The notes under the pieces were generated by a model. That model saw only the letters and a list, made by a program, of their open reading frames with translations, was not told where the DNA came from and ran no database searches. From a virus, in IMG/VR virus record IMGVR_UViG_3300035307_000014, positions 1 through 62,089 of that record: 62,089 nt of DNA, one strand, 5' to 3'. Shown piece after piece: positions 1 through 62,089 of the stretch. Made by a program: the position numbers and the translations under genes. The stretch's first letter is position 1. Every line of letters starts with the position of its first letter.

Positions 1-1
1 G

Positions 2-259
2 GAGCGACATACGCACGCGAGAGACATTTTTGAGCGCGCCAAGGAGAATGGCAAAGCAAGCCTCCGACGCGCTCAAATGAAATCAGCGCTCGATGGGAAT
101 GTTCAGGCGCAGATATGGCTCGGGAAGCAGTTGTTGGGTCAGAAAGATAAGCAGGAGCTTGAGCATACCGGCAAGGATGGTCAGCCCTTGGTGAAGGAAA
201 CCACGGTGGTCATCTTGCCGTCCAACAGCCGGGACGGCAGCAATGAGCAGGGCGGTTGA
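2..259 (+). CDS. Terminase small subunit, C-terminal part (cut by window edge)
   Basis: Open reading from the first bases of the window; the 5' end lies outside. The visible 85 residues have the layout of the C-terminal part of phage small terminases: a basic helix (ERAKENGKASLRRAQ), then MQIWLGKQ-like AQIWLGKQLLGQ followed by DKQELEHTG. Such proteins recognise the packaging site and recruit the ATPase. The gene overlaps the start of the large terminase by 17 bp, the usual order. An ATG at 77 gives a 60-residue protein but is probably internal. Confidence 0.75.
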   Translation, partial: ERHTHARDIFERAKENGKASLRRAQMKSALDGNVQAQIWLGKQLLGQKDKQELEHTGKDGQPLVKETTVVILPSNSRDGSNEQGG

Positions 260-2831
260 TAAAGTAGTTCATCAAATCCGCCCTCAGTCAGGTCCACAGC
301 ACCACTTTTTAAGCAGTTCAGCAGATATTGCAATATATGGCGGGAGCGCTGGCGGCGGTAAAAGTTATGCGCTGCTTCTTGAGCCTCTCAGACACATAAA
401 GAACAGCAAGTTTTCTGCGGTAATATTTAGAAGGACACTTACTGACGTTAAAAAGACTGGCTCTCTGTGGGATACAAGTGTTGAACTGTACGGCTCCATC
501 GGGGGGAAGCCAGTTAACAGCACGCTGACATGGGATTTTAAAAGTGGAGCCAAAATAACATTCGGGCATCTAGAGCATGAAGGCACAGTTCTAAACTGGC
601 AAGGAAGTCAAGTCCCACTTCTTTGCGTGGCGGTTGGTACAAAAGTGCGGATGGCCGATGGCTCATTGCTCCCGATAGAGCAAATAACCATCGGTGACAA
701 GGTAATGACGCTGCGGGGAAGTCGCAACGTTACATCAGTGAGCAAGCCGCAGCGAAAGCAATGCGTTGAGGCTACCATTGGTGGGGAAAAGCAGCTACAT
801 CCTACTGACCACCCTATACTGACTGCTGACGGATGGCTGTCTTGGGACGACCTGAAACTCCTTTGCGTGCAAGATTGCGCATCCACGTCACTTTGTGATC
901 TGCGCAGATTTGAGCCGCTAATTGCGAAGAGATGCTGTGCTCAGCAGCCAGTTTCCTCACGGATATCAGAGGGTTTTTCGCCGCTTCAAGCACAATCCGG
1001 ATCGTCTCATGATCTAATCGGTGATGTGGAGTTGCTCTCTTGTGAAGGAGATGATCAAAGCCATAGCGCAATGTCTGGTGACAGACACCAAGCACAGCAG
1101 CAGCCTCAATCGTTGTCCGTCCTTGCAGCGCGGCACGTACCATATCCTCGGTTATCCCCTGAGGGACAGGAATTAGATGGCGGAACTTCTTCTGATATAG
1201 AGTCGCAGTGCTCACTCCAAGATAGGCAGCCGCTTCCCGCACGGTGCGCCCGATCAGGGCGGATCGCACGTCACCATCTTTCAGAAATTGGCGACGGGGA
1301 GGGATTAAGTCGGGATAGTGAGTGCGGATCGAATCAACGCCACACTTCAGCAGCTTCGCGGCTTTTGTCAAACCGTGCGTTAGAATTGCTGGATGAACTT
1401 CCTCTCTTGACAGGAGATGAATGCCCCCTCTTAAGCGGGCATGAAGAGCATGGTGATCAGCTTTCAACATCACATCAAGATTTTTCGGGTTGTTGTTCGC
1501 GGGATCAAAATCTCTGTGGTGAACATCCTCTTCGCGGAAAAGAAGTCTTCCAATGTCATCCTCAGCAACCAAGCGGTGTTGAGGGACCATTTTTTCCTTC
1601 GTTGTCGCGTTCGGATGCCATGGGGCATGCTCAAGAATATAGCCATGCTTATCGTATCGAGTTCTCCCACCCTTATACGTCGGAGGAGAGGGTTTCTTCT
1701 GAACTTGTTCGCTTTGAGGCATGCGAAATAGCTCCTGTAGGAGTGCAAGATGTTATTGATATTACCGTTGATGGCGAAAACCATTATATAACCGAAAATG
1801 GGTTAGTCAATAAAAATTGTTTCGACGAGCTTACCCATTTTAGCCGTGCGCAGTTCTTTTACATGATGTCCCGCAACCGTTCGGGAAGCGGTGTCCGCCC
1901 TTACATTAGAGCGACCACAAATCCTGACTCGGATAGCTGGGTTGCCGAATTCATATCCTGGTGGATCGACCAGAAGACGGGACTTCCCATCCTGGAGCGG
2001 TCGGGCGTCATCCGGTGGTTTGTCCGTGTCGGAGACGTGCTCCAGTGGGCGGACACCCAAGCCGAGTTGATCGAGCGTTTCGGGGCCGAGGTTGTCCCAA
2101 AGTCGGTGACGTTCGTCCCTGCCCGCCTGGAAGACAACGCCATCCTGATGCAGATGGACCCAGGCTACCGGGCGAACCTGCTGGCGCTGCCGAGGGTTGA
2201 GCGAGAACGCCTCCTTGGCGGCAACTGGAAAGTTCGGCCGTCGTCTGGCCTCTACTTCCGCCGCGAATGGACCGAGATCGTTGACGCCATCCCAGAGGGG
2301 ACGGATTTTGTCCGAGGTTGGGATTTAGGCGCAACCGAAAAGACCAGCGAGAATGATCCCGATTGGACGGCCGGCACGAAGATTGGCCGGATGCCAGACG
2401 GTCGCTTTATCGTCGCGCACCATACACGCATGCGAGAGACTCCACTGAAGGTTGAGCGTGCCGTACTCAACACAGCTTCTGCGGATGGTCGAAAGGTTCG
2501 CATTGCATTACCGCAAGACCCTGGACAAGCAGGAAAAGACCAAGCACTGCGATATGTGCGCATGCTGGCCGGATACACAGTTCATGTCGGTCCAGCAACT
2601 GGAGACAAGATCACTAGATTTTCACCGTTCTCCGCTCAGGCCGAGTCTGGGAACGTAGTCGTTTTGCGCGGATCATGGAATGATGACTGGTTCACGGTGT
2701 TAGAAAACTTTCCTGAAGGCGCGCATGACGATGATGTCGATTCCACAAGTGAAGCCTTCAATCATCTTTGTGCTCGTGGACGCATGACTATTTCTGATAG
2801 TGCCGTGAGAGCATCTGGAGCGCTCCGGTAA
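243..2831 (+). CDS. Terminase large subunit precursor interrupted by an intein
   Basis: The 862-residue precursor has two extein parts. Residues 1-127 carry the Walker A motif (GGSAGGGKS, about 33-41). Residues 526-862 begin with CFDELTHF and hold the nuclease half (FVRGWDLGAT about residue 692; DDDVDS near the end). Removing residues 128-525 gives a 464-residue terminase, the normal family length, and rejoins VPLL to CFDEL, rebuilding the Walker B motif. The enzyme would translocate DNA into proheads and cut concatemers. Function depends on protein splicing, because the intein splits the ATPase centre. The start at 243 overlaps the small subunit gene. Confidence 0.93.
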   Translation: MSRAVDKVVHQIRPQSGPQHHFLSSSADIAIYGGSAGGGKSYALLLEPLRHIKNSKFSAVIFRRTLTDVKKTGSLWDTSVELYGSIGGKPVNSTLTWDFKSGAKITFGHLEHEGTVLNWQGSQVPLLCVAVGTKVRMADGSLLPIEQITIGDKVMTLRGSRNVTSVSKPQRKQCVEATIGGEKQLHPTDHPILTADGWLSWDDLKLLCVQDCASTSLCDLRRFEPLIAKRCCAQQPVSSRISEGFSPLQAQSGSSHDLIGDVELLSCEGDDQSHSAMSGDRHQAQQQPQSLSVLAARHVPYPRLSPEGQELDGGTSSDIESQCSLQDRQPLPARCARSGRIARHHLSEIGDGEGLSRDSECGSNQRHTSAASRLLSNRALELLDELPLLTGDECPLLSGHEEHGDQLSTSHQDFSGCCSRDQNLCGEHPLRGKEVFQCHPQQPSGVEGPFFPSLSRSDAMGHAQEYSHAYRIEFSHPYTSEERVSSELVRFEACEIAPVGVQDVIDITVDGENHYITENGLVNKNCFDELTHFSRAQFFYMMSRNRSGSGVRPYIRATTNPDSDSWVAEFISWWIDQKTGLPILERSGVIRWFVRVGDVLQWADTQAELIERFGAEVVPKSVTFVPARLEDNAILMQMDPGYRANLLALPRVERERLLGGNWKVRPSSGLYFRREWTEIVDAIPEGTDFVRGWDLGATEKTSENDPDWTAGTKIGRMPDGRFIVAHHTRMRETPLKVERAVLNTASADGRKVRIALPQDPGQAGKDQALRYVRMLAGYTVHVGPATGDKITRFSPFSAQAESGNVVVLRGSWNDDWFTVLENFPEGAHDDDVDSTSEAFNHLCARGRMTISDSAVRASGALR
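814..1722 (-). CDS. HNH homing endonuclease encoded antisense inside the intein
   Basis: The 302-residue protein has an HNH_3-type nuclease core at about residues 45-95: PQHRLVAEDD, then VHHRDFDPANNNPKNLD, then a downstream His (ADHHALH). The C-terminal two thirds contain about four helix-turn-helix-like repeats (for example AAAYLGVSTATLY and AAAVLGVCHQTLR), suited to DNA recognition. It lies wholly within the intein, from just after block B to just before block F, on the strand opposite the terminase. AGGAG stands 9 nt before the ATG at 1722. The probable role is to cut intein-less terminase genes so that the intein spreads. The family call is solid; activity is inferred. Confidence 0.88.
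   Translation of the reverse strand: MPQSEQVQKKPSPPTYKGGRTRYDKHGYILEHAPWHPNATTKEKMVPQHRLVAEDDIGRLLFREEDVHHRDFDPANNNPKNLDVMLKADHHALHARLRGGIHLLSREEVHPAILTHGLTKAAKLLKCGVDSIRTHYPDLIPPRRQFLKDGDVRSALIGRTVREAAAYLGVSTATLYQKKFRHLIPVPQGITEDMVRAALQGRTTIEAAAVLGVCHQTLRYGFDHLLHKRATPHHRLDHETIRIVLEAAKNPLISVRKLAAEHSISSQLAAQICADHKVTWMRNLARKGVSGRPKTAIRQQSV
1732..1736 (-). promoter_or_regulatory. Shine-Dalgarno of the antisense HNH gene
   Basis: On the minus strand AGGAG is followed by CTATTTCGC and then ATG (1722-1720). The same bases encode part of intein block F on the plus strand. A canonical site here supports real translation of the antisense gene. Confidence 0.7.
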
Positions 2832-5800
2832 TGAACGCCCAATCCACGCCTATCCGCCGCGAGCACGGGCGCAAGCGGGCGCTGGGCGCGTGGCGGAACC
2901 GCGATGCGCAGTTGTCTCTCGGGCTTGAGCCGGAGCGGGAGCGCAAGCCGATGAAGATTGGCTACATGGCGCACGCCCAGGCGTATGCGCAGCCTCCGCA
3001 GCAACGGGCATCAGAAGAGCCATTCGCGCCGTACAAGCCTGCCACAGGCGTAGTCCCGGCAGGCGCCAGCATGGCGATGGACGACGCCGGTTTCAGCGCG
3101 CTAGGATGGGCTCACCAGGCATATCTTGGTTCTGACGCCTATGCTGAGGGGCAGACCTTTCTTGGCTATCCTGCGCTTGCTCAGCTCGCTGTGCGGCCCG
3201 AGTATCGGCTGATCAGCGAGACCATTGCGACGGAGATGACGCGCAAATGGATATCGATCCAGGGCAAAGGCGACGGGGCGGACAAGTCAGAGAAGATCGC
3301 GCGGATTGAGGCTGAATTCGAGCGATTGAACGTGCGGGACACGTTCCGCGAGATCGCCGTGCAGGACGGGCTCTATGGGCGCGCGCATCTGTATCTCGAC
3401 ACTGGCGATAGCGACAACCAGAGAGAGCTGGAGACCAACCTAGGCGACGGTCGAGACGCTACATCTTGCGCCAAGGTAACTCCTGACCACAAGCTTCGGT
3501 GTATCATGGCCCGCGAGGCCGTGTGGACGTATCCGCAGCGCTTCAATGCGACGAACCCTTTGCGCGCGGACTGGTATCGCCCGGATACGTGGTTTGTGAT
3601 GGGGCAGCAGGTTCACGCGTCGCGGCTTTTGACGTTCGTCGGGCGCGAGGTGCCGGACATCCTCAAGCCAGCGTATGCGTTCGGTGGTCTGTCGCTGACA
3701 CAGATGGCCAAGCCCTACGTTGACAACTGGCTCGTCACCCGGCAGTCAGTTCAGGACATCATCCGCTCGTTCACTGTGTTCGTGCTAAAGACTAACATGA
3801 GCGCTGTGCTTCAAGGCGGCGGCGGAGATGATGTATTCCGCCGTGTAGACATGTTCAACGCCACGCGTGACAACCGTGGCACGATGGTTCTTGACAAGGA
3901 TACTGAAGAATTCGCTAACGTTTCTGCTTCGCTTGGGAGTTTAGACCATCTTCAGGCGCAAGCACAGGAGCATTTGGCATCGGTGAGTCGTATTCCTCTC
4001 GTGAAACTGACAGGTATCTCCCCATCAGGGCTCAATGCATCTAGTGATGGGGAGCTACGTTGCTTCGGAGACCTGATTCATTCCGAACAAGAGAGCCTGT
4101 TCCGCGCCAATCTTACTCGCATTCTCGGATTTGTTCAACTGTCTCTTTTCGGTGAGGTCGATCCGGATATTACCTTTGAATTCCTCCCGATCTACGAACT
4201 GACCGAGTCCGAGAAAGCCCAACTCCGCGCCACCGAGGCGACAACCGGAAAAACCCTGATCGAAGTCGGCGCACTCAGCCCGCAGGAAGAGCGCGCGCGT
4301 GTGGCCCACGATCCAGAGACGCCCTATGCGGGCCTCGACATCGACAAGATGCCGGATCTGCGCCAGGAGGAAGCCGAGGGGCTTATGCCTGGTGGCCACG
4401 AGCCTCCCGCTCCACAGGGCGCGAAGGAAGAGGCCAAGGACGGCGGCGATGAGCAGGTGGAGCTGATCCGCAAGCTATTCGGCAATGGCTTGGATGAAAC
4501 CCAGATCGAGACCATCAGGCGGCTGTTCGGAAGCGGCGAGCACAAAGATGAGGCGCTGAGCATCATCCGGAAGCTGTTTGGCAACAAGGCCACGGCGCAT
4601 GATCACGCCATAGCGATGGACTTTTCGGAGACCGACCACACTCGCGGCGGCAATCCTAAAAACCCTGGGCAATTCAGCAAAGGCGCCGGTGGCGGCACAC
4701 CCAAGGGTAAAAGAAAAGACAAAACTCAGAAGGTTGACCCCGCGCTGATTGGCCAAGTCCACGAAGCGCTGGCGCAGTCTCACCCCGAATTGGCGGCGGC
4801 GATTGCTAAACAGTTTGGGCTGAAGCCTCAGGATGCCAAGAAGAAAGCCGCATCCAAGCAAAAGGCTGGCGCGAAGCTTGTGGGTGATCCGCGCAAGATC
4901 ACCACGCCCGACGGCTCCATGGAAGTCACTGCGCAGCCAGAGCTTGTTGAGCTTGCGGACCTCATGCACGCCGAGGGCGATCTACAGCCGCGTAACCGCG
5001 ACACAGCCGAAAGCAAGGTGATGGCTCGCCAGCGTGCGGCAAGTCTCGACCCTGAGCAGTTGCAGCCTGGACGCGTTTCCGATGCGGGCGCCCCGATTGT
5101 CACAGCCGAAGGGACCGTGATTTCTGGCAATGGTCGCACGATGTCGATCCGCGAGGCGTACAACGATCCGAAGTTTGCTGAGCGGGCGGAAGCCTACAAG
5201 GCTGCGCTCGGGCCGGATGCCGAGGGCATGAAGCAGCCTGTGCTTGTCATGCGCCTGCCGAAAGACATGGATCATAAGCAACTCGTTGAGTTTGCCGACA
5301 AATCCAATCGTTCGCGCATCGAGGGCATGTCAGCCACGGAGCGGGCCAAGCGCGACGCGACGGCATTGGGACCAGACACGGCGGCGCTTTATCAAGGAGG
5401 AGACTTCACATCGCCAGCGAACCGCCAGTTCCTGCACGCGTTCACACAGAAGGCTATGACGGCCAACGAACGGGCGCAATTCTCGAAAGACGGCAAGCTC
5501 ACGAAAGAGGGCGTTGACCGGATGAGCGCGGCGGTCCTGGCCAGCGCTTACGACGATGTGGACGCCTTGTCGCTCATGCTGGAAAGCACGGACGACAACG
5601 TGAAGTCGATCACGAACGCCATGCGCGACACTGCCGGGAAGTTCGCCCAGCTCAAGTCTGGCGTGGCTTCTGGCCAAGTGTTGCCCGGCATGGACGTGAC
5701 GACGCAGATTGCAGACGCGGCCAAGCTTGTATCGAGCCTGCGGAAGCGCGGTGTATCACCGGCGAACCACTTCGATCAACTCGACGCCTTCGATAAGCCA

Positions 5801-6373
5801 GACCCGATGGTTGAGGCTTTGGTTCGGTCCTTCTACAGCGAAGGATTGACGCGCTCAGTATCTCAGCAGAAAATTATAGCCATTCTCGGCGCTTATGCTG
5901 ATGAAGCTGCTAAGCATCAACCTGGAGGCATCTTCCCCGATGAAACCAAATCATCTGAAGTCCTCGCCCTCGCAAACAGAAAAGCCAAAGGACAAGAGTC
6001 CACAGGCGAAATCGACTTGTTCAACCGCCCTACTGGTCATGAGCCAAGCCATGAGCAAGGTGGGGAACGAGACGGGCGACAAGGAGTTGCTGCAACAGGC
6101 GGACAATCTGGCGGCGGCGGCGAAGAAAAGCCAGTAGCCAAGGCGGCGCCAGCCAAGAAGCCTCGGGCGAAAGCCGCGACCAAGCCCAAGGGCGAAGCCC
6201 CGGCGAAGGCCGCCAAGTCCAAAGAGCCCAAGCAGCCGAAAGCAGCGAAGCCCAAGAAGGCGGATCTGATCTCCCAGCTCAAGGGGCTAGGTCAGAGCCC
6301 CAGCTCGCGAGCAACCATTGCAAAGCTGAAAGAGATGCTGGCCGATATCGAGAAGTCGAATGATGCGTCATGA
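2831..6373 (+). CDS. Portal protein (DUF1073) fused to a ddrB/ParB-like domain
   Basis: The protein has 1180 residues, far longer than ordinary portals (about 450-550). Residues about 75-490 match the DUF1073 portal family (RPEYRLISETIATEMTRKW; GISPSGLNASSDGE). Residues about 543-585 hold three copies of IRKLFG/IRRLFG. A linker with AMDFSETDHTRGG and NPGQFSKG follows. Residues about 690-1020 resemble the ddrB-like ParB-superfamily domain of phage polyproteins (VSDAGAPIVTAEGTVISGNG; SNRSRIEGMSATERA). The last 100 residues are Lys/Ala/Pro-rich. The portal is the DNA channel at the capsid vertex. The role of the ParB-like part is unknown. Confidence 0.88.
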   Translation: MNAQSTPIRREHGRKRALGAWRNRDAQLSLGLEPERERKPMKIGYMAHAQAYAQPPQQRASEEPFAPYKPATGVVPAGASMAMDDAGFSALGWAHQAYLGSDAYAEGQTFLGYPALAQLAVRPEYRLISETIATEMTRKWISIQGKGDGADKSEKIARIEAEFERLNVRDTFREIAVQDGLYGRAHLYLDTGDSDNQRELETNLGDGRDATSCAKVTPDHKLRCIMAREAVWTYPQRFNATNPLRADWYRPDTWFVMGQQVHASRLLTFVGREVPDILKPAYAFGGLSLTQMAKPYVDNWLVTRQSVQDIIRSFTVFVLKTNMSAVLQGGGGDDVFRRVDMFNATRDNRGTMVLDKDTEEFANVSASLGSLDHLQAQAQEHLASVSRIPLVKLTGISPSGLNASSDGELRCFGDLIHSEQESLFRANLTRILGFVQLSLFGEVDPDITFEFLPIYELTESEKAQLRATEATTGKTLIEVGALSPQEERARVAHDPETPYAGLDIDKMPDLRQEEAEGLMPGGHEPPAPQGAKEEAKDGGDEQVELIRKLFGNGLDETQIETIRRLFGSGEHKDEALSIIRKLFGNKATAHDHAIAMDFSETDHTRGGNPKNPGQFSKGAGGGTPKGKRKDKTQKVDPALIGQVHEALAQSHPELAAAIAKQFGLKPQDAKKKAASKQKAGAKLVGDPRKITTPDGSMEVTAQPELVELADLMHAEGDLQPRNRDTAESKVMARQRAASLDPEQLQPGRVSDAGAPIVTAEGTVISGNGRTMSIREAYNDPKFAERAEAYKAALGPDAEGMKQPVLVMRLPKDMDHKQLVEFADKSNRSRIEGMSATERAKRDATALGPDTAALYQGGDFTSPANRQFLHAFTQKAMTANERAQFSKDGKLTKEGVDRMSAAVLASAYDDVDALSLMLESTDDNVKSITNAMRDTAGKFAQLKSGVASGQVLPGMDVTTQIADAAKLVSSLRKRGVSPANHFDQLDAFDKPDPMVEALVRSFYSEGLTRSVSQQKIIAILGAYADEAAKHQPGGIFPDETKSSEVLALANRKAKGQESTGEIDLFNRPTGHEPSHEQGGERDGRQGVAATGGQSGGGGEEKPVAKAAPAKKPRAKAATKPKGEAPAKAAKSKEPKQPKAAKPKKADLISQLKGLGQSPSSRATIAKLKEMLADIEKSNDAS

Positions 6374-7178
6374 GGCTCGGATCGCGCTGATCCGCCGCCT
6401 CTTCGGCCACAAGCCGCATCTGGCGCAAGACAAGGACTTCCGGGCTGAGCGCATCGCTTGGGCACATTCTCGCCGGGCAGAAACACGTTATGCTGTTCAG
6501 TTGCGCAAGCTGTGCCGGAACATCGAGTTCATCATCAGCGGCGGGGTCAACCCCGAGCGCCCGACTGAGACGAATACGATTGAAGACATGTTGCTTGAGT
6601 ACGCCAACCTGATCACGCCATGGGCGCAGGTGACGGCAGGGCGCATGCTCCTCGACATTGATCGCCGGGACAAGGTCCAGTGGGCGCGCCATGCCCGCAC
6701 AATGAGCCGGGCGATCCGCGAGGAGATCGAGACCGCGCCAACAGGCGACATTCTCCGCAAGCTCCAGGATGAGCAAGTGACGCTGATCAAGTCTCTGCCG
6801 ATCCAGGCGGCGCAGCGCGTCCACGACATTGCCCTCAAAGGGATAACCGAGGGGACGCGGGGCGAAGACATCGTTGCGAATATCATGGCTACAGGGCAGG
6901 TGACGCAGTCACGCGCCGAATGCATTGCTCGCACGGAAACAAGTAGAGCGGCAAGCAACTTCCAGCAAGCTCGCGCTCAATACATCGGAAGTAAAAGTTA
7001 TCGTTGGGTGTCTATTGGTGATGTCGATGTAAGGCGAGATCACAAGGAACTAAACGGAAAGACTTTTGACTGGAACAACCCGCCAGTTGCAGACAAAAGA
7101 TCTGGGGCGAGAGCGCATCCAGGTGCAATCTATAATTGCAGATGCGTCGCCATACCAATATTGCCCGATGAATTCTGA
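6360..7178 (+). CDS. MuF-type minor head protein
   Basis: The 272-residue protein has a C-terminal Mu-F domain: ARTETSRAASN about residue 190, and the signature HPGAIYNCRCVAIPI at the end, with a WVSIGDVDVRRDHKELNGKT strand before it. It begins with ARIALIRRLFG, the same short motif found in the portal and in the protein at 8634. The gene overlaps the portal by 14 bp. MuF proteins are minor head components next to the portal and are sometimes ejected with the DNA. Confidence 0.9.
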   Translation: MMRHEARIALIRRLFGHKPHLAQDKDFRAERIAWAHSRRAETRYAVQLRKLCRNIEFIISGGVNPERPTETNTIEDMLLEYANLITPWAQVTAGRMLLDIDRRDKVQWARHARTMSRAIREEIETAPTGDILRKLQDEQVTLIKSLPIQAAQRVHDIALKGITEGTRGEDIVANIMATGQVTQSRAECIARTETSRAASNFQQARAQYIGSKSYRWVSIGDVDVRRDHKELNGKTFDWNNPPVADKRSGARAHPGAIYNCRCVAIPILPDEF

Positions 7179-7202
7179 CAATAGCAAAGTAGAGACAAAC
7201 TA

Positions 7203-8621
7203 ATGCCCCCGGTTTCTGAAAAGCAACGCAAAGCTATGTTTGCGGCGGCAAGTGGGAATTCTACTTTGGGTATACCGCGAAAAGTTGGAGAAGAGTTCGT
7301 TGGAAAAGTCTCCAAAGACGCCGATACTTCTTCAGAGTTGCCTTCCGCTGCTGGCGTGATGTTGACTGATCCCGATGGCCGCGTGCTGTTCCTGCGCCGC
7401 AGCGGTGAGGGCGATCACCCCGGCGAATGGTGTTGGCCTGGCGGCGGCGCTGATCCAGGCGAGACTCCCGAGGAAGCCGCACGCCGCGAGGTTGAGGAAG
7501 AGACCGGCCACAGGATCGACGGTGATCTGTCCCCGGTTGACCATAGTGAGGACGATGTGGATTTCCACACGTTCGCCCATCAGCTCCCGCAGCGCTTTCA
7601 GCCGCATCTGAACGAAGAGCATTCGGCGCACGTCTGGGCGCATCCATCGAAGCCCCCACAGCCGCTTCACCCTGGCGTTGCGGACACGCTGAGCCGCCTC
7701 AGTGGCGCGCAGGACGCCGAAGGCAACAAGGGGAACCCGCAGGGCGCGCTGAGCCAACAGGAAGAGGCCGAAGCCGCCAAAGGTCATGCCGAACGCGAGG
7801 AGATGCCCGAGAGCGTCTTCCTGGAACCGGGCGCGCGCAAATACCCTGTGAAGGAGAAGCACGACGGCAAATGGGTCTACTCCCGCAATCTGTTGTTGGC
7901 CGCCGCCCGCCGCGCTCGGATGCAGGGACATGAGAGTCTGGCCGCGCGTGCTGATGCAATCCGGAACCGAGAATTTGGCGACGCCGAGGCGAAAGATTGC
8001 AGCGGGACCGCGATGGACGCAATGGCGTTTGATCGCAGTTCGGTTCGCTCCTACGACGCCGATGGAAGATTACACGTTTCTGCAACGCCGATTTCGAAAA
8101 GCAACGTGTGCGAGTACCTAGGGAGGGAGATCCCCGGCGCTGAAGAATTGCACCTAGACCCATCGAAACGCTACCGCCTATGGCGTCACCCCGAAGAATT
8201 GGCCAAAGCGGCTCCAACTTTCAACAACATACCCGTGCTATCTCGCCATGTCCCCGTGAGCGCTGAAGACTATCAGCCCGAGATCGTCATTGGCTCAACT
8301 GGCACCGATGCTGTATTTGACGAGCCATATCTCAAGAACTCGCTGGTTATTTGGGCGAAATCTGCCATTGACGGGGTGGAACGGGAGACGAAGAAAGAGC
8401 TTTCATCGGCGTATAGGTACAAAGCCGACATGACTTCAGGCAAAACGCCAGATGGCGAAGCTTTTGATGGTATTATGCGTAGTATAGTAGGCAACCACGT
8501 AGCGGTAGTACCTGACGGTCGCGCTGGTCCCGATGTTGTCGTTGCCGACTCCGCCGATGAACTGCTTTGGGCGCGCATCGAACAAGCCCTAAACGCCGCC
8601 TTCCCCAACGCTTTCCGCTAA
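7203..8621 (+). CDS. Nudix hydrolase-DUF2213 fusion (head protein, protease-like)
   Basis: The 472 residues form three parts. The N-terminal segment ([14 protein letters not shown]) is common beside phage head genes. A Nudix domain has the box G81-x5-E87-x7-REVEEETG (95-102), hydrolysing a nucleoside diphosphate linked to another group. A DUF2213 domain runs about 272-460 ([44 protein letters not shown]). DUF2213 occupies the prohead-protease position in related phages. The position between MuF and the scaffold fits capsid maturation. The Nudix substrate cannot be told from sequence. Confidence 0.85.
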
Positions 8622-8633
8622 CGGACCACCAAA

Positions 8634-9836
8634 ATGCGCGCTCGCGTCGAAACCATCCGCCGCCTCTTCGGAAGCAGCGCCGCTCCCGGCTGCGCTCTCG
8701 ACGCTCGTGATCCGGCAACGATCAAGCGCGACAAAAACGGGCGCTTCGCGAAGTCGGCATCCAGCGGCGGCGCAAGCACAGCAAAGCCCATGCCAAAGAA
8801 AGACGTGAGCGCTCAGGCGCACGCAGCGGCTAAGGCGAAAGTGGCAGAGAACGCAGCGAAGCCGAAGAAGGCTGCGCCCAAAAAGACGGCGGCCAGCAAA
8901 GAGAAGGCTCCGGCCGAGGGCAGGGCGGCGAAGCCGAAGACCGCAAAGGTCAAGTCCGAAAAGACACCGGCTGCCACCAAAGAGGCAAAGCCGGTCACCG
9001 AAAAGCAGAAGAAGAGCATAGTAGCCGCCGCCTTGAAGGAGGCTCCAGCGGCTACGTCAAGACCGCTTCGCAACAAAATACTCGACGCATATCTGAAATC
9101 CACGGGTGGAAAAATAAACACACGCGCGCTGTTGACTGATGTGCGCGCCGCCCTTCCTGACGTGGACAGGGAAACACTAGATAAAGAACTGAAGCAGCTC
9201 CAGGTTGAAGAGAAGGCTTTACTGTATCCACTCGACAATCTTATCGGGGAGCACAATGGGGACCCCAATGGACCGGCAAAGATTGCGGCGTTGAAGGAAG
9301 CCGCAATTCATATCGCTGGATCACCGCGCCATCTGCTCTGGATTGAGAACGGTTGGGAACGAGAGCCAGAAGAGACCGCCGAACCATCGCCGAAATCCAA
9401 GAGGGCGCCAGCCAAGACAAGAACTCAGGAGAAGTCCCCGAAGGAAACGGCGTCGCCCAAGGCAGAGAAACAGCCAAAGACCACCAAATCCAAGAAGCCG
9501 ACACAGGAAGAGCGCGTCGCCAAGTTCAATGAGCGGTACACGAACGCGATGAGCGCAAAGCCGTCCAGGCGAAGGGGCGCGGCGGAAAGCCCCGCAGCAG
9601 CGCCAAAGACCGATGCGACCGTGGCGCCAGCGTCAAAAGCCCCCGTGCCAGAGACCGCGCCAAGGCCAACGAAGAAAGCAGCATCAAAAAAGGCAAGCGT
9701 TGAGGCCAAGACGCCCACGCCAAAGAAACCCAAGCCGCCTACCGCCAAATTCCCAGAGTCGATGGCGGCTAAACCAAGCTGGATGCGCGATCCAGAGGGG
9801 TCAACGTCTGTTTTTGCCAAGAAAAAGTCACCGTAA
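8634..9836 (+). CDS. Basic Lys/Ala-rich head-module protein of unknown function
   Basis: The 400 residues open with VETIRRLFG, then a DPATIKRDKNGRFAKS segment matching similar gly-x-phe-x-lys motifs in the portal and the next gene. Most of the protein is low-complexity KPKKAAPKKTAA-type sequence. One compact region (about 125-235: NKILDAYLKSTGG; ALLTDVRAALPDVDRETLDK; PRHLLWIENGWERE) could be a small winged-helix-like domain. Its place among head assembly genes suggests a DNA-contacting or scaffold-associated structural protein. No enzymatic function can be assigned. Confidence 0.7.
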   Translation: MRARVETIRRLFGSSAAPGCALDARDPATIKRDKNGRFAKSASSGGASTAKPMPKKDVSAQAHAAAKAKVAENAAKPKKAAPKKTAASKEKAPAEGRAAKPKTAKVKSEKTPAATKEAKPVTEKQKKSIVAAALKEAPAATSRPLRNKILDAYLKSTGGKINTRALLTDVRAALPDVDRETLDKELKQLQVEEKALLYPLDNLIGEHNGDPNGPAKIAALKEAAIHIAGSPRHLLWIENGWEREPEETAEPSPKSKRAPAKTRTQEKSPKETASPKAEKQPKTTKSKKPTQEERVAKFNERYTNAMSAKPSRRRGAAESPAAAPKTDATVAPASKAPVPETAPRPTKKAASKKASVEAKTPTPKKPKPPTAKFPESMAAKPSWMRDPEGSTSVFAKKKSP

Positions 9837-9847
9837 CCGAAAAATAA

Positions 9848-11527
9848 ATGTCAGTATCACTAGATGGCGCATGGGTCGAGAGCGAACATGCTCGTCGCGG
9901 TGCTGGCAAAGGCGGCGGCCAATTCATCAAAGGTTACTCCCGCGCAGGAACAGCAGCCGCGCATTCGAACGATAGACTTAAGCGCAGCATCTCCCAGATG
10001 CTCCCAAAGGGGATATCCGCTGAAGTTGTTCCGAAAGTCGTAATCGAGAGTCATCCGGACGGCGGGACTCGCGTGCTGAAATTGCAGCAGGGCGAAAAAC
10101 TCAGCCGCCAACCGGGATGCACTTACCATGAAAGCGGCGGCGTCTTCATGAAGACGAGTGGAAAACTCGTTGTCTCCATGGAGTTCGGACCAGAAGAGGC
10201 TGAGGGTCTTGCGTGGCACGAGGCTTTCCACGCGTTAGACTTCGACGGGGACAAAGGCTTGTTCACCCCGAAAGAGCGTGAAGAACTGCTTGCCTATTCG
10301 TTCAAAACTGGCGCGATCAAGAAAGCAAAGCTCCAGGAATATCTGTCGCTATACGAAAGACAAGGTAAGCGCAAGGGACTTACCGGCGATGAGCTGAAGT
10401 CTTACGTTCATCGCCACGCGACCAGCGAAGTCATAAGCCACGCTCTAGAGAAACATCATCCTGATAAGAATAGCCCAATCTCGCACATCTTAGACAAGAT
10501 AAGATCAGGCGAAATAGCAAGAAGGTCTTCGCCGCGTCAAGTTGCGGGAGATCGCGCTTTGCCTAAGGAAAACTCCAAAATGACCAAGCTTGAAAACGCG
10601 TTGCGAGAGAAGTTCGCGACGCCAGCGGCCGCGATCCGCGCTCTCGGCCTCGACGAAGCCTTGCTGCGCGAAGATGGAAACACGATGAGCAAGAGAGACA
10701 AAGCCGTGCGGGCCGGGCTGAAAGAGATGCTCGCCCAAGACGCGTCGCTGGCGGAACTCACTGAGTTCCTCCAGACGCTTAACGCCACTGGAGGCGATGG
10801 TGCCGCTGAAGAGGGCGGCGAATTCGAGGATGAGGACGGCGAAGACGAGATCCCCGGCGCCGTCACCGAGCCGAACGCTGGCGTCCCGCCGATTGGTGGT
10901 GAAGGCGAAGGCGAACATTCCGACGAAGTCGCCACTGACGAACCGGCAGCGGCCATCCACGCGATCCTGAAGGACAAGCTCAGCCCCGATGAGTTGGCCC
11001 GAATCGGCGAGCTGCTTGAGAAGATCGCCACGCCCGAAGGCGACGAAGACAACGACTACGAAGGCGACATAGAAGGCGCCGTCGAGCAGCACACCGGAAT
11101 AAAGCCCGATGGTGAAGAGAAAACCGAGGGAGAAGACGAGGATAACACGGACATGAACGAGAAGCAGGATCTTGTGACGCGCCCGGCGATGGATGAAGCC
11201 ATTCGCACGGCTGTGGCCAATGCTGAGAAGCGTGCCGCTGAGAAGGCAAACGCCTTGAGGATCGCTGAGAGGACCGTAGAGCCGTATGTCGGCAAGCTGG
11301 CCCTGGACGCCGCTCTGGATGCCGATGGCGTCTACCGCAAGGCGCTGACCATGCTCGGCGTTGAAGGCGCTGACACCGTCCACCCGTCCGCGCTCACGCT
11401 CCTGCTCAAGGCCCAGCCTCTGCCTGGCAGCGCTCCGCGTCGCGAACCTCGTCTCGCTCAGGATGCTGCGACTGTTAAGGCGACCCTTGACCGTTTCCCG
11501 AATGCTGGCCGCCTGAAGCGCGCCTGA
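9848..11527 (+). CDS. HExxH metallopeptidase-like domain fused to an acidic scaffold
   Basis: The 559-residue protein has a QFIKG motif near the N-terminus and a zinc-protease signature HEAFH at 124-128 (WHEAFHALDFDGDKG). A downstream Glu that could be the third ligand is present (TSEVISHALEKHH) but not proven. From about residue 245 the sequence changes to a scaffold-like acidic helical protein (MTKLENALREKF; GGEFEDEDGEDE; EKRAAEKANALRIAE). An in-frame ATG with its own Shine-Dalgarno lies at that border. It precedes cement and capsid genes, fitting a fused protease/scaffold. The domain reading is inference. Confidence 0.7.
   Translation: MSVSLDGAWVESEHARRGAGKGGGQFIKGYSRAGTAAAHSNDRLKRSISQMLPKGISAEVVPKVVIESHPDGGTRVLKLQQGEKLSRQPGCTYHESGGVFMKTSGKLVVSMEFGPEEAEGLAWHEAFHALDFDGDKGLFTPKEREELLAYSFKTGAIKKAKLQEYLSLYERQGKRKGLTGDELKSYVHRHATSEVISHALEKHHPDKNSPISHILDKIRSGEIARRSSPRQVAGDRALPKENSKMTKLENALREKFATPAAAIRALGLDEALLREDGNTMSKRDKAVRAGLKEMLAQDASLAELTEFLQTLNATGGDGAAEEGGEFEDEDGEDEIPGAVTEPNAGVPPIGGEGEGEHSDEVATDEPAAAIHAILKDKLSPDELARIGELLEKIATPEGDEDNDYEGDIEGAVEQHTGIKPDGEEKTEGEDEDNTDMNEKQDLVTRPAMDEAIRTAVANAEKRAAEKANALRIAERTVEPYVGKLALDAALDADGVYRKALTMLGVEGADTVHPSALTLLLKAQPLPGSAPRREPRLAQDAATVKATLDRFPNAGRLKRA
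10580..11527 (+). CDS. Candidate nested in-frame scaffold protein
   Basis: An in-frame ATG at 10580 (codon 245 of the larger gene) is preceded by TAAGGAA with 9 nt spacing. It would give a 315-residue acidic, Lys/Glu-rich, helix-prone protein with no metallopeptidase part. Nested scaffold genes inside protease genes are known in other phages, such as lambda C/Nu3. This is proposed from the start site and composition only. Confidence 0.5.
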   Translation: MTKLENALREKFATPAAAIRALGLDEALLREDGNTMSKRDKAVRAGLKEMLAQDASLAELTEFLQTLNATGGDGAAEEGGEFEDEDGEDEIPGAVTEPNAGVPPIGGEGEGEHSDEVATDEPAAAIHAILKDKLSPDELARIGELLEKIATPEGDEDNDYEGDIEGAVEQHTGIKPDGEEKTEGEDEDNTDMNEKQDLVTRPAMDEAIRTAVANAEKRAAEKANALRIAERTVEPYVGKLALDAALDADGVYRKALTMLGVEGADTVHPSALTLLLKAQPLPGSAPRREPRLAQDAATVKATLDRFPNAGRLKRA

Positions 11528-11548
11528 TTGTCCTAAGGATTTCAAGCA

Positions 11549-12508
11549 ATGACCACAGCTATTATCGGACAAACGTCCATCAACATCACGCAGGCGCCTG
11601 CTGTCGCGGGTGACTTCGCGTCCACCAATCCCCGGCATAGCGCGCTAACTCCGGCTGAAGGCGCGTTCCAGGCTGGTTTAAGCGGCTGCACCATCGGCCT
11701 GTTCGCCTGGATCGACAGTCTCGGCAACTACGTGAACAACTTTGGCTCGGGAACGCCGAATGCTTTCGTGGCGCGTACTCAAGAAGCGCTGATCACGACT
11801 TATGCGAGCCCCTATGGCAGCACGATCCCGGCTGGTTTCATGGTCGGGAATGCTTTCGACCGTGGCGACTTCTGGGTTTCGAACTCCGGATCAACCGCCG
11901 CCATTCCCGGAATGAAAGCGTATGCCAATTTTGTGACTGGCGCCGTGTCCTTCAACTGGACAGGAAACGCGACCACTTCAACCACCGCGACCACTGGAGC
12001 CACTGTTGCAGCCGGAACCGCCGCGACATTCACTGGCGTGATTGTGAACGGCGTGCTCACAGCGAGCGCAGTCACGAACACCATCTATCCCGGCGCCGTC
12101 CTCACTGGCGGATCGGCAATCTCGGGAACCTATGTTACTGCGCAGCTCACTGGCACTGCGGGCGGCGCTGGCACCTATTCCGTCTATCCGAGCAATCAGT
12201 CGGCTGTGTCTGCCGCACTCACCGCGACTCCCGCAGTGCTCAATACCGGCACCATGAGTTCTGGAACCGTCGCCATCGGCGACTCCATTGTTAGCACGAG
12301 CGTTTCTGCATCCGGTGTCCTCGTCGGCGCGATAGTGACGGCCTCAGTCACTACAAATCAGTGGGTCTTGGCGCCCGCTCAGGGACAGGCTGCTGTCGGG
12401 ACCGTGGCGAGCAGCACTATCGTTCTGGCGACCAACATCGAAACGAAGTGGTACGCGAAGTCCAATGGCACGCAGTACGAACTCGTGAAGATCAGCGACG
12501 TCGTTTGA
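11549..12508 (+). CDS. Structural cement protein (Gp24-like) with extra C-terminal domain
   Basis: Residues about 15-130 match the phage structural cement family placed before DUF2184 capsids: GDFASTNPRHSALTPAEG, GFMVGNAFDRGDFWVS, AYANFVTGAV. From about residue 140 a Thr/Ala/Gly-rich beta-sandwich-like extension follows (SAISGTYVTAQLTGTAGGAG), and the C-terminus ends in TKWYAKSNGTQYELVKISD. The total of 319 residues is longer than the core alone. It should bind the outside of the capsid lattice and stabilise it. Confidence 0.82.
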   Translation: MTTAIIGQTSINITQAPAVAGDFASTNPRHSALTPAEGAFQAGLSGCTIGLFAWIDSLGNYVNNFGSGTPNAFVARTQEALITTYASPYGSTIPAGFMVGNAFDRGDFWVSNSGSTAAIPGMKAYANFVTGAVSFNWTGNATTSTTATTGATVAAGTAATFTGVIVNGVLTASAVTNTIYPGAVLTGGSAISGTYVTAQLTGTAGGAGTYSVYPSNQSAVSAALTATPAVLNTGTMSSGTVAIGDSIVSTSVSASGVLVGAIVTASVTTNQWVLAPAQGQAAVGTVASSTIVLATNIETKWYAKSNGTQYELVKISDVV

Positions 12509-12536
12509 CGCTTAAAGCAACATCAAGGAAGTAATT

Positions 12537-13568
12537 ATGAGAAAAAATCCTGAACTGGTGCGCTTTGAGCGTGACTGGGGCATTGTGTCTACGGCTATGG
12601 ACTACATGCCAGATGACCTGTCCATTGCCATGGACGCGCAGCCTGCGACCATTACGACTGGCAACGCCGGTATTCCGGTGTTTATGCTGAATTGGGTTGA
12701 CCCTGAAGTCATCCGTATTCTTCAAGCTCCGAATGAAGGGGCGAATATCCTCGGAGAGGTGAAGAAGGGCGACTGGACAACCCGGACAGCTTACTTCCCT
12801 ACCATCGAGAATACTGGTCAGGTTGCTGCGTATGGCGACTTTTCCGAGAGCGGAAGATCGAACGCGAACGCTAACTACCCGACCCGTCAGTCATTTAATT
12901 TCCAGACCATCATCGAGTACGGTGATATGGAAGTTGATATGGCGGGGGAAGCGCGGCTGAATTGGGTTTCTGAGAACCAGCAATCGGCGGCGTCTACCCT
13001 CGATAAGTTCATGGACTTGACCTATCACTTTGGCGTCTCCGGCCTCCAGAATGAAGGCTTGCTGAATGCTGCTGGTCTGCCTTCGGCTTTGACGCCCTCG
13101 ACCAAGGCCGCTGGCGGAACCACTTGGATGAGTGCGACGGGCGTGCAGAACGCGACCGCCACCGAAGTCTATGGCGACGTCCAGTCGTTGGTCAACGCCC
13201 TGCTGATCAACTCCAAAGGCCGCATCAAGCCGACTGACGCGATGAGCTTGGTGATGACGCCTGGCTCGGTTGGCGCCCTGAATGCGACCAACGCCTACGG
13301 CAAAACCGCCGCTGAGCTGATCAAGCTCAACTATCCGCAGATGGAAATCAAGGTCTCCGCCCGCTACGCGACTGCGGCCGGAAACGTGGTTCAGCTCTTT
13401 GCCAAGAAGTTCAGTGGCAAAGACACTGGATACTGCGCCTTTACTGAAAAGCAGCGCGATTTTCCAGTAGTCCGTGAGTTGAGCGGATACAAGCAAAAGA
13501 AGATGGCAGGTACTTGGGGTTTCATCCTCCGTTACCCCATCGCCGTTTCTCAGATGATCGGGGTCTAA
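12537..13568 (+). CDS. Major capsid protein (DUF2184 family)
   Basis: The 343 residues match the DUF2184 major capsid family: RFERDWGIVSTAMDYMPDD at the start, a mid segment GEARLNWVSENQQSAASTL, and AVSQMIGV at the C-terminus. It lies between cement and small decoration genes, the standard position. It forms the icosahedral shell. A Shine-Dalgarno-like AAGGAAG stands before the ATG. Confidence 0.92.
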   Translation: MRKNPELVRFERDWGIVSTAMDYMPDDLSIAMDAQPATITTGNAGIPVFMLNWVDPEVIRILQAPNEGANILGEVKKGDWTTRTAYFPTIENTGQVAAYGDFSESGRSNANANYPTRQSFNFQTIIEYGDMEVDMAGEARLNWVSENQQSAASTLDKFMDLTYHFGVSGLQNEGLLNAAGLPSALTPSTKAAGGTTWMSATGVQNATATEVYGDVQSLVNALLINSKGRIKPTDAMSLVMTPGSVGALNATNAYGKTAAELIKLNYPQMEIKVSARYATAAGNVVQLFAKKFSGKDTGYCAFTEKQRDFPVVRELSGYKQKKMAGTWGFILRYPIAVSQMIGV

Positions 13569-13569
13569 G

Positions 13570-13995
13570 ATGGCTGGAACCGTAACAGTTGCTAGCAAAC
13601 TCCCGCATGGCCTTGTGCTTGAGCTTGAGGACGAGACCAAAGACCGGGAGCCAGTCATGGGCGGCGGCCATCGTGAAGTCAAGCGGTGGCGCAAGAACGG
13701 GCAGACCGTGACCATCAATGGCACGGCTCGCCCCTTTGGTGCGCCCTATTCTCCGAACGTGCAGGAAGGCGTCGGCCTCACCTTCGGCGTTGATGCTGAT
13801 TTCTTCGCCAAGTGGCTTAAGCAGAAAGAAGATTTCCCTCCCGTTAAGGCAGGGATGATCTATGCCGCCACAACAGTGGAAGACGCCGTGGATCACGCGA
13901 AGGAAATCAGCGGCCTCAAGAGCGGTTTCGAACCGATTGACCCTTATGCTGTCCCTGACGAGTTCAAGGGCGACGTCACTCAAGCCGCTGCCTGA
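13570..13995 (+). CDS. Head-associated protein of unknown function
   Basis: The 141 residues start 1 nt after the capsid gene, so the two are probably translationally coupled. It opens with a beta-rich segment (VTVASKLPHGLVLELEDE), then VTINGTARPFGAPYSP, and a helical C-terminal part (DAVDHAKEISGLKSGFEPID). Short proteins of this type regularly follow DUF2184 capsid genes and may be capsid-associated. No catalytic motif is seen. Confidence 0.75.
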   Translation: MAGTVTVASKLPHGLVLELEDETKDREPVMGGGHREVKRWRKNGQTVTINGTARPFGAPYSPNVQEGVGLTFGVDADFFAKWLKQKEDFPPVKAGMIYAATTVEDAVDHAKEISGLKSGFEPIDPYAVPDEFKGDVTQAAA

Positions 13996-14006
13996 GGAGG
14001 CGATCT

Positions 14007-14807
14007 ATGGCAATCTTTGACGATCAGGTTGGCAGTGTCTCCGATGCTGTCCTGGCCACGCGGCTATCTGCGGCTGGCCTCACCGTTGCGAAGGCGTCCA
14101 GCGCCACGCCACAGGCGTTGGGCGTGGCCGCTGCTGGGTCTGGGACTTCGTTTTCGCGCGACGATCATGTGCACTCGTCCACAGTCCCCAAGCTGACGTT
14201 CACCACGGCGACGAACGGCATTCTCGCGGGTTCGGGGGCCTCGACTGGCCGCACAGCGCTCGGGACCACAGCGGGCAATGCGCTGGAGTTCTACCTCAAC
14301 GCCACGCACACGACCGGCGACATGCGGGGGAACTACACCAATCTGACGTTCAGCGGTGTGGGCGGCTCTGGCGAGGCTCTGCGGGCCTTCGGCATTGTGA
14401 ACGGTGTTACGGCGGCGACTGGCGGCACAGTCAACGGCGCCCACATCTCGCTCGATTTCGTCGGGGCCAACGCCAAGATTTCCGGCGCGGGAAATGCGCT
14501 CCGGGCGACGTTCGGCATCTCAGATGCGGCGGCGACCGCAGTCGGCGGGACCTGTTCCACGATCCAGGTGGACACGTTCTTCGACACGGCCATTACCGTC
14601 CCCAATGGCTTCTCGTTTCTACGGTTCACGAACTCTGGCGTGAAGGTTGCGGCGAACCTGTTCAAGCTGCCAAACGCAATCAATGGCGCGGCTCTTCTGT
14701 TCTCTGCGCACACAGACGTAGCAATGACGCACTCGCTGCGGTGTGTATCTGAAGATGGCACGGTGTACTATCTCATGGCTACAACTAATGCAACAGGGCG
14801 TTCATAA
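14007..14807 (+). CDS. Capsid decoration/fibre-like protein
   Basis: The 266 residues are Gly/Ala/Thr-rich and beta-rich. An N-terminal segment (GTSFSRDDHVHSSTVPKL) resembles virion attachment segments in fibre proteins. The remainder (GNALEFYLNATHTTGDMRGN; HSLRCVSEDGTVYYLMA) looks like a beta-sheet knob. Its place between capsid and neck genes argues for a head-bound protein rather than a tail fibre. Function is unassigned. Confidence 0.65.
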   Translation: MAIFDDQVGSVSDAVLATRLSAAGLTVAKASSATPQALGVAAAGSGTSFSRDDHVHSSTVPKLTFTTATNGILAGSGASTGRTALGTTAGNALEFYLNATHTTGDMRGNYTNLTFSGVGGSGEALRAFGIVNGVTAATGGTVNGAHISLDFVGANAKISGAGNALRATFGISDAAATAVGGTCSTIQVDTFFDTAITVPNGFSFLRFTNSGVKVAANLFKLPNAINGAALLFSAHTDVAMTHSLRCVSEDGTVYYLMATTNATGRS

Positions 14808-14998
14808 TGCCAGTGACTCGTGAATACTTGGAGGAGCAAGCTGTAAGCCTGAAAAAGCAGGCTGAACAGTCCCTTATTGCAGTTCACAATGCAAACGGCG
14901 CCCTATCCGCCATCATGCATCTCTTGGAAGTCATGGACCGGGAGGCGGCGGCTCCTGCACCGGCGCTCCCCTCTCCTGACCAAACCATCCAGGATTAA
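14807..14998 (+). CDS. Small helical protein
   Basis: The 63 residues form one long amphipathic helix (REYLEEQAVSLKKQAEQSL; AIMHLLEVMDREAA) with a Pro/Ala-rich tail. The ATG overlaps the preceding stop (TAATG), indicating coupling. No known family was recognised. It might trimerise or chaperone neighbouring fibre proteins; that is a guess. Confidence 0.6.
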   Translation: MPVTREYLEEQAVSLKKQAEQSLIAVHNANGALSAIMHLLEVMDREAAAPAPALPSPDQTIQD

Positions 14999-15013
14999 AG
15001 GACGGGCAAACCC

Positions 15014-16438
15014 ATGGCCGACAACATCGACGTTACCCCAGGCACGGGGGCCACGATTGCAGCGGACAACATCGCCAGCGTGCTTCACCAACGTGTCAAG
15101 TTGTCGCTTGGCGCTGATGGGGTCGCCAACGATGCCGCTGCGGGCGCAGGTGTTGTTGGCGTGGACACTCAACGCGTAACGCTGGCGTCAAATGATCCTG
15201 CCGTGGTTGCTTTGGGAGAGGTTCAGGCTTCGCCCACTCCCAACACAGTACTTGACAGACTTAAGGCGCTGCTTACCGGCATTTCCCTCGCCGCAGGGTC
15301 TAATATTGTTGGCAAAGTCGGCGTCCAAGTCGGGGGCTCCGATGTTGCGGACGCCCACCCGGTCCCCGTGGTCGAAGGCAATTCGGCCGCGCCAATCACG
15401 GGCGCCTCGATGCCTGCTGGCGGCGTGGGCCTCACGGGATGGCTGTCGGCAATCTGGACGCGGCTGGCTGGCGTGACGCTGGCGTCCGGATCGGCGGTGA
15501 TCGGGAAAATCGGGATCGATCAGACTACACCCGGAAGCACTAACTTAGTCGCGACGAACGCGGACGCTGCCATCGGCGCCGGAACGGCTCCAGCAAAATC
15601 GCACATCGCCGGTGGGGTCTATAATTCGCCAGCGCCCACGCTGACGGCGGGGCAAACCGCCGCGCTTCAGCTTGACGCTGACGGCTCACTGTACAGCAAT
15701 GTCAGGGATTGGACGGTCTCCAGCGCTACCGTTCTCGGCAAAGTAAGTGTGGACCAGACGACGCCTGGAACCACAAACCTCATCGCAACGAACGCCGATG
15801 GCACGGTGACACCCGGAACAGCGCCTTCCAAGTCGTTCGTCTCTGGCGGCGTGTACAACGCCTCTGGCCCCACCTACACAGAGGGGCAATGCGGAGCGCA
15901 TCGCCATGATGTTAAAGGCCGACTCATAATAACTCAGGAAAAGCGGGCAACGTATTCGGCCTGTATTTCCAGCTTAACTGTGGCGTCTAATCCAACTGAT
16001 TTTTTCGAGATATATGGCGCTGTTGGAAAAACTATCATCGTCAAAAGAATAAGAGTAAGTGGAACTTCATCTGGCACTCAACAAGTCCTCCTCATCATCC
16101 TCAAGAGAAGCACGGCCAATAGCGGCGGAACACCTGTGGCGGTGACGGCGGTGCCCCACGACTCGACGAACGCTGCGGCCTCCGCTGTAGTGCGGGCATA
16201 CACGGCAAACCCAACAACAGGAACACTAGTTGGATCAGTGCGCGCCCCTCTATACACGATGGTTGCAGCAAGTAGCAATTATGTGTGCGACTTGATGCAG
16301 TTGGAGTTCGGCACGGAAGAAGACCAAGGGATAATTCTGAGAGGAACAGGGGAAGGATTATGCCTAAACCTCGGAGGCGTATCCGTATCAGGATCGGTGT
16401 TTAACATCTCGGTAGAGTGGCGTGAAGTCGTTGAGTAA
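15014..16438 (+). CDS. Head fibre-like protein with internal repeats
   Basis: The 474 residues contain two repeats of about 75 residues. Each runs from (I/L)GK(I/V)xxDQTTPG through TNL(V/I)ATNAD, GTAPxKS and GGVYN to a (A/V)DG/KG(S/R)L end. A shorter related unit (LAAGSNIVGKVGVQVGGSD) lies upstream. The C-terminal about 150 residues form a different, lower-GC beta domain (FFEIYGAVGKTIIVKRIRVS; EFGTEEDQGIILRG). Repeats plus a C-terminal knob fit a trimeric shaft and head. The position in the capsid block suggests a head fibre. Confidence 0.65.
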   Translation: MADNIDVTPGTGATIAADNIASVLHQRVKLSLGADGVANDAAAGAGVVGVDTQRVTLASNDPAVVALGEVQASPTPNTVLDRLKALLTGISLAAGSNIVGKVGVQVGGSDVADAHPVPVVEGNSAAPITGASMPAGGVGLTGWLSAIWTRLAGVTLASGSAVIGKIGIDQTTPGSTNLVATNADAAIGAGTAPAKSHIAGGVYNSPAPTLTAGQTAALQLDADGSLYSNVRDWTVSSATVLGKVSVDQTTPGTTNLIATNADGTVTPGTAPSKSFVSGGVYNASGPTYTEGQCGAHRHDVKGRLIITQEKRATYSACISSLTVASNPTDFFEIYGAVGKTIIVKRIRVSGTSSGTQQVLLIILKRSTANSGGTPVAVTAVPHDSTNAAASAVVRAYTANPTTGTLVGSVRAPLYTMVAASSNYVCDLMQLEFGTEEDQGIILRGTGEGLCLNLGGVSVSGSVFNISVEWREVVE

Positions 16439-16452
16439 TAAGATCAACTAAA

Positions 16453-16929
16453 ATGATAATACTATTCTTTCCCACTCCCCGCCCTCCAATCATAGCAGCA
16501 TCAATGTTTTCTACTGGGATATCTTATTCCGGCCTATCGCAGCATGGAATTTCTAACGCTCCACTACCAAAACCCGTCGTCGTAACAACCACACTCATCA
16601 CTCGGAGGCGTCGCGCCATGGAGTATCCGTTTGCGCCTGGCGTGACCTACACGCTTCAGCCGGGGTCGGCTGTACCGGCTTTCCAGAAACTCTGGGAACT
16701 GCCCACAGGCGCGCCCACAAAGCGCCAGGTGCGCATCGCCTCCGCCGCCGCCAATCCTCTGATTTACATTGTGTTCGGCGCATCCGGGGTCACGGCCACG
16801 TCAAGCGATATGCCTATTGTCGGCGGGTCATCCGAAGTATTCACGATCCCCGAGACCTCGAATTACATCTCATCGCTGTCGTATAGCGGCGCGCCTACGT
16901 TCTATGTGACTGCCGGATTTGGAGACTGA
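16453..16929 (+). CDS. Small structural protein, start uncertain
   Basis: From the first ATG the protein has 158 residues. A second ATG at 16618 has a stronger Shine-Dalgarno (GGAGG, 9 nt) and gives 104 residues starting MEYPFAPGVTYTLQPGS. The N-terminal extension is Pro/Ile-rich (PRPPIIAASMFSTGISYSG) and could be real or read-through of a leader. The core is beta-rich without recognised motifs. It is flanked by capsid-decoration genes. Confidence 0.55.
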   Translation: MIILFFPTPRPPIIAASMFSTGISYSGLSQHGISNAPLPKPVVVTTTLITRRRRAMEYPFAPGVTYTLQPGSAVPAFQKLWELPTGAPTKRQVRIASAAANPLIYIVFGASGVTATSSDMPIVGGSSEVFTIPETSNYISSLSYSGAPTFYVTAGFGD

Positions 16930-16932
16930 CCG

Positions 16933-17715
16933 ATGGCTGGCCCAATTTTCGCTGACCGCGTCAAAGATGTATCTGCCACAACCGGCACAGGGACATTTGC
17001 GCTTGCGGGGAATCCTCCGACTGGGAGCCGGTCATTCTCCGTCGTGGGCAATGGCAACACCTGTTACTACTGCGCATACACGTCGGATCAAGCGCAGGTT
17101 GAGGTTGGCCTCGGCACGTACTCATCCACCGGCCCGACGCTGGCTCGTAACACCGTGGCGTATTCGACCAACGGCAACGCCAAAGTCTCATTTACCGCGC
17201 CGATCACAATCGAGCTTGTCGCGGCGGCCGCCTTCTTCACTGCGGCCCAAGCGGCTAATGCTGTGATGGTTGGCGACACCGGCTCTGGCGGTACAGCGGG
17301 CATTGCTCCCGCTCCAGCGGCGGGAGATGCTGCGGCCAACAAATTCCTTAACGCAGATGGGACATGGAAAGTAATGGAAACGCCAGGAACGCCTGTGCAC
17401 TATCTTAGTGCAGCATCCACGAACCAGACCAACGTCAAGGCGGCACCTGGCGTTCTGATGAACATTACCGCGATAAACACCACGGCGACGGTGTATTATC
17501 TGAAACTACACAACACAGCATCAACTCCTACTGCTGGCACGACCCCAGTCGTGCAGTGTTATGCCATACCTGCAAGTACTTCAGGCAACGGTTTCACGAT
17601 CAGCGTCCCAATGACGTTTGCAACAGGCATTGCGTTCACATTAGTTGGTGGTATTGCCGACAACGATGCATCCAGCGCCGCTACGGGCGTAACTATAGAT
17701 TTTGTGTACAGGTGA
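16933..17715 (+). CDS. Fibre protein with the adapter domain shared with the tailspike
   Basis: The 260 residues have an N-terminal domain of about 110 residues (DRVKDVSATTGTGTFAL; GSRSFSVVGNG; GTYSSTGPTLARNTV) that matches the N-terminus of the tailspike at 36968 in pattern. The C-terminal part (HYLSAASTNQTNVKAAPGVL; YLKLHNTASTPTAGTTPVV) resembles small phage beta-sandwich proteins. It lies in the capsid-decoration block. The shared N-terminal domain is probably a virion-attachment module. Confidence 0.65.
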   Translation: MAGPIFADRVKDVSATTGTGTFALAGNPPTGSRSFSVVGNGNTCYYCAYTSDQAQVEVGLGTYSSTGPTLARNTVAYSTNGNAKVSFTAPITIELVAAAAFFTAAQAANAVMVGDTGSGGTAGIAPAPAAGDAAANKFLNADGTWKVMETPGTPVHYLSAASTNQTNVKAAPGVLMNITAINTTATVYYLKLHNTASTPTAGTTPVVQCYAIPASTSGNGFTISVPMTFATGIAFTLVGGIADNDASSAATGVTIDFVYR

Positions 17716-17718
17716 TAT

Positions 17719-19701
17719 ATGTCGTTACTACTGACATGTTCTGGCAATAGCAAGATCCGCACCCCTAAAGATTTGTTTGAGCCAGGGGTGGCTGGGGCAT
17801 TTTACTCGCCGTCTGATAAGACCACGCTCTTTCAAGATACTGGGCGCACAGTCCCGGTCACTTCGATTGGGCAGCCTGTGCGCAGCATTAGCGATGTGTC
17901 CGGTAACGGAATGCACATGTCAATTGTTAATACAGTAATTCCTGGAACATACGTGGAAGTTAACGGCCATGGGGCGGTGGATTGCACTGCTAGTGGGTGT
18001 GGATTTAATAGCGTATCGAGCACAAGACTGCATCTACCTATGTATGTTGCTGCGGCATACAAAAAAACTGTGCCAGAAGACTCTGTGTTATTCGGAATCG
18101 TGGCGAGTCCGAATAACATGTTTGCGCTACGGGGAAGTTCTAGTTTAAACGTCGCCAAATGCCATCTGCGGGATATTCCGGCGTATGGATTGGCATATGC
18201 GCAAACCCCCATGGGCAGTAGCCCCATAAACGGGTTGACAGTTGAGGACGCTGCCGCAGTTTTAGGCACGTTTGACGTTTCGCCAGATGGCCACGCGCCA
18301 ACGTCGAACACTCATGCGTGGACAGCAGATTATGTTAGTCCGTGGCCCGCATCTTACGGCATAAACATCAGCCAACCTGGGACAGTAGCATATTCTAAAG
18401 TAGTATTTTTTGGTGGCTTGATCCTAGAGCATTCGATTAGCAATGCAGACAGGGTTATGGTTTCTGCATATTTGCGCTCACTCATTAATCGTTCATCAGA
18501 ATCAACAGATGTAAACATCATCGTAATTGGGGACAGTACTGGCGACAAAGTGTCGGACGGCACAAATACGGACGGCGAATGGCCGTGGCGTTTCGCCGTC
18601 GAAAAATTGGCGGCGGATCATCCTAATTCTTACGTCGGCATCCGTGGATATAATGAGGACTACCTATCATACACTCCAGAAATAGTCGTTCAGCAGGGAG
18701 ACGGTAGCACTCCAAGTTATAGAGTATATAACTGTAGTGTTGCGGGAAGAATGCCGCAGTTTGTCACGGGAAAACAGTTCTCAGCATCTGTTTCAAACGT
18801 CCCTTCCCCAAGCGTGATTATCTGGAACCATGGCCATAACATAGCTGACGCTGGTCCTCTAGGATCGTACAGTGGTCGCTTCCTTGGCGCCATGGAGCAA
18901 GTCCGGCTGCGATGGCCGGGCGTACCGCATATGACCATTCTCGAAAATCCGTGGAGAGATGGAACACAGATGGAGCCGTTGATCGCGGCCTTGCGAGGGG
19001 TTGTCGCGCTATACGGTGACATTCCGGCCGCAGATGTGCACCAAGTGTACTTGGATTACAGCCCCCCTAAGTCACCAGCATTGTATGCTGATAACGTACA
19101 TCCATCAATTCCTGTTGGAGTTAGCGTATGGCTCCCATCTATTTTCGCAATGTGGGACGCTAATTATCCTGCGGTGGGTCCGGTTGCCCCTGCATTTCTG
19201 GCCACAAGTGGGTCTAACCTGCTTGCCAATGGAGACTTTTCTTCATTCTCCGGCGCGGCGCCCGATGCGTGGTCGTTAAACGGTAATGGCTCTATTGTCA
19301 TCGACGCAAGCATGCACGATAGGGCGTTGCGATCTGTAAAATTGACGAACGGCGTCAGTTCTACGTATATTGCGCAAACTGTATCAGCAGTGGCACAGCG
19401 AGGAACCACAGTAACATTGTCTGTTAGGCAATTTATAGCGGATGGTGGCGATTTGTATGCCGGACAAATCTCGATATCGAGTGATGGTGCGGGCGGATCT
19501 ACTGTTGTTAATTTCGGAGGCGATGACGCAAGAGGCTCAGGAGGTTGGCGGTGGACGATTTTGCAATATGCTGTTCCCGTAGACGCTACGACGATTTCTG
19601 TAGACTTGTATGCCAGCGCTACGGGGGGGGTTGATAAAGGCACCGTGTATATGGACAGGGTTATCTTGGTTTCCGGCAGCGCCCCACGAGATATGGCGTA
19701 A
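17719..19701 (+). CDS. Fibre with SGNH-hydrolase (esterase) domain
   Basis: The 660 residues divide into three parts. The N-terminal region (about 1-250) is beta-rich and LamG-like (FYSPSDKTTLFQDTGRTVPV; SDVSGNGMHMS). An SGNH hydrolase follows, with the nucleophile block IIVIGDS (Ser273), NHGHN as the block-III equivalent and the DNVHP block (Asp458, His461). The C-terminal domain (NLLANGDFSSFSGAAPDAW onward) is carbohydrate-binding-like. Such domains remove acyl groups from surface polysaccharide. GC is lower than in neighbours, suggesting recent exchange. Confidence 0.78.
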   Translation: MSLLLTCSGNSKIRTPKDLFEPGVAGAFYSPSDKTTLFQDTGRTVPVTSIGQPVRSISDVSGNGMHMSIVNTVIPGTYVEVNGHGAVDCTASGCGFNSVSSTRLHLPMYVAAAYKKTVPEDSVLFGIVASPNNMFALRGSSSLNVAKCHLRDIPAYGLAYAQTPMGSSPINGLTVEDAAAVLGTFDVSPDGHAPTSNTHAWTADYVSPWPASYGINISQPGTVAYSKVVFFGGLILEHSISNADRVMVSAYLRSLINRSSESTDVNIIVIGDSTGDKVSDGTNTDGEWPWRFAVEKLAADHPNSYVGIRGYNEDYLSYTPEIVVQQGDGSTPSYRVYNCSVAGRMPQFVTGKQFSASVSNVPSPSVIIWNHGHNIADAGPLGSYSGRFLGAMEQVRLRWPGVPHMTILENPWRDGTQMEPLIAALRGVVALYGDIPAADVHQVYLDYSPPKSPALYADNVHPSIPVGVSVWLPSIFAMWDANYPAVGPVAPAFLATSGSNLLANGDFSSFSGAAPDAWSLNGNGSIVIDASMHDRALRSVKLTNGVSSTYIAQTVSAVAQRGTTVTLSVRQFIADGGDLYAGQISISSDGAGGSTVVNFGGDDARGSGGWRWTILQYAVPVDATTISVDLYASATGGVDKGTVYMDRVILVSGSAPRDMA

Positions 19702-19819
19702 CACATCACGGCAATGTTTGTTATGTGGCTTAACCGGCCAATTTAACTGGTCATAATGCATCTTTCGCGTCCGTAAAACCGTGCTTGTGCGAACTCGACG
19801 TGTATGATAAGTTCTTTTC

Positions 19820-20356
19820 ATGGAAAGAGAAGATTTATCTGGCCGCACTTACAACAAGTGGCGAGTCATTGAGTTTTCCCACACTGGGAACAGCAACAAA
19901 CAACACTGGCTTTGCGAGTGTCAATGCGGCACACGCAAAGCCGTTGAGGCTTACAACCTCCGTTCTGGCAGGTCTAAGTCGTGCAGGAAGTGCTCTGCCG
20001 TGGTCGCAACAATCGCGTTGGTAACTCACGGCATGCGCAACAGTAAGGTGTATCACGCGTGGCAGTCGATGAAGACGCGCTGCTACAATGAAAAGCAGGT
20101 CAAATCATTCAAGTATCACGGTGCGGTTGGCGTGAAAGTTGCGAATGAATGGCTGAACGACTTTCAGGCGTTCTATGACCACATTGGCGATCCGCCAACC
20201 AAGTACCATACGGTTGATCGAATTGAACCTTTTGGCGACTATGCTCCTGGGAATGTTCGCTGGGCAACACAGAGCGAGCAGATGAAGAACACACGGCGTG
20301 TGAAGGACAGCGCTAGGTGGGATAGTATCCAGGGACTGATAAATACACCGGCTTAA
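19820..20356 (+). CDS. Free-standing HNH homing endonuclease-like protein
   Basis: The 178 residues have an N-terminal zinc finger (CECQC...CRKC) and a C-terminal core common in phage homing nucleases: YHAWQSMKTRCYN, YHGAVGVKVANEWLNDFQAF, TVDRIEPFGDYAPGNVRWAT, EQMKNTRR. It is a selfish insertion between two structural genes with about 118 bp of unassigned sequence upstream. The ATG at 19820 is chosen because the conserved N-terminus (GRTYNKWRVIE) begins just after it. Confidence 0.8.
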   Translation: MEREDLSGRTYNKWRVIEFSHTGNSNKQHWLCECQCGTRKAVEAYNLRSGRSKSCRKCSAVVATIALVTHGMRNSKVYHAWQSMKTRCYNEKQVKSFKYHGAVGVKVANEWLNDFQAFYDHIGDPPTKYHTVDRIEPFGDYAPGNVRWATQSEQMKNTRRVKDSARWDSIQGLINTPA

Positions 20357-20389
20357 TGCCGACAACTCACACTAGAAAGTAAGAAACGC

Positions 20390-20833
20390 ATGGCCGGTGA
20401 AAAAGGTTCTGGATACGCCAACGGCTTACTGTTGGCGATCTTCAACGCAGACTTTAGCAATCTTTCTGTATCGAGCCTGATGCGCGATGCTGCATCACCT
20501 CTGACAAACCTATGGCTATCGCTCCACAGCGCTGATCCTACTGCGGCAGGAAATCAGGGTTCCAACGAGATTGTGTATACCTCTTACGCTCGCATATCGG
20601 TCGCGCGCACGAGTAGCGGCTTCACGGTTGTGGGCGGATCGTGCACTTTGACATCGACGATGAACTTTCCGAAGTGCACTGGGGGAACCGCGACCGCGAC
20701 GCATTTTGGGGTCGGCACGGACTCATCTGGAACCGGCCATTTGCTTTATGCGGGACCGATCACACCGAGCATCACGATCACAAATCAGGTAACGCCGGAA
20801 CTGACCTCCGGGACCACGATCACCGAGGCGTAA
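20390..20833 (+). CDS. Conserved phage structural protein (fibre/decoration)
   Basis: The 147 residues show a layout seen in many phages: NLWLSLHSADPT, NEIVYTSYARISVARTSSGF, FPKCTGGTATATHFGVGTDS and a beta-rich end (GPITPSITITNQVTPELTSG). Relatives are usually listed as tail-fibre or decoration proteins. It lies in the block between major capsid and neck genes and is followed 4 nt later by the next gene. Confidence 0.72.
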   Translation: MAGEKGSGYANGLLLAIFNADFSNLSVSSLMRDAASPLTNLWLSLHSADPTAAGNQGSNEIVYTSYARISVARTSSGFTVVGGSCTLTSTMNFPKCTGGTATATHFGVGTDSSGTGHLLYAGPITPSITITNQVTPELTSGTTITEA

Positions 20834-20837
20834 TCCC

Positions 20838-21509
20838 ATGATCTCTGGAGCGGGCATTGCCAGGGGCGGCATCTCTGCGCCGGATACCGTCTATGCGCCT
20901 GCTGCGGGCTCCGTCACGGGCGTTTGCACGGTCTCGGGCACCGGATCGTCTTTGGCGTCCGCGACAGGGGCGGCTGACGGCGTTGCATCCGTGTCGGGCG
21001 TCAGCGCAGAGTTGGCGGAGGCTGCTGGGGCTGTCACCGCTTCCTGTGCGGTGACAGGGATAGGTGCTGCACGGGCGTCTGGCATCGGCGCGGTGGATGG
21101 AGCCGCCACGGTTTTCGGCTCTGGCGCGGCCGTCCTTGAGCGTTCTACGGCTGTATGGCGGCGTTATATCGTGTCGTCCTTCAGGCAGGAGCTGACACCT
21201 CCGATTTTGGCCGCTGAGCAAGCGATGGTGGACTTCGACTTTGGCCCGCTGCTGATCTCGGGCGAGACTGTGCTGTTGCCGCCGACGCTGACGTGCAGCG
21301 CGACGTGGGGAACGGACGCTGCGCCAAGCGCCAAGCTCATCGGTTCCGCCACTGTGAACCCATCGCCCTCTACCGGGATCACAGACGGAGCTGTCGCCCA
21401 GCTCGTGGGCGGGATGAACGGAGCGACGCGGTATAAGTTGCAGTGCTCCGTGGTAACGACGAAGGGGCAGACGCTGAGCCGTAGCGCCTACCTGAATTGC
21501 AATAGTTGA
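20838..21509 (+). CDS. Repeat-containing structural protein
   Basis: The 223 residues start with about four degenerate 20-residue repeats of the form G-x-V-x-G-x-x-x-V-x-G-x-G-x-x-x-A-x-x-x-GA (residues about 20-105). A second domain (AEQAMVDFDFGPLLISGETV; GGMNGATRYKLQCSVVTTKG) occurs alone in many phages, typically beside the previous gene. The repeats may act as an extendable spacer. It ends just before the convergent initiator gene. Confidence 0.65.
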   Translation: MISGAGIARGGISAPDTVYAPAAGSVTGVCTVSGTGSSLASATGAADGVASVSGVSAELAEAAGAVTASCAVTGIGAARASGIGAVDGAATVFGSGAAVLERSTAVWRRYIVSSFRQELTPPILAAEQAMVDFDFGPLLISGETVLLPPTLTCSATWGTDAAPSAKLIGSATVNPSPSTGITDGAVAQLVGGMNGATRYKLQCSVVTTKGQTLSRSAYLNCNS

Positions 21510-21520
21510 GTTTCCCGCGG

Positions 21521-22351
21521 TCAAAACGGGCACTCCTCGACATCGATTTTTGCCGCGGCTAATTTTGCGGCGATCTCTGCGGCCTGCGTTGCTCGTTTCG
21601 CTACGACCGAGGCGACTTCATTCGCGAAATAGTGCCAACTGCGAATTCCTCCACGCCTGGCTTTACCGTCAGTTTTCTGGCGGATCACGATCTCACGGAT
21701 TGCCTCTTCGACAGAGGGAGCGCCGAAGTTGTCCATCATGGCGCCCAACTCGGCATAGGCCGGGGGGTTGAACAGGACGGGAGCCAGACAAGCGTTTTCG
21801 TCCAGCTTTTTCATAGCGATAGCGAACCTTTGCACGTCTTCTTCAGCAGTTGCAGTTCGAGAAAGTTGCGTAGCGTACTTTTTACAACGGACCTCGCGAT
21901 CTTGCTCCGCGTGAAGGACGTTGTCCTTTTGGGACGATGAAAAAGAAAGGTCGTTGTGTTGTGATCCTCCAGTCACAAGGGGTTGTGATGGTACGGTCAC
22001 AAGGGGTTGTGATCCTGGGATCACAAGGTCATTCTCAGGCATTGGAACCTCTGGTGGAAGCGCGGCGTCCATCATGACTCGGTACACGCAAATATTCTGC
22101 CGCTTGTCGCCGTGTTCGGCGGCTCGGTAGTCATGTTTCTGAAGATATTGGAGTTTCGTGAGGCGTGCGATGGAACGGTTGGTTGCCTCTCGGCTCTTCC
22201 CGAGCGCCGCCGCCAGTTTCTTCTGGCTGATGGAGCACCAGCCTTGCGCATTGGTGTGGCGCCCAATGCAGAGCAGGACGCGGCAATCAAAATCTGTCAG
22301 GCGCGCATCGTATCCGGCCGCGCCAGGGACGATGGAATAACGTGGACTCAA
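21521..22351 (-). CDS. Replication-initiator-like helix-turn-helix protein
   Basis: The TTG at 22351 is preferred: GAGG lies 7 nt upstream and the conserved fold starts there (SPRYSIVPGAAGYDARLTD). The resulting 276-residue protein has an N-terminal winged helix (WCSISQKKLAAALGKSREAT), as in phage O-type initiators. A middle section is encoded by three DNA iterons (SQPLV repeats). The C-terminal helical domain follows (SVEEAIREIVIRQKTDGKA; WHYFANEVASVV). The family is inferred from layout. It stands alone and opposite to the surrounding late genes. Confidence 0.65.
   Translation of the reverse strand: MSPRYSIVPGAAGYDARLTDFDCRVLLCIGRHTNAQGWCSISQKKLAAALGKSREATNRSIARLTKLQYLQKHDYRAAEHGDKRQNICVYRVMMDAALPPEVPMPENDLVIPGSQPLVTVPSQPLVTGGSQHNDLSFSSSQKDNVLHAEQDREVRCKKYATQLSRTATAEEDVQRFAIAMKKLDENACLAPVLFNPPAYAELGAMMDNFGAPSVEEAIREIVIRQKTDGKARRGGIRSWHYFANEVASVVAKRATQAAEIAAKLAAAKIDVEECPF
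21959..22030. repeat. Three 24-bp iterons inside the initiator gene (candidate origin)
   Basis: Three head-to-tail units of 24 bp, each an imperfect palindrome: TTGTGAT, six variable bases, then (G/A)TCACAA, followed by GGGG (units 1 and 2) or GG (unit 3). They start at 21959, 21983 and 22007. Being 24 bp, they keep the reading frame and encode an eight-residue repeat. A purine-rich, A-rich tract lies beside them (about 21936-21950). Iterons within the initiator gene are the arrangement of the lambda origin. Confidence 0.7.
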
Positions 22352-22649
22352 GTGATGACCTCGCGTATTGCGAGGCTGGCCAGAAAAGCTCTTGAGCCAA
22401 GGACTACCCCCTGCTATAACAGGGTGCGACACAACGATAGCCCAGCCGAACTCTATGGGTCTACAGCTTTTCTGAGGATGCAGCCTCAGTTCATGGTTCA
22501 AGTCCAGGCCGCCGGTTACCGCCGAGCGGCCAAAACTTTGTCTGGAACCTAGCACGAACTTCTTGCCACATCAAGAAAATCAGTCCAAATCGGCTGCGCA
22601 TCGCGCTGAACTTAACCAAAGTCAAGAGCAATTTTAAGGATCGAACCTA
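22352..22649. promoter_or_regulatory. Divergent intergenic region between initiator and neck genes
   Basis: About 298 bp without a convincing gene. It holds an inverted repeat at 22409-22424 (CCCTG, CTATAA, CAGGG) that could overlap a minus-strand promoter, and a small stem at 22472-22489 (CTGAGG/CCTCAG). AAGGATCG precedes the ATG at 22650. A reading frame continues upstream of the chosen initiator start to 22555 but lacks a ribosome site. Confidence 0.45.
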
Positions 22650-23099
22650 ATGGGTGCGGTAGCAACGTTCGACTATGAGAAGTGGAACGCGGCTTATCCC
22701 GAGTTCGCGAATATCGATGAGGTGCGCGCCAGCATCTTCTGGCAAGAGGCGACGCTCTATCATAGCAACGACGGGACGGGCCTCGTCAACGATCTGGCGC
22801 AACAGGAGATGCTGTTGGGGCTTCTCACGGCGCATATCGCATTCTTGCGCGTGGGCACAGTCGGCAATCCATCCCCAGCCTCACAGGGCATCGTAGGGCG
22901 CGTATCGAGCGCTTCGATGGGGCCTGTGTCGGTATCGGCGGACTTGCAGGGATTGCCGGGGACGGCGGTGTGGTTTGGTCAGTCCCCGTGGGGGCTGAGT
23001 TATTGGCAGGCGACGGCAGTCTACCGCACCATGCGTTATCGCCATCGCCACGGACGCACATTCAGCGGATACTACGGCGGCTACGGGAGTTGGCGGTGA
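22650..23099 (+). CDS. Head-tail connector protein (DUF4054)
   Basis: The 149 residues match the DUF4054 family: YEKWNAAYPEFANIDEVRAS at the N-terminus, LLTAHIAFLRVG, GIVGRVSSASMGPVSVSAD and GLSYWQATAVYRTMRYRH. Proteins of this family are the first neck component after the capsid block in related myoviruses. A poly-Gly/Tyr tail ends the protein. Its stop overlaps the GTG start of the next gene. Confidence 0.85.
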   Translation: MGAVATFDYEKWNAAYPEFANIDEVRASIFWQEATLYHSNDGTGLVNDLAQQEMLLGLLTAHIAFLRVGTVGNPSPASQGIVGRVSSASMGPVSVSADLQGLPGTAVWFGQSPWGLSYWQATAVYRTMRYRHRHGRTFSGYYGGYGSWR

Positions 23100-23494
23100 A
23101 TATCTATATGATCGCCGCGCCTATGATCTCGGCTGTAAAGCCCATCGAGAGCTTCATCGTGGCGCGCCGCCAGGAGATCGTGGACAGCTTCGGGCGCAGT
23201 CAGGTCACGACGACACGGTTATCCGCGTCCGGCTCCATCACGCCATCGGGCGACAACATGCTGGCGCGTGATGAAAATTACCAGACTCAGGGCAACACAA
23301 TAACGATCATCACGGCGTTCAAACTGCGTGGACCGTCCAAAGACGCGTTGTCGCGCAGTTATCAGCCCGACATCATCGAGTGGCGCTGGGGCCGTTACAT
23401 CGTGGAGACGCTGAACGACTGGAGTGGCGGCGGCGGGGGCATGGTAGAAGCTGAGTGCAAATCAACTGATCTCATGGATCTTCCGCCTGAATGA
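23096..23494 (+). CDS. Neck/head-completion protein
   Basis: The start is taken as the GTG at 23096, which overlaps the previous stop (GTGA) and follows GGGAG. This gives 132 residues (NIYMIAAPMISAVKPIESF; RRQEIVDSFGRSQ). A frame open further upstream has no site. The mid part (ITIITAFKLRGPSKD; DIIEWRWGRYIVETLND) is beta-rich, like tail-terminator or stopper proteins. The place between DUF4054 and the gp12-like protein supports a neck role. Confidence 0.7.
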   Translation: MNIYMIAAPMISAVKPIESFIVARRQEIVDSFGRSQVTTTRLSASGSITPSGDNMLARDENYQTQGNTITIITAFKLRGPSKDALSRSYQPDIIEWRWGRYIVETLNDWSGGGGGMVEAECKSTDLMDLPPE

Positions 23495-24078
23495 CCGACA
23501 GCTCAACGGGCGGCTATCTGACGCCATCTGCAACGCCAGCGCCGTTGCAGGGCGACAGCCTCAACACGTTCGTGCAGCCCATCATTGTGGGCATCACGGG
23601 GCTGCCTGGGGCGATGGTGAGGCCAGCATTCCAGACTGAGCCCCCAGATGCTCCAGACGGCGGGACGGCCTGGGCTGCGTTCCGCTACACGTCGCGGAAA
23701 ACCGACAATTATCCGTTCGTCGGCCACAACACAGACGGCTCCGACACGCTGCGGCGCCACGAGGAAATCGATATCCTCGTCAGTTTCTACGATCTCGGAT
23801 CGTCCGGCTTGGCTGACCAATACGCCGCGCTACTTCGCGACGGGCTGGCGATCCCGCAGAACCTGGAAACCCTCCGCACTGCCGGAATGGGCTTCGTCTC
23901 CTGTGGCGACCTGACGACGGTTCCCGTGATCCTCAAGCAACGCTGGCTCTATCGCGTTGACCTGCCCTTCACCATCCGCCGCGAAATCGTGCGCGTCTAT
24001 CCAGTTCTAAACCTCCTCACGGCGACCGCAACCGTAACAACGGACGGCGGCGTTACAGTCCACATCGCCACAAATTGA
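23491..24078 (+). CDS. Phage neck terminator protein (gp12-like, LIC_12616 family)
   Basis: The 195 residues fit the neck-terminator family. GGYLTPSATPAP is at the N-terminus, then a VGITGLPGAMVRPAFQTEPP segment and TAWAAFRYTSRKTDNYPF. A domain ending in WLYRVDLPFTIRREIVRVYP follows. It directly precedes the sheath gene. The start overlaps the preceding stop (ATGA). It should cap the tail at the head-tail joint. Confidence 0.78.
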   Translation: MTDSSTGGYLTPSATPAPLQGDSLNTFVQPIIVGITGLPGAMVRPAFQTEPPDAPDGGTAWAAFRYTSRKTDNYPFVGHNTDGSDTLRRHEEIDILVSFYDLGSSGLADQYAALLRDGLAIPQNLETLRTAGMGFVSCGDLTTVPVILKQRWLYRVDLPFTIRREIVRVYPVLNLLTATATVTTDGGVTVHIATN

Positions 24079-24088
24079 GGCAAACTCT

Positions 24089-25588
24089 ATGGCTTTGACT
24101 ATCGGCTTGCCGGTAAGCCGTTTGATTTCGGCTACCGTAAATCTTGCGGCTGTGGGCGCGGCTGCGCCAAACTTCAGCACATGCCTGTTACTCGGAACAT
24201 CAACCGTGGTCAACGTCACGGAACGCTCGCGGAATTACACGTCGCTCGCGGCTGTGGCCACGGACTTTGGGACCAGCGCTGAGGAGTATCTTGGCGCGGT
24301 TGCGTGGTTCGGGCAGTCGCCCAAGCCATCGAGCCTGTTGATTGGGCGCTGGGCGAACACCGCCAGCCACGGGCAGCTTATCGGCGGCGTGGTCTCGGCC
24401 ACGAACCAGCTTATGGCGACGTGGACCGCGATTACAACGGGATCGTTCCACATCAGCCTGGACGGGACCGGCTACGATGTGACCGGCCTCGACTTCCATT
24501 CTCAGACAACGCTCAACGGCGTGGCATCCGTGATCACTGCCGGGGTGACCGCTCACGGCGCCACGGTGGTCTGGAACGCCACGTACCAACGTTTCGAGTG
24601 CACGCTCACATCCACGGGCATCACCTCAATTGTGACGTTCGCTACGGCGGTATCGCCATCCTCAGGCGTTGACATCTCCTCCATGCTCGCCTGGCGCTCT
24701 ACGTCGTCGGGGGCCTATCAGGCTTCGGGTATCGCGGCAGAGAGCGCGCTCGCTTGTGTCACGATCTTCGATCAGTACTGGAGCGATCAGTGGTACGGCC
24801 TCGTCATCCCCACCGCCACTGACACGGATCATGCGGCCGTGGGCTCGTACATCGAAGCGGCAACCGCCTCGCACATTTACGGCGTGACGAGCAGCGACGG
24901 CGCGATCATTACAAGCAGCACGGGCACCAATATCGCCTACACGTTGAAGACTCTCGGCTTGACGCACAGTCTTGTCCAGTATTCGAGCACAAGCTCCCAT
25001 GCCGTGTTGAGCCTGCTGGCGAGAATCCTCACGACAGACTGGACTGCAAACAATACAGCCATAACGCTCATGTATAAAAATGAGCCCGGAATTACCGCAG
25101 AAACCCTAACTGAAACACAGATGGGTTATCTTGAGGGATACAACTGCAACGTATTCGTAAATTACAGCAATAGTACGGCAATCATTGAGCCAGGAAAAGT
25201 TTGCAGCGGTGATTATATCGACACGATAATTGGAAGTGATTGGCTGAAAGTCACGATTCAGACCGATCTGTACAATGCGCTGAAGACTTCAACCACAAAA
25301 ATCCCCCAGACAGACGGCGGCATGCATCAGCTTGCCACGATAATCGAGTCTGACTTGGCCCAGGGTGTCAACAACGGGCTCCTCGCCCCCGGCATTTGGA
25401 CGGGCTCCAGCTTCGGGCAGATCGTCACGGGCGACTACCTTCCTAAGGGTTATTACGTATACCAGCCCGCGATCTCGTCTCAGTCGTCCACCGCCCGCGC
25501 CGCGCGCCAGTCCGTCGCCTTTCAGGTCGCCGCAGTCCTTGGCGGCGCTGTCCACACCGCGTCCGTTGCAATTAACGTTGCGCCGTAA
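24089..25588 (+). CDS. Tail sheath protein (DUF3383)
   Basis: The 499 residues match the DUF3383 sheath family: LPVSRLISATVNLAA, LLLGTSTVVNVTERSRNY, WFGQSPKPSSLLIGRWAN, and in the C-terminal half GMHQLATIIESDLAQGVNNG. The sheath forms the contractile outer tube and so shows that this is a myovirus-type tail. The tube gene follows after 24 bp, the usual order. Confidence 0.9.
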   Translation: MALTIGLPVSRLISATVNLAAVGAAAPNFSTCLLLGTSTVVNVTERSRNYTSLAAVATDFGTSAEEYLGAVAWFGQSPKPSSLLIGRWANTASHGQLIGGVVSATNQLMATWTAITTGSFHISLDGTGYDVTGLDFHSQTTLNGVASVITAGVTAHGATVVWNATYQRFECTLTSTGITSIVTFATAVSPSSGVDISSMLAWRSTSSGAYQASGIAAESALACVTIFDQYWSDQWYGLVIPTATDTDHAAVGSYIEAATASHIYGVTSSDGAIITSSTGTNIAYTLKTLGLTHSLVQYSSTSSHAVLSLLARILTTDWTANNTAITLMYKNEPGITAETLTETQMGYLEGYNCNVFVNYSNSTAIIEPGKVCSGDYIDTIIGSDWLKVTIQTDLYNALKTSTTKIPQTDGGMHQLATIIESDLAQGVNNGLLAPGIWTGSSFGQIVTGDYLPKGYYVYQPAISSQSSTARAARQSVAFQVAAVLGGAVHTASVAINVAP

Positions 25589-25612
25589 TAAGCCAATCTA
25601 AGGTATTGAATC

Positions 25613-26059
25613 ATGAGCACATACGCGTTTTCAGACGTGTCCTGCACGCTCCTTGGGCCTGGCGGGACGATCTCTCTTGGCTACGGCGCAGGAACCTCCG
25701 ACGAGGGCATCAGCATCACGATGCTCGAAGATAAAACCACGATGACCGTTGGGGCCGACGGCTCTATCATGCACTCCCTGCATGCAGGGAAGGGCGCTGA
25801 CATCGCCGTGCGGCTACTGAAGACCTCTCCGACAAATGCGCAGCTTTCTCAGCTTTATCAGGCGCAGTCCGCGTCGTCTGCACTCTGGGGAAAGAACGTC
25901 ATCAAAGTTTCCGACACGGCGCGCGGGGATATTGTTGCCGCGACTGACGTGGCCTTTGCCCGTCATGCGCCGTTAACTTACGGAAAAGACGCGAATATGA
26001 ATGAATGGACGTTCAAGGGCAGTGTTGTCCAGTTGCTCGGCACGGGGGTTAATGTCTGA
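25613..26059 (+). CDS. Tail tube protein (DUF3277)
   Basis: The 148 residues match the DUF3277 tube family: AFSDVSCTLLGPGGTISLGY, the DEGISITMLEDKTTMTVGAD strand and SLHAGKGADIAVRLLKTSP. It forms the inner tube through which DNA passes. The stop overlaps the chaperone ATG (TGATGG), coupling tube and chaperone translation. Confidence 0.88.
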   Translation: MSTYAFSDVSCTLLGPGGTISLGYGAGTSDEGISITMLEDKTTMTVGADGSIMHSLHAGKGADIAVRLLKTSPTNAQLSQLYQAQSASSALWGKNVIKVSDTARGDIVAATDVAFARHAPLTYGKDANMNEWTFKGSVVQLLGTGVNV

Positions 26060-26469
26060 TGGCTGAGTTTACTCTCAACGGCGAAACATATCAGGCGCGC
26101 AAACTTTCCGCCATGGAGCAGTTCCATTTGGGCCGCAAGTTAGCTCACGTCCTCTCGTTCCTCGCGGCCCAAGAGGATCGCACGAAGCTCGCAGAGGCGT
26201 TCCCACGCGCCTTCACGGCTCTGTCGGGGCACATCGATCAGGCTGATGTGGACGCAGTGTTTAAGGCGTGCCTCGGGGCCACCAGCCGCCGCCAGCCCAC
26301 GGGTTGGGTCCCCGTCGCGCCGAACGGCGTGCTGATGTTTAATGATATCGATGATCTAAAATCCATGCTCGCCATCGTCTGGCAAGTGCTCCAGGCGAAC
26401 GGCCTCATTGATTTTTTCGGCGAAAGCCCCTCCGCTTCAGGGACGGGGACGACGGGGGCGATTGGGTAA
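26059..26469 (+). CDS. Tail assembly chaperone (short form)
   Basis: The 136 residues match the phage tail-assembly-chaperone class: FTLNGETYQARKLSAMEQFH, KACLGATSRRQPTGW and LMFNDIDDLKSMLAIVWQVL. Near its end is a perfect -1 slippery heptamer at 26412-26418. Reading after a slip continues through the next small gene, giving a long form. Chaperones of this type coat the tape measure during tail assembly. Confidence 0.82.
   Translation: MAEFTLNGETYQARKLSAMEQFHLGRKLAHVLSFLAAQEDRTKLAEAFPRAFTALSGHIDQADVDAVFKACLGATSRRQPTGWVPVAPNGVLMFNDIDDLKSMLAIVWQVLQANGLIDFFGESPSASGTGTTGAIG
26412..26418 (+). promoter_or_regulatory. -1 ribosomal frameshift site T TTT TTC
   Basis: In the chaperone frame the codons are GAT TTT TTC GGC. 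The heptamer T TTT TTC fits X XXY YYZ exactly. The -1 frame is open from 26412 to the stop at 26643-26645 and has a stop just before (TGA 26409-26411). The same class of heptamer is used in the equivalent genes of other phages such as P2. Confidence 0.8.
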
Positions 26470-26471
26470 GC

Positions 26472-26645
26472 ATGCCCGGCGACGAAGACTGGCTGATGGC
26501 ACCCGTCCTGGCAGGACTGTGCCGATATGAAAGCCTGATCGACGGGACGCTTGGCGTCGCCGACCTCGCCCGGATGCACGATGCGCTTGCCGTGAGGGCC
26601 GAGAATGAGCGGCGCGCCCGCGAAAGGATGCCGGACCATGGATAG
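26472..26645 (+). CDS. DUF6889-like protein, also the frameshift extension of the chaperone
   Basis: The 57-residue frame (MAPVLAGLCRYESLIDGTL; DLARMHDALAVRAENERR) lies -1 relative to the chaperone and starts 2 nt after its stop. No clear Shine-Dalgarno precedes the ATG at 26472, which favours expression as the frameshifted tail of the chaperone. It resembles the small DUF6889 proteins found at this position in other myoviruses. It overlaps the next gene by 8 bp. Confidence 0.72.
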   Translation: MPGDEDWLMAPVLAGLCRYESLIDGTLGVADLARMHDALAVRAENERRARERMPDHG

Positions 26646-27156
26646 CGGCGCGCGCACGGTCAAAGACATGACGCCGGAAGTTCTGGAGGCCATCCGTCGC
26701 CTCGCGAACACACGCGTCATGGTCGGCATTCCCGCCGAGAATGCCTTTCGCGCTCCAGAGCCAGGGGAAACGGTCACGCCTCCAACGAATTGCGAACTTG
26801 GCTATATCAATGAGTTTGGAGATCCTGCGCTCCGCATCCCGCCACGCCCGTTTTTGGTGCCGTCTATGATGGAAATGCAGCCAGAGATTATCTCCAGGCT
26901 CAACAAGGCCGCAGACACAGCGCTCGCTGGGCGACCCGATGGCGTCACCAAGGCGTTGATGGCCCTCGGAATGCGCTGCGCCAACGCCGTGCAGTTGAAG
27001 ATCACGAACGGGCCATTTAAGCCGTTGGCAGAATACACGATCTGGAAGCGCCAGCATCGGAAGCCTCCGCGCATGGGGACGAAGCCGCTAATGGACCTTG
27101 GTCATCTGCGGCGCTCGATCACTTTCGCAATCAGAAACATCGGAAAAACACGCTAA
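26638..27156 (+). CDS. Tail completion/neck-type protein
   Basis: The ATG at 26638 is preferred over one at 26605 because the family-like start MTPEVLEAIRRLANTRVMVG follows it. This gives 172 residues. The body (ELGYINEFGDPALRIPPRPF; AVQLKITNGPFKPLAEYTIW; PLMDLGHLRRSITFAIR) is the layout of HK97-gp10/virion-morphogenesis proteins, with the characteristic IPxRPF and L-x-G-x-L-R-xSI elements. It lies between chaperone and tape measure. Confidence 0.72.
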   Translation: MDSGARTVKDMTPEVLEAIRRLANTRVMVGIPAENAFRAPEPGETVTPPTNCELGYINEFGDPALRIPPRPFLVPSMMEMQPEIISRLNKAADTALAGRPDGVTKALMALGMRCANAVQLKITNGPFKPLAEYTIWKRQHRKPPRMGTKPLMDLGHLRRSITFAIRNIGKTR

Positions 27157-28788
27157 ATGGCTGATACAATTAAGGAATTCCTTGTCAGCCTTGGGTTCAA
27201 GGTCGATGAAAGTTCTTTCCGAAAATTCAAAGATGGCGTCGGCATGTCGTCCGCCGATGTCGCCAAGCTTGGCCTCGCCGCGACCGGGACCGCTGTGGCC
27301 GTGGCGGCGGCCGTCGTTAAGATCTCGAAAGAATATGAAAACCTCTATTGGGCCAGCCAACGCACGGGCGCGACGGTCACCAACCTTCAGGCCGTCTCCT
27401 ACGCTGCCAGCCAGATCGGTTTGAGCGCAGACCAGGGCAAAGGCGCGATTGAGGCTATGGCCGCAAGTATGCGCATGAACCCCGGCTTGCAAGGGCTCGC
27501 CACCGCCTATGGTGCCAGCGCGAAAGACCCCGTCGAACGCCTCCAGCAACTCGTCACGGGGATGAAGAAGGCATTCGGGCCGGACGGTTATTTTGCAGCG
27601 GCAATGCAGGCGAGCAACTTCGGCATTCCCGAGCCAGTGTTCTTCCAGATGTGGGCGAACATCGACAAGATGAAGGAAGAAGCCGACGACTACAAGAAGC
27701 GTGTCAAGGACGTTGGATTAAACACAGAAGAGACCGCAAAGGATTCAAATGCGCTCCAGACTTCACTAAGAAGGCTTGGAAGCGATTTCGATCTGTTAGG
27801 CACAGCCATATCCTCAAAGTTTATTGTTCCACTAAAAGACGCTGTGGACTGGATAGATAAAATGATCCTGGCCACAGGGAAGATAACGGCGATGTCTGCG
27901 GAACAGCATCACGAAGGCCTTAAAGAGAAGCGAGAGAAATTCAGGTCTGGCATCAATAGCTGGCTTGGAGAAAAGCTATTTCCTGATCTTCCTGAGAGCG
28001 AGATGCCGACTCCACCGGCTGCGGCCAGTCCCATGGCGCCACGAGAGAATGCGGACTCCATCCGCGCGCCAGCAAATGAACTTGATGTGATCGCCCAGAT
28101 TGAGAGCGGAGGCCGCGCCAATGCCAGAACGGGCCGCTACAAAGGCAAGTTCCAGCTTTCTGACGAAGAGTTCCTGAAGTACGGCGGGGGCGACATCTAC
28201 AATGCGGCGGACAACGAACGCGCGGCGTCGGCCAAACTTGATGCGCAGAAAGCCGCGTTCCGGCGGCGGCATGACAGGAACCCGAGCCTGACCGAGCTAT
28301 ACATGATGCACCAGCAAGGAGAGGGCGGCGCGGAGGCCCACATGGCTCACCCGGAGCGTCCTGCGTGGCTGAACATGTACTCTACGGCTGAAGGGCGCAG
28401 ACGCGGGCCAGAGTGGGCAAGGAAAGCGATATGGGGAAACGTCCCCGGCGACATGAAGGGTCGTTTCGGCGGAGCGTCGTCGATCACAAGCCATGAGTTC
28501 ATGGACCTGTGGCACGAGAAGATCGATAGGTTTTCCGCTCGCCTCGGCGGTGGGTCGCGCGGCTGGAACGCCCGGACGGAGCCGACAGACGAGCAGAGCC
28601 AGGCGGACACGTTCGCGCGCGGGGCCAAGGCGGAGGCGCCGGACATCACCCAGCACAATAACTTCACGGTTCACATCAACGGCGTGACTGAGCCGGAAAG
28701 AGTGCGCGATGCAATGCGCGACGGCGCGCGCGATTGGTCGCGGATCACGGCTGACCAGTTGGCGAAGCGCCAGGACACCATGCGTTAA
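27157..28788 (+). CDS. Tail tape measure protein with transglycosylase-like domain
   Basis: The 543 residues begin with a typical tape-measure N-terminus (TIKEFLVSLGFKVDESSFRK) followed by a hydrophobic helix (LGLAATGTAVAVAAAVV). A lysozyme/transglycosylase-like segment lies at about 310-400: VIAQIESGGRANARTGRYKG, with Glu of IESGG as the expected acid, then GKFQLSDEEF and LYMMHQQGEGG. The C-terminus is NNFTVHINGVTEPERVRDAM. It is short for a tape measure, implying a short tail. It would help breach the peptidoglycan. Confidence 0.85.
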   Translation: MADTIKEFLVSLGFKVDESSFRKFKDGVGMSSADVAKLGLAATGTAVAVAAAVVKISKEYENLYWASQRTGATVTNLQAVSYAASQIGLSADQGKGAIEAMAASMRMNPGLQGLATAYGASAKDPVERLQQLVTGMKKAFGPDGYFAAAMQASNFGIPEPVFFQMWANIDKMKEEADDYKKRVKDVGLNTEETAKDSNALQTSLRRLGSDFDLLGTAISSKFIVPLKDAVDWIDKMILATGKITAMSAEQHHEGLKEKREKFRSGINSWLGEKLFPDLPESEMPTPPAAASPMAPRENADSIRAPANELDVIAQIESGGRANARTGRYKGKFQLSDEEFLKYGGGDIYNAADNERAASAKLDAQKAAFRRRHDRNPSLTELYMMHQQGEGGAEAHMAHPERPAWLNMYSTAEGRRRGPEWARKAIWGNVPGDMKGRFGGASSITSHEFMDLWHEKIDRFSARLGGGSRGWNARTEPTDEQSQADTFARGAKAEAPDITQHNNFTVHINGVTEPERVRDAMRDGARDWSRITADQLAKRQDTMR

Positions 28789-29375
28789 TGAGCAGTTTTC
28801 TTAGCGGAGCGCTGACCGGGACCGCAGTCGGTCTTGGCGGGAGCGCCGTCACATCGGCGATCTCCTCGATCTTCGTGAACCCGCGCTCCATCGGAGGCTT
28901 TACCGCCGACGTGACGATTGAGGAGCGGCACGAGGACGTGCTGACTGTGACCTCTCATCCCGTGGAGACGGGCAGCACGATCTCGGACCACGCCTATCGG
29001 CAACCGAGTAAGGTCACGATCCGCTGTGGCTGGAGCAACGCGAGCATTGGCGCTATCGTCGGCACGGTTACGTCTCTGCTTAGCGGCTCATTCGACACGA
29101 ATTACGTCAGAACCGTCTATAACAATTTCCTGACGTTGCAACAATCGCGCCAGTTATTCGACGTACTTACCGGGAAACGCAACTATAACAACATGCTCAT
29201 AACGCGCCTGAGCATCGTCACGGACGCCACCAGCGAAAACGCCCTCATGATGACCTGTGAGTGCCAGGAGATAATACTGGCGACCACGCAGACGGTAAAG
29301 GTCGGGAGCACGAGCAGCGGTGGGACCAAGGCGCTTACGCCAGCGCCGACGTTCAGCAGCAAGACGCCGACGTAA
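28788..29375 (+). CDS. Dit-like baseplate protein
   Basis: The 195 residues open with a glycine-rich hydrophobic stretch (LSGALTGTAVGLGGSAVTSA). A beta-sandwich follows that resembles the Dit-like family after tape measures: VTIEERHEDVLTVTSHPVET, GSTISDHAYRQPSKVTIRCG, LFDVLTGKRNYNNMLITRLS and ALMMTCECQEI. The start overlaps the previous stop (TAATG). In related phages the plug gene follows directly; here the Rha cassette intervenes. Confidence 0.8.
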   Translation: MSSFLSGALTGTAVGLGGSAVTSAISSIFVNPRSIGGFTADVTIEERHEDVLTVTSHPVETGSTISDHAYRQPSKVTIRCGWSNASIGAIVGTVTSLLSGSFDTNYVRTVYNNFLTLQQSRQLFDVLTGKRNYNNMLITRLSIVTDATSENALMMTCECQEIILATTQTVKVGSTSSGGTKALTPAPTFSSKTPT

Positions 29376-29398
29376 AAAGGCCCGGCATGAACCGGGCC
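29374..29398 (-). terminator. Rho-independent terminator of the antirepressor gene
   Basis: Stem GGCCCGG/CCGGGCC with a six-base loop, followed on the minus strand by TTTTT. It lies just after the stop of the antirepressor. A near-identical stem ends the paralogous cassette at 40567-40588. Confidence 0.75.
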
Positions 29399-29405
29399 TC
29401 CATGC

Positions 29406-30362
29406 TTACGCCGCTGATCCCATCTTTTGCAGAACGTCCTTGGACCACTTCACCTGGGGTACTGGAGTTCCGCTGTTGTGTTTCTTGTTGGTGTCAAAAA
29501 TCCGGCTGTATTTCTCTCCGGCCTCAGTGGGTACCCACTGTTTTCCAGAAGGGTTTGTCTGAAGACCTGCCTCCACAAGCATTTTGTTGATCTTCATGCC
29601 GCTTAAGCCATTCTCCATCTTTCCAAGGTCTGTTGGTGTGTACCAAATCTGTTGGCTTTCAGATTCGATATGCGTGATCGCCGTGGTGGCCCGAATGTCC
29701 ACCCCATGAGCGGCTTTGGCGGCGTTGCAACCAGCGAGGAAGGCAGCGTTGATGTCCATTTTGAGTGTGCGCTGGAGCAAGTCAGCATAGCCTGAGGCTG
29801 TTGCCATGGCGGACTCCTGAACAATGCGGGTCGTCTCTGCCTGTGTGCGAGCAATCTCAGTCTGTGCACGGTTAATCTCGGCGGCGGCGCGGGCGCGGTC
29901 AATGGCCACCTGCTCTTTCGAGCGGCGGTTGCTGATGCGTTTGACTGGCGGCGCCTTAAGTTCCGCCTCCATTGCATTGAACGCGGCGATGTATGCAACC
30001 TTCCACCTAACGGCCTCCTTTCCGGTGAAGCCCATCGCCAGATGGACAAATCCATCGCGGTTCATGAGGTAATGCGAAGTGGTCTCTCCAGTTAAGTCTT
30101 TGATTTTAAACGACGCAAAATTGCGTTCAATGATTTCAATGGGTTGCCGCGCGTCCTCCTGAAGAGAGCGAATTACATCGCGGATGGCACGAATTACATC
30201 AGCGTGGCGCTTTCCAAAGCGAGCAGCCACATCGCGGCTGTCCACCGTTGGATCTCCACTAGGGCCGATGGAAAGGGTTACAGCGGCAGTGGGAATTGAT
30301 GGTAAATTCCGGGTAGCGCCGTCAGTGGAATATGTCGTATGCTTACTAATGTCCTCAGACAT
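29406..30362 (-). CDS. Rha-family phage antirepressor
   Basis: The 318 residues carry a Rha regulatory domain at about 40-130: VDSRDVAARFGKRHADVIRA, ERNFASFKIKDLTGE, YLMNRDGFVHLAMGFTGKEA. A coiled-coil middle follows (AEINRAQTEIARTQAETTRI), then a KilA-C-type end (TPTDLGKMENGLSGMKINKM; WVPTEAGEKYSRIFDTNKKH). Such proteins counter phage repressors. It sits on the minus strand inside the late tail module with its own leader and terminator, so it is expressed independently of the late genes. AAGGA lies 7 nt before the ATG. Confidence 0.85.
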   Translation of the reverse strand: MSEDISKHTTYSTDGATRNLPSIPTAAVTLSIGPSGDPTVDSRDVAARFGKRHADVIRAIRDVIRSLQEDARQPIEIIERNFASFKIKDLTGETTSHYLMNRDGFVHLAMGFTGKEAVRWKVAYIAAFNAMEAELKAPPVKRISNRRSKEQVAIDRARAAAEINRAQTEIARTQAETTRIVQESAMATASGYADLLQRTLKMDINAAFLAGCNAAKAAHGVDIRATTAITHIESESQQIWYTPTDLGKMENGLSGMKINKMLVEAGLQTNPSGKQWVPTEAGEKYSRIFDTNKKHNSGTPVPQVKWSKDVLQKMGSAA

Positions 30363-30470
30363 AAATTTGTCCTTGTGGTTGATGGATAGGCTCGGCCCAG
30401 AGATTTAGCCCTCGGGTCGAGCCATTAATTGACAACGTTTGACATTGGTGATAGATAATTACCACTGCAA
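30346..30470. repeat. Cassette leader A (paralogous to 40630-40738)
   Basis: The segment from the start codon of the antirepressor through the promoter region resembles the segment at about 40630-40738. Shared tracts include CCTCAG(A/G)CATAAA, GTGGTTGATGG, a GGGTCG element and GATAGA(T/C)(A/G)ATTACCA, in the same order. It separates divergently read genes in both loci. Confidence 0.65.
30429..30460 (+). promoter_or_regulatory. Candidate promoter for the ribbon-helix-helix gene
   Basis: Two TTGACA hexamers occur 10 bp apart (30429-30434 and 30439-30444), followed by TAGATAAT (30452-30459). From the first hexamer TAGATA is at 17 bp and GATAAT at 19 bp. The direct repeat of TTGACA may also be an operator. 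Promoter use is inferred from the match only. Confidence 0.45.
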
Positions 30471-30516
30471 TATGCAGCGGTCAACAACCAATCGCGAACA
30501 TTGGAGATTATTTTCC

Positions 30517-30714
30517 GTGAAAAGATCAACAAACATTGGAATTCGTGTGTCGCCGGAGGTTTCCGAACTGGCGAAGCAAGCAGCAACTATCGATAGCCGA
30601 TCAGTATCTGCCATGGTGGAGAGATTGCTGATTGCGCACTTGGTGACGTTGGAACTATTGACCGCAGACGCAGCCAAGAAGGCGGCATCACGCACAGGCT
30701 CTTGCGCCAGATAA
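30517..30714 (+). CDS. Ribbon-helix-helix (Arc-type) DNA-binding protein
   Basis: The GTG at 30517 follows GGAG by 10 nt and starts the conserved part: KRSTNIGIRVSPEVSELAKQ then SRSVSAMVERLLIAHL, an Arc/MetJ ribbon-helix-helix pattern. The 65-residue size is normal. It is divergent from the Rha antirepressor across a shared leader, so it is a natural candidate to repress that promoter. A terminator follows about 40 nt after the stop. Confidence 0.7.
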   Translation: MKRSTNIGIRVSPEVSELAKQAATIDSRSVSAMVERLLIAHLVTLELLTADAAKKAASRTGSCAR

Positions 30715-30753
30715 GCCACGCATCCCCTCATCACGCACACGCGAAAAAGACAG

Positions 30754-30780
30754 AAGCCGCCCACTTGGAGCGGCTTTTTT
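30754..30780 (+). terminator. Rho-independent terminator ending cassette A
   Basis: Stem AAGCCGC/GCGGCTT with a nine-base loop, then a run of T and TTGTTG. Almost the same terminator occurs at 40956-40986 after the XRE gene of cassette B. Confidence 0.85.
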
Positions 30781-30809
30781 GTTGCCAAAAACCTTAGAAA
30801 GACACCCAC

Positions 30810-33122
30810 TTGGCCGCATACGAGATCCCGCTCAGTTCGACAGATCAGGTTTTCCAGATTCCGTTGGGCGGCGTCACCTACACGCTTACGTCGAAGTGGT
30901 GCGCGCCAGCGAACGCGTGGACGCTCGATATCGCCGACGCAAATGGGGTTGCGCTCGTGAGCGGCATCCCGCTTGTCACGGGCGTCGATCTGCTGGAGCA
31001 ATACCAATATCTCGGCATCGCGGGCCAACTCGTCGCGCAGACTGACGGCGACACGTTCGCGGTTCCGACGCAGGCTAACCTTGGCACGGGCGGGCGGCTC
31101 TATTTCGTGATCGCCGATGGCGCGGCATCGACCCCGGCGCCAGAGGTCATCACATACACGCCGATGTTCACGCGCGGCGTCCAAAATTTCGATCCTGACC
31201 TGCAATCCATTTCTGATCTGACGACTGTCGGCATTGCTGTCAGGGGCGCCAATTCAGCATGGACAACCACTGACGCCGTCATGGGCATCAGCGTGCGCGA
31301 CTATGGCGCCGTGGGGGATGGGACCACGCATGATGCGGCGGCGTTCCAGGCGGCTCTAAACGCAGCAGCGTCATCCACCACGACCAAAACGGTCCTCGTG
31401 CCACACCGGCCAAATGGCTACATCCTGGAGGCTACCGTTTCTGTTCCGGCCGGTGTCACGCTGTTGGGGGAAAACCGCAAAGGTGGAGAGACTAGCCGCA
31501 TCAAGCCCGCAAGTGGTTTCTCAGATCCTCTTATCCAAACGCAGGGATATGGGACGGGACGTATACTGAGGCCGCAGGTTGTCGGGTTGTTTCTCGACGG
31601 ATCAGGGACAACGCTCACTGCCATGCAACTCATGATGCAAGAGGGCATCGTCAGAGATTGCACTATAAAGAATTGCTGGACATATGGAATTCACATGTCT
31701 GGCTATGGTAGCGGGATATCACAGCAAGCCCTAAACAATCTGCTAGAGAACAACTACGTTGCAGGGGAAGGCGGGACCACCTTCTATGATGGTATATTTA
31801 TAGATTATCATTGCGCAGACACCACGTTCAGAGGGAACTATGTAGAAACCGCGACGAATTCTTGCATAAGGTCTCGCGGATTCAATGATATGGTTGTTGG
31901 AAATCACCTATACAACGCACCAAATCTTTATAAGTCTGAAACAAGTTGCGATAAGTTAATAATTGGCAACTATCTTGAAAATAGCACAGGATCAGCGATA
32001 GACATAGCTGGAGGCTCCAGTTCTGACAGTACGCTAAGTGCAGCCATTGGCGGGAATACATTCAGGAACATAAACAAAGGTGGATCGTCGAGCGGAATAA
32101 TAACCGTTTCTGGTAGCAACATTGACGCGTTGACCGTCATCAATAATACCCTGCGCAGAGACGGAGCAACGTCATACACGGCTCCTTATCTTGTGTACTT
32201 TAATGGAATTTCTCCTGCAACCAGGAGAGTAGTAGGCAACATTTGGCAATCCGGCGTCATAACAACGGCGGAGAGCAATCTACCAGCGGATTTCCAGCCG
32301 TGGGACGCGGAACTCACCGCGCTGGCGGCTGTGACCTCAGCGGCGGACATGGTCCCGTACTTCACTGGATCGGGAACGGCGGCCACAACCAGCTTCACAG
32401 CATCTGGGCGCGCCCTTACCGGGTTGACCGGCGCGGCCGACAAAGTCCCCTATTGGACGGCGGCGGGAACGGCATCCACAGCCGACTTCACAGCCGCTGG
32501 GCGGTCTGTAGTCGGAGCCGCCAATGACGCGGCGCAGAGAACTGCGCTTGGGCTCGCCATCGGCACAAACGTCCAGGCACACAGTTCTGAACTCGATGCA
32601 GTCGCAGCCATCGCTACTACGGGATTTGTCCAGCGCACGGCGGCTAACACATGGTCTGCGACTACGCCTCCGGGGGCTCTACTTGGGATACTCCAGGATC
32701 AAAAAGCACAGAACACGGCCGGTGGGACGTTTACACATGGCGGATGGCGGACGAGAGATTTAAACACTGAAGTACACGACCGCAATTCCATTCTCTCGAT
32801 ATCAGGTAACGAGTTTACAATATCTGCGGCAGGCTCATATGAAATTGAGTGGAGGGCCTCCGCCTATTGTTGTGGGACACATCAATCAAGGCTTTATAAT
32901 GTGACAGATGCGTCTGTTGTCTCTGTTGGAGACACTGCCGCGTCATACATCACTGGGTACACCACCACGCCCTCATCCGGAATAGCTCAGTTAACAATAG
33001 CCTCAGCAAAAACATTCAGGATTGAGCATGCTTGTTCTGCAACGTCAACAACGTATGGTTTCGGGTATCCTGGTAACCTTTCTACCGAAATATATACATC
33101 TGTTACAGTCAGGCAAGGTTGA
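30810..33122 (+). CDS. Baseplate plug (Pam3 gp18-like) fused to a pectate-lyase-type tailspike
   Basis: The 770 residues start with a complete plug domain (about 1-110: IPLSSTDQVFQIPLGGVTYT; GIPLVTGVDLLEQYQYLGIA; LGTGGRLYFVIA), which normally is a separate protein. After a linker a right-handed beta-helix begins with SVRDYGAVGDGTTHDAAAFQ (about 160) and continues to about 475. Repeats of the type AADKVPYWTAAGTASTADFT follow, and a C-terminal beta domain (FTHGGWRTRDLNTEVHD; GSYEIEWRASAYCCG). It sits at the plug position, just before the hub gene. It combines a central baseplate part with a receptor-binding, possibly depolymerising, spike. Confidence 0.8.
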   Translation: MAAYEIPLSSTDQVFQIPLGGVTYTLTSKWCAPANAWTLDIADANGVALVSGIPLVTGVDLLEQYQYLGIAGQLVAQTDGDTFAVPTQANLGTGGRLYFVIADGAASTPAPEVITYTPMFTRGVQNFDPDLQSISDLTTVGIAVRGANSAWTTTDAVMGISVRDYGAVGDGTTHDAAAFQAALNAAASSTTTKTVLVPHRPNGYILEATVSVPAGVTLLGENRKGGETSRIKPASGFSDPLIQTQGYGTGRILRPQVVGLFLDGSGTTLTAMQLMMQEGIVRDCTIKNCWTYGIHMSGYGSGISQQALNNLLENNYVAGEGGTTFYDGIFIDYHCADTTFRGNYVETATNSCIRSRGFNDMVVGNHLYNAPNLYKSETSCDKLIIGNYLENSTGSAIDIAGGSSSDSTLSAAIGGNTFRNINKGGSSSGIITVSGSNIDALTVINNTLRRDGATSYTAPYLVYFNGISPATRRVVGNIWQSGVITTAESNLPADFQPWDAELTALAAVTSAADMVPYFTGSGTAATTSFTASGRALTGLTGAADKVPYWTAAGTASTADFTAAGRSVVGAANDAAQRTALGLAIGTNVQAHSSELDAVAAIATTGFVQRTAANTWSATTPPGALLGILQDQKAQNTAGGTFTHGGWRTRDLNTEVHDRNSILSISGNEFTISAAGSYEIEWRASAYCCGTHQSRLYNVTDASVVSVGDTAASYITGYTTTPSSGIAQLTIASAKTFRIEHACSATSTTYGFGYPGNLSTEIYTSVTVRQG

Positions 33123-33125
33123 TAC

Positions 33126-34031
33126 ATGTCTGATCAATGGATTAGGAAGATTGGCCTTGTTGTTACGGCTGGCGAAAATGGTCTAGACCTGTCTAATTTG
33201 CATATAAGATTTAAGACCCAAGCAATGAACGAGTCTGCGCCGAATACAGCGTGGATCAGAATATATAATCTTTCGACAAATACCGCTCTGAAAATTCAGA
33301 AAGAATATCAGGAAGTAAGCCTGCAAGCTGGATACGAAAATGGTAATTACGCCATCATTTTCAAAGGCCAGATTATGCAGGTTAAGATTGGGCGCGAAAA
33401 CAACGTAGACTCTTATGTTGATATCATTGCCGCCGATGCTTTGCTTGCATATACATTTGGGTTTGTCACCAAGGCTTTGGAGTCGGCCTCTGTTGACGAC
33501 AGGCTAAACAGCATCACGACGGCCCTCAAAGAAAAGGGCGTAACCTTGGCGCCCGATGCGGCCGCGACGATAGGCAAGAGCAAATTCGGCGGAGTACTCC
33601 CGCGAGGGAAAGTGTTGTGGGGGCTGGCCGCACCTTTGCTTAACGATCTCGCTGAGAGCACGCAGACGGTTTGGAACATCCAGAATGGCGTGCTCACATT
33701 CACCGAGCGTTCAGGATATCGCCCCGGCGAGGCTGTGAAGATCAACTCCGAAACCGGCATGGTCGGCGTGCCTGAGGCCACAGAGCAGGGCATTGAGATT
33801 AAGACATTGCTCAACCCCCTGATCGGCATTGGCGGCCGCGTCGAGATCAACAACTTTGACGTCAACCAGACTAGCGTTACGAGATTTGCATATAAGCAAG
33901 CGCCGCCGATGTACGCGAATGTGACAAACGACGGTATTTATAGAGTATTAGTTGCCGAGCACTCCGGCGATACTCGCGGCCAAGAATGGTACACGCAAAT
34001 AGTTTGCCTCTCACTTGACGGCTCTTCATAA
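33126..34031 (+). CDS. Baseplate hub protein
   Basis: The 301 residues open with WIRKIGLVVTAGENGLDLSN and LHIRFKTQAMNESAPNTAWI, then a VSLQAGYENGNYAIIFKGQI strand, the layout of gpD/gp27-like hub proteins. The middle (LWGLAAPLLNDLAESTQTVW) and C-terminus (YRVLVAEHSGDTRGQEWYTQ) also fit. It links tube and spike. The stop overlaps the spike ATG. Confidence 0.83.
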   Translation: MSDQWIRKIGLVVTAGENGLDLSNLHIRFKTQAMNESAPNTAWIRIYNLSTNTALKIQKEYQEVSLQAGYENGNYAIIFKGQIMQVKIGRENNVDSYVDIIAADALLAYTFGFVTKALESASVDDRLNSITTALKEKGVTLAPDAAATIGKSKFGGVLPRGKVLWGLAAPLLNDLAESTQTVWNIQNGVLTFTERSGYRPGEAVKINSETGMVGVPEATEQGIEIKTLLNPLIGIGGRVEINNFDVNQTSVTRFAYKQAPPMYANVTNDGIYRVLVAEHSGDTRGQEWYTQIVCLSLDGSS

Positions 34032-34741
34032 TGGATAGACGCGTTAGAATTGACAACGACCTGATTAAGTTTCAGGCGTTGCTAAAATCATGGCAGTCGA
34101 ACATCTTTACGGCGTTGCCTGGCATCTATCAGGCTGCGGGTAAGGGCAACCAAACCGCCAACGTTCAGCCATCCGTGAAGGCCAAGGTGCTCGGACAGGA
34201 CGGCTCATGGAGCGACATGTCGTTGCCCATGTGCATCAATTGCCCGGTTGTCTGGCCAGGCGGCGGCGGCTTCCAGCTCACGTTTCCGCTGTCCAAGGGT
34301 GACGAGGGGCTGATCGTCTTTGCCCAGCGCTGCATCGATAGTTGGTGGGAGTCTGGCGGCATCCAGTCCCAAGCAGAGATGCGGATGCACGATATCTCGG
34401 ACGGCTTTTTCATCCCGGCGATGCTCAGCCAATCGAAGGCGCCCGCCACGGCAGCCAGCACGAGCACGGTGCAACTTCGGAGCGGCGACGGCGCCACGTA
34501 CATCGAAGTGGCGGCGGGAAACCTCGTGAACGTCCACGCCAGCGCCGGGACTACGATCACCGGCCCGGTCACAATCACTGGTCCCCTTACACTGGGCGGC
34601 ACGATTTCGGGAACTGGCGGCGGCCCCATCTCGGGCAACCTTCGTATGTCGGGCGACGTGCAGGCGGCCAGCGTGAGCCTTGCCTCGCATATTCACGGCG
34701 GCGTCCAGGCGGGCGGCGGGAACACGACAGGACCAATTTGA
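34031..34741 (+). CDS. Baseplate spike protein (gpV/Gp138 type)
   Basis: The 236 residues have an OB-fold N-terminal domain (SVKAKVLGQDGSWSDMSLPM; FPLSKGDEGLIVFAQRCIDS), a beta-helical shaft of Thr/Gly repeats (GPVTITGPLTLGGTISG), and the tip motif SHIHGGVQ. The HxH in the tip is the usual metal-binding apex of membrane-piercing spikes. It is followed 1 nt later by the next baseplate gene. Confidence 0.88.
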   Translation: MDRRVRIDNDLIKFQALLKSWQSNIFTALPGIYQAAGKGNQTANVQPSVKAKVLGQDGSWSDMSLPMCINCPVVWPGGGGFQLTFPLSKGDEGLIVFAQRCIDSWWESGGIQSQAEMRMHDISDGFFIPAMLSQSKAPATAASTSTVQLRSGDGATYIEVAAGNLVNVHASAGTTITGPVTITGPLTLGGTISGTGGGPISGNLRMSGDVQAASVSLASHIHGGVQAGGGNTTGPI

Positions 34742-34742
34742 T

Positions 34743-35096
34743 ATGCGTGTCAGAGCACTCGACGAAACCGGCGACATGACGTTTGGTCGGGGCTCCGGCA
34801 ATTTCCTCGTGGACACCCCTGCGGCAGTCGCCCAATGCGCGAAAACGCGTCTCGGCTTAATACAAGGCGAGTGGTATCTCGACAAAACAGCCGGGACGCC
34901 CTGGAACACCAAGGTTTTGGGGACCGGCACAGCCGCGACCCGTGACATCGCGGTCAAGCAAGTGGTGCTCGGGACGCCGGGAATGCTGTCGATTGACACG
35001 TATTCAAGCACTATTGATCCTGTAACGCGCAAATTTTCCGTAAACATGGACGTAACTACGCAATACGGCACAACAACAATCTCCACCACGGTTTGA
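34743..35096 (+). CDS. Baseplate protein following the spike
   Basis: The ATG at 34743 comes 1 nt after the spike stop and is preferred over an upstream in-frame ATG inside the spike gene. The 117 residues (RALDETGDMTFGRGSGNFLV; CAKTRLGLIQGEWYLDKTAG; KFSVNMDVTTQYGTTTISTT) have the size and layout of the small wedge/gp25-like baseplate proteins at this position. Exact family unsure. Confidence 0.75.
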   Translation: MRVRALDETGDMTFGRGSGNFLVDTPAAVAQCAKTRLGLIQGEWYLDKTAGTPWNTKVLGTGTAATRDIAVKQVVLGTPGMLSIDTYSSTIDPVTRKFSVNMDVTTQYGTTTISTTV

Positions 35097-35100
35097 TCCA

Positions 35101-36321
35101 TTGACAATCCCTGTTCCAGTGCTCTCGGCTACGGGGCTGTCCGTGCCGAGCTACGCCGACATATTCACGGCATATCAGAACGATTATATGGCGATATTCG
35201 GATCTGACGCGGTATTGACCGCTGATTCTCAGGACGGACAGTGGTTATCCGTCCAGGCGCAAGCCCATTTCGATCTGTGCCAAGTCTGTCTGGCGGTTTA
35301 CAATTCGTTTTCGCCAGCAACGGCGCAGGGCGCGGCGTTGTCGTCTGTCGTCAAAATCAACGGCATCGCGCGGAAAATCCCAACGGCAAGCACGGCGACT
35401 GTGACGATTGTTGGCGTTGCTGGGACCACGATTACTGGCGGCCTCATCGGTGACAACCAAAACCTCGGAACGCAATGGGCGCTCCCGACGACCGTGACCA
35501 TTCCTGGCGGCGGATTAATCACGGAGACGGCGACCTGCACAACATCGGGCGCCGCGTCCGCCGCGCCTGCGACACTGGTCAATATCCTGACACCCACGGC
35601 TGGCTGGCAGAGCGTCACGAACGCCGCCGCTGCGACCCTTGGCGCGCCCACAGAGAGCGATGCGGCGCTGCGCACACGCCAGACCGTCTCCACGTCATTG
35701 TCGGCGCTGACGGCACTAGACGCCATTTGGGCGGCGGTAGCAAACACGGCTGGCGTTGGCCGCACCATCGTTTACCAAAACAACACGGGTGCGGTGGACA
35801 CAGCCGGCCGCCCGGCGCACTCGGTAACGGTCGTGGCTGAGGGTGGCGACATGGATCTGATCGCGGCAGCAATCGCGGCGAAAAAGGGACCGGGGCCAGC
35901 GACTTACGGCACGACTTCACGCACGGTTATCGACGCCAAAGGTGTAGCTGAGGTCATCAACTATTATCAGCTTACGGCGGTCCCGATCACGCTCACGATC
36001 AACATCAAGGCGCTGACTGGTTACCTCTCGACCACCGGCGATATGGTGAAAGCGGCCGTTGCGGCATTTATCAACACGCTCAGCATTGGCGAGACCTGCT
36101 ATCTCAACCGGCTATACGCCCCGGCCAATCTACGCGGCGACGAGGCCTTGGCCGCCACGGGATACACACAAGCCGCTCTTGAGGCGTTGTCAGAGACCTA
36201 CAACGTCTCCAGCATCCTGCAATCCCGCACGGGGCCGCCAGCCGCCTCGGATGTCGCTATGACGTTCTACGAGGCTGCATCGTGCGTGGTGACTGACATC
36301 ACTGTCGTGGTGACAACGTGA
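35101..36321 (+). CDS. Baseplate J-like protein
   Basis: The 406 residues start at a TTG (35101). The body fits the gpJ/Mu gp47 family: SVPSYADIFTAYQNDYMAIF, SQDGQWLSVQAQAHFDLCQV, GAPTESDAALRTRQTVSTSL and ALTALDAIWAAVANTAGV. It forms part of the wedge periphery of contractile baseplates. The GTG of the next gene overlaps its end (GTGA). Confidence 0.87.
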   Translation: MTIPVPVLSATGLSVPSYADIFTAYQNDYMAIFGSDAVLTADSQDGQWLSVQAQAHFDLCQVCLAVYNSFSPATAQGAALSSVVKINGIARKIPTASTATVTIVGVAGTTITGGLIGDNQNLGTQWALPTTVTIPGGGLITETATCTTSGAASAAPATLVNILTPTAGWQSVTNAAAATLGAPTESDAALRTRQTVSTSLSALTALDAIWAAVANTAGVGRTIVYQNNTGAVDTAGRPAHSVTVVAEGGDMDLIAAAIAAKKGPGPATYGTTSRTVIDAKGVAEVINYYQLTAVPITLTINIKALTGYLSTTGDMVKAAVAAFINTLSIGETCYLNRLYAPANLRGDEALAATGYTQAALEALSETYNVSSILQSRTGPPAASDVAMTFYEAASCVVTDITVVVTT

Positions 36322-36965
36322 CGGCAGACATCACTCCATGGACGTCGCTCGTAACAAGCGAGTTCTCCGAAAAGCCAAAGTTTATGGCGACGCTGGCAGT
36401 GGGCCTTCAGCCGCTCGCCGAGATGCGTGATCTCTTGCTGAGCCTTCCATCCGCGTTCGATGTTGACAACGCCGTGGGTGCGCAACTCGACGCCGTAGGG
36501 CTGTGGGTCGGCGTAACCCGCACATTGCCCAACGAAATCTCCGGCGTGTACTTTTCCTTCGACACGGATGGCCTCGGTTGGGACGAGGGCACATGGTGGG
36601 CGCCAGGTGATCCCGCAACCACTCTTATTTCCCTGCCCGATGATGCCTTCAGAACATTCATAAAGGTCCGTATCAGCTCCAATCACTGGGATGGCACCAC
36701 TTCTGGAATTTACGCCGCATGGGACGCCCTGCTCGCGAGTACTGGTCTTTCGGTTCTTGTCGAGGATACTCAGGATATGGCGATGAACCAAGTTCTGATT
36801 GGCGGCACTCCTGACGTCATCACGTCAATACTATTCGAAGGCGGATATTTTGACTTAACTCCAGCCGGTGTATTGGTAAATTCAGTAGTTGGCTCCTACC
36901 CCCCCTCCGCGCCCATTCTCTTTTCTACCGCCGCATTCGGCGAAGCGACATTTGGTGAAATCTAA
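36318..36965 (+). CDS. DUF2612 baseplate/tail protein
   Basis: The 215 residues from a GTG match DUF2612: NAVGAQLDAVGLWVGVTR, ISGVYFSFDTDGLGWDEGTW, ISLPDDAFRTFIKVRISSNH and WDGTTSGIYAAWDALLA. Proteins of this family follow gpJ and connect to the tail fibres. The C-terminus (FSTAAFGEATFGEI) leads directly into the tailspike gene 2 nt later. Confidence 0.83.
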   Translation: MTADITPWTSLVTSEFSEKPKFMATLAVGLQPLAEMRDLLLSLPSAFDVDNAVGAQLDAVGLWVGVTRTLPNEISGVYFSFDTDGLGWDEGTWWAPGDPATTLISLPDDAFRTFIKVRISSNHWDGTTSGIYAAWDALLASTGLSVLVEDTQDMAMNQVLIGGTPDVITSILFEGGYFDLTPAGVLVNSVVGSYPPSAPILFSTAAFGEATFGEI

Positions 36966-36967
36966 TC

Positions 36968-38965
36968 ATGGCCACGCCACAGCTTTACGATCTTGTCAAG
37001 ATGACAACTGCAACGACGGGGGCTGGCACGTTGACGCTCGGGTCTGCCGTCGGCACATTCCGCTCATTTGCTACGGCGGGAGTCCCAACCGGAACTACGG
37101 TCAGATATGCAATCGCTGATCCAGGGTTGGCCCCGACACAGCGGGAGTACGGAACCGGCGTCTACACGGCCGCAGGGACAACGCTCACACGCGTTCTGGG
37201 CGGCTCCAGCACAGGGGCGCTGCTCAATCTCAGCGGGGCGGCGCACGTCGCTATTGCGCCAATGGCCGAGGACCTCCTTCCCTACGTGGCGACGCGGGCG
37301 GATATCGCGACCTCGGTCATTCACACTCCCACGTTCACAACGCCAGATGGAGCCCCTTGGATACATGGCACGTCCTCTGGCCCGATGGCCATTCAGGACG
37401 CCACGGGGCAGTGGTGGCAGCTCGACCTCTCCAGGGGGGCGTGGCTTGAGTGGTTCGGGTGTGTGCTAGACGGCGTTACGGACGACTCCACTGCATTGAC
37501 CGTTGCGCTAAACAGTGGATCAAAAGTGCTTTTCGCAATATCGGGCCACGTATGCTATTGCGCTTCGGCAATAACGATCCCTGTTGGTGTAACGCTACAC
37601 GGGTTTGGCTTCATCGCCGGTACTGTTGTTACAACTGGGTTTGAGCTTCTCTTCGCAGCATCTGTGGCGACATGCGTCACGCTGGCGGGAACCGCAGGAA
37701 GTACGGGTTGCGGATTGCGTGGCGTCGTTGTAAGGCGCACAGGAACACCCCCGTCGGGGTCAATTGGCGTCAAGTTAAGTGACGGCTATAACTCAATTTT
37801 AGAAGACGTTGCAAGTTATAACCATGCTATCCCGTACTATTTTGACGGGAACAGCCAGGGTATCTGTTGCCATCCGCATCGTATATATTCTGGCGGCGCA
37901 ACTGACTCCCATGTAGTTATAAATAATTTCCCGGAGGTGCGGTTCAACCAATGCCGTTTCGGGACGAATGGTACATTTGATGTTTACTGCAACGCTTTTG
38001 TAAGATTTATAGGAAGTCTGTGGAATACAATAACACTGGCGAATTGCCAATTTAGCCAAGGGCACACTCTTGGGCACAACATGTGTGGGACTGTTCTTGA
38101 TTATGTCTCATGTACATCACAAAATCAGATTGTCCAATTATCAGACTGTTATAGCGAAAATACTACCAATTTTTTAACGACTGATGCCGCGACAACATAT
38201 ATACACAAATTATCATTGTCTAACACCATGTGTGGGGGAAGTTCAGACCCAATAGAATTTTTCAACATTAACGCTGCGACAACAATAAATACGCTTCAGT
38301 TAGGTAACTGCATTGTAAATTATCCGCTTACGTTTGCGCCTGCACTTAATTTTTATGAATTACTTGCTAGTGGGACATGGTTTCGCGCTGCGGTTTCTAT
38401 AACTGGTGGCGGCACAGGTACATCACGTTGCGCAATTTCAGGTTGTGGATTTACTGGCAATCTGACTGTCGCGGGGGCGTTTGCGTCTGCGTCATTTGGT
38501 GGGGAGATTTCCGGAACTGTAACAAACACAGCAACTACACCGGTAGAACTTGACTTCCCGAACGGAAAATGTTGGACCAGTTTCACACCAACTATATCAT
38601 TCGGCGGAGGGGCAACCGGCGTAACATACTCTGTGCAATATGGCAGATATAGAGTTATCCAAGGTGAGATCCGCCTTGAAGTTCAAATTAATCTTACATC
38701 CAAAGGCACATCCACAGGAACGGCAAGGTTAGAAGGGCTTCCGTTTACGGCTAGCGCATCACGAGCCGTAGCGGGCATGGGCGGAACCGTGGGGCTGTAT
38801 TCTAATATGGCGAGTCTAACCAGTGTCCCTGTAATATCTGTCAACAGCTCAACCACGAACGCCACATTTTCACGCTTTACTTCCACCGATTCAGTGGGGC
38901 TTACCGACGCAAACTTCACCAATACGACCATTATACAAGTGCAACTTTCGTATTCACCGTCTTAA
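36968..38965 (+). CDS. Tailspike with beta-helix domain
   Basis: The 665 residues begin with an adapter domain of about 110 residues like that at 16933 (YDLVKMTTATTGAGTLTLGS; GTGVYTAAGTTLTRVLGGSS). A beta-helix follows (WLEWFGCVLDGVTDDSTALT about residue 158; many SDCYSEN-type turns). The C-terminal domain (VTYSVQYGRYRVIQGEIRLE; VQINLTSKGTSTGTARLEGL) is a knob type found at the tip of other spikes. GC drops strongly across the beta-helix. It probably binds, and may cut, a host polysaccharide. Confidence 0.75.
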   Translation: MATPQLYDLVKMTTATTGAGTLTLGSAVGTFRSFATAGVPTGTTVRYAIADPGLAPTQREYGTGVYTAAGTTLTRVLGGSSTGALLNLSGAAHVAIAPMAEDLLPYVATRADIATSVIHTPTFTTPDGAPWIHGTSSGPMAIQDATGQWWQLDLSRGAWLEWFGCVLDGVTDDSTALTVALNSGSKVLFAISGHVCYCASAITIPVGVTLHGFGFIAGTVVTTGFELLFAASVATCVTLAGTAGSTGCGLRGVVVRRTGTPPSGSIGVKLSDGYNSILEDVASYNHAIPYYFDGNSQGICCHPHRIYSGGATDSHVVINNFPEVRFNQCRFGTNGTFDVYCNAFVRFIGSLWNTITLANCQFSQGHTLGHNMCGTVLDYVSCTSQNQIVQLSDCYSENTTNFLTTDAATTYIHKLSLSNTMCGGSSDPIEFFNINAATTINTLQLGNCIVNYPLTFAPALNFYELLASGTWFRAAVSITGGGTGTSRCAISGCGFTGNLTVAGAFASASFGGEISGTVTNTATTPVELDFPNGKCWTSFTPTISFGGGATGVTYSVQYGRYRVIQGEIRLEVQINLTSKGTSTGTARLEGLPFTASASRAVAGMGGTVGLYSNMASLTSVPVISVNSSTTNATFSRFTSTDSVGLTDANFTNTTIIQVQLSYSPS

Positions 38966-38971
38966 CATCTT

Positions 38972-38994
38972 CTCCGGGCTAAACCCCGGAGTTT
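38972..38994. terminator. Hairpin after the tailspike gene
   Basis: CTCCGGG, six-base loop, CCCGGAG, then GTTTCC. It lies 6 nt after the stop, so a weak terminator is the plain reading. Its sequence is close to the hairpin at 44964-44983, and on the minus strand it resembles hairpins that end IS200/IS605- or IS607-type elements. Confidence 0.5.
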
Positions 38995-39042
38995 CCAGCG
39001 CGCAAGGATTGATGAAATTCTGTCGCCCAAGAAAGCAATCCC

Positions 39043-39987
39043 ATGACCGTTGATTTTCTCCCGTTCGCGAACGACGCCAGCGCCGCGAATGTCGTCACGC
39101 AAGCCGACTATCTGGCGGCGGCGTCTGGCTCTGGTTACGTCCAAAATGGGTTTCCATCTGGGCGCGCGGACAGCAACAAAGCCAACAAGGCGATCCGTCA
39201 GTCATCGGTGATGGTTGCGGCTCTCGCCCAATTCATCTCGGCGAAGTTGAGCGCCAGCGTGCTCGACAGCGGTGGCGCTGCGTCCGTGACCGCGATCCAG
39301 GCGCAGTTGGCGGCAGTGCTGGCTCAGGCTGAGATCACGAGTGGGACGATCACCGGGATCACAGATTTGGCTGTCGCCGATGGCGGAACGGGCGCCAGCT
39401 CAGCATCTGGCGCCCGCACAAATCTTGGATGCGGATCGATCGCGACGCAGGATTCCAGCGCGGTCTCGATCACTGGAGGATCAGTTGGCAGCGCTGTTGC
39501 TCTCGGCATGTTTCCGGCTGGGACCGCGCTGCTCTTCGCGCAAACGGCAGCGCCTGCGGGATGGACCAAATCAACGACGCACAATGACAAAATGCTGAGG
39601 ATCGTGTCCGGAACTGCGGGCTCTGGCGGATCGGCGGCGCTGAGTACAGCGTGGTCCTCAGTTGCACTGAGCGGCACGGTTGCCGGGCACACGCTGACGG
39701 TGACGGAATTGCCGTCTCATACGCACTCGGGGACAACGAGCGGTCAGAGTGCGGACCATCATCACAGCCTCCCCGTGACCACATCGCCCTATGTCTGCAA
39801 CGGCTCCGGCGCAAATTTCGCCATTGTCGGCGCAGGCACATCTGGCGGAACGAGCAATGACCACACTCACAATATCACAACAGACGGAGGAACTGGAGGC
39901 GGAAGTTCTCATACCCACGGGCTGAGCATCAATTCATTTACAGTAACTCCCGCGTATGTCGATGCGATTATTTGTGTTAAGAGCTGA
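39043..39987 (+). CDS. Tail fibre protein with collar-type His-rich end
   Basis: The 314 residues start with PFANDASAANVVTQADYLAA and KANKAIRQSSVMVAALAQFI, typical for phage fibre N-termini. A GTALLFAQTAAPAGWTKSTT segment introduces the tail-collar fold. The end is rich in HxH pairs (LPSHTHSGTTSG; SNDHTHNITT; GSSHTHGLSINSF) that should bind metal ions along the trimer. It is the last large late gene. Confidence 0.78.
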   Translation: MTVDFLPFANDASAANVVTQADYLAAASGSGYVQNGFPSGRADSNKANKAIRQSSVMVAALAQFISAKLSASVLDSGGAASVTAIQAQLAAVLAQAEITSGTITGITDLAVADGGTGASSASGARTNLGCGSIATQDSSAVSITGGSVGSAVALGMFPAGTALLFAQTAAPAGWTKSTTHNDKMLRIVSGTAGSGGSAALSTAWSSVALSGTVAGHTLTVTELPSHTHSGTTSGQSADHHHSLPVTTSPYVCNGSGANFAIVGAGTSGGTSNDHTHNITTDGGTGGGSSHTHGLSINSFTVTPAYVDAIICVKS

Positions 39988-39988
39988 T

Positions 39989-40339
39989 ATGAGAAAACAA
40001 ATACCTGCCGGGCCTGACGACGAAACTTGTTTTCGTGATGGCCGCCCATGCTCAGAGACTTGCTACGCCAATGGGCGAAAATGTGTGCTGTGGTCTCAGT
40101 TCAAGGGCAGAGACGCCACAGGGCAAGAGATCGATGGCTGGTACTGTTCGCAGGCGCTACTTCCGCAGCTCATGCTCGAAGTCGCGCAACAGACGCGCCA
40201 GGGAGCCGCTGATATTGTCGCGCGGGTGAAGGAGAGCACGGAGGCCACGGAGAATTTTCACGGAGCGATGGCGCAGCCTAGGATCGAAGTGCAGTCTCTG
40301 CCTGATCTGGCGAAAATGCTGCAAATCTCAGCGAGCTGA
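39989..40339 (+). CDS. Small Cys-rich protein of unknown function
   Basis: The ATG at 39989 comes 1 nt after the fibre stop. The 116 residues have four or five N-terminal cysteines (ETCFRDGRPCSETCYANGRK) that could bind metal, a WYCSQALLPQLMLEVAQQTR helix and a C-terminal helix (LPDLAKMLQISAS). Coupling to the fibre gene suggests a chaperone or attachment role, but nothing in the sequence proves it. Confidence 0.65.
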   Translation: MRKQIPAGPDDETCFRDGRPCSETCYANGRKCVLWSQFKGRDATGQEIDGWYCSQALLPQLMLEVAQQTRQGAADIVARVKESTEATENFHGAMAQPRIEVQSLPDLAKMLQISAS

Positions 40340-40504
40340 GCGCTCGTCGATCCGTGCGAGCAGCTTCCAGCGCAGCGCGTTCGCCTCGGCGTTCTGTGTG
40401 TTGCGGGACAGAGCGTTCGCGGCCAGCAAAAGCTCCCGTTCGCTGAGAAAAACCATGAACGTTCTGGAAGTAACGCGATGAATTAGCTTAACAAATATGC
40501 TCAT
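40328..40504 (-). CDS. Small protein of unknown function (58 residues)
   Basis: The frame encodes a mostly helical 58-residue protein (MVFLSERELLLAANALSRN; NALRWKLLARIDERSAR). AGGA lies close before the first ATG, at short spacing; an internal ATG (codon 17) could also serve. It is convergent with, and overlaps by 12 bp, the preceding plus-strand gene. Composition looks coding, but no relative was recognised. Confidence 0.5.
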   Translation of the reverse strand: MSIFVKLIHRVTSRTFMVFLSERELLLAANALSRNTQNAEANALRWKLLARIDERSAR

Positions 40505-40566
40505 TTTCCTACCGAAATCTTGGGGGTCAATGAGGCATTATGCGCCGTTAGCGGAAGAAAAGCAAA

Positions 40567-40588
40567 GGGCCCGGCGATGAACCGGGCC
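40567..40588 (-). terminator. Terminator stem of cassette B
   Basis: GGCCCGG/CCGGGCC stem with a seven-base loop, followed on the minus strand by a CTTTGCTTTTC tract. It matches the terminator at 29374-29398 except for one extra loop base and a poorer T-run. Confidence 0.6.
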
Positions 40589-40595
40589 TCCGCGC

Positions 40596-40646
40596 TTAAT
40601 GACCGTTAATGGGTTCTGGTGTAGGATCGTTCATAGCCTCAGGCAT
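40596..40646 (-). pseudogene. 16-codon remnant in the antirepressor slot of cassette B
   Basis: The frame MPEAMNDPTPEPINGH ends just before the terminator. Its start has the same leader as the Rha gene: GAGGA seven bases before the ATG, and CCTCAG(A/G)CATAAA across the start codon. The interior of the antirepressor is absent. It is either a deletion remnant or a real tiny peptide; the leader homology favours a remnant. Confidence 0.55.
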
Positions 40647-40738
40647 AAAAATATCCTCGTGGTTGATGGTCAGACCCGGCTTTGGTGCTGATACGCCTCG
40701 CCGGGTCGCTGCATTTGTTGCGCATTGATAGACGATTA
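40630..40738. repeat. Cassette leader B (paralogous to 30346-30470)
   Basis: Shares ordered tracts with leader A, including CATAAA, TCCT(T/C)GTGGTTGATGG, GGGTCG and GATAGA(C/T)(G/A)ATTACCA, over about 110 bp. Similarity stops inside the flanking genes. Confidence 0.65.
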
Positions 40739-40948
40739 CCAGCGCGCGCTGCCCTGGGATGGGGCGTAAGAGAGCTGGCGCAGGCAGCCCAAGTCGGCAC
40801 CATGACTGTTGTTCGATTTGAGAACGAGAAGGGCGGGTCAATATGCTCAACCATAAAGGCGATGAAACGAGCATATGAGGATCATGGCGTTTCCTTTTCC
40901 GAAGACGGAAGCGTCCGGCCTCCAACGCCAAATAAGAAATCGAACTGA
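40718..40948 (+). CDS. XRE-type helix-turn-helix regulator (start uncertain)
   Basis: The conserved part is LPARAALGWGVRELAQAAQV, then TMTVVRFENEKGG, the Cro/CI-type helix-turn-helix used by small alphaproteobacterial phage regulators, and a C-terminal RAYEDHGVSFSEDG. A TTG at 40718 gives 76 residues; the frame is open further upstream. It occupies the slot of the ribbon-helix-helix gene in cassette A and is followed by the same terminator. Confidence 0.65.
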   Translation: MRIDRRLPARAALGWGVRELAQAAQVGTMTVVRFENEKGGSICSTIKAMKRAYEDHGVSFSEDGSVRPPTPNKKSN

Positions 40949-40955
40949 GCAAAAT

Positions 40956-40986
40956 AAAAGCCGCCCAATCCTGAGCGGCTTTTTTG
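40956..40986 (+). terminator. Rho-independent terminator ending cassette B
   Basis: Stem AAGCCGC/GCGGCTT with a ten-base loop, then six T and GTTG. It matches the cassette A terminator at 30754-30780 in stem and tail. Confidence 0.85.
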
Positions 40987-41005
40987 TTGTCCACTTCCCC
41001 GGCGA

Positions 41006-41467
41006 TCAGGCTTTCTTGCCCTTCTTGATCACGGCGTCGCTTCCTGTTCCGGCGCGGCGCTGACCAAGGCCCATGACTTTGGCGAGCTGTGATCTTGCGG
41101 CGGCATATACTGGGGCAACCATGGGATATTCTGCGGGAAGGCCCCATTTCTGCCTGTATTCATCAGGAGATATGTTGTAATGCGTGCGCAAATGCCTTTT
41201 GAGAGACTTGAACTTCTTGCCATCTTCTAGACAGACGATGTAATCCGGCGTCACTGACTTCTTGATAGCGACGGCGGGAACCAGTTCCACCTTCGGCTCA
41301 ACAGCGCCATTGACAGCCGCCGCGATCAATGACGCATGCACGGACGCGATGAACTCCGGCAGCTTTTCCGCGACGATGGTGTTATGGGAAACGTAGGCAG
41401 AAACGATCTGCGCCGTTAACGCTGACAAACCGCCTTCAACTTCCAAATCTTCGATAATATCGCTCAC
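41006..41467 (-). CDS. MucR/Ros-family zinc-finger transcription regulator
   Basis: The 153 residues match the MucR family: a helical N-terminus (LTAQIVSAYVSHNTIVAEKL), then YIVCLEDGKKFKSLKRHLRT with the Cys/Asp/His zinc site, NISPDEYRQKWGLPAEYPMV and ARSQLAKVMGLG. This family is nearly confined to alphaproteobacteria and their phages, giving the best host hint in the window. It is divergent from the endolysin gene across 100 bp. Confidence 0.9.
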   Translation of the reverse strand: MSDIIEDLEVEGGLSALTAQIVSAYVSHNTIVAEKLPEFIASVHASLIAAAVNGAVEPKVELVPAVAIKKSVTPDYIVCLEDGKKFKSLKRHLRTHYNISPDEYRQKWGLPAEYPMVAPVYAAARSQLAKVMGLGQRRAGTGSDAVIKKGKKA

Positions 41468-41567
41468 TTTGAGCCCCCTTAATCTGTTGTGTTTCGTGGT
41501 TGTTACGCACAGTATTCAGGGGGTTTTTCTTTGTCAACAGAAAACCTCCTTCACGCGGCAGGAAAAC

Positions 41568-42095
41568 ATGAAAACTTCTCAATCCGGTATTGATTTCATC
41601 AAGATCGTCGAAGAAGGAGACCTTGCGCATCTCGATAAAGTTCCACCTCCCAAGCTGCATGCTTATAACGACGGCGTGGGCGTCTGGACTATCGCGTGGG
41701 GGTGCACGGAAGGTGTCCGCAAAGGCATGGTAATTACTGCGGCGCAGGCTCAGTTAATGATTGAGGCTGAACTACGTAAGTTTGAGATTGCTGTAGGAAA
41801 ACTTGTTAAGGTTCCGCTTAATCAAGGGCAGTTCGACGTGCTTGTGAGCTTTTCCTACAACGTTGGCGTCGGCGCGCTGGGGGGCTCGACGCTGCTCAAG
41901 AAGCTCAACGCTGGCGACTATGCGGCGGTCCCATCCGAGTTGCTGAAATGGGATCACGGCGGCGGCAAGGTCATGCCTGGCTTGACGGCGCGGCGCCGGG
42001 TGGAGGGCGAGCGCTGGCGAACGGCGACGGCCCATCATGTCCTGGCCGAAACTCCAGTTCCCGCCCAGCCTATCGCGGTTCCCGCTGAGCCTTAA
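41568..42095 (+). CDS. Endolysin, GH24 lysozyme
   Basis: The ATG at 41568 follows AGGAAA. The 175 residues fit GH24 muramidases: Glu15/16 (KIVEEGDL), then YNDGVGVWTIAWGC with Asp35 and Thr41 in the normal Asp-x5-Thr spacing, and NQGQFDVLVSFSYNVGVGAL later. The stretch between Glu and Asp is about ten residues longer than usual. No signal peptide or SAR helix is seen, so release should need a holin. A Pro-rich tail ends the protein. Confidence 0.87.
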   Translation: MKTSQSGIDFIKIVEEGDLAHLDKVPPPKLHAYNDGVGVWTIAWGCTEGVRKGMVITAAQAQLMIEAELRKFEIAVGKLVKVPLNQGQFDVLVSFSYNVGVGALGGSTLLKKLNAGDYAAVPSELLKWDHGGGKVMPGLTARRRVEGERWRTATAHHVLAETPVPAQPIAVPAEP

Positions 42096-42158
42096 AAACA
42101 GTCGATGATTTTATAGACATTCATTGACAAACATGTGCATGCATGCCAATGTCTGCGC

Positions 42159-42731
42159 ATGAAACTTTCTGTTTGGGCCGAAAGGCAAGGCATTTCCTAC
42201 AAGACTGCGTGGCGCTGGTTTAAAGCCGGGACGCTTCCTGTGCGCGCAGAGCAAATGCCATCTGGAACCGTGATTATTTACGAAGATGAAGCGCCATCCG
42301 CTGCGGTTGCGCTGTACGCTCGCGTCTCCAGCCATGAACAGAAAGATCAACTTGCGGCTCAGCTTGGTAGATTGTCGGAATACGCCAGCAAAGAAAAGCT
42401 TGTCGTCATTCGGTCCATAAGCGAAATCGGCTCAGGACTAAACGGACACCGTCCCAAGCTTATGAAGCTTTTGCGTGATCCTGCGATCTCGGCGATTGTC
42501 GTTGAGCATCGCGACCGGCTTATGCGATTTGGCTCCGAATACGTCGATAGCGCGCTTGCCGCGCAGGGGCGCCGCATCATCGTCGTCAACGTGGACGAGA
42601 TGAAAGACGATCTCGTCCGCGACATGATCGAAGTGCTCACATCCTTCTGCGCTCGCCTCTACGGACGCCGGTCATCGAGAAATCGCGCCAAGAAGGCTGT
42701 TGAAGCCATCGAGAGTGCATCCGATGACTGA
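42159..42731 (+). CDS. IS607-family serine recombinase (TnpA)
   Basis: The ATG at 42159 starts the family N-terminus MKLSVWAERQGISYKTAWRW, a MerR-like helix-turn-helix. The catalytic domain follows: ALYARVSSHEQKDQL with the nucleophilic Ser, ISEIGSGLNGHRPKLMKLLR and VVEHRDRLMRFG. The length is 190 residues, normal for the family. It catalyses insertion with little target specificity. Its end overlaps the tnpB-like ATG by 8 bp. Confidence 0.9.
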   Translation: MKLSVWAERQGISYKTAWRWFKAGTLPVRAEQMPSGTVIIYEDEAPSAAVALYARVSSHEQKDQLAAQLGRLSEYASKEKLVVIRSISEIGSGLNGHRPKLMKLLRDPAISAIVVEHRDRLMRFGSEYVDSALAAQGRRIIVVNVDEMKDDLVRDMIEVLTSFCARLYGRRSSRNRAKKAVEAIESASDD

Positions 42732-44331
42732 AACATCGATTTTCACCTACAAGGCCCGCGTCCACGTAACGCCCGAACAGGATGCGCTGCTCTCGGCGTG
42801 GGCGGAATTGCATGGCCGTGCCGAACGGCGCTTCGCGAGCGCGTTTCTGCGCGGAGAAAAGCTTTCATCAGCGCACTGCCTGTTCAAGTCGATCCGCGAC
42901 GAGATGGGCCTTTCTGACCGCAACGCTGGCGCGGCGCTCGTTTCCGCTGACGGCAAGGTCCAGGCTGCGAAGGAGGCCCGCAAGCGTCACGTCTCCGATC
43001 TGCAAGGCAAAATCTCGCGCGCCGAAAAGGTTTTGGCTAAGCCACGGAAACAGCGGCCGATGAAACCGGACGTGATCCACCAGAAGCGCCGCCGTCTAGC
43101 CACGCTGCGCGCCCGGCTCTCTGCGATCCAGACGGAGATGCGCCCCAAGTTGGTTTTCGGCTCCCGCAAACTGCTTCACGCGCAATTCGATCTCGCGGCC
43201 AACGGGTTCGCCAATCATGCGGAGTGGCGGAAAGCGTGGCTGGCGGCCCGCTCCGGCGAAATTATGATCACCGGCCGGAACTCCGAGGCTTCCGGAAACC
43301 TGACATGCCGCGCCAGCTTCGACGGCGACGCCTTCGCGCTGACGCTGCGCGTCCCCTATGCGCTCGAAGCCCAGTTCGGCAAGCACCTGCGGCTCGACGG
43401 CGTCAACTTCCACCACGGCGCAGACGCCATCCTTGCGGCGATCTCGGCGCCGGAGACGCCCTCGACCAAGAGCCAGAAGGCGACCGCGCCCGTCACTTGG
43501 TGCTTTGTCCGCCCTGACGATGGCAAAGGTTGGCTGGTCTACGTCTCGACGCACGTCAAGGCGGCGCCGGTTGTCACGCGTCGCGAGATGGGCGCCATCG
43601 GCGCAGACTTCAACGCGGACCACATCGCCGTTTCGGAGATTGACCGCCACGGCAATCCGCTCCCGACTCGATGCAAGCGAATTGACCTCGTCACGCGCGG
43701 CAAGACGGCGAACCAACGCAGGGAGCTTGTCCGCGTCGCAGCAAAGGAGATTGCGGAGCACGCCCGCGTCGTCGGCAAGCCGGTCGTCATCGAAAAACTA
43801 GATTTCGCCGAGAAGAAACGCGCTCTTGAGGCGGTTGACACGCGCCGGGCTCGCATGCTTTCCGCGCTGACCTACTCGGCATTTGCCCAAGCACTGCGCG
43901 CGGCCTGCTTTCGCGCTGGCGTCGAAGTCATCGAAGTCAACCCCGCGTGGACCAGCGTCATCGGCGCTGTGAATTACGCAACAAAAACAGGTTTATCCGT
44001 CCACCTTGCGGCTGCTGTGGCAATCGCAAGACGTGGACTGTCTTATCGTGAGACTGCAGTTGGCCGCTCGGCGAAAACGCCGAACGGTCGCGGCGGCCAT
44101 GTCACCTTCGCGCTACCGGATCGGAATCGTGCGAAGCATGTATGGTCGCATTGGGCCGCAATTTCACGAGCAAGGCAGGCGGCGATTAAATCGCATTTCC
44201 TGTCGCTTCGAAAGAGGCGAACAGCGGACAAGTCCTTGGATGAAGACCGCAAGTTCTTACAGGAATTCATGGCTGCGACGCCATGCGCTAATCGTGCTCA
44301 AAGCGGTTCGGAGCGCGTCCATGCCCAATGA
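42724..44331 (+). CDS. TnpB-like RuvC protein, histidine at the third catalytic position
   Basis: The 535 residues belong to the TnpB-related group associated with IS elements in alphaproteobacteria. RuvC-I is GADFNADHIAVSEID (Asp295), RuvC-II is VVIEKLDF (Glu357). In RuvC-III the usual Asp of D-x-NAA is replaced by His427 (GLSVHLAAAVAIARRGL). No CxxC zinc finger precedes it. TnpB proteins are RNA-guided nucleases that help element maintenance. Whether this His form cuts is unknown. The decayed copy at 58417-59954 has the same His. Confidence 0.82.
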   Translation: MTETSIFTYKARVHVTPEQDALLSAWAELHGRAERRFASAFLRGEKLSSAHCLFKSIRDEMGLSDRNAGAALVSADGKVQAAKEARKRHVSDLQGKISRAEKVLAKPRKQRPMKPDVIHQKRRRLATLRARLSAIQTEMRPKLVFGSRKLLHAQFDLAANGFANHAEWRKAWLAARSGEIMITGRNSEASGNLTCRASFDGDAFALTLRVPYALEAQFGKHLRLDGVNFHHGADAILAAISAPETPSTKSQKATAPVTWCFVRPDDGKGWLVYVSTHVKAAPVVTRREMGAIGADFNADHIAVSEIDRHGNPLPTRCKRIDLVTRGKTANQRRELVRVAAKEIAEHARVVGKPVVIEKLDFAEKKRALEAVDTRRARMLSALTYSAFAQALRAACFRAGVEVIEVNPAWTSVIGAVNYATKTGLSVHLAAAVAIARRGLSYRETAVGRSAKTPNGRGGHVTFALPDRNRAKHVWSHWAAISRARQAAIKSHFLSLRKRRTADKSLDEDRKFLQEFMAATPCANRAQSGSERVHAQ

Positions 44332-44433
44332 GATATTTGGCTATGGTTTTAGGAACCCTGACTAAAGCGGCTGCGCCCAGGCTTCGGGGCCGAGGCACAG
44401 CCTACCACCAACCAGCACGGAGATGCTGATCAG
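44332..44433 (+). ncRNA. Candidate TnpB guide-RNA (omega RNA) scaffold
   Basis: The 102 bp after tnpB contain GGTTTTAGGA, a hairpin-rich GC tract (CCAGGCTTCGGGGCCGAGG), then CCAACC and CACGGAGA, ending at the ATGGCA of the next gene. The same ordered elements (GGTTTTAGGA, CCAAC, CACGGAGA, ATGGCA) follow the decayed tnpB on the other strand at about 58384-58422. Position and conservation fit an omega RNA. Part of the match could reflect a shared Shine-Dalgarno. Confidence 0.4.
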
Positions 44434-44895
44434 ATGGCAGTTCGAGATATATCGTGTACGACTGAAAAAGTCACTGAAGAAAAAGTGAATGCATTTCCTG
44501 TGAATAGGACGTTGTCCTTAGCGTCAGCGTCAGCATTTGGAATGTTTGTTCTTGGTTGCATATGGTGGTTTGTTCGAACCGACTATGTGAACGAGGGGCT
44601 GATGCCCGCTAAAGCGTATCAGCTCAATGATGTAAAGGACGGCGTGGCGAAACTTGACGACAGGCTCAAGGGGTTTTCGGCGCTGACGGATCGACGATTG
44701 GAAAACCTGCAAAAGGACGTTCAGTCTCACGGCGAGCAGTTGTCGGCTGTGCGCGCCGCCCAGGAGCGGACGAACTCGACGCTGGACGCCCTGACGTCGG
44801 CGATGTTGCGGACGGCTCCTACCACCACGCCGATGCCGAACCATCGGACACAACCACACGTAGAGCCAACACGGGCGGCTGACAAAAGCCGCTAA
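44434..44895 (+). CDS. Membrane protein, holin- or spanin-like
   Basis: The 153 residues have one strong transmembrane segment (about 27-47: LSLASASAFGMFVLGCIWWF), then a long helix/coiled-coil (GVAKLDDRLKGFSALTDRRL; HGEQLSAVRAAQERTNSTLD) and a Pro/Thr-rich tail. Without the IS607 element it would directly follow the endolysin, so a lysis role is likely. It shows no recognisable family motif. Confidence 0.6.
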   Translation: MAVRDISCTTEKVTEEKVNAFPVNRTLSLASASAFGMFVLGCIWWFVRTDYVNEGLMPAKAYQLNDVKDGVAKLDDRLKGFSALTDRRLENLQKDVQSHGEQLSAVRAAQERTNSTLDALTSAMLRTAPTTTPMPNHRTQPHVEPTRAADKSR

Positions 44896-44963
44896 CACAA
44901 CACTCGGAATTGGCCACGGGCCGCGACAATCCGCGCCTCAGATGTCGCCAAGGAAACTGGAAG

Positions 44964-44983
44964 CTCCGGGCTTTAGCCCGGAG
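44964..44983. repeat. Perfect hairpin resembling an IS/TnpB right end
   Basis: GCTCCGGGC, TTTA loop region, GCCCGGAG, followed by AGTGGTCAC. It lies between convergent genes. No T-run follows, so it is a poor terminator. Hairpins of this kind with a GGGCTTTAGCCC core are common at the right end of IS200/IS605 and IS607 elements. It may mark an old element end. Confidence 0.45.
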
Positions 44984-44988
44984 AGTGG

Positions 44989-45528
44989 TCACTGAGCCTG
45001 CGTTAAGTTTGTCAGCCTCACAAATTCCCCAAACGGCGTCGCCTCCCGGCGCGGTGATCTCGGCATCCACGGAACGCCAGCGGCGATCTTTGCCAGCCTT
45101 TCGTGGTCGGCAGGATCGTCTTCCGACCAGCGCTCTCCAGCCTCAACCGAAATGGATACGGGACCAACCGCGTCGCGGAGTTCGGCGGCAATGCTCGATA
45201 TCGGCCGGACGCCAAGGATATCTGCCCCGGCGCCGTCTTCAGGGAGATAGACGACGGCATGGGCGATCCTTCCCAAGATGGTGTCGCCGCGACGCCTGAA
45301 GATCGCCATGGGTGAGGCGGTCTCCAGCGCCACAGCGTTCGCCAAGTCGTAGCATCCGCCAACCGCGAAGTTTCTGATTAGGCCATAAAGCCAAGCTTCC
45401 TGATCGACGCCGGACGACGCCCAATAGTCGCGGTTATCGAACATTGACCATTCTACGAGCTGGGATAGGCCGACACGCTCAAGCGTTAGCCAGCGGGAAA
45501 CTTCGTCTGTAGCGGGGGCGATGGTCAT
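44989..45528 (-). CDS. Unknown early protein (179 residues)
   Basis: The ATG at 45528 overlaps the previous stop (ATGA), which decides the start. A frame open further upstream is not needed. The protein (WLTLERVGLSQLVEWSMFDN; LANAVALETASPMAIFRRRG; ILGRIAHAVVYLPEDGAGAD) has mixed helix and strand and no known motif. It is the last gene of the minus-strand operon. Confidence 0.65.
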   Translation of the reverse strand: MTIAPATDEVSRWLTLERVGLSQLVEWSMFDNRDYWASSGVDQEAWLYGLIRNFAVGGCYDLANAVALETASPMAIFRRRGDTILGRIAHAVVYLPEDGAGADILGVRPISSIAAELRDAVGPVSISVEAGERWSEDDPADHERLAKIAAGVPWMPRSPRREATPFGEFVRLTNLTQAQ

Positions 45529-45722
45529 GACGTCACCGCCTTCGCAGTCGCCTTCCTGTCCCGCACCTTCCCCGTCCCACCACACGCACCACACGAGGGC
45601 GAGCCGCCAGCGTCGTAATAACCGCTCCCGCTGCAAGCTGTGCAGGTGACCATTTTTACGCCGTGCTCTCGGTCGTAGCGCTCTTTCCGGGCGGCTTTGC
45701 GGTCTTGATAGGTTTCGGTCAT
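45525..45722 (-). CDS. Small DnaJ-type zinc-finger protein
   Basis: The 65 residues have a basic helix (DRKAARKERYDREHG) and then CTACSGSGYYDAGG and CGACGGTGK, two CxxCxGxG motifs as in the DnaJ cysteine-rich domain. Such tiny zinc proteins are frequent in phage early operons. Both ends overlap neighbours by 4 bp. Confidence 0.75.
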   Translation of the reverse strand: MTETYQDRKAARKERYDREHGVKMVTCTACSGSGYYDAGGSPSCGACGGTGKVRDRKATAKAVTS

Positions 45723-45961
45723 GCCAGCCCCCTAAGCTTCGCCACAGGCACATCAATCAGCCTCGCGAAAGCCTTCAGCGCTTCGGAGCATCGACGGCCG
45801 CCCCACATGTCATCAGGCGGACACGACGCAAGGAATACGGCGACGGTGGTCAGGTCTTCGATGCGTTCGTGGGCAAGATCCTCGACGGAGCGGGTGTGCA
45901 GCGGTGGTTCGCCGTTGCGGCCGATGTAGCGGTCTGCCGTGCGTGTTGTTGTCTTGCTCAT
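45719..45961 (-). CDS. Unknown small early protein
   Basis: The 80 residues (RYIGRNGEPPLHTRSVEDLA; ERIEDLTTVAVFLASCPPDD; LKAFARLIDVPVAKLRGLA) are soluble and helical. Coupled by ATGA overlaps on both sides. No family was recognised. Confidence 0.6.
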   Translation of the reverse strand: MSKTTTRTADRYIGRNGEPPLHTRSVEDLAHERIEDLTTVAVFLASCPPDDMWGGRRCSEALKAFARLIDVPVAKLRGLA

Positions 45962-46227
45962 GCCGTCACCTCCCAGACGACGCCAAACGTGGATGGTTCT
46001 CTCTTCTCTTCCCTGAACCTGCGCCCGGCGCCTATCTTGATGTATCCTCCGCGATCTTTACCAGCCCATCCTTCGCGGGTCGCAATGCTTAGAGCCAGAT
46101 AGACCGCGCTGTCTTCAAGATCAAGACTATGCTCATGGTTCAACTCCGCAGTGATTATGGTGCCGCGCTTGTGTTCCGTTGGGCTGAGGACGGAGGGAAG
46201 CAAATCAATGATGTCTTGGATGTTCAT
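45958..46227 (-). CDS. Unknown early protein (89 residues)
   Basis: The start at 46227 overlaps the upstream stop (ATGA). The sequence (NIQDIIDLLPSVLSPTEHKR; YLALSIATREGWAGKDRGGY; RRFREEKREPSTFGVVWEV) shows a conserved-looking basic centre but no named domain. A frame open to 46611 is not used because it lacks a site. Confidence 0.6.
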   Translation of the reverse strand: MNIQDIIDLLPSVLSPTEHKRGTIITAELNHEHSLDLEDSAVYLALSIATREGWAGKDRGGYIKIGAGRRFREEKREPSTFGVVWEVTA

Positions 46228-46637
46228 GCCGTCACCACGGCCGCAGCCGCGTCCTTCTCGATTTCCCGAAGCTTCGCCCGTATCAGGTTGGCGGCGGCTA
46301 TGGCGCGGGTCTTGCCGCTTTCTCCGCCGTGCATTCCCGCGTTGAAGGCTGCCAGCCAGTATCCACCAGAACACTTCTCTACCCAAATGGCTCCCTCCCC
46401 AATATCTTTCCTGAGAATACCTCCGAGAGACTTGGCGTATTTGGGGAACTCTTCGGAATAAATCTGTCCCCAGCCGCGCCGCATACTGCTCTCTGTGTTG
46501 GCGAACCACGTCGATGCGCTGGAGCGGTCCTCGCGGTCGGCTTTGACTTTTCGTTTCGTTTGGTCCATTCTGTCCTCGCACACAATCTGATTTGGAACGG
46601 TCGGGGAGCAATCCTCGGCCTTTTCTGCGTTTAGCAC
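46224..46637 (-). CDS. Unknown early protein (137 residues)
   Basis: The start may be the ATG at 46637 or a later one at codon 24 (MDQTKRKVKADRED). The body (RRGWGQIYSEEFPKYAKSLG; WVEKCSGGYWLAAFNAGMHG; RAIAAANLIRAKLREIEKD) suggests a small alpha/beta protein. No family recognised. Confidence 0.55.
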   Translation of the reverse strand: MLNAEKAEDCSPTVPNQIVCEDRMDQTKRKVKADREDRSSASTWFANTESSMRRGWGQIYSEEFPKYAKSLGGILRKDIGEGAIWVEKCSGGYWLAAFNAGMHGGESGKTRAIAAANLIRAKLREIEKDAAAAVVTA

Positions 46638-46654
46638 GTTGTTTTCTCTGAGTT

Positions 46655-46924
46655 TTACGGATTTTCCTTGGCTTGGCCGGGTTGTTCCGTAAAATCCTTA
46701 GTTAACAGCGGCTTGTCGTTTTGTGCCATGTCCGCGACCACCTTCGCCGCCTCAGCCAATCCCATCGGGCGAGAGCCGTGCGCTAGCTTCAGCAAGACCT
46801 GCGCAGCTTCCCCAAGCGCCATCTGGCGGGATATCTTGATCGCCGTCGCCGTGATGGCCTCCTGCTCTCTGATGGCTGCTTCCAGCTCGGCTATACGCTT
46901 GACGTGGTTCTCGTTCTGGTCCAT
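46655..46924 (-). CDS. Small coiled-coil early protein
   Basis: The 89 residues start with a heptad-rich helix (VKRIAELEAAIREQEAITAT) followed by Ala/Leu helices (GEAAQVLLKLAHGSRP; AEAAKVVADMAQN). It could dimerise. Separated from neighbours by short gaps (17 and 57 bp). Unknown role. Confidence 0.55.
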   Translation of the reverse strand: MDQNENHVKRIAELEAAIREQEAITATAIKISRQMALGEAAQVLLKLAHGSRPMGLAEAAKVVADMAQNDKPLLTKDFTEQPGQAKENP

Positions 46925-46981
46925 GGTTAGTCCTCTGCGGTTTTTGTGGTGGAAATTGGCGACTGGAATGCGATCCGGGCG

Positions 46982-47308
46982 CTATTTTTTTAGGCCGGAT
47001 CGTCTTTTCTGTAAATCTCGGATGAAGTCACAAGCAATCTCCGCCGTGGTCGCTTCCATTTCCTCTACTAGACGCCTCTTCTGTTCATCTGGATCAATGG
47101 TCCTGGGAGCATCTACCGGCGCAACCTTCTTGGGCGCGAAGAATTGGCCATCGTCGTCGTTATCCTTAGCCATAGGCATGGAAACGCGTCGTTTGGTGAG
47201 TGCGAAACCAGATTGAGCCAAGCTAAAAATAACCTCTCTGGCGGCTCCGTTTGCGTCGTCGCAATGGCCGCGTAGTACTTTGGCGATTATGTCTTTGGGC
47301 GTGGTCAC
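46982..47308 (-). CDS. Unknown early protein (108 residues)
   Basis: An N-terminal helical part (PKDIIAKVLRGHCDDANGAA) precedes a charged linker (KDNDDDGQFFAPKKV) and a helical C-terminus (DEQKRRLVEEMEATTAEIAC). Its start shares bases with the end of the upstream XRE gene, so the two are likely co-translated. Confidence 0.55.
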   Translation of the reverse strand: MTTPKDIIAKVLRGHCDDANGAAREVIFSLAQSGFALTKRRVSMPMAKDNDDDGQFFAPKKVAPVDAPRTIDPDEQKRRLVEEMEATTAEIACDFIRDLQKRRSGLKK

Positions 47309-47715
47309 TATTTCGTCCTTTCATGTCGTTCTATCCACATCTGAGCTTCGATAAGCCGCTCCCGCGCCGCGTCAATGCTTTCTGAGCCTCCGATAACATC
47401 CACGCAATCAATGATCATTTCGATTGCGCCGATGACTTCCGCCGCAGTAAGCAGCGGGCCGGTGGGAAGAACGACTGATTCAGTATCGGTAATGATCTGC
47501 GCATCTATATCAGCAAAAGCGCTGGAAATACTCTCGGACTGCTGAGGGCTTGGAAGCTTAAGCCCCCTACTGAGAAGCGAAATTTGAGATTGAATGATAC
47601 CTGTTTTCTCTGATAATGCTTTCTGTGTCAGATTATGCTCAAACATTTGTTTGGTAAGCCACGTTCCGAAGCCGCGCCCTTTGGGCATGGCTCCATTTTT
47701 GTGTGTATTGGTCAT
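47308..47715 (-). CDS. XRE-family helix-turn-helix regulator
   Basis: The helix-turn-helix is clear: MFEHNLTQKALSEKTGIIQS then QISLLSRGLKLPSPQQ. The following acidic segment and helical C-terminus (AAEVIGAIEMIIDCVDVIGG) may dimerise. The start is uncertain (47748 TTG, 47715 ATG or 47691 ATG). Within this early operon it is the best candidate for a phage repressor or Cro-type protein, though no peptidase domain is present. Confidence 0.7.
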   Translation of the reverse strand: MTNTHKNGAMPKGRGFGTWLTKQMFEHNLTQKALSEKTGIIQSQISLLSRGLKLPSPQQSESISSAFADIDAQIITDTESVVLPTGPLLTAAEVIGAIEMIIDCVDVIGGSESIDAARERLIEAQMWIERHERTK

Positions 47716-47780
47716 TTGATTGCTTGCTGTCCTTCCTATTAATTCCAAGAATTCATGATATCACAATGAAATAAAATATT

Positions 47781-47996
47781 TCAACGAATATTTCTGATCT
47801 CTCCTTCGAACTTCTCCCACCGATATCCGTCCCGCTCCAATCTCGCCCACGCTTCCCTTACCTCGGTCTTGCGCATCCAGGATAGCGACACCGAACACTC
47901 GATGCAGCGCCAGGGGTTGTCGTCTGTCCTCAGCCAAACAGCCGTGGCGTCGGGCTCACCCTGGCGTGAGACGAGAAGAAGGACGGCAAGGTCCAT
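47781..47996 (-). CDS. Small protein, paralogue of 54140-54421
   Basis: The ATG at 47996 overlaps the previous stop as TGATG. The 71 residues share with the protein at 54140 the pattern AVLLLxxR, ATxWL, PWRC(I/V)(E/D)CS, SL(S/A)WM(R/K)KTEV and W-E-K-F-E-G. The CxxC pair might bind metal. Function unknown. A 12-bp AT-rich stretch follows before the XRE gene. Confidence 0.65.
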   Translation of the reverse strand: MDLAVLLLVSRQGEPDATAVWLRTDDNPWRCIECSVSLSWMRKTEVREAWARLERDGYRWEKFEGEIRNIR

Positions 47997-48418
47997 CACA
48001 CCCCCTTGCGCAATAGCGATATCAACTCATCGTCTCGAAAATAGTGCTCGCACACATCGCCAACGGATGCCTGAAAGCTCGGCGAGTGCCTATTGTGGCA
48101 GTCTCCGGTCTGCTCCAGCCACTTGCCGTTGGCGTCGAGGCCACCGCCGTCGAAAAACTCACAGGTGGCGCATGTGGTGGGGATGGCTTCGGCGTTTGCC
48201 GTTGCTGCCTTGATCGCGTTGGCGGCAACCATCTCCAGTTCTGCTTGATTGTGGATGGCTGTTTCCAGGATCTCCGCTCCCATGCGGGCGTACTCATCCG
48301 GGTCTTCGCCGTTTTCCTTTAGCTCAGCCAACAGTTCATCGTCCGACATCGCCAGAATATCCTCAACGAGGGCGGCTTCGAGATTGTCGAGTTTTTGGCG
48401 TGGGGTGAGTTTTGTCAA
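47996..48418 (-). CDS. Early protein with C-terminal Cys/His cluster
   Basis: The 140 residues have an acidic helical N-terminal half (LAMSDDELLAELKENGEDPD) and a C-terminal CATCEFFDGGG, GDCHNRHSPSF, CEHYFRDDEL cluster suggesting one zinc site. Similar TCxxCxFF proteins are common in phage early regions. Its start lies within the end of the upstream gene (56 bp overlap). Confidence 0.6.
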   Translation of the reverse strand: MTKLTPRQKLDNLEAALVEDILAMSDDELLAELKENGEDPDEYARMGAEILETAIHNQAELEMVAANAIKAATANAEAIPTTCATCEFFDGGGLDANGKWLEQTGDCHNRHSPSFQASVGDVCEHYFRDDELISLLRKGV

Positions 48419-48614
48419 GTTCTGTAGCTCCTTGTTTCTGGATATGCTCTAGATCATCGGGGAAAATGTATTCAACATCATAGTCTTTTACCACGCGCCC
48501 GCAAGGACAGCACCATTCGGCGTACCAAAACAGAGTGTCTAATTCACCTTCGTCTTCGCCTTCAAAGTGGTGCTCACGTTGGTTGAGAACGGTTCCACAA
48601 CGAGGACATGTCAT
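48363..48614 (-). CDS. Small zinc-ribbon protein
   Basis: The ATG at 48614 starts directly with CPRCGTVLNQ. A second pair (WCCPCGRVVKDY) follows about 25 residues later, so a zinc ribbon is likely. The 83 residues end in a basic Pro-rich tail. The overlap with the next gene is unusually long (56 bp), so the C-terminal tail may be a drifted extension. Confidence 0.6.
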   Translation of the reverse strand: MTCPRCGTVLNQREHHFEGEDEGELDTLFWYAEWCCPCGRVVKDYDVEYIFPDDLEHIQKQGATELDKTHPTPKTRQSRSRPR

Positions 48615-48642
48615 TACGCCCTGATCTTTCAGTGGTGTGCCC

Positions 48643-49614
48643 CTACCTGAAGTGCTTCGACAGCTTAAGCCCCTGATCCTGATAGTGCGAGCCGATCTCC
48701 GCCCCGTAAAGCTGCTCAGGAACTGTCTCCATGCGCTCATAGACGATGCTCCCCACGATCTGCCCGTCTTCGAGCGCGAACGGCGAATAGGCGCGGATTT
48801 CGAGCACGGCGCGGCCAACAAAGCCAGGGTCAAAAAACCCTGCGTAATGAACGCGATATTCTCCCATGTTAGCGTTAAAGGGCAGCATCTCAGCGGCGTG
48901 CGTCGGCGGAATGGACACGGCCTCTTTCGATGCCAGGATGTAGAATTGATCCGGATCGAGGATCATCCGGCCGTCTCTGGCGTGGATCGGCTCCCAAAAG
49001 TCTGCGGCGTCGTGCTGGGCCACAGCATCAACATCCACAGCTCCAGTGAAGCGCTTTGCTCGGTAGCCGACAACGCCGTCGCCCGCGAGGTCAATGCTCA
49101 CCGTTTCATTGCGCCGCGCCGTCCCCGCCAATGGCGCCGGACGCTCGAACCGCAGTTGCGCCAGCCTGGAACCGGGCCGAACGATCACGGGGAACGTCTG
49201 CGGACATATCACCGCAAACAAAGGCCCATCGTATCCTGGGGCGATGCGGTCGAACTCCGTCGAGCCGTCTCCGATCACCCTCACGAATACGTCAAGGCGC
49301 CCGATGGAGCTTTTGGGGTTCGCGATCACCGTCGCATCGGAGCCGAGCAGATATTCCTGGAGTTGGGCGACGTAGACGCAGCCCGTCTCCAGTATCGCGC
49401 CGTCGAGGATATTCACCTCTCCGATGGCCAATCCAGCCAGCTTCTCGCGTACAGTTCCGGCGCCAGGCAAGAAGCTCGCCCTCACGCGCCACGTCGGCCC
49501 AGCCAAGCGGAGGTCGAGACTAGCGGGCTGGATCTGAGATGGCCACACACGATTGTTGGCTGATATTGCGCCACCGTTGATGAGTGCGTTGATGGACTGG
49601 CAGGATAGGATCAC
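48643..49614 (-). CDS. dcd: dCTP deaminase (long, alphaproteobacterial type)
   Basis: The 323 residues fit the long 2'-deoxycytidine 5'-triphosphate deaminase family. IQPASLDLRLAG is at the N-terminus, NPKSSIGRLDVFVRVIGD holds the active-site SS-x-x-R-L motif, and GEYRVHYAGFFDPGF lies in the second half. The C-terminus is GSHYQDQGLKLSKHFR. It converts dCTP to dUTP, feeding dTTP synthesis. A diverged copy of the last 29 codons lies at 51990-52079. Confidence 0.88.
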   Translation of the reverse strand: MILSCQSINALINGGAISANNRVWPSQIQPASLDLRLAGPTWRVRASFLPGAGTVREKLAGLAIGEVNILDGAILETGCVYVAQLQEYLLGSDATVIANPKSSIGRLDVFVRVIGDGSTEFDRIAPGYDGPLFAVICPQTFPVIVRPGSRLAQLRFERPAPLAGTARRNETVSIDLAGDGVVGYRAKRFTGAVDVDAVAQHDAADFWEPIHARDGRMILDPDQFYILASKEAVSIPPTHAAEMLPFNANMGEYRVHYAGFFDPGFVGRAVLEIRAYSPFALEDGQIVGSIVYERMETVPEQLYGAEIGSHYQDQGLKLSKHFR

Positions 49615-49940
49615 CGCGACACCTCCACGTTGGCGTCAGGATGCGCCTTGCAGGCGTTCAGATAGCTCTCGACGAAGGGTACGAAGTGTTTATACAGGCC
49701 CCATCCATTAGAAGCGTTGAACTGTTCGAAGTGTTCTGGGCGCGCCTTCAAGTCAGCCAAGCCCTTCTCAAGAGGCTGAATGAGCTGTTCGGCCTTGGTA
49801 ATGCCGATCTCATCTGGACGCCACAGGCATTGATAGATGCCAGCCTCCGACGCCATCTTGCCGAGGTTGTGGGTTATGTTCCCGTCATGCACGCACTTCT
49901 CTTCAGTCACGACTTTTGTCAGGTAAACGTCTAGGCTCAT
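49611..49940 (-). CDS. Conserved phage protein of unknown function
   Basis: The 109 residues (MSLDVYLTKVVTEEKCVHDG; THNLGKMASEAGIYQCLWRP; NGWGLYKHFVPFVESYLNAC) match a compact family often seen in phages and in bacterial islands, with invariant HNLG, LWRP and NGWG. No activity is known to me. Coupled to dcd by a 4-bp overlap. Confidence 0.65.
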   Translation of the reverse strand: MSLDVYLTKVVTEEKCVHDGNITHNLGKMASEAGIYQCLWRPDEIGITKAEQLIQPLEKGLADLKARPEHFEQFNASNGWGLYKHFVPFVESYLNACKAHPDANVEVSR

Positions 49941-50071
49941 GCTGCTATTTCCTTTGATTGAGCTACCATCGCCGCACGTAGAAGCGTGGTTGCGGACTCG
50001 ATTGGCGTGTTCCTGCTTCTATAAACGTGCTCAAACGTGCGCGTCATAGAATTTATCCGCAGCCTTATCAT
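49937..50071 (-). CDS. Very small basic protein (44 residues)
   Basis: The frame from ATG 50071 encodes MIRLRINSMTRTFEHVYRSR and a helical second half. AAGGA precedes at 10 nt and its stop overlaps the next ATG (ATGA), which supports it despite its size. The N-terminal beta-like, basic stretch recalls a ribbon-helix-helix half but is too short to assign. Confidence 0.5.
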   Translation of the reverse strand: MIRLRINSMTRTFEHVYRSRNTPIESATTLLRAAMVAQSKEIAA

Positions 50072-50137
50072 GGTTTTGCGTCCTTCTCTTCCCGCTTCTC
50101 AAGCGAGCGTATGAAATTGCTTTACAATGGGTATTCG

Positions 50138-50740
50138 TCAAACATCACACTCCAATGCCATCGCGAAGGCGTCGTCTCGCGTGACGCCAAGATACAAATG
50201 CGTGGCGGACGGGTTTGAATGACCAAGCAACTCCTTGATCGCTACAATGTTTTTCGTTTTAGCATACAGGATAGTCGGCTTCGTCCTGCGGATACTGTGT
50301 GTCGAAAACATGGTTCCATCGATCTTGATCATGTCGCACCACTCCTTCACTCGGCGTTGATATTGCCTCGTGCTGACGGCGAAGACTCTAGCGTCTGGGT
50401 CCATCAATTCAGCATGCTCTAACCACGCATCTAACGCCTCCCGAGTTTTGGGGAGCAGGACGCATTCGACAGTCCGCTTCGTCTTCTTCTGTTGGAGAAC
50501 AATCTTCGGTAGCGTCTTCCCACCCCGAGACACGTCATCAACTGTTAGGCTTGTCAGATCGACGGAGCGCAGCATCGTATCAAGCCCCATGCGGAGCAAT
50601 GCGAGATCGCGGATTGATGTCGTGCAGTCGTCCGCCTTGAGCAGATTTTCCAACATCTCGATATTCTGTTGTGTGAATGGACGCATTTGACCGACTTTGC
50701 GCCCAGGCTTCTTTGCTGACTTTTTACGTCGTATTTTCAT
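50138..50740 (-). CDS. Short tyrosine recombinase (integrase)
   Basis: The ATG at 50740 has GGAGGT seven bases upstream. The 200 residues contain the catalytic domain only. Arg I is in LALLRMGLDTMLRSVDLTSL, the Lys region in KIVLQQKKTKRTV, His-x-x-Arg in FSTHSIRRTKPTILY, the second His in LLGHSNPSATHLYLGV and Tyr in HLYLGV. The N-terminal core-binding domain is reduced to about 40 basic residues. It implies a temperate lifestyle or dimer resolution. Confidence 0.88.
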   Translation of the reverse strand: MKIRRKKSAKKPGRKVGQMRPFTQQNIEMLENLLKADDCTTSIRDLALLRMGLDTMLRSVDLTSLTVDDVSRGGKTLPKIVLQQKKTKRTVECVLLPKTREALDAWLEHAELMDPDARVFAVSTRQYQRRVKEWCDMIKIDGTMFSTHSIRRTKPTILYAKTKNIVAIKELLGHSNPSATHLYLGVTRDDAFAMALECDV

Positions 50741-50773
50741 TACCACCTCCATAAATGCGACATATGATAACAA

Positions 50774-51024
50774 GGATGGTGGGCTGTGGCAACCAAAAGT
50801 GTTGTCTTGTATGGCTAATCTCTTAGATACGAATATCGCTTACTATCTAGTAAGCGCCTGTCGCTTTTTATAGATTGGATAATTTCTAAAGTTCGCGAGG
50901 TGCGCCTCTGCATCTGAGGCATTGCGCCACACCCCGTGTCAAAGCCCCAAAACCCGTCCTTGTGGCACGCACTTTGCTTCTGTCGCGAGCGCGCCACAGG
51001 GGGAGGGTCTAGCGACACATCCCC
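50774..51024. promoter_or_regulatory. Intergenic region upstream of the integrase
   Basis: About 250 bp without a gene I can support. It includes the 20-bp palindrome at 50837-50856, an AT-rich tract (CTTTTTATAGATTGGATAAT) suited to a promoter, and GC-rich imperfect repeats around 50920-51010 (GTGGCAC/GCGCCACA). An attachment site or excision operator could lie here; no core can be defined without the host junction. Confidence 0.4.
50837..50856. repeat. 20-bp palindrome upstream of the integrase
   Basis: CGCTTACTA, TC, TAGTAAGCG: nine-base arms are perfectly complementary around a two-base centre. It is AT-rich in the middle, like an operator. No T-run directly follows, so it is not a good terminator. 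Confidence 0.6.
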
Positions 51025-51255
51025 TCAGCCACCAGCGCCAAGGAGCATCACTATTATTTCCGAGTACCTCGCTTTTAGGGCGCGCTCCATCTCACCTTCC
51101 TCGCGGTTCATGACTTCCATGCGGGCCTCGTTGATGGCGATCCAAAGGGCCAACGTCTGAGGCGGGGTGAGGGGAACGCCATTGATAGTGACGTCCGCAC
51201 GCAAGGCAAGGCGATCAACGCCGCTTGCGGGTCTATTTTCGATGGTGGCTTTCAT
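51025..51255 (-). CDS. Small early protein, paralogue of 51776-51982
   Basis: The 76 residues share VTINGVPLTPPQTLALWIAI with the protein at 51776 (ITINGVTLTLGQSMTLRIAV), followed by a helix (EEGEMERALKARYSEI) and an Ile/Leu-rich end. Function unknown. Two related genes 500 bp apart suggest local duplication. Confidence 0.6.
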   Translation of the reverse strand: MKATIENRPASGVDRLALRADVTINGVPLTPPQTLALWIAINEARMEVMNREEGEMERALKARYSEIIVMLLGAGG

Positions 51256-51546
51256 TCAACAGCTCTCCCAAACGCCGTTTCTCAGAAACCCGTGCCAATG
51301 CCCAATCCAGTGGACACTTGGCGTCAGCGTCGGCTTCTCCACGTTGCCGTCCCAAATCCATGACGGGCTTCCGTGAGGCTTGAAGTCCAGCGCTCTTATT
51401 CCACCGCAACCGCACGGGCAAATGTAAGTCACGCCCGCTGGCTCATTGTCGCCAGCAACGAAGTACTCAAATGATCCGGCTTCTTTAGCCTCGTCAATGT
51501 CGTCAACTCGCTTGGCTGTAACTGGATTGGTTCTTACATCAGTCAT
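51256..51546 (-). CDS. DUF6527-type protein
   Basis: The 96 residues match a small family with VTYICPCGCGGIRALDF, then PSWIWDGNVEKPTLTPSVHW and WHGFLRNGVWESC. The Cys cluster suggests a zinc site. It abuts the gene at 51025 without a gap. No activity is known. Confidence 0.7.
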   Translation of the reverse strand: MTDVRTNPVTAKRVDDIDEAKEAGSFEYFVAGDNEPAGVTYICPCGCGGIRALDFKPHGSPSWIWDGNVEKPTLTPSVHWIGHWHGFLRNGVWESC

Positions 51547-51779
51547 GATGGGAACCTACTTTGAACGTCAAGCATAACGGCCGCCAGCTTTAGCCCGTCT
51601 GGCGTCAACTCATTCATTGGCAAACCCTTGTATGGGCCATCTTCAAACAACCGGCAGCGCTGGGCTATGCCAAGTTTTACGAGCTGGGTTCTGGCTGGCT
51701 TCGAGATAAGAGCGCCATCCCAAACGGGGCCTTGCTTCAGTTGTTGAATGGCGTCAACGTCACATTGTGATAGCATCAT
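51543..51779 (-). CDS. Small winged-helix-like protein
   Basis: The 78 residues (QCDVDAIQQLKQGPVWDGAL; KPARTQLVKLGIAQRC; LPMNELTPDGLKLAAVML) follow a helix-turn-helix-wing pattern, like the wing-ending L-T-P-x-G of small DNA-binding proteins. Coupled to neighbours by 4-bp overlaps. Role unknown. Confidence 0.55.
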   Translation of the reverse strand: MMLSQCDVDAIQQLKQGPVWDGALISKPARTQLVKLGIAQRCRLFEDGPYKGLPMNELTPDGLKLAAVMLDVQSRFPS

Positions 51780-51982
51780 TTTTTTGGGTCCCTATCCGAG
51801 ATAAGCCTGATGATTTCCGAGCAATTATTTTCGTTTATCTTCGCAACTGCAATGCCTTCCTCATCCTCCCCAAGTCCATTCTCTCGCATATCGACCCAAA
51901 AAGCGGTAACTGCGATACGCAAAGTCATCGACTGACCAAGGGTGAGCGTAACGCCGTTTATGGTGATATTGGCCTCTTGCAT
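51776..51982 (-). CDS. Small early protein, paralogue of 51025-51255
   Basis: The 68 residues start ANITINGVTLTLGQSMTLRI and end in an acidic helix. The Shine-Dalgarno (AGGAG) lies in the tail of the dcd remnant just upstream. Related to the protein at 51025 over the first 30 residues. Confidence 0.6.
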   Translation of the reverse strand: MQEANITINGVTLTLGQSMTLRIAVTAFWVDMRENGLGEDEEGIAVAKINENNCSEIIRLISDRDPKK

Positions 51983-51989
51983 TTTGCTC

Positions 51990-52079
51990 CTATCTGAAAT
52001 GCTTCGACAGCTTCAACCCCTGCGCCTGATAGTGAGACCCGATGCCCGAGCCGTAAATCTGGCTCGGGACTTCGGTCAG
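51990..52079 (-). pseudogene. Remnant of a second dCTP deaminase gene (last 29 codons)
   Basis: On the minus strand the frame reads VPSQIYGSGIGSHYQAQGLK and LSKHFR then stop. The intact dcd at 48643 ends VPEQLYGAEIGSHYQDQGLK and LSKHFR. About three quarters of residues agree, and DNA identity is partial, so it is not a recent copy. The remnant begins at the end of the dCMP deaminase gene (3-4 bp overlap). It has no start of its own. Confidence 0.75.
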
Positions 52080-52600
52080 AACGGCGGCGGTTGCTGCCAC
52101 CTTCGAACTTCCAAACTCGGCAACATCCGCCACGCATCCTCAGCCACCGCCACAATCTCAACGCCCACCTCGGCGTACATCCGGGCCGCATGCGCGCAGT
52201 TCTCTCGCCAGCGGTCGCCAAAGTCGCTCTGCTCTGTGTGCGGGTACACGACGCGCCAAATTCCGCTTTGGATGATCAGCCCAGCGCATGTCGCACATGT
52301 CGGCACGAACGGCGCCGGAACCCAGATGTGCATGGTGCATCCGTCCAGACGCTCACGGGCGAAGGATAGGGCGTTCTGCTCGGCGTGGATCACTCGCGGA
52401 TACTTCACTTGGCGGTCGGCGAACAGTTCGGGACTGTCGTCGCATCCGCGCGGGAAACCGTTAACACCCAGCGACGCAATCGTGTTGTCCGGGCGCGAGA
52501 TCACGGCGCCGCATTTGGTGGACGGGTCCTTGCTCAGTCTGGCCGCCACATAGCGGGCGATGCCGAGGTATTCGAGATCCCAGTTGGTGGTCTTGCTCAT
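52076..52600 (-). CDS. dCMP deaminase-type zinc deaminase
   Basis: The ATG at 52600 overlaps the previous stop as TGATG. The 174 residues contain the cytidine-deaminase zinc site: VIHAEQNALSFA (His, catalytic Glu) and VPTCATCAGLIIQS (CxxC). CGAVISRPDNTIASLGVNGF precedes it. The expected reaction is dCMP to dUMP. The C-terminal tail is variable and runs into the dcd remnant. Confidence 0.87.
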   Translation of the reverse strand: MSKTTNWDLEYLGIARYVAARLSKDPSTKCGAVISRPDNTIASLGVNGFPRGCDDSPELFADRQVKYPRVIHAEQNALSFARERLDGCTMHIWVPAPFVPTCATCAGLIIQSGIWRVVYPHTEQSDFGDRWRENCAHAARMYAEVGVEIVAVAEDAWRMLPSLEVRRWQQPPPF

Positions 52601-52776
52601 CACGCCTCCCTCCGCGCTATCCGCTCTCGCGCCAAGTCAGCAACCGACTTCCGCGTCTTCCTCGCGATCACGCGCTCAATATCCCGCATGGTTTCGGCGG
52701 GGATTGACCGGGGAGGTAGCCTGTCGGCTCGATACGTGTGGGTGACGGCGGCGGGCTTTCGGGGTGCGCTGTTCAT
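52600..52776 (-). CDS. Small basic early protein (58 residues)
   Basis: The frame (TYRADRLPPRSIPAETMRDI; RVIARKTRKSVADLARERIA) is coupled on both sides: its ATG overlaps the upstream stop as ATGA and its stop overlaps the deaminase ATG as TGATG. The basic helical C-terminus could bind nucleic acid. No family recognised. Confidence 0.62.
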   Translation of the reverse strand: MNSAPRKPAAVTHTYRADRLPPRSIPAETMRDIERVIARKTRKSVADLARERIARREA

Positions 52777-53084
52777 TGGTCGGCCCCGTGCAACTTAGTG
52801 GCGTCCCACACATCCCACTCCCGCCCAATGGTGGCGCCACGGTCAGCAATCACCATCCGCGCAGCATCCCCTCTCTTCGGCTCTGCAAACCAGCCAACAT
52901 GAACCACGCACTCACGATGTCCGCATAAGTCGTATGGAAACGGCAGGAACTTCACTTCGGCTTCCGGGCCGGTTTCGTCGGCCGGGCGCAGCCACACATC
53001 ATTGCGTATGCGCCTCCATCCCCAGTCGATGGATGCGGTGTTGTCCGCTTGGCGGAGATTGTCGGCAACGAGAAATTCGCCCAT
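52773..53084 (-). CDS. Unknown early protein (103 residues)
   Basis: The ATG at 53084 overlaps the upstream stop as TGATG. The sequence (EFLVADNLRQADNTASIDWG; EVKFLPFPYDLCGHRECVVH; ARMVIADRGATIGREWDVWD) is compact and mostly beta. Unknown function. Confidence 0.6.
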   Translation of the reverse strand: MGEFLVADNLRQADNTASIDWGWRRIRNDVWLRPADETGPEAEVKFLPFPYDLCGHRECVVHVGWFAEPKRGDAARMVIADRGATIGREWDVWDATKLHGADQ

Positions 53085-53788
53085 CACGCCACCCCTTCCG
53101 TCTTGACCACCGCATCATGCCGAACCGGAAGGAAAATCCCGGCTTCGGCATGTTTCTGCATTATCTCCCGAACCCAGTCCTTGACGTCCACCTGCGGCGT
53201 CCCCGAGTCCGGAAAGCGATCAGTGACAATCGCAGTCCCAGCTTCGCGCTGGGCAATGCCTTTGGCCAGTTCGTTCCACACAGCGGTTGCAGCGGCGTCC
53301 GTGGTGGCCTTCGGCCCAACGTGTCCGCACGCGCAGCGGATGAAACGCGCGTCGCCGCTGATCTCCCGGCTCACGTTGTCCTTGGCCTTGCAGACTGGGC
53401 ATGGGGCGCATGTTTCTTCAAAGTCCAACATATTAATCTCCTCAAGCGTTCCGACATTCGCCAGTCTCAACAGCACATCCCCGTGGCACGGGTCGCCTTC
53501 CGCGCAGAAACACATCAGGGTTTTCCCGCGCAATTCACTTAGCCTGTTCAGGATAAAATTCCGACGCTCTCTCTCGACCCACCACAGATTTCTTTCGCTG
53601 ATCCAATCGTCGAACATATGGACGGCTTTGGCCTGAGCTTCTATTGGCGAGAGTTCAGGATTTAGTTCCTGGACGCCTTTGACGGTGAACGGGTTCCCGA
53701 ATTTGCCGGGGCGGCAGACGCTGACGGCTCCTTCTGGGGCTTTCCAGCCTCTTGTGCGCTTGCGCTGGATGCGTCGAGGCTCAACCAC
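53084..53788 (-). CDS. DUF4326 domain fused to a Lar-type zinc ribbon
   Basis: The GTG at 53788 is chosen: AGGA stands 6 nt upstream and the family N-terminus begins there (VEPRRIQRKRTRGWKAPEGA). DUF4326 features are GRPGKFGNPF-like CRPGKFGNPFTV, LRGKTLMCFCAEGDPCHGDV and LLRLAN. The second part has CPVCKAKDNVSREISGDARF and CACGHVGPKATTDAAATAVW, as in restriction-alleviation (Lar) proteins. A C-terminal helix follows. Size 234 residues. The fusion is unusual; the role is unknown. Confidence 0.72.
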   Translation of the reverse strand: MVEPRRIQRKRTRGWKAPEGAVSVCRPGKFGNPFTVKGVQELNPELSPIEAQAKAVHMFDDWISERNLWWVERERRNFILNRLSELRGKTLMCFCAEGDPCHGDVLLRLANVGTLEEINMLDFEETCAPCPVCKAKDNVSREISGDARFIRCACGHVGPKATTDAAATAVWNELAKGIAQREAGTAIVTDRFPDSGTPQVDVKDWVREIMQKHAEAGIFLPVRHDAVVKTEGVA

Positions 53789-54056
53789 GGCCGATCCTAT
53801 CAGCCAGGGCAACCAAGTCGTGCCCCCGCTGTCTGAGTGCATCCAGGACCATGCGCAGTCGATTGTCGCGGTTGGCAATGTATTTCTTTAGGCTGTCAAT
53901 CTGATTTTGGACTATTTCGTCAATGCCGATTCCGGACTCGATATATTCTAAGCGCCGCAGCTTATCCGCGATTTCATCGCGTTCTTGCCTGCACTTGTCG
54001 CACTTCTGGCATGCCGTCCCAAGAAGCAGTGATCCTTTGCATATCGCTTCATTCAT
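53781..54056 (-). CDS. Small coiled-coil protein with CxxC pair
   Basis: The 91 residues have CQKCDKCRQERDEIADKLRR, then a helical coiled-coil (QIDSLKKYIANRDNRLRMVL). AGGAG precedes the ATG. The 83 bp upstream have no gene and may hold a promoter for the downstream half of the operon. Confidence 0.6.
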   Translation of the reverse strand: MNEAICKGSLLLGTACQKCDKCRQERDEIADKLRRLEYIESGIGIDEIVQNQIDSLKKYIANRDNRLRMVLDALRQRGHDLVALADRIGRG

Positions 54057-54139
54057 AATAATATCTCCTGCAATTCCTCAAATCATGCTACAGTATTGGC
54101 GCGTCGCCATCAACATAATTTCACCAATCCCGAATAGAA

Positions 54140-54421
54140 TCATTCAAGCACCCGAACAACGCCCTCGAATTTTTCCCACACATACCCCTCCATCTTCAGC
54201 CTCTCATGCGCCGCACTGACTTCCGTCTTCTTCATCCACGCCAGCGACATGGAGCAATCGACGCAACGCCACGGCCCAATGTCTTTGAGCCATGTCGCGT
54301 ATGCCGAAAACTTCGGATCGTCGGCGCGGGTGATCAGCAGCAGGACCGCCAGCGGTTTTGTGTATGGCTTTGGCGCTTCCGCCACACGCAACGCGTTTTG
54401 TGTGTGGTGGGCCATACGCAT
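54140..54421 (-). CDS. Small protein, paralogue of 47781-47996
   Basis: From the ATG at 54421 the 93 residues include PLAVLLLITRADDPKFSAYA, GPWRCVDCSMSLAWMKKTEV and YVWEKFEGVVRVLE, matching the protein at 47781 over about 65 residues. It carries an extra N-terminal 25 residues. Function unknown. Confidence 0.65.
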   Translation of the reverse strand: MRMAHHTQNALRVAEAPKPYTKPLAVLLLITRADDPKFSAYATWLKDIGPWRCVDCSMSLAWMKKTEVSAAHERLKMEGYVWEKFEGVVRVLE

Positions 54422-54425
54422 CAGC

Positions 54426-55091
54426 TCAACGCTCTGCCCACGAGGGTTCGCCAGGCGAGTGCAGCGCACGCGGGGACTTGTGCTTCGCCGTCGCGGCCAT
54501 CTTCAGCAGAATATCCCGGAATTCAACCGGCGTGGCGTTCCGGATCTCGGTCTTGCGCTTGCCACCAACCATCGCCATCATTCCAATCCGCCTGGCCTTC
54601 TCGTAGCCGTATCGTTCGAGGGCGACCGGATGCAGCCGCTGCGGCAGGCGATCCCAGCACAGTTCGGGAAGCTCCGTGTGGCAGGCGTACAGCCATGTCG
54701 GCTTGCGCGACAGGTGCCCGTAATGGCCTTGCTCGACATAGCAAGTCCATCCGCCTTGGCTGTCGGCGCGCGCCCACCCGGCTCCCCGTTTGGGTTTGCT
54801 CAGCCCGAAATGCGCCCAAGCATGGCTGTCTGCTGGGTGCTCCAGCACGCCACCCCACTTGCGGACAGATGCCAGGGCCGAAGCGAAACAGCCATCATCA
54901 GCGCCAAGTTCGAACTGGTGAGGCTTGCGCGTAGACCCGTGCCAAAACTTTCCCCAGCGTTGGCACGGTGGATGCAAAACGCAAGGGTGCGGCCCCGCGT
55001 ACTGGCGCGCATCCCTGGTGATATCCCAAGGATCGACGCCATCAACGCCGAAATAGCAGCCGTTTGTTTCGACGAAGAGAGCGGAGATCAT
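54426..55091 (-). CDS. Conserved phage protein with PPCQ motif (methyltransferase-like?)
   Basis: The ATG at 55091 overlaps the upstream stop. The 221 residues show FVETNGCYFGVDGVDPWDIT, then VLHPPCQRWGKFWHGS, GGVLEHPADSHAWAHFG, WTCYVEQGHYGHLSRKPTWL and LPELCWD. PPCQ and EHPxDS recall motifs IV and VI of cytosine-C5 methyltransferases, but the cofactor glycine motif is not evident. It recurs in phages and prophages without a named function. Methyl transfer is only a hypothesis. Confidence 0.6.
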   Translation of the reverse strand: MISALFVETNGCYFGVDGVDPWDITRDARQYAGPHPCVLHPPCQRWGKFWHGSTRKPHQFELGADDGCFASALASVRKWGGVLEHPADSHAWAHFGLSKPKRGAGWARADSQGGWTCYVEQGHYGHLSRKPTWLYACHTELPELCWDRLPQRLHPVALERYGYEKARRIGMMAMVGGKRKTEIRNATPVEFRDILLKMAATAKHKSPRALHSPGEPSWAER

Positions 55092-55672
55092 TGGGCGGCC
55101 TCCGTATGCAGAAACTTCTGAGCCAGATCCTCCGCTTCCGCCATATCGGCTTGCGCCTGGCCAACGGCGTGATTTGTTATCCCCGTGCGATAGGTGGTCA
55201 CAGCGTTGGCGAGCTGGCTCAGCAGGTTTTCGAGGGTGGCTATGCGCTTTCCCGCTTCCTCCAGTCTGGCGTCGCGCTCGTGAATGAGGCGGTCTGCTAG
55301 GTGGCGGCTTTTCTTCTCTGCCGTGAGGGAGACTTCCAGCGCGGAGATGCGGGCGCGAAGTTCCTCCACCACGAACGCCGCCGCGCGACTTCCGGCCGCC
55401 ATCTGTGTAGCCCTGCATGCTGCGTCTCCCGCCTCGGCATGCAGACTCAGGATCTGGGCGCGCAGCTCGTCCTCTATGGGGCGGGCGTTCCATAGTTCTT
55501 TGGGGTCGATGTGATAGTCGGCAGGAAACTTAAAACTGATCCTGCATTCTGCGCACCCGTATTCACGCCAATCGACGATATTGTATCCCGCGCGAGATTT
55601 GTCCTTGTATGCCTTATGACGGGCGGCTCCTCCGCAGAACGGGCAGGGCTTGAGTTCGATGGCGTCGGTCAT
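55088..55672 (-). CDS. Lar-type zinc ribbon protein with coiled-coil
   Basis: The 194 residues begin LKPCPFCGGAARHKAYKDKS, then YGCAECRISFKFP and ELWNAR, the restriction-alleviation (Lar) zinc-ribbon layout. From about residue 70 a long coiled-coil (EELRARISALEVSLTAEKKS; GKRIATLENLLSQLANAV) follows, much longer than Lar itself. Start overlaps the next upstream stop. Confidence 0.68.
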   Translation of the reverse strand: MTDAIELKPCPFCGGAARHKAYKDKSRAGYNIVDWREYGCAECRISFKFPADYHIDPKELWNARPIEDELRAQILSLHAEAGDAACRATQMAAGSRAAAFVVEELRARISALEVSLTAEKKSRHLADRLIHERDARLEEAGKRIATLENLLSQLANAVTTYRTGITNHAVGQAQADMAEAEDLAQKFLHTEAAQ

Positions 55673-56037
55673 TGTGCGGCCTCCGCATACGCCTGCAAGC
55701 CCTGATAACTCACATCAACGCCCGCAGGCCAATACGGAGGAGCCTTCTTCAGCCCCGCAAGGTCTTCGCGAGCCTCATCTATCATATCGCCGATGGCTGG
55801 CAGTTCGTCCTGGTGACGGCGTGCCTCCTTCAGCAGGAAGTCAGCCTGCGCCTCAGATATCGCGCGGCACACCTCATGATAGTAGTACGTCTGAAAATCT
55901 CCGCTCCATGAGCCTTTGAGGATTACGTATCTCTGCCCGGCGTTTATTGGTCCGCAGCATTCGCAGCACTTACGGGTCTTACCGCGCGAACTGCGAATGT
56001 GGGTTGTCTCGGTCATGAATTCTGGGGCGTCAGCCAT
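55669..56037 (-). CDS. Zinc-finger phage protein
   Basis: The 122 residues contain RSSRGKTRKCCECCGPINAG, QRYVILKGSWSGDFQTYYYH and EVCRAISEAQADFLLKEARR, a layout shared by small phage zinc proteins (four Cys/His). A helical C-terminal half with AREDLAGLKKAPP follows. Function unknown. Confidence 0.62.
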   Translation of the reverse strand: MADAPEFMTETTHIRSSRGKTRKCCECCGPINAGQRYVILKGSWSGDFQTYYYHEVCRAISEAQADFLLKEARRHQDELPAIGDMIDEAREDLAGLKKAPPYWPAGVDVSYQGLQAYAEAAQ

Positions 56038-56530
56038 TGGCGGCCTCCTTTATCTTCGCCAGCACGTCCCGTCCGGCGTCTGTGAGCTTCACAGTGTCGG
56101 CGTCCAGCTTCTTGAGTAGTCCGCGCGCCACGAGGCGGTTGATGGTCACCGACGCGAACGAGCTGCCATAGCCGTTGAAATCGGACCATGATCCGCTAAC
56201 GATGCAGAGCAGGCGGTCGTACTTGTCGGCGGACTCCAGGGCGTCAATCTCGGCAGTCGAGAGCGGCTTGGCATGGGCGGCGGCTTCTTTCGCGGCTTCC
56301 GCATCCTTGATATCAGCCAGCAAGAGCCGCCCTTCGGCCGTGATATACGCGACCGTGTTCGAACGAGGCTTTTTCATTAGGTCCAAGTCGCACAGCTTCT
56401 TGAGCGTTCCTGGAGACACTTTGACGCCGTTGTCTGCGATCCATCCATTGATGGCTGAGTTGATGAGGTCGCCAGCTTCAGCGGCTTTCAGTGCCTTGAT
56501 CTGGGTGGGGGTGAGTTTGGGGGTGGTCAT
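56030..56530 (-). CDS. Tandem winged-helix protein
   Basis: The ATG at 56530 overlaps the upstream stop. The 166 residues consist of two related units: LTPTQIKALKAAEAG...AYITAEGRLLLADI and LSTAEIDALESADKYD...VKLTDAGRDVLAKI. Each ends in the wing pattern x-L-T-x-x-G-R-x-x-L. It is probably a DNA-binding regulator or nucleoid-type protein. No known family name. Confidence 0.6.
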   Translation of the reverse strand: MTTPKLTPTQIKALKAAEAGDLINSAINGWIADNGVKVSPGTLKKLCDLDLMKKPRSNTVAYITAEGRLLLADIKDAEAAKEAAAHAKPLSTAEIDALESADKYDRLLCIVSGSWSDFNGYGSSFASVTINRLVARGLLKKLDADTVKLTDAGRDVLAKIKEAANG

Positions 56531-57117
56531 GCCGCCGCCCTCGCCATAGAAGCCCGCATTTGCCGCGCCCATTCCTGGAGCGCCTGAAAATGCCAGTTGG
56601 CGTCAATGCCGTATTTGCGGCAAAGCTCCTCGCTGTCGTTGACAAGCTCGTAGGCTTCATCCTCGGACAAGTCGTCGGCCCTGGCATTGGTCAGCAGAGA
56701 CCTGCACGCTTCCTTGCGGGCGTCAGGACAGTCGATGCGGTCACCAACGAGGTCAACGATGCGCTCCATTATGCTTGGATCGCCTTGGCGGAATTGGTCG
56801 TATGCGTTGCGAACGATGCTCTTTGCGGTTGCGTAGGCGTTATATTTCAACTCATGCGTTGACTTGCTTGTCAGATATTCGAAGTCGCCGTGGCTGATGA
56901 TCGCGAGCGTCTCCTCCAGCGTCGCGAACCCGTGGCAGCCATACGCTGAGCCGCCAAGGTCGCCACTCACAAACACCGATCCTGGTGTCCATGTGACGAC
57001 GAAGTGATTATGGATGTCTTTGCCGCGAACCATCCAAGACTTGCTTGGATAGTCGCTGATGGCGTGGCTTGCGAATTCTTCGGCGGCGATTGCGGCGATA
57101 ATTTTGTCTGCGGGCAT
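56527..57117 (-). CDS. Unknown early protein (196 residues)
   Basis: The start at 57117 follows AGAGG by 7 nt; an upstream ATG at 57141 would overlap the neighbour. The sequence (AISDYPSKSWMVRGKDIHNH; FVVTWTPGSVFVSGDLGGSA; LEETLAIISHGDFEYLTSKS) has a beta-rich front and helical back. A similar layout occurs in other phage early regions. No function assigned. Confidence 0.6.
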   Translation of the reverse strand: MPADKIIAAIAAEEFASHAISDYPSKSWMVRGKDIHNHFVVTWTPGSVFVSGDLGGSAYGCHGFATLEETLAIISHGDFEYLTSKSTHELKYNAYATAKSIVRNAYDQFRQGDPSIMERIVDLVGDRIDCPDARKEACRSLLTNARADDLSEDEAYELVNDSEELCRKYGIDANWHFQALQEWARQMRASMARAAA

Positions 57118-57118
57118 C

Positions 57119-57559
57119 TCAAATCCTCTCGAATTCGCCAAGGCAGATCACGCCCTTGGCGTCGTAAATTGTCGGCATGGTGACGCGGATCATCTCGCCA
57201 TTTGCTGGGATTTCGGATGGAGCGAGATCGCCGATGAAGAATTCGCCGTCCTTGTACGGGACGGTGTCGCCAACCATCGGATAGAAGTCGTGGCGCTTTG
57301 CCATCGCGCCGATGGTGTCGAGCAGCGCGTTCTTGGCGACGGCGGCCAGTTCGTTGCCTTCGACGGCGAAGATGGGCAGGGACGCCTGATAGATGCGGGC
57401 CAGCTCCATGTCTCCGATGTATTTCAGTCTGTGCGGAGTGAAATAGTTGCGGATCTGCTGGAGCAAGAAGCGCCACTCGGGTGAATGCTGCTTCACGACG
57501 TCCACCCCCTGCGGGATGGCTCGGGCGACCTCGCGGATGGCGTTGATGGATTGCTGCAT
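57119..57559 (-). CDS. Unknown early protein (146 residues)
   Basis: The ATG at 57559 with GAGG 6 nt upstream is preferred over one ten codons earlier. The protein (FLLQQIRNYFTPHRLKYIGD; AKRHDFYPMVGDTVPYKDGE; MPTIYDAKGVICLGEFERI) is alpha/beta with no recognisable motif. Confidence 0.58.
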   Translation of the reverse strand: MQQSINAIREVARAIPQGVDVVKQHSPEWRFLLQQIRNYFTPHRLKYIGDMELARIYQASLPIFAVEGNELAAVAKNALLDTIGAMAKRHDFYPMVGDTVPYKDGEFFIGDLAPSEIPANGEMIRVTMPTIYDAKGVICLGEFERI

Positions 57560-57560
57560 C

Positions 57561-57836
57561 TCAAGCCTCGCTCGCGCTGCTGCGCACAAGAATTCCGTTC
57601 AGAATCTCATTTGCCGCCCTCATCGACGCCACGCGCCGCAGAAAGACGTACCGCCGCTGTGCAGCCTCCCAATCTTCGAATCCAGTCTCGATAACCTCGG
57701 TATTGCGGTTCACTTGGACAGGTAAAATGTTTTGGCCTTGGCATTTGGCTGAATAACGGACCTGCCAAGCCATCGCCTCAGCCTCGTAGGCGATGGCTGC
57801 TTCGTATAGGTCCTGATCGGTGATGTATTGCTGCAT
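57561..57836 (-). CDS. Unknown small early protein
   Basis: The 91 residues (TDQDLYEAAIAYEAEAMAWQ; IETGFEDWEAAQRRYVFLRR) are helical. Its first base is shared with the last base of the upstream ribbon-helix-helix gene. Function unknown. Confidence 0.55.
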   Translation of the reverse strand: MQQYITDQDLYEAAIAYEAEAMAWQVRYSAKCQGQNILPVQVNRNTEVIETGFEDWEAAQRRYVFLRRVASMRAANEILNGILVRSSASEA

Positions 57837-58012
57837 TATGGTTTCTCGTCTTTCCCGGTGTCTTCCGTCTTTGGCCCAACGCCGTGGCGCTCAGCCTCTG
57901 TTCTGAGCACGCGTTCGAGCACGGCGTATTGCTTTTCGCCTGTTGCAGCCGCGATCAGCCGCAACAGGCGTAGGGCGTAGGGCGTAATCTTCGATGTGAT
58001 TAGCTTTGGCAT
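57836..58012 (-). CDS. Small ribbon-helix-helix-like DNA-binding protein
   Basis: From the ATG at 58012 the 58 residues read PKLITSKITPYALRLLRLIA, ATGEKQYAVLERVLRTEAER: a basic beta-strand followed by two helices as in ribbon-helix-helix repressors. A 16-bp palindrome lies 1-2 bp upstream of the start, covering the ribosome site. A longer frame to 58054 would run through that palindrome. Confidence 0.6.
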   Translation of the reverse strand: MPKLITSKITPYALRLLRLIAAATGEKQYAVLERVLRTEAERHGVGPKTEDTGKDEKP

Positions 58013-58013
58013 G

Positions 58014-58029
58014 GGTGTAAATGTACACC
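58014..58029. promoter_or_regulatory. Palindromic operator candidate before the ribbon-helix-helix gene
   Basis: GGTGTA, AATG, TACACC: six-base perfect arms around a four-base centre. It covers the Shine-Dalgarno position (AGGTGT) of the gene at 57836-58012, so a bound protein would block its own translation or transcription. Confidence 0.55.
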
Positions 58030-58030
58030 T

Positions 58031-58186
58031 TTCGCGGCGGATGCGCAAGGCCATTTCGACACCGTGGTGGAAATGGTCATTTTGCCATCGCCATCTGTTT
58101 CACGGGCCATTTTCCCTCATTTCACGGCAAAAATGGCCTCTGTGGAGGGGTCGGGAGCGGGAATGACGCCTTACTCGCTGCGGCGG
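58031..58186. promoter_or_regulatory. Intergenic region with repeated AAATGG/CCATTT elements
   Basis: About 156 bp with no supported gene. It has several copies of CCATTT and its complement in both orientations (near 58050, 58071, 58110, 58129), giving potential stems such as GGCCATTTT/AAAATGGCC. Likely the promoter-operator zone of the operon that begins at 58012. Confidence 0.4.
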
Positions 58187-58384
58187 TCACTGCCTGTACG
58201 TCGAGATCACAGCGGCGATCAACGTGTCTTTCGTGGCCGTCGAGTACGCTTTTCCAGTGTGCTTTTTGAGCCAGTAGCGAAGCTCCGCGTTCGTGTGCAC
58301 GCTAAGCGCATACCTTGGCTCTTCGTCCTTGCTGCGGGCCGCTGCGGTGATCTGGTTGAGCGCTCTGCTTGGTGGGTTTGCCAT
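58187..58384 (-). CDS. Small early protein next to the tnpB remnant
   Basis: The ATG at 58384 follows GGAGA by 5 nt. The 65 residues (SRALNQITAAARSKDEEPRY; AELRYWLKKHTGKAYSTATK; LIAAVISTYRQ) are helical and basic. The start region ATGGCA coincides with the end of the tract conserved after both tnpB copies. Confidence 0.55.
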   Translation of the reverse strand: MANPPSRALNQITAAARSKDEEPRYALSVHTNAELRYWLKKHTGKAYSTATKDTLIAAVISTYRQ

Positions 58385-58416
58385 CGGGGTTCTCCGTGGT
58401 GAAAGGTTGGCCGCTC

Positions 58417-59954
58417 CTAAAACCCTGCACATCTCTGATCATCCCTGAACAAAGTTGCACATGGACGGCCGCCGAGCAGTTTTGCGGCCGGTTCGCGTGA
58501 CGGGATTGCGCCGTCATGCGTCCGTGGCGGAAACATCGGGTTCGCAAGGAACTCGGCGTCATCCTCCAGCGACCTATCCCAGGCCGGGGCGGCTCGCGCC
58601 GTCCTCGCCGGGGAAGGTCCGGCAACCTTGCGGCGGCCGGTCGGACACAGCCCTTTGAGGGCCGCTTTCCAAGCGCCCATCGCTCTCGCCCATTGGTCCC
58701 GCACATGCCTACGGCCGATCCTTGCAGGTCGAACGAGGGTGACGTGAGACTGGTTGCGTTTCCTCGCAGCCGGGATATCCCCGGCCGGGAGCGCAAGCGA
58801 GAGCGGCAGACGCTCGGAATAATTCATGGCGCGCCTGCCGATGACAACGGCGGCTGCGTGATGGACGGAAAGTCCGTAGCGCTCCATGAAGCGGGCGCGG
58901 CCTTGGAATGAGGTGTAGGCCGGATCAACCGCCAGCACGGCGACGACTTCGCGTGCGGCGCGGCGTTCCAACATCGTGCGGAAGCCGTTGAAGGCGAAGG
59001 CCGAAAGCAAACGCGCCATGCGCGGCCGAGCTTCTTCCCGAAGCCGCGTCTTCTTGGCCTCGAAGTCCAGATCCTCGATAACGATAGGAACGCCCCGGCG
59101 TTTGGCCAGCGCGACCAGCCGCGCGTGAAGTCCGGCGCTGCGTCGGGCAACGCCTGAAACAGGCTGACGAACACGCGCCAGCCCTTGGCGTCGCGAACGA
59201 AGCGCCAGGACAGCGCCTCGCCTGCGCCGGTGGCGTGAGCCTGGATTGCCGCCGTCACAACGTCGTGGCCATAGCCGAAGCGCACGGGGCCGAGCGAGAT
59301 GTATTTCTTGGAGCCAAGCTCGCGCCAAACAGCGTCGGGCAGGCGCAGGCGCAGCATAACCGAGCCGTCGGCGGCGAGCGTCGCCGTGCAAGTCTGGTTG
59401 CCGCCCGTCTCATCCTTGGAGCCGAGACAGAAGAATTGGCTTGCGCGGTCGGCGCGCCACGCAGCTTGCCACTCGGCGTGATTGGCGTAGCCGTTCGCCT
59501 CCAAATGATGCTGCGCGTTGAACAGTTTGGCGGAGCCGAAGCATAGCGCTGGCGCCGGGCGCTTCATCTCCGCCCGGATTGCCTTCTGACGGTCTCGCAG
59601 AAGGCCAAGGCGTCGCTTCTTCTGGTGGAGCTTCGCGGCGGACGCCTTGCGCTTCTCCAGCTTGCGGATGGTCTTGAGTGTGGCCTTGATGCGGGCGTCC
59701 AACTCGCGAATGCGGAGCTTGCCGATCTCTTTCAGGCTCGACGCCTTGCCTTTGGCCGCAACCGCCAGCGCGTTGAACTGGCGCGCCGTGATGCTGAACC
59801 GGCGCAGGAACTCGCTCTTGCAGTCGTTCGGCTTGCGGCCTTTCGCCATCTCAGCCCAGAGGCAGCGCTCGGCGCGCGAAAGCAACGCGGCCGTGGCATC
59901 AAGCGCTGGGTGGCCGTCGATGCGGGCTTGGAAGGTGCGCGCTTGCTGGGTCAT
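58417..59954 (-). pseudogene. TnpB-like gene with frameshift and deleted RuvC-I
   Basis: The first frame (59954 to about 59130) covers the N-terminus (QARIDGHPALDATAALLSRA; CFGSAKLFNAQHHLEANGYA; LSWRFVRDAKGWRVFVSLFQ). The reading then shifts to a second frame with RGVPIVIEDLDFEAKKTRLR (RuvC-II), DPAYTSFQGRARFMERYGLS and VHHAAAVVIGRR, ending at 58417. Compared with the copy at 42724 about 55 residues containing the RuvC-I Asp are missing at the junction near 59130-59150. It has no recombinase partner. It lies directly at the break in ssb. Confidence 0.8.
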
Positions 59955-60162
59955 GGCTTGTCAGCCTCTGCAACCCCTCTGAGAAGATCACGCACCGATG
60001 CCACTCGGATTTTGATTTGCGTTCGCCAGTGGTCTTGTCGCGCCAAGATTCTTCAGTTGCCACGCGAAGGTTGCATATGGGTCTGCCGTCCTGCGTTCTG
60101 CGGATTTCAGGGTCAGCCCCTAATAATCCCAGTAAAGTTACTTCATTTATTGATCCGGCCAT
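59899..60162 (-). pseudogene. ssb: Single-stranded DNA-binding protein gene, truncated
   Basis: The first about 67 residues are a good SSB N-terminal half: MAGSINEVTLLGLLGADPEI, RRTQDGRPICNLRVATEESW, then a SEWHRCVIFSEGL stretch. The homology stops there and about 20 unrelated residues follow, overlapping the 5' end of the tnpB remnant. The second half of the OB fold (the YLRKGSxVYIEG region) and the acidic tail are absent. AAGGGGATCAAT precedes the ATG. No remainder was found on the far side of tnpB. Confidence 0.82.
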
Positions 60163-60254
60163 ATTGATCCCCTTTGATCTCCGTGCTTCCGGTTTCTACT
60201 TTTATCGTAACAGCTTGGATATCCCGCCGCAGTTGCAGCGAGATCGCGAAGATG

Positions 60255-60401
60255 TCACGATAACGCCGTAACAATATACACAAAACCTCCAATAAACGCA
60301 ACCATTAGAACAGACGCTCCTATAATTGCCATCGCTCCTCCAGCAAATACTTCTGTTCTCTCTATTATCTTTTGCACTACGCTTTTTCTGTTCCGCTTCA
60401 T
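60255..60401 (-). CDS. Very small membrane protein (48 residues)
   Basis: The frame encodes a basic N-terminus (KRNRKSVVQKIIERTEVFAG) and one hydrophobic helix (AIIGASVLMVAFIGGFVYIV). The ATG overlaps the upstream stop as ATGA. Tiny membrane proteins are common in phage early regions and often act in exclusion or host takeover. Function unknown. Confidence 0.55.
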   Translation of the reverse strand: MKRNRKSVVQKIIERTEVFAGGAMAIIGASVLMVAFIGGFVYIVTALS

Positions 60402-60610
60402 TGTTTGCCAATCCTATTGTTTTCTTTTTCCACTTTATCTGCGGCCCCTGCAAGAATACATCCAAATGCACTAACACTCAGCAATGCAAAACCCCGTGAC
60501 CATGTGAATATTTCGCTGAACCCAGCGAGGTAAATTATGATGAATAGCGGGGCGAATGTCAGGGAAATAATCACTATCGCTAGTATAAATCTCATTAATT
60601 TCTTTAGCAT
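60398..60610 (-). CDS. Small membrane protein, two helices
   Basis: The ATG at 60610 follows AAGGAC by 6 nt. The 70 residues have two hydrophobic helices (FILAIVIISLTFAPLFIIIY and FALLSVSAFGCILAGAA) with a charged C-terminus (DKVEKENNRIGKQ). Coupled to the 48-residue gene downstream. Confidence 0.6.
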   Translation of the reverse strand: MLKKLMRFILAIVIISLTFAPLFIIIYLAGFSEIFTWSRGFALLSVSAFGCILAGAADKVEKENNRIGKQ

Positions 60611-60644
60611 TATTTCGTCCTTCCGCTTACGATCAATGGAAACA

Positions 60645-60851
60645 TTAGTCTTTGTTCTTTGCCCACCTGACAAAATCATCAAAGTGATGGTTCAAAAGAA
60701 ACACATCTATAGCCATGAAAAAGCACAAATTTGCTGCTCTTGTTCCGTAGAAACTATCTGAGATATATGAGTCTACCGCCCTCCCTGTATCGACTGTCAC
60801 CATTGCACACCAGAACATGAATAATGCTGCTCCGAATAGTTTATCGTTCAT
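60645..60851 (-). CDS. Small membrane protein (68 residues)
   Basis: Hydrophobic segments KLFGAALFMFWCAMVTVDTG and ANLCFFMAIDVFLL flank a polar loop, with a charged C-terminus (FDDFVRWAKNKD). Overlaps the upstream HNH gene by 11 bp. Low GC relative to the surroundings. Function unknown. Confidence 0.58.
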   Translation of the reverse strand: MNDKLFGAALFMFWCAMVTVDTGRAVDSYISDSFYGTRAANLCFFMAIDVFLLNHHFDDFVRWAKNKD

Positions 60852-61317
60852 GATGATATCTTCTCTGAAACAATTGGCGATCCTCTTTCGTCGGGAACCC
60901 TCGACCTTTCAGCTTTTGCGTCGGCCACGTCCGCTTCAGCTTATCGGCCATATCGACGGCCCCGCCGCATTTCGCCTCCATCGCAGCTAGGTGCGCTGTG
61001 TGGAGCTTGGCAGCTCCGTCTGTCCTGGCGCGCTCGCGTGCCTCTCTTGCGGACTTGGCCTTGTGGCAGACGTCGCAAATCATCCATCCGTCGGCAGATG
61101 TGAGAGGATGACGCTCTTTGACCGGGACCGCGCTCTGTGTCCAGCATGGGCAGCGGTGGTCGATCTGCGCTGCCCGCGCCCCTTCGATCTTTTCCCCGTC
61201 CACCCGCACCAGATGTCCGCAGCACTCGCACCGGCGCACGCCGTGCTCATCGACGGCGCGCGCCTTGATCTCGGATTTGACCGAGGGGCGGAACTCCTGG
61301 CGAGGCGATCTGCTCAT
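60841..61317 (-). CDS. HNH-type nuclease-like protein
   Basis: The ATG at 61317 overlaps the upstream stop (ATGA). The 158 residues contain RRCECCGHLVRVDGEKIEGA, AAQIDHRCPCWTQS and ADGWMICDVCHKAKSAREAR: a Cys4-stabilised HNH with the central DH pair and the closing CxxCH. A helical, basic C-terminal half follows. It may process recombination or packaging intermediates, or be a free mobile nuclease; its operon placement favours a phage function. Confidence 0.72.
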   Translation of the reverse strand: MSRSPRQEFRPSVKSEIKARAVDEHGVRRCECCGHLVRVDGEKIEGARAAQIDHRCPCWTQSAVPVKERHPLTSADGWMICDVCHKAKSAREARERARTDGAAKLHTAHLAAMEAKCGGAVDMADKLKRTWPTQKLKGRGFPTKEDRQLFQRRYHHER

Positions 61318-61490
61318 TTCCCGACCACGATGCATGTTTTCGACAAGCTGTTTATGGCATTAGACAGCCTTACATTGTCACTCTGCAAGCTTTCATTGTC
61401 GGTTATCAGAGAATATAACGCAATAGCGATAATTATAAAAAAAGAAAACTTGATTACCCGCCATGCGTTGACGGTTGCTGTGTGCCTCAT
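61314..61490 (-). CDS. Small single-span membrane protein (58 residues)
   Basis: The frame has a basic N-terminus (RHTATVNAWRVIK), one helix (FSFFIIIAIALYSLI) and a polar C-terminal part (NESLQSDNVRLSNAINSL). Both ends overlap neighbours by 4 bp (ATGA). GAGG lies 7 nt before the ATG. It resembles small Rz-like or anchor proteins in layout only. Confidence 0.6.
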   Translation of the reverse strand: MRHTATVNAWRVIKFSFFIIIAIALYSLITDNESLQSDNVRLSNAINSLSKTCIVVGK

Positions 61491-62089
61491 GGTCGTGCCT
61501 CAAATTCTTCCTTGGTTTCGAAGCTGTATTTCCCACGAGCCGCCATCTCGACGTCTTCGCCGCTCTTAAACTTGGCCACGAGAGCATCGGAGAAATTGAC
61601 AACCGTCAAATCTTCGACGGCGGCACGGATGCATGCTTCTGTTTCCGCCCGATCAGCAAGGATCGTCTTGATAGCGTCTTCCTTGGCTTCCTCAGTCGTG
61701 GCGCCGAAGCCGAGGGGATCGCCGCAGTCGTCAAGGACAGCTTTCTTGACGGGCGCGGCGGTCTTGGCCCACACTGGCTTCCCGTCTTCATCAGCAAACT
61801 GACGATGAAAGCCATTCGACTCCCAGGCGGCCTCCATGCGCTGGTTCACCACACTCCATTCCGGGCTCTTCGATGAAGACGGATCGGTGAGGGCTGTCCA
61901 GTCTCCGCACTTTTCTGCCAGGTCGCCTGCCAGCGCCGCCTCTTTCAGATCGGCAAACGCGGCGATCCGCCATCCGGTTACGAGATGGGTCAGTGATGCG
62001 ATGGGCATCCAGCCTACCTGTTTCGCCTCTGTGCTGATCATGACGATGCCGAAGCTTCCCTTGGTCCATCCAGCGCAAGATTGCTCGCC
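61487..62089 (-). CDS. Unknown early protein, 5' end outside the window
   Basis: The frame is open to the right edge. An ATG at 62041 would give 184 residues, but upstream codons (CAGWTKGSFGIV) look like coding sequence continuous with it. Visible parts include VGWMPIASLTHLVTGWRIAA, NQRMEAAWESNGFHRQFADE and a C-terminal EEAKEDAIKTILADRAETEA. A phage family of similar layout exists without a function. Confidence 0.6.
   Translation of the reverse strand, partial: GEQSCAGWTKGSFGIVMISTEAKQVGWMPIASLTHLVTGWRIAAFADLKEAALAGDLAEKCGDWTALTDPSSSKSPEWSVVNQRMEAAWESNGFHRQFADEDGKPVWAKTAAPVKKAVLDDCGDPLGFGATTEEAKEDAIKTILADRAETEACIRAAVEDLTVVNFSDALVAKFKSGEDVEMAARGKYSFETKEEFEARP

Follow-up and report, generated by a model that had tools for sequence, protein, structure and literature searches.

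The intein-containing terminase gene

The window, which is the whole stretch of viral DNA analysed here (62,089 nucleotides, IMG/VR record IMGVR_UViG_3300035307_000014), carries a gene for the terminase large subunit (TerL) that contains an intein, and a gene for an HNH homing-endonuclease-like protein lies inside the intein on the opposite strand. The positions of these features are listed in Table 1. The tail sheath gene at 24038-25585 (phrog_205, 5e-107) indicates that the window belongs to a contractile-tailed phage. Positions 2831-6370 encode a portal protein fused to a ddrB-like ParB domain (Phage_portal_3, 7.6e-74; ddrB-ParB, 6.9e-25), and a weak transposase-like match was found at 42628-44328 (phrog_506, 2e-6).

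Table 1. Features of the TerL locus in the window (a slash marks the edge of the intein)
Feature	Positions	Strand	Remarks
TerL ORF	243-2831	+	862 aa; phrog_979 E 5e-161, Pfam Terminase_6N/6C
TerL exteins	243-623 and 1818-2828	+	Either side of the intein
Intein, 398 aa	624-1817	+	Inserted before Cys of LL/CFDE (Walker B); Hom_end_hint 2e-6, Vint
Intein block A, CVAVGTKVRMADG	624-662	+	From sequence; C1 and M10 invariant in alignment A4
Intein block B, LHPTDHPILT	795-824	+	Intein H63 invariant in alignment A4; last HNH codons opposite
Antisense HNH homing-endonuclease-like gene, 302 aa	814-1722	-	ATG at 1722, stop 814-816; phrog_7545 E 2e-17
Sense linker, open but predicted disordered	876-1661	+	AF2 pLDDT mostly <50; 0 stops
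Helix-turn-helix repeats of the HNH protein, predicted DNA binding	1057-1278	-	HTH_17 1.9e-6, HTH_28, HTH_23; AF2 helices
HNH_3 core, HRLVAEDDIGR...VHHRDFDPANNNPKNL...H	1432-1596	-	Pfam HNH_3; H68, H69, N77, N81, H91 invariant
Shine-Dalgarno AGGAG	1732-1736	-	9 nt before HNH ATG
Intein block F, VIDITVDGENHYITENG	1752-1802	+	pLDDT about 83-94
Sigma70-like promoter, TTGACT-N16-TATAAT	1783-1810	-	11/12 match; in block F/G codons, 61 nt upstream of HNH ATG
Intein block G and +1 residue, NGLVNKN/C	1797-1820	+	Family alignment

Hint-type matches in the TerL ORF start at residue 128, and the intein occupies ORF residues 128-525, running from C1 to N398 with the Cys of the Walker B motif LLCFDE as the +1 residue. 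The sequence criteria for an intein are met by the C1 nucleophile, TDH in block B, the terminal Asn (NKN) and the +1 Cys. A TerL from another metagenome with 92% protein identity (L002) aligns without a gap across the insertion site; this clean empty site defines the exact junction, which reads CTT/TGTTTCGAC in the window after removal of the intein. The intein was absent from 31/31 TerL relatives on viral contigs, each of which spans the site in one unbroken match, and with the empty site of L002 the criterion of a clean in-frame insertion is met. Two TerLs only 50-62% identical to that of the window (L213 and L248) have an antisense-HNH intein inserted ahead of the same CFDE. Since the 92%-identical gene is empty and the 50-62%-identical genes are occupied, the distribution is sporadic, as is typical of mobile inteins.

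In the AlphaFold model of the intein, residues 1-80 and 361-398 reached a pLDDT of about 80-95, and most of the intervening stretch stayed below 50. A Foldseek search with this model gave the gp41-1 (E 3e-5), DnaB and PI-SceI inteins as top matches, Prp8 was also found, and every one of the 17 matches at E<=1e-3 was an intein or intein-like domain. The criterion of a Hint/intein fold, with two well-modelled splicing halves around a disordered linker, is therefore met by the predicted structure, from which splicing is inferred. No nuclease match was detected in the sense linker by domain search, and the criterion for a canonical in-frame endonuclease is not met, the HNH being on the minus strand only.

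The antisense HNH gene

The match of the window HNH protein to Pfam HNH_3 (E 6e-5) is just under the cutoff, and the HTH_17 match is above its own cutoff. The catalytic motif and a DNA-binding module are both present, which meets the criterion for a homing-type nuclease; cleavage activity is inferred. The AF2 model of the protein is folded (pLDDT 81), and the nearest solved structure by both profile and fold was I-HmuI, with weak similarity in each case (Foldseek E 0.22). The 3' end of the gene, comprising the last codons and the stop at 814-816, runs antisense through the codons of intein block B, and the phase of the overlap places the HNH wobble base opposite position 2 of the sense codon.

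A sequence-only reading had proposed a complete TerL intein at 624-1817, and this is borne out by the Hint matches, blocks A, B, F and G and the empty site in L002. It had also described a 302-aa HNH gene on the opposite strand, preceded by AGGAG 9 nt before its ATG, in the phase given above and across a sense frame without stops for 909 bp. All of these descriptions hold; only the placement of the gene strictly between blocks B and F does not, as its 3' end lies opposite block B and its promoter-like site falls within the block F/G codons.

A single-sequence scan of viral contigs with the window HNH returned no relatives, which were reached by alignment-based scans alone. No close homologue of the window's own HNH was found in the sequence sets searched (metagenome contigs not among them), so selection on this protein could be judged only through its family and the stop statistic.

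Recurrence of antisense-HNH inteins

Alignment-based scans of viral contigs, together with phage records, yielded 172 distinct HNH genes, 97 of which are antisense within a much longer open frame, 96 of them in one common phase. These 96 distinct viral or phage nested HNH ORFs, the window counted, form 52 clusters at 60% identity. The opposite-strand frames of the non-nested HNHs do not exceed 268 aa, bar one of 560 aa, resulting in a bimodal split. The sequence-only reading had presented the locus as a single oddity, which must be corrected to a recurrent class. The nested host frames encode TerL (at Walker A or Walker B sites), helicases, other ATPases and a giant helicase/methyltransferase ORF, and nearly all have recognisable intein ends, with C1 at the start and HN, KN or QN followed by C, S or T at the end.

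Eight cultured phages carry an antisense-HNH intein, namely seven Pectobacterium phages and Dickeya phage Setonix. In Pectobacterium phage Ymer, where the TerL intein with its antisense HNH lies in the record at 2328-3191 (L134), TerL is labelled hypothetical and the HNH is unannotated. Three clear loci were found in bacterial genomes: a Rhizobiaceae MAG (L283), a Phycisphaeraceae MAG (L284) and Polaromonas (L285). A search of plasmids gave no clear case.

Several candidates were set aside. A long antisense ORF in another phase and without intein motifs (L058) was taken as chance, the HNH/helicase overlap in Streptomyces phage BRock is only a small same-strand overlap and is not nested, and five long ORFs with the HNH in sense (L094, L107, L113, L115 and L125) had no clear intein motif by simple pattern.

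The antisense gene might act mainly as a regulator or as a cofactor of terminase packaging, and not as a homing enzyme. TerL is the commonest host, an antisense transcript could damp early TerL expression, and HNH proteins that help packaging exist in phages, such as HK97 gp74. However, the same arrangement is found in helicases, an AAA ATPase and the giant helicase/methyltransferase ORF (L069, L097, L106 and L198), and an antisense HNH is missing from most close relatives of the window TerL; we consider this explanation unlikely.

In a tree of the HNH core (166 rows, 108 columns), the nested label requires 8 changes, compared with about 54 when shuffled. Two large nested groups were observed, one at the TerL Walker B site, which includes the window, and one at Walker A and helicase sites. 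A tree of 108 columns cannot separate one origin from several, so a single origin is neither excluded nor shown; the unvarying phase favours common descent or a strong constraint.

The open sense frame is not due to chance

Across the 909 bp of the HNH gene, the sense frame is free of stops. When the window HNH was recoded synonymously, the terminase frame acquired a mean of 12.5 stops with phage codon usage and about 15 with its own codons, and a zero-stop outcome occurred in 0/5000 draws for each of three synonymous nulls. None of 315 same-length windows from other phage genes was open in that phase. Nor is the phase a favourable one, since the opposite strand of free HNH genes contains 4.2 stops per 100 codons in the nested phase, the highest of the three, compared with 3.3 and 3.9 in the others. 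Across the 52 nested clusters, there were 0 sense stops against 352 expected, and 387 and 585 stops were counted in the other two antisense phases. A sense frame open by chance was therefore rejected on the recoding nulls and the family stop counts. Phe followed by Ile, Lys, Met, Asn or Thr, the pairs that force a sense stop, occurred 0 times in 22,345 among nested HNHs and 73 times in 12,859 among free HNHs, indicating that the open-frame constraint extends into the nuclease protein.

The nested set was selected by its open sense frame, and its zero stop count is partly by construction. For this reason, intein-flanked HNHs with broken frames were sought, and only two were found (L198 and L074), each with an antisense HNH beside intein halves. 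In L198 (4805-2700, minus strand), the host is an AAA ATPase interrupted at IPG/TGKS, the linker is full of stops and the C-half has its own ATG. In L074 (900-1, minus strand), the linker is full of stops at the N-half and the contig ends. The criterion of an interrupted host frame, as in a fractured gene or split intein, is met in L198 and in the N-half of L074 and is not met in the window. These two loci are probably split inteins with an antisense homing gene, and relatives such as L198 suggest, by inference, how an antisense gene could come into being with no essential gene having to be broken first.

Related HNH-HTH proteins exist as free-standing phage genes (phiH, MulchMansion and Hallingskeid), and such a gene might have landed by chance in a mini-intein as a passenger, the open sense frame being luck. 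The avoidance of stops, the fixed phase in 96 cases, the protein-level conservation of the HNH described below and the clustering of the nested label on the tree all speak against this, and it is the least credible explanation that we weighed.

Selection on the two frames

Selection was compared in 27 disjoint homologous pairs. The differences at HNH codon positions 1, 2 and 3 were 904, 777 and 1775, an excess at the HNH wobble, and HNH identity exceeded sense-linker identity in 27/27 pairs, with means of 0.78 and 0.60. Protein-level selection therefore acts mainly on the nuclease, and the sense linker seems to be held mainly to being open.

These data bear on what the sequence-only reading had expected of the homologues. 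It had argued that silent change in the nuclease forces radical change in the linker in this phase, and the argument was right in direction: of the two, the linker evolves faster, and it is predicted to be disordered. It had named disrupted antisense frames next to conserved intein blocks in most genomes, or stops in the sense linker without loss of the terminase, as evidence that would refute it. Homologues with conserved blocks keep the antisense HNH, in 96 distinct cases and one phase, stops are confined to L198 and L074, the former resembling a split intein, and the comparison of both frames that it had called for revealed protein-level selection on the HNH frame by codon position.

A nuclease that is dead or dying, with the antisense ORF persisting only through upkeep of the sense frame, would be consistent with the long branch of the window HNH and its position just below the Pfam cutoff. 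Set against this are the selection on the HNH frame in the family, stronger than that on the linker in every pair, and the intact H, N and H residues, good ribosome-binding site and near-consensus promoter in the window, so we regard it as very unlikely.

Signals for separate expression

The promoter-like site of the window is made up of codons of blocks F and G (AT TAT A of HYI, and GLVN read in reverse), and a site of this quality had p 0.005 under synonymous recoding of the sense codons. In the family, the promoter score of the 150 nt above the HNH start exceeded that of synonymous recodings by a mean z of +1.37 over 52 clusters, with 15-17 of the 52 at p<0.05 where about 2.6 were expected. 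The same region on the sense strand gave +0.16, and four C-extein controls gave -0.43 to -0.64. The promoter weights were standard E. coli values, and only the sigma70-like type was scored. A Shine-Dalgarno sequence preceded candidate HNH starts in 32/52 clusters, compared with 35% in controls. The promoter signal and the Shine-Dalgarno excess, both sequence evidence, favour separate expression of the HNH, and expression itself is inferred.

Proposed mechanism

We conclude, with a probability of roughly 0.8, that the window represents a stable class of mobile inteins whose homing endonuclease is encoded antisense and expressed independently; splicing, cleavage, expression and homing are inferred. 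The idea of the sequence-only reading that an antisense-nested homing gene mobilises this intein is supported by the 96 one-phase cases, the selection on the HNH frame and the promoter and Shine-Dalgarno signals. Sense expression of the terminase gene would produce a precursor whose Hint halves (intein residues 1-80 and 361-398) fold together round the disordered linker, and the precursor would then splice the intein out. From the opposite strand, the sigma70-like promoter in the block F/G codons and the ribosome-binding site would direct synthesis of the HNH-HTH nuclease, whose target would be terminase genes without the intein, cut at or close to the Walker B site. Repair from an occupied copy would move the intein and the nuclease gene together, as inferred by analogy. 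In the shared DNA, amino acids are selected mainly for the nuclease, with the sense frame kept stop-free and its four blocks (A, B, F and G) kept functional. That nearly a hundred homologues share one phase points to an ancient arrangement, which has since diversified and reached many ATPase-motif sites.

Counting against this explanation are the lack of biochemical evidence of splicing, cleavage or expression, the HNH_3 score below the Pfam cutoff and the sense stops of L198 and L074, which mean that the frame is not always kept open. We also lean, with more reserve, towards a wider claim: that this is a widespread, old, two-strand intein class, not described before, in which both genes share DNA in a single, constant phase, the splicing frame stays free of stops and, because the nuclease promoter lies within block F/G codons, splicing and homing can be expressed independently.

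Relation to known systems

Canonical large inteins of the PI-SceI type and phage TerL inteins (PMC5050341) have an in-frame homing endonuclease, and the HNH intein in the dCTP deaminase of cyanophage CL131 is also in-frame (PMC6293099). The window resembles canonical large inteins in its Hint domain, C1, terminal Asn, C/S/T at +1, insertion in a conserved ATPase motif and nuclease between blocks B and F. It differs in that the nuclease is a separate opposite-strand gene with its own start and promoter, and the linker is disordered and nuclease-free.

The ShiLan domain and the Pacc40 insertion are hidden out-of-frame HNHs in phage methylases (PMC11855218). In ShiLan, as in the window, the HNH is out of frame and the host frame is open across the insert; however, the ShiLan HNH is on the same strand, without a splicing domain, and is thought to be retained in the host protein (PMC11855218), whereas that of the window is antisense in a true intein. 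The window does not meet the ShiLan-type criterion of a same-strand out-of-frame HNH in a non-intein insert. The Didymium L2066 and S956 nuclear group I introns contain antisense homing endonuclease genes whose expression and cleavage have been demonstrated (PMC9548176). They share with the window a homing gene on the strand opposite a self-splicing host element, but they are RNA introns in rDNA, where the splicing element needs no ORF over the homing gene (PMC9548176).

Split inteins with a homing gene (fractured genes) also have a separate nuclease gene between the intein halves. In Yersinia phage TG1 (L045), a split intein divides uvsX into two CDSs, and a GIY-YIG gene lies between the two intein halves; there, the nuclease is on the same strand and the sense frame is split, whereas the window is contiguous and antisense. 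L198 and L074 resemble antisense relatives of split inteins.

The literature search turned up no description of an intein with an antisense homing gene; a 2025 preprint (Gosselin, Arsenault and Gogarten) that deals with inteins of "non-canonical architecture" in actinobacteriophages may overlap. Within the literature checked, the antisense-HNH intein looks like an undescribed kind of mobile intein. If true, it would add a third pairing of intein and homing endonuclease to the in-frame and split ones, and it would be a large natural example of long genes overlapping on opposite strands with statistically supported dual constraint. It would account for the long, odd, disordered linkers without a recognisable nuclease in many phage inteins. 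The Ymer record illustrates that standard annotation can overlook an antisense nuclease gene, and the cultured carriers offer systems for testing whether splicing and homing are controlled separately.

Other inteins were observed among the host genes. The long Ser/Thr/Gln-rich linker of the TerL intein in L035 (1468-2400, plus strand) contained neither a sense nuclease nor an antisense HNH; a different overlapping gene, or one that has decayed, may lie there. One TerL (L059, 2811-6392, minus strand) has two inteins, with a sense LAGLIDADG-like nuclease (GILIGDGHL) at Walker A and an antisense HNH at Walker B. Another TerL (L055, 2361-4556, minus strand) has, besides its antisense-HNH intein, another short insert of intein-like character further downstream (CVPYGLVRTPTG...WVSGN/S). 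A helicase/methyltransferase ORF of about 2,700-2,800 aa with an antisense-HNH intein was found in L069, L200 and L285, the last being the Polaromonas genome.
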